Of a stretch of DNA of 10,778 nucleotides, positions 1 through 10,778 are shown piece by piece. The notes under the pieces were generated by a model. That model was not told where the DNA came from. It saw only the letters and a program-made list of their open reading frames with translations, and made no database searches. The DNA is taken from NCBI GenBank assembly GCA_021782055.1, contig JAJXVP010000078.1, positions 1 to 10,778 of the forward strand, given 5' to 3'. Positions within the stretch are counted from its first letter, which is position 1, and each line of letters begins with the position of its first letter. The translations under genes were made by a program, and so were the position numbers. Source of the stretch: a bacterium. Lineage in GTDB: Bacteria; Spirochaetota; Spirochaetia; JABEVK01.

Positions 1-34
1 TTTCTAGGTCGGCCGGGGTCACAAAGAGCTTCAT
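1..34 (-). CDS. 5' end of an unidentified gene, cut by window edge; candidate immunity gene
   Basis: Only the first 11 codons are inside the window, reading MKLFVTPADLE, so the product cannot be identified. The start is well supported: ATG at 34-32 is preceded on the minus strand by a GGAGG ribosome binding site at 47-43 with 8 nt spacing. It begins 33 nt after the stop of the Rhs-type tip at 68-583. By analogy with the two other tips in this window, each followed closely by a small gene, this is a candidate immunity gene; that role is inference from position only. Confidence 0.5.
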   Translation of the reverse strand, partial: MKLFVTPADLE

Positions 35-67
35 TCTACCTTCCTCCATCCTAGATGGAATTTTATC

Positions 68-583
68 CTAAATCGCAAAGCTGGTAAATTCCCCTCCCCA
101 GCGACTCAGAATTTTTAGAGGTTCCCTAAAGTTAAATATTGCACCGAGGCCTTTTGCCATCGCGGAAAAATCGTACGGATTCAAGGTATCGAGTACATCT
201 GAGTTTCCGGTTGATGCGGTTATTATACCACCCATACCGAGTGGTAATCCAACTCCGAATATTCCGCTGACATCCAGAGAAAGCCTTTTGGCATTTTCAG
301 GATTCATAGCACCACCACTTTGTCCAAGGTTTCGAATGTCATTAAAAGCTAACCCAATAGTCTTCATAACTCTGTCCACTGTCCTTGCAACTTTAATCGT
401 GGATATAGATGCTGTTGTTATTTTCCCGTCGAATTTAATCTCAACTTGTGTAGTTGGTCCTGGAGTCAATTGCGCTTCCATTGCCTTACCTTGAAAGAAT
501 GACAAAACGATACTGACAATGGATGAAAAAATATCACTATGCAACCCGCTCGAATCTTTAAACTCAAGAGGTTTCTCACTTAC
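68..583 (-). CDS. Orphan Rhs C-terminal tip A (displaced toxin-tip fragment), unknown toxin domain
   Basis: The open frame begins after an in-frame TGA at 586-584 and reads VSEKPLEFKDSSGL before turning into about 157 residues of unrelated sequence. NPL-x-F-x-DPSGL is the usual exit of the Rhs/YD-repeat core, after which a variable toxin domain starts, so this looks like a displaced tip. No start codon with a ribosome binding site is visible; the first in-frame TTG (544) is the Leu of SGL. The body has a hydrophobic N-terminal patch (IFSSIVSIVLSFF), a middle rich in Lys, Thr and Ile, and a Gly-rich hydrophobic stretch (GIFGVGLPLGMGGI). I do not recognise a catalytic motif. It shares a 93-nt upstream repeat with tip B at 3508-3600. 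A gene with a good ribosome binding site starts 33 nt downstream. Expression is doubtful unless the tip is joined to a full rhs gene. Confidence 0.6.
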   Translation of the reverse strand, partial: VSEKPLEFKDSSGLHSDIFSSIVSIVLSFFQGKAMEAQLTPGPTTQVEIKFDGKITTASISTIKVARTVDRVMKTIGLAFNDIRNLGQSGGAMNPENAKRLSLDVSGIFGVGLPLGMGGIITASTGNSDVLDTLNPYDFSAMAKGLGAIFNFREPLKILSRWGGEFTSFAI

Positions 584-634
584 TCACGGCTATCCAACGT
601 TTTAGGGCCTTCGCCCTTACCTGATTTCAAAGAA
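542..634 (-). repeat. Direct repeat copy 1: Rhs-core exit remnant
   Basis: This 93-nt segment aligns without gaps to 3508-3600 at about 77 of 93 positions (my hand count). The part nearest the tip encodes the PLEFKDSSGL exit motif. The distal part has stops in that frame, but in another frame both copies read SLK(S/P)GKGEGPK with mostly synonymous differences, suggesting former coding sequence. It is probably rhs-core homology carried by displaced tips. Confidence 0.7.
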
Positions 635-710
635 CAACATTTTCCGTTTCGTCACTAAGTGTACTAGTCATCTTATCTCGGATCAATAGGAATATATCGA
701 TGCCCTCGCC

Positions 711-1028
711 TCATCCCTGCACAAGGATTTTTTGCCTGGCCAAAAGGTCTTTTTCGTTAGCAATAACTTCCATCAGCCGTGCGGCAGAACCGTTAGGAAT
801 GTTCTTCCCGGATTCCCAGGCTTCCACAGTCTTTTTGGATACCCCAAGAACCATCCCAAAGATACTTTGACTAACCTTCAGCTCTTGCCTCAACGACTTA
901 ATGTTCTGCGCTTCCCATTGAGGAACGGGCTCAATGACTACTGTAGTCTTTTTCAGGTCAAGTTTCCCTTCCTTGAACGCCTTAACGTCTTCCAACCCTT
1001 TCATGATCTTTTCAAATGCTTCTCCCAC
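711..1028 (-). CDS. higA: HigA-type antitoxin, XRE-family HTH
   Basis: This is the antitoxin of the intact toxin-antitoxin pair at 711-1366; it is expected to bind and neutralise the upstream RelE-fold toxin and to repress the operon. The C-terminal half carries an XRE helix-turn-helix (IKSLRQELKVSQSIFGMVLGVSKKTVEAWE region), followed by the GxxxPxGxAxRLMEVI segment common in HigA antitoxins of this class; the N-terminal 40 residues are charged and helical. The toxin stop is at 1042-1040. A GTG at 1034 sits only 1 nt behind the GGAGG, whereas the GTG at 1028 has 7 nt spacing, so I take 1028 as the start (about 105 residues). The operator is probably the inverted repeat at 1382-1396. Confidence 0.85.
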   Translation of the reverse strand: MGEAFEKIMKGLEDVKAFKEGKLDLKKTTVVIEPVPQWEAQNIKSLRQELKVSQSIFGMVLGVSKKTVEAWESGKNIPNGSAARLMEVIANEKDLLARQKILVQG

Positions 1029-1039
1029 GGTCACGCCTC

Positions 1040-1366
1040 CTACAAATTCTTAATGAACGCTTTCATCGCTTTCTTTTCAGCTTCACTCAAGTTCGTCTTC
1101 TCGTTTTTCCCAAAGACAGCTAGCAAATAGAGTGTTCCGTCTTTTGAATCGTCCCAATAGATTACCCGTACGCCAGAGCTCTTTCCACTATGTTGCCATT
1201 CCTTTCCCCACCGAAGCTTCCTGGCCCCTCCGGCTCCATCAATCATCGGTCCGGAACTTGGATACTCTGCCAGATAATTTTGCAAGGCTCTCATCTCGTC
1301 GTCAGTCTGCCCCATAGCTTTCCAATCACCACTGAACCCCTTGGTTTCAACAAACTCCCGTTTCAT
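1040..1366 (-). CDS. higB: HigB/RelE-type toxin (PF06296-like), intact
   Basis: A 108-residue protein of the RelE/HigB superfamily, whose members are mRNA interferases that usually act on translated mRNA. Family features visible are GAGGARKLRWG near residue 45, VRVIYWDD in the central strand, YLLAVFGKNEK, and the C-terminal LSEAEKKAMKAFIKNL helix typical of the group paired with HigA/NadS-like antitoxins. The ATG at 1366 has GGAG 5-6 nt upstream. The antitoxin gene follows within 11 nt, so the two are one operon. Upstream lie a TTGACA promoter element and an operator-like inverted repeat, plus the decayed tail of a recombinase gene. No frameshift or stop is seen, so this pair is a candidate active module. 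Confidence 0.87.
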   Translation of the reverse strand: MKREFVETKGFSGDWKAMGQTDDEMRALQNYLAEYPSSGPMIDGAGGARKLRWGKEWQHSGKSSGVRVIYWDDSKDGTLYLLAVFGKNEKTNLSEAEKKAMKAFIKNL

Positions 1367-1381
1367 TGGATCTCCATACAG

Positions 1382-1396
1382 CCCTATCTAATAGGG
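1382..1396 (-). promoter_or_regulatory. Operator-like inverted repeat of the higBA pair at 711-1366
   Basis: CCCTAT and ATAGGG form a perfect 6-bp inverted repeat around a CTA spacer. It lies 16 nt upstream of the toxin ATG and overlaps the putative -10 element, where HigA-type antitoxins usually bind for autoregulation. The function is inferred from position. Confidence 0.5.
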
Positions 1397-1421
1397 TATG
1401 TTTTACTATTTTATTTGTCAA
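1393..1421 (-). promoter_or_regulatory. Putative sigma70 promoter of the higBA pair at 711-1366
   Basis: A perfect TTGACA (1421-1416) is followed after 17 nt by TACCCT (1398-1393), a weak -10 matching TATAAT at three positions. It overlaps the final codons of the recombinase tail remnant (GTT GAC AAA TAA), so the toxin-antitoxin promoter appears to be embedded in the 3' end of the old recombinase gene. Confidence 0.4.
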
Positions 1422-1476
1422 CTCTTTCTTGGGTCCCCAGTCCTGCCACCCGTTCCCTGTACTCTTCATCCACTGG
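1411..1476 (-). pseudogene. Tyrosine-recombinase C-terminal tail remnant 1
   Basis: The minus strand reads VDEEYRERVAGLG then TQERVDK and a TAA at 1413-1411. The VDEEYRERVAGLG part is nearly the same as the tail of the recombinase remnant at 7723-7872 and similar to VDEEYRQAAASL in the remnant at 4831-5179. Upstream (about 1476) the homology stops and istA sequence begins, so only the last 20 or so codons are left. The two other copies, where the catalytic region can still be read, are what identify it. Confidence 0.6.
1436..1467 (-). repeat. 32-nt identical direct repeat, copy 1 (recombinase tail)
   Basis: This 32-nt block is identical to 7736-7767 in the same orientation. It encodes EEYRERVAGLG of the recombinase tail in both places. 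It could be the scar of recombination between tails, or att-like repeats bounding the 6.3 kb in between. Confidence 0.85.
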
Positions 1477-2359
1477 CCTCTGGTCTGGCAAAACTCTTTA
1501 AGCTGTTCTTGGTCCACCTGTTCCAACCAAGCTCCGATGGCACCGTTCAGCTCCGCGATGGACGTTAGCCCTTTCTCCCTGGCCATTGGTAGGAAGTGGT
1601 TGCCCAAGTATCCGATGAACCGCTCCACCTTGCCTTTGGTCTGAGGACGGCGGACCTGACAGCGTTTGAGCTCGAAACCGATTTGGGCAGCGTACAGGCT
1701 AAGCGACGAGTTGACCTGCCATTCCGGGCCCATGGCGACCCAGCCGGGTTTCATATTGTTGTAGAGAACCTCAGCAGGGACGCCGCCAAAGTAGGTAAAG
1801 GCTTCGTTATGAGCCGCCAACAAGACTGGAGAGGTCATGGACGATGTGAACAAAACAAAAGGCTTGCGGCTGTAGCCCAGCAGCATCACGAAGGCGTAGA
1901 CCTTGAGGATGTTCCCGTCGACGATCCATCGCCCGCACTCCTTCCAATCTACCTGAGCTTGCCGTCCCGGTTCCGTTTCAAACCTGAGGACGGCTTTGAT
2001 CAACACCTGTTCCCGTTTTGAAGCTGCATACTCCCGAAGAATGGTCATTCCACCCTTATACCCCTTGGAACGTAGCCGCTCGGCCAGAACTGTGAGGTTG
2101 AAGAACTGCTTTTCTTCGAGTATTCTATCGATGTCCGGTCTGTACGAATCCAAGAGACTTGGCCTCGCAGGCCTTAATTTGGGTTGAAAGTCGTCCCCAA
2201 GATACTTTCGGACCATCCGGTCTGAGACCCCGAGAAGCTCGGCAATCTCCTTCTGTTTGTGGCCTGATCTGGCCAGGATGCGAGCTTGATGCATCCTATA
2301 CTCCTTTTGACAAATGGGGCGGTTTTTCCTTTGGGTATTGTGTGGTAACAACACCGTAA

Positions 2360-2530
2360 AGGGCCGCCCTTTTCATGTCAAAAGCGGAACTTGGAAACCT
2401 ATGATTTCCGGAACTTTATCACCGGTGATGACAGTCAGCCTTGAATTCGTACATCTTTCGCTGAGTCTTAGTGTCAAATCTCATGCCCAGATGGCCTTTT
2501 AAGGCACTCTCGTTTTACGCCGAACTTTTC
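2360..2530 (-). mobile_element. Probable terminal region of the IS21-like element upstream of istA
   Basis: The 170 nt between istA and the membrane-protein gene have no ORF I can support. They hold a segment reading CTTTTGACATGAAAAGG on the minus strand, a perfect 12-bp palindrome ATCACCGGTGAT at 2418-2429, and TTTACGCCGAACTTTTC at 2514-2530. Short repeated motifs ahead of istA are normal for IS21 elements, where they bind the transposase. I cannot define the exact end or a target duplication. Confidence 0.4.
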
Positions 2531-2800
2531 CTAATTTCCGGAAAGATGTTGTGTAATGAACTGAACTTGCTCATAGATTACGGCAAACCCCACAGCGCAT
2601 ATTACCATAATGAACACCCATTTCGGGTTATTCTTAGCCTTAACTTTTCTCCAATTCCATAGTCCTAAAAAAGCGAATCCTATGACTAATAGACCAATAA
2701 ATGTTGTTGGGGCAATATAGAACTGTGCTAACCAGATGTTGACAGGATCCAGCCAAGGCTCTATGAATTTGTTATAAAACTGAGCTTTAATGTTCAACAT
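2531..2800 (-). CDS. Small membrane protein, candidate immunity protein of Rhs tip B
   Basis: An 89-residue protein with two predicted transmembrane helices (about residues 28-47, IAPTTFIGLLVIGFAFLGLW, and 62-77, VFIMVICAVGFAVIY) joined by a short basic loop (WRKVKAKNNPK). ATG at 2800 is preceded by AAGGAG within 6 nt, and the gene starts 20 nt after the stop of the Rhs tip at 2821-3549, so the two are probably cotranscribed. Small integral membrane immunity proteins usually pair with toxins that attack membranes, which would fit the Ala/Gly-rich hydrophobic tip. The pairing is inferred from position; I recognise no named family. Confidence 0.65.
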   Translation of the reverse strand: MLNIKAQFYNKFIEPWLDPVNIWLAQFYIAPTTFIGLLVIGFAFLGLWNWRKVKAKNNPKWVFIMVICAVGFAVIYEQVQFITQHLSGN

Positions 2801-2820
2801 TAGTCTCCTTGAACAAAATC

Positions 2821-3549
2821 TTACTTTGTTGCATTTACAGTCGTGTCCACAACAGAACCCACAACAGTAGAGGTTAAAAGTGTCAGGATATTTTTGATCT
2901 GAGAAATTGAAGTATTTAAGAATTGTCCAGATGCAGCCCTAAACCTACTAACAGTCTCATCAAACTTAGGGGCCAAACCAGGTTTAAACATCGGGGCAAT
3001 ATCAAGTGAAAGACTCGTAATTGAAGTAGCAATTTTCTTTGGATTGCCAGTCACAATATTTGCTAGAAGGCCTCCAACGTCTAAAGCTGTCGCAGCAGAC
3101 TCGGCTGCTGCAGCTCCAGAAAAATCTCCCATAACTAGTGATCCCATGGCAAAAGCGTTAAAACCAAGAGCGGCATTACTCGCTGTGTCCGCTATTTTTG
3201 GGGCAGATCCTTTGACGTTATTTATGGCTTGCTGAACACTTTGTTTGACACCATAGATAGCATTGCTCACCACTCCATTGACAACGTCACCGTAGGAGCC
3301 TTCGGATTCGACTTGAGTCATGTTGTATTGCGCTGGGGACTTTGAGGAACTTGATACGTTATTGTAAGGTAATTTATTTGGACTATTTTGGGTTTGGCTT
3401 TTTGGTTGCATAACAGGAGCTGCAGGCATACTCGGTTTCTTTGCAGGAACATTATACTTATTGGTATCCGTGTTGTAGGTAACACCACTTGCCAACGAAA
3501 CCGTTTCCAACCCGCTCGGATCTTGAAACTCTAACCGTTTCTCACTTAC
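2821..3549 (-). CDS. Orphan Rhs C-terminal tip B, hydrophobic Ala/Gly-rich domain
   Basis: The open frame starts after an in-frame TGA at 3552-3550 and reads VSEKRLEFQDPSGLE, the Rhs-core exit, before unique sequence. The first in-frame start-like codon is TTG at 3510 (Leu of SGL) with no ribosome binding site, so it is a displaced tip rather than a complete gene. Residues about 20-60 form a Pro/Ser/Asn-rich linker (AKKPSMPAAPVMQPKSQ). From about residue 80 comes an amphipathic to hydrophobic region rich in Ala, Gly, Val and Ser (ALGFNAFAMGSLVMGDFSGA, then ALDVGGLLANIVTG), and the end is Thr/Val-rich. No catalytic motif is visible; the composition would suit a membrane-active toxin. A small two-helix membrane protein follows after 20 nt. 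The 93-nt upstream repeat is shared with tip A. Confidence 0.62.
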   Translation of the reverse strand, partial: VSEKRLEFQDPSGLETVSLASGVTYNTDTNKYNVPAKKPSMPAAPVMQPKSQTQNSPNKLPYNNVSSSSKSPAQYNMTQVESEGSYGDVVNGVVSNAIYGVKQSVQQAINNVKGSAPKIADTASNAALGFNAFAMGSLVMGDFSGAAAAESAATALDVGGLLANIVTGNPKKIATSITSLSLDIAPMFKPGLAPKFDETVSRFRAASGQFLNTSISQIKNILTLLTSTVVGSVVDTTVNATK

Positions 3550-3600
3550 TCAAGGCTAAGCAATATCTTAGGGCCTTCACCCTTGCCCGGTTTCAAAGAA
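3508..3600 (-). repeat. Direct repeat copy 2: Rhs-core exit remnant
   Basis: Gap-free partner of 542-634 over 93 nt. The proximal 40 nt (exit motif) also match 6810-6845 in tip C; further upstream tip C is only loosely similar. It gives displaced tips shared homology ahead of unrelated toxin domains. Confidence 0.7.
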
Positions 3601-3669
3601 CACTCGCGTCTAATCCGCTTAGAGCAGTATAAAACCAACCTGGACTAACTGCAAGTCCATTGCTTTAAC

Positions 3670-3976
3670 TCACTTCTTCTGAGGTGGTCTTATAGAACCT
3701 ACCCCTCTGATTTGAGGTTTCTTTGGTACCTGAAGTGCTGGCATTTTAATTGATGCCTGATTTTGCGGAAGGTCGTTGACACTATAACCTCCCCGTGAAG
3801 GTGTTTTCTGGTCAGGCATTTTTGGTATTGACCTTTGCGTTCGTGGACGGACCAGCCTTACTTGCCTCAGCTTTCGGAGGTTTCACCGGAGGCATCGAAA
3901 CCTTCGAGCTATTTTGAGGTAGCTGACGCTCTTCAATGATCGGACTTTGGTTCATCACTCGATTTACCTTGTTCAT
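3670..3976 (-). pseudogene. Pro-rich two-frame fragment with repeated LPQN...MP...PK unit
   Basis: Two short frames overlap here. The first starts at ATG 3976 and stops at TGA 3814-3812 (54 residues). The second starts at ATG 3819 and stops at TGA 3672-3670 (49 residues). They encode similar segments: QLPQNSSKVSMPPVKPPK in the first and DLPQNQASIKMPALQVPKK in the second. The shared repeat across two frames suggests one ancestral Pro-rich repetitive linker split by a frameshift near 3815. The first frame stays free of stops upstream to about 4138 without a start, overlapping the end of the antitoxin gene in another frame. The composition resembles the Pro-rich linker of tip B, so this may be another displaced rhs fragment. 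An alternative is two translationally coupled small genes (ATG and TGA overlap). Confidence 0.4.
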
Positions 3977-4074
3977 TCTGAATCTCACGTATAGTTCCTT
4001 AAAAAATAATCGTCCACTAGGCGGTTTGCCAAGTCGATTAACTTTGTCTTCTTCGGCAATATATAGTGGCGGTT

Positions 4075-4392
4075 TCAGGAATGGAACAGCAGTACTTCCG
4101 ACGGAACGCCCTGTTTGGGAGTCTTGGGCCGGACTTTAATTTCCATTTCAAGGTCCATTTGAGTGAGGTATTTTACCAAAGTCGAGAGCTTGATGTCAGT
4201 CCGGCCTTCAATCCGCGAGATCGCTGGTTGCGAAAAGCCTTTGATGTCAGTCTGTTTGACCTTGTACTGTTCCCGTAGTTCCGCCAGTTTGAGGATGAGC
4301 AATTCCCGTTCGTAGATCTCATTGGAACGGACAATTGACTCTTTACTCATGACGCTTTCCATCGCCGCCATCGCCTCTTTCACAATCGCCAT
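4075..4392 (-). CDS. higA: HigA-type antitoxin, XRE-family HTH
   Basis: A 105-residue antitoxin partner of the toxin at 4411-4761, expected to bind the toxin and repress the operon. The HTH lies at about residues 37-80 (LREQYKVKQTDIKGFSQPAISRIEGR then STLVKYLTQMDLEMEIKV); the closing strand segment is typical of antitoxins paired with Gp49-like HigB toxins. ATG at 4392 has AGGAGG 7 nt upstream, and the toxin stop is 18 nt before it. The last 15 residues (KTPKQGVPSEVLLFHS) look unlike the family and may reflect a changed 3' end at a junction, since another stop-free frame overlaps here. Confidence 0.83.
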   Translation of the reverse strand: MAIVKEAMAAMESVMSKESIVRSNEIYERELLILKLAELREQYKVKQTDIKGFSQPAISRIEGRTDIKLSTLVKYLTQMDLEMEIKVRPKTPKQGVPSEVLLFHS

Positions 4393-4410
4393 CTTTGCGC
4401 CTCCTGCCTC

Positions 4411-4761
4411 TTATTGGGAACTCTGCACTTCTTCGTACAGGGCTTCCGCTTTTGCAATCAATTTGTCATAGAACCGTTTGTCCTCTGACCCGCCTTTCAC
4501 GTCACCAATCAAGAGCAGGCACACCCGTTTCCCGGTGAAGATGAAGACAATCCGGTACTTCCGACCCTGGGCCTGAACCCGAAGTTCTTTCAGGTTCGGG
4601 TACTTACTGCCCTTGAGGGTATCCACATAGGGCCGAGCCAAGGATGGCCCCTTTTCAAGAAGCAGTTTCACGTAGGCGCGAACCGCTTCTTTTACCGGGT
4701 CCGACTGGGCCTTGAACCAATCCAGGTACTCAGTCGTACTTTCAAGCGCCCATTCACCCAC
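4411..4761 (-). CDS. higB: HigB-type toxin (PF05973/Gp49-like RelE fold), intact
   Basis: A 116-residue toxin of the phage-derived Gp49-like branch of the RelE superfamily, predicted to cleave mRNA on the ribosome. The characteristic run is present: EKGPSLARPYVDTLKGS, LKELRVQAQGRKYRIVFIF, LLLIGDVKGGSEDKRFYDKL, then a terminal helix. The start is GTG at 4761, supported by GGGAGG (4773-4768) with 6 nt spacing. The antitoxin follows 18 nt downstream, one operon. It lies 69 nt behind the stop of the recombinase remnant at 4831-5179, the same arrangement as two other pairs here. The full length and conserved core suggest it may be functional. Confidence 0.88.
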   Translation of the reverse strand: MGEWALESTTEYLDWFKAQSDPVKEAVRAYVKLLLEKGPSLARPYVDTLKGSKYPNLKELRVQAQGRKYRIVFIFTGKRVCLLLIGDVKGGSEDKRFYDKLIAKAEALYEEVQSSQ

Positions 4762-4805
4762 AAGTACCTCCCGACCTGACTCGCTGTCCTTGCTCTTGTT
4801 TCAAG

Positions 4806-4829
4806 AATATAACGCAGACGTAATATAAC
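4806..4829 (-). promoter_or_regulatory. Tandem GTTATATT repeats upstream of higBA (promoter/operator candidate)
   Basis: GTTATATT occurs twice on the minus strand (4829-4822 and 4813-4806), 16 nt apart. A TTGAAG just upstream could serve as -35, with TATATT of the second repeat as -10. AT-rich promoter with repeated half-sites is a reasonable antitoxin target, but function is inferred from position only. Confidence 0.3.
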
Positions 4830-4830
4830 T

Positions 4831-5179
4831 TCAAGGTAATCCCTGGATCTTTTCCGATCCTCTTGCCAGAACCTTCCACTTTCGCAGGAGTTCAGCCTTG
4901 AGACTGGCGGCGGCCTGCCGGTACTCCTCATCCACTTCCCGGTAGAGTTCGTTTTTCCGAGGGTGGTAGCTCTTGAACATCCGCTTGAGGCCCTAGATCT
5001 GTACATGGGTGTAACGGGCGGTGGTTTCGATCGACGAATGCCCGAGGAGTTGCGAAGACGGTGCGCACGTCGGCCCCGGCTTCCAGAAGGTGCATGGTGC
5101 AACTGTGACGGACGGAATGAACGGTGCGATTCTACTTCGGGGTCCCTGCTTTTTTTAAGGTTTGGGCGAAGGCCTTCTA
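4831..5179 (-). pseudogene. Decayed tyrosine recombinase, C-terminal catalytic half
   Basis: Reading the minus strand from 5176, the frame gives KAFAQTLKKAGTPK, a TAG, then NRTVHSVRHSCTMHLLEAG followed by ADVRTV. A one-base shift then gives QLLGHSSIETTARYTHVQI, a second TAG, and GLKRMFKSYHPRKNELYREVDEEYR, ending KIQGLP and TGA at 4833-4831. The box-II pattern HxxRH, the LLGHSSIETT block and the nucleophile Tyr in RYTHV identify a tyrosine recombinase (Xer/integrase type). There are two in-frame stops and a frameshift near 5049-5055, so it is inactive. The N-terminal domain is missing or unrecognisable above 5179. A toxin-antitoxin pair starts 69 nt downstream. Confidence 0.85.
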
Positions 5180-5421
5180 AGTCAGGGTCTTCGTCAGGCG
5201 GCCTAATGGCTGGCTTAACCTGCGCCACCCGGAACGGACGGCGTCAGGTTGAAGCGATAATTAGGCTCATAGGTTGTCCGAAATCTACTTCACTCACGAC
5301 ATATTCAATAGGCTTTAAACTTCACAATTATATTTTTTCAGTCATTCTGAGGCACAATAGATTTGAAAACCACCGATTTATTTCTTCGAACTTAATGGAA
5401 CATACCAATCATCAGAATTTT
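5180..5421. other. Gap without a supported gene
   Basis: Between the lipoprotein stop and the first readable recombinase codons. The half nearest the lipoprotein is AT-rich with no ORF or hairpin I can support. The half nearest the recombinase is more G+C-rich and probably decayed recombinase sequence. Confidence 0.4.
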
Positions 5422-6120
5422 CTATTCCTGTCCCCAATGTTCTTTTGACACCGAAAGTTCATGAAACGTCATCGTCTTCAAATCCACTTCACAGTCTGCG
5501 GCACGAGTGTCTCCAGCAACGTCAATCATCATCTGAAATCTAAAGGAATTACTTAACCCATCAAAGTTGATACCCCATGAGTCCCTTGTTTGAATAATAC
5601 CTTCAAACTTCTTGTCCGTAAATTTTTTGATCATTTTCCCAGACTCCAAATCAAATATTTCTATATAATTTCCCGATTCTTTGTTCCAACCATCGCGAAA
5701 CAAATACTTCATGTCGGCGGATAATGCAAATGACCGAATCAAAGGTAATTTCCAACTTGTCGCTTTCCCATCTTCAGGAGTTATTTTCCAAAATCTGCCT
5801 TCATTAGCATATTCACCATATTGAAAGATTTCTCCCCAGACAAACCAAGACGAAAAAGACTTGATAAAAGCCGGACCGTTTCCAATAAGCTTTATTCGTG
5901 CAAATCGGACTGTCTTCGTCCCATCCTTCTCCAAAAAATCAACATAGTTGTACCAACCTTTTGGATCACCAAAATTGTAAGCGTCTTCGTGTACTATCAC
6001 GTCTGAATTGTGTGCAACCGGGGTAAAATGAAATTCCACCAAATTGAGGTTTTTACAACTTCCAACAAGCACTATCAACAGAATAAGAAAATACCTAGAG
6101 AGCAGAGAGGCTCTCGTCAT
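5422..6120 (-). CDS. Lipoprotein, candidate immunity protein of Rhs tip C
   Basis: A 232-residue protein with a lipoprotein signal: basic start, hydrophobic segment (YFLILLIVLVGSC) and lipobox VGSC with Cys at residue 22, so it should be exported and lipid-anchored. The mature part has strand-rich repeats with Trp and Asp-Gly turns (RFWKITPEDGKATSWKL, then IEIFDLESGKMIKKF), which could be blades of a beta-propeller; I do not assign a family. Its ATG (6120-6118) overlaps the TGA (6119-6117) of the upstream peptidase tip, a coupling typical of toxin-immunity pairs. An exported immunity protein would imply that the toxin acts in the periplasm or at the envelope. The role is inferred from position. 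Confidence 0.7.
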   Translation of the reverse strand: MTRASLLSRYFLILLIVLVGSCKNLNLVEFHFTPVAHNSDVIVHEDAYNFGDPKGWYNYVDFLEKDGTKTVRFARIKLIGNGPAFIKSFSSWFVWGEIFQYGEYANEGRFWKITPEDGKATSWKLPLIRSFALSADMKYLFRDGWNKESGNYIEIFDLESGKMIKKFTDKKFEGIIQTRDSWGINFDGLSNSFRFQMMIDVAGDTRAADCEVDLKTMTFHELSVSKEHWGQE

Positions 6121-7046
6121 TTTCCGCCTCCAAACATTCCAGTAAAGAATGAAACAATCGGATTCTGCTTTTCTACCGGCGAGGCACTCGTTACAGCATC
6201 GACTTTCTGACTTTCAGGTAATGAAGGTGCTTTTGTAAAGTCGTAAATCTCCTTCACCGCAGACAAATCTATGTATGATGTTTTGGCGCCGTTTTCTTCA
6301 GTAACTACCTTCCATGTTGGACCAAGTCTATCTTCCTTCTGCAAGTCATGCCCAGAGCTGGGCGCCACCATACCCCACGCCTTACCATTGAAATAATGAA
6401 TTCCGTTTATGCCAACCCAATGACTTTCAGGTCCCTTTCCGAAGTTAATCGAAATCTCGGCTTCAATTGAGTACCCTTTCCCCGTGTCTTTGCTGAATCC
6501 TACTATTTTTTTTGAAAGGTCTCCTTGAACCGCTCTAGTCCAATAATCTGGTGTTAAACCCTTACTTTGCGCATAATCAAATATCCTTTGTCTGCTTGTC
6601 TCTGAACTATTGGGTTCAAAGAAGGAACGATCAATATTCAGGGTTGACGGATTTACATAGGTTCCAGATGCGGCACTTACAGAATGCGCTGTTGCGAACA
6701 AGGTACAGCCATAAAGGTTGATGGTATCAGATTCTTTACCATATCCCAGTCTTACTTTATTGTACTCCTTGTCGCTCATCAAATTCGGAGAAGACTGATC
6801 AATTATCCACAACCCGCTCGGATCTTGAAACTCAAGAGGGTTCTCACAATTCTTGACTTCAACGTTACTTAGTGCCTTTGACTCGTCCTGATTTTTAGAA
6901 GATGAGCCCAGATTACCGGAGGTAAGACACAGAATCATCCAGTCGGTCAGAATCTCGAATTGTAACTGTTGAATGGCCGCCAGAACCAAGACAGTTGGTG
7001 TCAGGGGATGGGGGGAAGAATTGTGCAATCGGAGGCCTGGGGGCAT
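6117..7046 (-). CDS. Orphan Rhs C-terminal tip C with papain/C39-like cysteine peptidase domain
   Basis: The frame carries the Rhs-core exit NPLEFQDPSGL at residues 69-79 (6845-6810, as CENPLEFQDPSGL), then a toxin-like domain. Numbered from ATG 7046, the block NLYGCTLFATAHSV holds Cys114 and PESHWVGINGI holds His209, the pattern of papain-fold C39-like peptidases (Cys in a GC-x-LTS/A helix, later HWV-x-x-x-GI strand). Asn215 or a later polar residue could be the third catalytic member. The C-terminus is Pro/Ser-rich and ends FFTGMFGGGK. ATG 7046 has no ribosome binding site, and residues 1-65 do not look like Rhs core, so the start is doubtful and the part upstream of 6845 may be unrelated. 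The lipoprotein gene overlaps by 4 nt downstream and is the likely immunity gene. Confidence 0.62.
   Translation of the reverse strand: MPPGLRLHNSSPHPLTPTVLVLAAIQQLQFEILTDWMILCLTSGNLGSSSKNQDESKALSNVEVKNCENPLEFQDPSGLWIIDQSSPNLMSDKEYNKVRLGYGKESDTINLYGCTLFATAHSVSAASGTYVNPSTLNIDRSFFEPNSSETSRQRIFDYAQSKGLTPDYWTRAVQGDLSKKIVGFSKDTGKGYSIEAEISINFGKGPESHWVGINGIHYFNGKAWGMVAPSSGHDLQKEDRLGPTWKVVTEENGAKTSYIDLSAVKEIYDFTKAPSLPESQKVDAVTSASPVEKQNPIVSFFTGMFGGGK
6810..6845 (-). repeat. Third copy of the Rhs-core exit motif
   Basis: Encodes ENPLEFQDPSGL. From GAG TTT through GGG TTG it is identical to the tip B copy and differs from tip A at two bases. Its conserved position immediately ahead of unrelated domains in all three tips marks the core-to-tip boundary. 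Confidence 0.75.
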
Positions 7047-7087
7047 GGCATCAGTTTACGCCGACTTTTCTGCCCAGGCAAGGTGTG

Positions 7088-7378
7088 CTATCGGGTCAAG
7101 ATGGCAGCTACATAGTCGGGATTCTGTTCAACAATTTTCAAGAGGGCGCGGGCTGGACCATCCGGTTTGCGCCGCCCTTGTTCCCAATTGCGTAATGTAG
7201 CAGGGCTGACCCCGATCATCAAGGCAAACTCGTTTTGGGTCTTTCGGGTCCGTTCACGGATAGTTTTAATGTCCAACCGTGAGACTTCAAAACTCCTGCT
7301 GGGTTGGATATCTCCCCGCATAATCGCTCCGGCTTCTTTAATGCTGCTTACCAACGCTTCAAAGTCTTCATGTTTCAT
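7088..7378 (-). CDS. higA: HigA/NadS-type antitoxin, XRE-family HTH
   Basis: A 96-residue antitoxin of the HigA/NadS-like group: N-terminal FEALVSSIKEAGAIMRGD, then PSRSFEV, an HTH (TIRERTRKTQNEFALMIGVSPATLRNWEQGR) and the closing RRKPDGPARALLKIVEQNP. ATG at 7378 overlaps the toxin TGA (7377-7375) in an ATGA junction, supporting this start over the GTG at 7384. The upstream toxin has an in-frame stop while this gene is intact, the usual order of decay because losing the antitoxin first would be harmful. It probably recognises the inverted repeat at 7707-7728. Confidence 0.87.
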   Translation of the reverse strand: MKHEDFEALVSSIKEAGAIMRGDIQPSRSFEVSRLDIKTIRERTRKTQNEFALMIGVSPATLRNWEQGRRKPDGPARALLKIVEQNPDYVAAILTR

Positions 7379-7692
7379 TTCCACTCTTCCCTTACCAGCT
7401 GAACCAGTTTCTTTTTCTGAACTGGAGTCAAATCAACCTGCTCATTCTTGGGATAGGCAAAAAGTAAGTAAATTTGGTCCTGGTCATTCTTAAAGTAGTA
7501 GATGACCCGGATTCCTCCCCGTTTTCCACGGCCTTCACCACCCCATCGAATCTTACTTAAACCATCAGTACCTTAAAGGACGTCTCCAGCCTCTGGTTGA
7601 AGGATCAGAGCATCTTGCAAACCCTTGTGGCTGTCATCGTCCAGAAGTCCTAGAATCTGCCTGGTGAACACGCTGGTTTCAAAGAACTGCAT
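7375..7692 (-). pseudogene. higB: HigB/RelE-type toxin (PF06296-like) with one in-frame stop
   Basis: From ATG 7692 the frame reads MQFFETSVFTRQILGLL, continues to QPEAGDVL, meets TAA at 7575-7573, then continues in the same frame with GTDGLSKIRWGG, RGGIRVIYYFKN, YLLFAYPKNEQVDLTPVQKK and a TGA at 7377-7375. All RelE-family blocks are present: in relatives the stop position is usually Lys or another residue in GDVIxGTGGLRKIRW. A single A-to-T change (AAA to TAA) would explain it. Length without the stop would be 105 residues. Unless the stop is read through or is a sequencing error, the toxin is dead. The gene sits 30 nt behind the recombinase tail at 7723-7872. Confidence 0.88.
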
Positions 7693-7706
7693 AGACAATA
7701 ATGTGC

Positions 7707-7728
7707 CATTGACGTACATTCGTCAATG
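7707..7728 (-). promoter_or_regulatory. Perfect 8-bp inverted repeat, operator candidate of higBA
   Basis: CATTGACG and CGTCAATG flank a 6-nt spacer. The site covers a possible -35 (TTGACG, 7726-7721); a -10 CATTAT (7703-7698) follows after 17 nt. The -10 is only 5 nt from the toxin ATG, so a transcript from it would be nearly leaderless. An autoregulatory operator is the likely role. Confidence 0.55.
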
Positions 7729-7872
7729 TTCTCCTCCCAGTCCTGCCACCCGTTCCCTGTACTCTTCCTCCACCACCGCAAACAATCGGTTATCTAGTAT
7801 TAAATGGCTATACCGGGCCGTGCTTTCGATGTTGCTATGCCCATTCTTCAAGAAATGGGTTGCCGTCGAATG
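7723..7872 (-). pseudogene. Decayed tyrosine recombinase C-terminus with internal deletion
   Basis: The minus strand reads HSTATHFLKNGHSNIESTARYSHLI, then AVVEEEYRERVAGLGGEH and TGA at 7725-7723. HSTATHFLKNG is the box-II region, and GHSNIESTARYSHL holds the nucleophile Tyr. The ten or so residues normally between them (VDLRTIQxLL in relatives) are missing, an in-frame deletion, and the box-II Arg before HS is lost. Upstream of 7872 the similarity fades. The tail shares 32 identical nt with the remnant at 1411-1476. A toxin-antitoxin pair starts 30 nt downstream. Confidence 0.78.
7736..7767 (-). repeat. 32-nt identical direct repeat, copy 2 (recombinase tail)
   Basis: Identical partner of 1436-1467, same orientation and same reading frame of the recombinase tail. 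Confidence 0.85.
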
Positions 7873-8016
7873 CGGGTTATTCAAGGCAGAAGTCCTTGGG
7901 AAGCAAGGACCTTGGATACGCCGAGAGGATGTTGAATTGGCAACGCTGGAATTGTTTTAGAGGTTCAACACCAAACTTTTATTATAATCAACCGGCTCGT
8001 TGAGTCCGGACTCAAA

Positions 8017-8049
8017 GAAAAAAGGCCATCCTCAAAACTTTGGATGACC
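8017..8049 (-). terminator. Intrinsic terminator after the higA at 8072
   Basis: On the minus strand GGTCATCC and GGATGGCC form an 8-bp stem (one G-U pair) with a 10-nt loop, followed directly by TTTTTTCTTT. It begins 23 nt after the antitoxin stop. Confidence 0.8.
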
Positions 8050-8071
8050 TCATTCGCGCCAACTCCTGATC

Positions 8072-8365
8072 TCACCGAAACTCGATCACCAGTTCCTTTC
8101 CTAATGCATGGGCTACTTTTTCCAAGGTTTCCAACCGAGCACCTCCAGAGCGGTTCTCTAACCTCGACACCGCTGACTTCGTCGTCCTCAGTCTCCGAGG
8201 CAATTCTTCCTGCGTGATACCCTTTTCCTGCCTCAACCCCTTGATGACCAATCCCACCCGCAATTCAGCAAGTTCCTGTTCAACCATCCCCTCAAATCCA
8301 GAGGACACGCTGGCCCGCTCTCGAATCATCCGATCTACTTCGCTCCTTTCGTACTCCTCTGCCAA
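8072..8365 (-). CDS. higA: HigA-type antitoxin, XRE-family HTH
   Basis: A 97-residue antitoxin: N-terminal helix (EVDRMIRERASVSSGFEGMV), HTH (LRQEKGITQEELPRRLRTTKSAVSRLE) and the closing LETLEKVAHALGKELVIEF strand, typical of antitoxins paired with Gp49-like HigB toxins. The given start is TTG at 8365, overlapping the toxin remnant by 31 nt and keeping the family's N-terminal helix. An alternative is ATG at 8329, 5 nt after the toxin stop, with AGGAG about 13 nt upstream. An intrinsic terminator follows. The toxin is broken, so this may be a solitary antitoxin. Confidence 0.82.
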   Translation of the reverse strand: MAEEYERSEVDRMIRERASVSSGFEGMVEQELAELRVGLVIKGLRQEKGITQEELPRRLRTTKSAVSRLENRSGGARLETLEKVAHALGKELVIEFR

Positions 8366-8560
8366 TCGGCTTTGTAGTCCTTCGCCTTCTTTATCTCAGA
8401 ATCCGGTGTCTTCTGCGTCTTCTTTTGGAAGGTGTGGGTCAAAATCACCAGATTCCCCTTGTCCCAGAAACCCAAAAAACCGGTAAATATGCCCCGCAAG
8501 CCCTACTCGGCACTCGTACAGGTCAAGCACGCTGAGCATTGGTTCCTCCCGTCCTTCCAT
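8335..8560 (-). pseudogene. higB: HigB-type toxin (Gp49-like), frameshifted and N-terminally truncated
   Basis: From ATG 8560 the frame gives EEPMLSVLDLYECRV, LAGHIYRFFGF, then loses the family. Shifting one base at the TTTTTTGGG run (8479-8471) restores FWDKGNLVILTHTFQKKTQKTP, DSEIKKAKDYKADWQ and a TAG at 8337-8335. LTHTFQKKTQKTP with the IYRFFGFW strand is diagnostic of the HigB/Gp49 family. One extra G (or T) explains the shift; without it the frame stops at 8398-8396. The first 50 or so family residues are absent, with a TAA at 8578-8576 in frame upstream. A sequencing error in the homopolymer could account for the shift but not for the missing N-terminus. Confidence 0.85.
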
Positions 8561-8807
8561 GAAAACCTCCCAGGCTTACTCATAAGGAATAAGAATTACG
8601 ACCTCACCATGATAGGTATTTTATCAATTTTCTTCAGCCCGAAGGGGAGCCTAAAACAAGGGAAGTGGTGCTTTTCGAGGGTTGAAATAGACGAATTCTG
8701 TGGTTATTGACCTCATGTAATTAACCATTGACATTATTTTTTTGTAACCCTCTTCGCAGGAAGCGGAGAGGGCCTGCACTCTCCTGGTTTCTCTTAGACC
8801 GCAGAAC
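8561..8807. other. Gap without a supported gene; hairpin at 8748-8772
   Basis: I see no gene here. On the minus strand, after the lipoprotein stop, CCCTCT-C-CGC pairs with GCG-A-AGAGGG around a TTCCT loop (8772-8748). The following TTACAAAAAAA is not a U-tract, so this is a hairpin rather than a textbook terminator. A 66-codon frame overlapping the lipoprotein end (8651-8851) lacks family features and is left out. Confidence 0.4.
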
Positions 8808-10067
8808 TCATGGGCGGATAACCCGGAACCCGTAGGCATTACCTTTGGCATAAGGATAATCGTAGTTGATGTAACTCAGGACAAAGGTGGTACCAAGGGA
8901 ATTCCAATAGCCTTCACGCAACATTCGTTGAGTTCCCGAGGTTGGTCCCTGGTAGTTAGTTTGTGCCGTGGTAGGATCGGAGCCCTGCCAGTCCCAGCAC
9001 CATTCCCAAACATTCCCACTCAAATCGTAGATTCCTAACTCGTTCGCCGTCTTGGTTCCCACAGAGTGTGTTGTGCTTGAACTGTTCGAGCCATACCAAG
9101 CATAATTTCCAAGGTTTGCTTGGCCACCACTTGCCTCAGTACTACCTGCATAACCTTTATTGTAACCTGCCGTATTAACTCCACCAACAAGATCACTGGT
9201 CAGCCCGTCGCTCATGCCACCCATAGCCGCCCACATATTTTCCATTCGCGTGGGTAACCGGTAACCGTTGGCATTGGTGTTGACGGTTACAGCGTCCCAA
9301 GTCGTATTGTCAGCGGTAGGAATCGTACCCCAGGATGAGGGACTAGTACTTCCTCCAATTGAATACACTGGGGTAAGCCCTTCATTACTACTTAAATCGT
9401 TACAAAAGACGAGGGCAGCATACCAACTTACGGTATCCACAGGATGATTAGAGACGGAGCTGAAAGAACTGGGGTCCGCTAACCCGGTCACGCTGGCGAA
9501 CTGAGCTCCCGTAATCAGATTCGCACTCATATGAAACGTACTCACCGTCATATTCGGGCCCCCAGACTGCAGGGTGAAGGTTCCCCCCGCTACCGGAACA
9601 AGCGTCCCAATATTGGTCGAGGTCACATTGCCGAGCTGGCTTAGAGTGATGCTCACAGAATTTGTCCCCGTGGAGTTAACCGTAAACCCTGACGTTAACC
9701 CACTCCACACTACGGCATTGCTCGAGTTATACGCATACGCCCAGAAGTCAGTTGCTCCGGTCGCATTGACCTTAAAACTCCCCGTCCACGCCGAAACACC
9801 CTTGGTCAGCGTTCCGCTTCCTTCGCTGGTACCACTTTGAAGGGCCACAATCAACACCTTTGTTACGGTGCTATCACTAATCAAGCTTCGGGGTGACCCA
9901 GTCGAAGTGCTTGCCGTCACCGCAACGTTAGCAGTCCCCCCACTTCCAGAACTTCCACTCGATACGAAGTTACTGCTTAACGACGCCTGGGTCGGATTTG
10001 AACACCCCACCAAGACAGCCAAAGCGGCACCGACAACGGTTAGGGTAAATCGTTTCCTCAAATTCAT
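8808..10067 (-). CDS. Lipoprotein with SUMF1/FGE-like domain, probably non-catalytic
   Basis: A 419-residue exported lipoprotein. The signal is MNLRKRFTLTVVGAALAVLVGC with lipobox LVGC and Cys22. ATG 10067 is chosen over 10088 because GGGAG lies 7 nt upstream. Residues about 28-60 are a Ser/Gly/Thr linker, and about 60-145 a beta-rich domain. From about 148 to the end is the formylglycine-generating-enzyme/SUMF1 fold: LVPVAGGTFTL, HPVDTVSWYAALVFCNDLS, NGYRLPTRMENMWAA, NELGIYDLSGNVWEWCWDW and a final GNAYGFRVIRP. The segment usually RVLRGGSW is MLREGYW. The Cys pair used by aerobic FGE in the C-terminal block is absent, so a binding role (C-type-lectin-like fold) is more likely than sulfatase activation. 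It follows the 37-codon ORF by 17 nt. Confidence 0.88.
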   Translation of the reverse strand: MNLRKRFTLTVVGAALAVLVGCSNPTQASLSSNFVSSGSSGSGGTANVAVTASTSTGSPRSLISDSTVTKVLIVALQSGTSEGSGTLTKGVSAWTGSFKVNATGATDFWAYAYNSSNAVVWSGLTSGFTVNSTGTNSVSITLSQLGNVTSTNIGTLVPVAGGTFTLQSGGPNMTVSTFHMSANLITGAQFASVTGLADPSSFSSVSNHPVDTVSWYAALVFCNDLSSNEGLTPVYSIGGSTSPSSWGTIPTADNTTWDAVTVNTNANGYRLPTRMENMWAAMGGMSDGLTSDLVGGVNTAGYNKGYAGSTEASGGQANLGNYAWYGSNSSSTTHSVGTKTANELGIYDLSGNVWEWCWDWQGSDPTTAQTNYQGPTSGTQRMLREGYWNSLGTTFVLSYINYDYPYAKGNAYGFRVIRP

Positions 10068-10084
10068 AGGTTTCTCCCGAATCG

Positions 10085-10198
10085 TCACTGCGCTGTTACG
10101 CTAACGGTATAGTTTGTTAACTCGGTGACCTGCCCCAGCTCAACGAGCTCGGGGGTTTGGTAGGTCAATTCCACTATTGTTGGAATTGGCTTCAACAT
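10085..10198 (-). CDS. 37-residue peptide with lasso-leader-like motif
   Basis: ATG at 10198, with GAGGGAG 5 nt upstream, opens a frame of 37 codons ending in TGA at 10087-10085. The peptide contains YQTPELVELGQVTELT. Tyr, Pro (+3), Leu (+5), Gly (+9) and Thr (+15) match the spacing of lasso-peptide leader regions, which are recognised by RRE (PqqD-like) domains. Only nine residues (NYTVSVTAQ) follow the Thr, too short for a lasso core and without a Gly/Ala/Ser/Cys first residue or Asp/Glu at ring position 7-9. No RiPP maturation genes are in the window. The lipoprotein gene begins 17 nt downstream, so the two may form an operon. Role unknown; the motif match is what I see, a RiPP relationship is inference. 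Confidence 0.5.
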   Translation of the reverse strand: MLKPIPTIVELTYQTPELVELGQVTELTNYTVSVTAQ

Positions 10199-10284
10199 CT
10201 GTTCTCCCTCGGTAAATATTTATTAACTTTTTTATAATATACAAAATCAATCTAACACAATATGTTTCAAAAATCCAAAAAATA
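10199..10284 (-). promoter_or_regulatory. AT-rich intergenic region, likely promoter of the small ORF and lipoprotein
   Basis: Between the glutamine synthetase terminator and the 37-codon ORF lie about 85 very AT-rich nt (TATATTATAAAA near 10233-10244 on the minus strand). A promoter is likely here, but I cannot pick a -35/-10 pair with confidence. Confidence 0.3.
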
Positions 10285-10286
10285 AA

Positions 10287-10323
10287 AAATAATTAAAAAA
10301 AACCCCCGAGGTAACCTCGGGGG
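10287..10323 (-). terminator. Intrinsic terminator of glnN
   Basis: On the minus strand CCCCCGAGG and CCTCGGGGG form a perfect 9-bp GC-rich stem with a 3-nt loop (10323-10303), followed by eight T. It lies 27 nt after the stop of the glutamine synthetase gene. Confidence 0.92.
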
Positions 10324-10350
10324 CCTATTTCACCTTAACGTTTAAAAGAC

Positions 10351-10778
10351 TTAGAAGCGGAAGAGCATGTCTTCGTAGGTGGGGTACGGGTAATAGTCTG
10401 CAGGCAACACGCCTTCTAGAGCGTCCACGGCAGAGCGAACGCCCGCCATAGCAACAAAGACCTTTTCGCGGTAAAGTTTGGCCTTCTTGTGAGTATCGCC
10501 TTCGTCACGAGCACCGGCTAATTCTTTTTCAAGCACAGCCAGGGCGCCATAGGATTTTGCCAAAAGATCACCACCAGCCTTAAGCTGAGCTTCAGGTCCG
10601 CTGACGTCAACCTTAACGGCTTTCAGGGTTTCGATACTCGCTGCCAGACCAGTCAGCCATTCCAAAACGGAAGGCAGAATGTTCTTCTTGACCATTTCAA
10701 TCTGGACACCGGCTTCGATGTTGATGGTCTTGGCATACTTCTCGAGGTAGATCTCGACACGACTATGCAGCTCTTCTT
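10351..10778 (-). CDS. glnN: Glutamine synthetase type III, C-terminal end (partial)
   Basis: The last 141 codons or so of a GSIII enzyme, which makes glutamine from glutamate, ammonia and ATP. The frame is open to the window edge: EELHSRVEIYLEKYAKTINI, then EAGVQIEMVKKNILPSVLEW, the conserved GSIII segment (RxEIxLExYxKxxxIEAxxMxxMxxxxILPA) in the C-terminal helical domain. It ends PADYYPYPTYEDMLFRF, like the usual WPxPTYxxxLF ending. The catalytic barrel is outside the window, so activity cannot be judged. The ATG at 10695 is an internal Met, not the start. A strong terminator follows. This marks the housekeeping edge of the accessory region. Confidence 0.93.
   Translation of the reverse strand, partial: EELHSRVEIYLEKYAKTINIEAGVQIEMVKKNILPSVLEWLTGLAASIETLKAVKVDVSGPEAQLKAGGDLLAKSYGALAVLEKELAGARDEGDTHKKAKLYREKVFVAMAGVRSAVDALEGVLPADYYPYPTYEDMLFRF

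Follow-up and report, generated by a model that had tools for sequence, protein, structure and literature searches.

Three probable orphan rhs-CT/immunity cassettes next to glnN in a putative accessory island of an uncultured member of the Spirochaetales

The stretch of DNA analysed here, referred to as the window, is 10,778 nt long and contains three frames (T1, T2, and T3) that begin with the last codons of an Rhs core and that lie, together with the small partner frames behind them, on the minus strand. Read from right to left along this strand, the window first shows the terminal part of a gene for type III glutamine synthetase (glnN, 10351-10776; E 4.4e-13 for the C-terminal domain in Pfam). 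Next come a lipoprotein that resembles sulfatase-modifying factors (8808-10088, E 1.8e-25), remnants of toxin-antitoxin (TA) pairs, and T3 with its partner. A TA pair with a Gp49 toxin (4075-4761, E 2.1e-16) separates these from T2 and the partner of T2, behind which an IS21 transposase (1347-2354; E 8.3e-72 in NCBIfam) and a TA-like pair (711-1366) lead on to T1. The TA remnants between the lipoprotein and T3 include the broken toxin frames of two neighbouring pairs, at 8335-8560 and, as judged by eye, at 7390-7700. Insertion-element and recombinase remnants are present between the tips; some remnants in the window look by eye like tyrosine recombinases, and a proline-rich frame upstream of T2 is broken up. 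Neither a full-length rhs gene nor an intact recombinase was found within the window.

A Spirochaetales metagenome-assembled genome (L001) has a glutamine synthetase 94% identical to the one in the window, which places the host in the Spirochaetales. The 14 other window frames used as queries have no match in 12 loci around glnN, and the island is therefore not common to those loci. Base composition separates the five tip and partner frames measured (G+C 0.38-0.43, GC3 0.35-0.42) from ten other frames of the window (G+C 0.47-0.53, GC3 0.51-0.63). Searches of the same five tip and partner frames against PHROGs and PADLOC gave no match.

What marks the three frames as Rhs tips? A 38-nt sequence coding for the Rhs exit is common to all of them, and behind this exit they diverge completely. 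In T3 the sequence lies at 6810-6847, and it is matched at 35/38 positions in T1 (542-579) and at 33/38 in T2 (3508-3545); this likeness is not a matter of chance, as the next best site on the minus strand reaches only 23/38. In the literature, the motif PxxxxDPxGL marks where the Rhs core gives way to the tip (PMC3150448, seen in part). T3 (6117..6842, exit NPLEFQDPSGL) fits it exactly with PLEFQDPSGL, whereas T1 (68..574, exit KPLEFKDSSGL followed by 158 aa) and T2 (2821..3537, exit RLEFQDPSGL followed by 229 aa) are each one residue off, with PLEFKDSSGL and RLEFQDPSGL, respectively.

All three tip frames are without a convincing translation start. In T1 and T2, no ATG, GTG, or TTG stands between the last in-frame stop and the TTG encoding the L of SGL, and the T3 frame stays open for 68 further codons upstream, up to an ATG at 7046 before which no Shine-Dalgarno sequence is seen by eye. 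The genes that follow begin close by: 33 nt separate the T1 stop at 68 from an ATG at 34, 20 nt separate the T2 stop at 2821 from an ATG at 2800, and T3 has 4 nt (6117-6120) in common with the gene behind it. At each of these three follower starts a strong Shine-Dalgarno-like run is visible by eye, and the small genes are likely candidate immunity genes. The one behind T1 (1..34) is cut by the window edge, which leaves 11 codons downstream of a purine-rich run (by eye). These coordinates bear out the preliminary description of three frames in the same orientation, which share an Rhs exit before diverging fully, lack a convincing start, and are followed by a small gene within 33 nt or by a 4-nt overlap.

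Could the tips instead be translated as short stand-alone proteins, T3 from its upstream ATG and T1 and T2 from the TTG in SGL, and be toxic in the cytoplasm or after export without any Rhs shell? The T3 frame is indeed open up to position 7046, and gene callers predict shorter proteins inside all three tip frames (P0004, P0006, P0007). However, no candidate start is preceded by a Shine-Dalgarno sequence (by eye), the tips carry no export signal, and the exit codons would be left without a purpose, so that we regard independent translation as highly improbable.

Of the three tips, T3 can be connected to Rhs proteins through its relatives. A search among 5.8 billion proteins returned only the window's own copy and one other protein, P0005, which is 66% identical over 99% of T3 and has the exit NPIRFTDPTGL at the place where T3 has NPLEFQDPSGL. 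With a two-sequence profile of T3, 35 of 392 Spirochaetota genomes match at E <= 1, the best (4.8e-20) in a 1942-aa open frame (G354) that also matches Pfam RHS_repeat (E 4.9e-79). Ten loci were fetched from the 35 matching genomes, the rest being weaker or unfetched, and nine of these were used; the tenth (L095 in G144, E 0.034) was dropped, its frame being regulator-like. In seven of the nine relatives the domain is immediately preceded by an Rhs-type exit, and in two to three of these seven it forms the end of a frame of 1916-1957 aa; the other two are a domain borne by a GPD-type hub protein of phage kind and a fragment that lies behind a stop. Several relatives are weak (L091-L094, per-genome E 0.0035-0.01 in the scan of 392 genomes). 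Phages and plasmids gave only chance-like matches to T3, and solved structures gave none by sequence or profile. Judged by this kinship, T3 is a genuine detached Rhs tip: P0005 has another Rhs exit in the corresponding position, and the distant relatives are C-terminal tips of full-length Rhs proteins, namely the last domain of long frames (1942, 1916, and 1957 aa) with RHS_repeat in the stretches fetched.

The T3 family alignment also points to a possible activity. Five positions are invariant in all 11 sequences (L36, C50, H145, V147, and D170; P0003 numbering, with residue 1 at 6854), and from the order and spacing of the Cys, His, and Asp, T3 is most likely a papain-like (C39-type) peptidase. 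When the family profile is compared with 17 C39_2 stretches taken from 30 fetched loci, the Cys and His align (hhalign probability 9.7%, P 0.0033; P 0.38 for one reversed control). T3 itself has no Pfam match over cut-off, and 1/10 relatives matches PF13529 below its cut-off (E 0.047, 14.7 bits against 24). Two structure models were made and both were too poor to use, the AlphaFold2 model of T3 having a pLDDT of 35. C39-related papain-like tips (Tox-PL-C39) are known from stores of standalone polymorphic toxin cassettes (PMC3482391, seen in part), which resemble the window in both respects; T3, in contrast, falls below the Pfam C39 models, and its membership would follow from the Cys/His/Asp pattern and a weak profile similarity.

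The candidate immunity protein of T3 (5422..6120, 232 aa) is lipoprotein-like, with a hydrophobic N-terminus ending in GSC. Among the ten loci with context, the gene after the T3-family domain encodes an exported-type protein in nine, a call made by eye and from hydropathy and with no signal-peptide program; the exception (L093) is a formate/nitrite transporter. Pairwise, the T3 partner does not match the partners of its relatives (none by phmmer, BLASTP E >= 0.96), and a profile of three of them, run against a set of nine, reaches only E 2e-4, with an hhalign probability of 15%, so by sequence the partner is not clearly related to them. Since the partner is a predicted lipoprotein, and an antidote there fits a toxin there, T3 most likely acts outside the cytoplasm.

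The reading of T1 and T2 as Rhs tips comes only from the sequence of the exit and from the layout, and no homologue confirms it. Protein searches found only a near-identical copy of T1 (P0006) and the window's own copy of T2 (P0007). In the 392 Spirochaetota genomes, 25 genomes match T1 (best E 5.3e-4) and 18 match T2 (best E 0.001) at E <= 0.1, but none of the 12 match loci fetched for the two tips has an Rhs setting, as judged by the longest frames, and neither tip was found as the C-terminus of a full-length Rhs protein in these genomes or in the protein searches. T1 has two weakly hydrophobic stretches. T2 is glycine/alanine-rich and predicted with low confidence to be helical, and its candidate immunity protein (2531..2800, 89 aa), which matches no Pfam family over cut-off, has two predicted membrane helices; from this two-helix, membrane-type partner and the composition of the tip we guess that T2 may act on membranes.

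The suggestion in the preliminary description that all three frames are orphan Rhs tips thus gains support from homologues for T3, through P0005 and its full-length Rhs kin, whereas T1 and T2 are without them. The profile searches it had proposed returned relatives in the Spirochaetota for T3, but no convincing relative of T1 or T2 and no clear match for the partners. Its guess that the array may hold undescribed toxin classes stands for the relative-less T1 and T2 and is weakened for T3 by the C39-type peptidase look.

Besides the exit, T1 and T2 have a non-Rhs head in common. Positions 542-636 and 3508-3602 are 83% identical over 95 nt, split into 32/38 in the exit and 47/57 in the DNA upstream of it (580..636 before T1, 3546..3602 before T2). 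We rejected the idea that this 57-nt head codes for a further piece of Rhs core, as both heads have stops in the frame of the exit. In seven order-mates, the T2 head has only short chance-like DNA matches, the best two of which (L063 and L064) lie inside unrelated genes. The head of 57 nt is not clearly present at T3. Given that one head, non-Rhs part and exit together, precedes both tips, T1 and T2 most likely descend from a single orphan head that was copied with different tips, and not from two separate displacements.

How does the window compare with known systems? Orphan rhs-CT/immunity cassettes are a well-documented kind of store, and displaced cassettes are established in other bacteria, as the preliminary description had it (PMC3150448 and PMC3967940, each seen in part). 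In the portions seen of these two papers, the enterobacterial modules begin at PxxxxDPxGL, usually without a translation start, and continue into an immunity gene; the window frames agree with this plan, their small followers being candidate immunity genes. The enterobacterial modules differ in that they sit immediately behind a full-length rhs gene, and many have a longer core (522 bp in Salmonella LT2), whereas the window has 10-11 core codons, no full-length rhs gene, and TA pairs and insertion-sequence remnants between the tips. According to the same sources, enterobacterial orphan tips are toxic when expressed and can be armed by recombination with the main rhs gene, as has happened in Salmonella; E. 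coli EC93 produces the orphan immunity protein but not the orphan tip. The silent mafB-CT/mafI cassettes of Neisseria (PMC4287609, seen in part) are likewise start-less C-terminal arrays, with a short conserved motif first and an immunity gene after, although they belong to another carrier protein, MafB, and lie downstream of full-length mafB.

Taken together, it is very probable that an uncultured member of the Spirochaetales carries here, next to glnN, an accessory island with three orphan rhs-CT/immunity cassettes. In each cassette, the last 10-11 Rhs core codons would lead into a complete and unrelated tip that lacks a start codon, and the immunity gene behind it would have a ribosome-binding site to itself. 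The tips would be silent, whereas the immunity genes would be made and would protect against relatives that bear identical tips. A tip could become armed by moving onto a full-length rhs gene, either through recombination at the short core sequence or after its capture by another strain. Alternatively, the tips and immunity genes may be decaying debris, stranded among defunct insertion elements and now without a role. The two neighbouring TA pairs with broken toxin frames, the insertion-element and recombinase remnants, and the broken proline-rich frame would fit such decay. All three tips and both complete partners, however, are open over their full length, the partners have strong ribosome-binding sites, and T3 and P0005 have both kept open frames at 66% identity along the whole length of T3; we consider decay somewhat unlikely. 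Orphan cassettes of this kind would extend the Rhs tip store to an uncultured spirochaete lineage, and they offer for testing a tip family that looks like a peptidase and has an exported partner (T3), along with T1 and T2 as tips that have no relatives.

From where could such tips have been displaced? The preliminary description had proposed to look for a full-length rhs gene ending in NPLEFQDPSGL elsewhere in the genome. No full-length rhs gene ending in PLEFQDPSGL, and no DNA coding for PLEFQDPSGL, was found in the contig sets genome_contigs (one genome per species, contigs of at least 3,000 bases) and viral_contigs, with a pattern that left out the T1 and T2 exits and conservative changes. 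The Rhs core model TIGR03696 matches 96 of 296 Spirochaetota genomes, often in several short frames in a row, and none of five related genomes. One relative (G006) has a 1942-aa Rhs/SpvB-like frame that runs off its contig on either side.

Other Spirochaetota have orphan arrays of a comparable kind, and the arrangement is to that extent less unusual than first described; particular to the window is the spread of the tips over 7 kb among TA pairs and insertion-element remnants. The array in G234 has six head copies, counting the query copy to which they are at least 89% identical, each leading into a different tip, and one of its orphan tips is T3-like. The head combines roughly 235 nt of non-Rhs DNA, which can form a strong hairpin, with the final approximately 20 Rhs core codons behind it. 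Related heads were found in 5/16 genomes tested (24 matches, full and partial), and the non-Rhs part also occurs without the exit in some places, which argues that the junction between repeat and exit formed once and was then copied. These arrays (G234, G359, and others) share with the window a short core rest, a common non-Rhs head, changing tips, and a small gene after the tips, whereas their heads of about 235 nt have another sequence and no TA pairs were noted between their units. The T1/T2 head is built on the same plan from different sequence.

Might the common exit and head be the site of a dedicated cassette-moving system, integron-like or driven by a recombinase, and not a remnant of rhs? 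T1 and T2 have the same junction, elsewhere in the Spirochaetota the hairpin repeat meets the exit at one fixed point many times, and recombinase-like remnants lie in the window. Nonetheless, the exit belongs to Rhs proteins, homologous recombination would be enough, the 57-nt head is not clearly found at T3, and the window yielded no intact recombinase, and we therefore hold a dedicated mover to be very unlikely. With orphan rhs cassettes as the preferred reading, a broader proposal is that orphan arrays in the Spirochaetota grow as standard units, in which a non-Rhs repeat fixed to the last core codons serves as a common head for changing tip/immunity pairs, so that tips are gathered and exchanged away from full-length rhs genes; the T1/T2 head would be an independent, shorter version, and T1 and T2 two undescribed classes of membrane-acting toxins. 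We put this forward as speculation that is more probably wrong than right by a good measure. Orphan tips can in any case have a common non-Rhs head, and array growth becomes testable by strain comparison. In the literature searched we found no paper on such arrays in Spirochaetota, apart from PMC8049484, the seen part of which reports a 50.5-kb RHS cluster together with RHS pseudogenes for Treponema pedis.

The T3-type domain, a candidate papain-like peptidase, is also found outside an Rhs context, as one locus from the comparison genomes (L092) encodes at 148-2004 a phage baseplate-hub (GPD) protein that ends in it, followed by a partner of the exported type. The putative effector in this locus is the same, and its carrier, the GPD hub protein, is a different one.

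The G234-type head, in which non-Rhs DNA is joined to the last Rhs core codons before orphan tips, has a strong hairpin in its non-Rhs part. This part is present without the Rhs exit in four loci (L116, L121, L125 and L135), and we therefore consider it an independent repeat.

Remnants of mobile elements occur at several positions in the window. Over 7873-8026, 125 nt were matched at 80% in the comparison genome G002, and because the matched frame there is a transposase (rve_3, E 1e-7), this segment is read as an insertion-element remnant. A remnant at 4780-5280, read by eye in two frames, resembles the C-terminal part of a tyrosine recombinase; a 55-aa piece of it had no match in Pfam. Furthermore, a 38-nt direct repeat (97% identity) has one copy at 1436-1473, where the IS21 transposase frame has its 3' end, and the other at 7736-7773, in a remnant reading ..EEYRERVAGLG.., which we take to be recombinase-tail-like.

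Upstream of T2, a proline-rich coding remnant split over two frames (3660-3990) is possibly a decayed fourth cassette, or the end of one. The Gp49-type toxin (4411-4761) also matches the PADLOC model NsnC (102 positions, E 4.3e-12), probably because both have the Gp49 domain in common.
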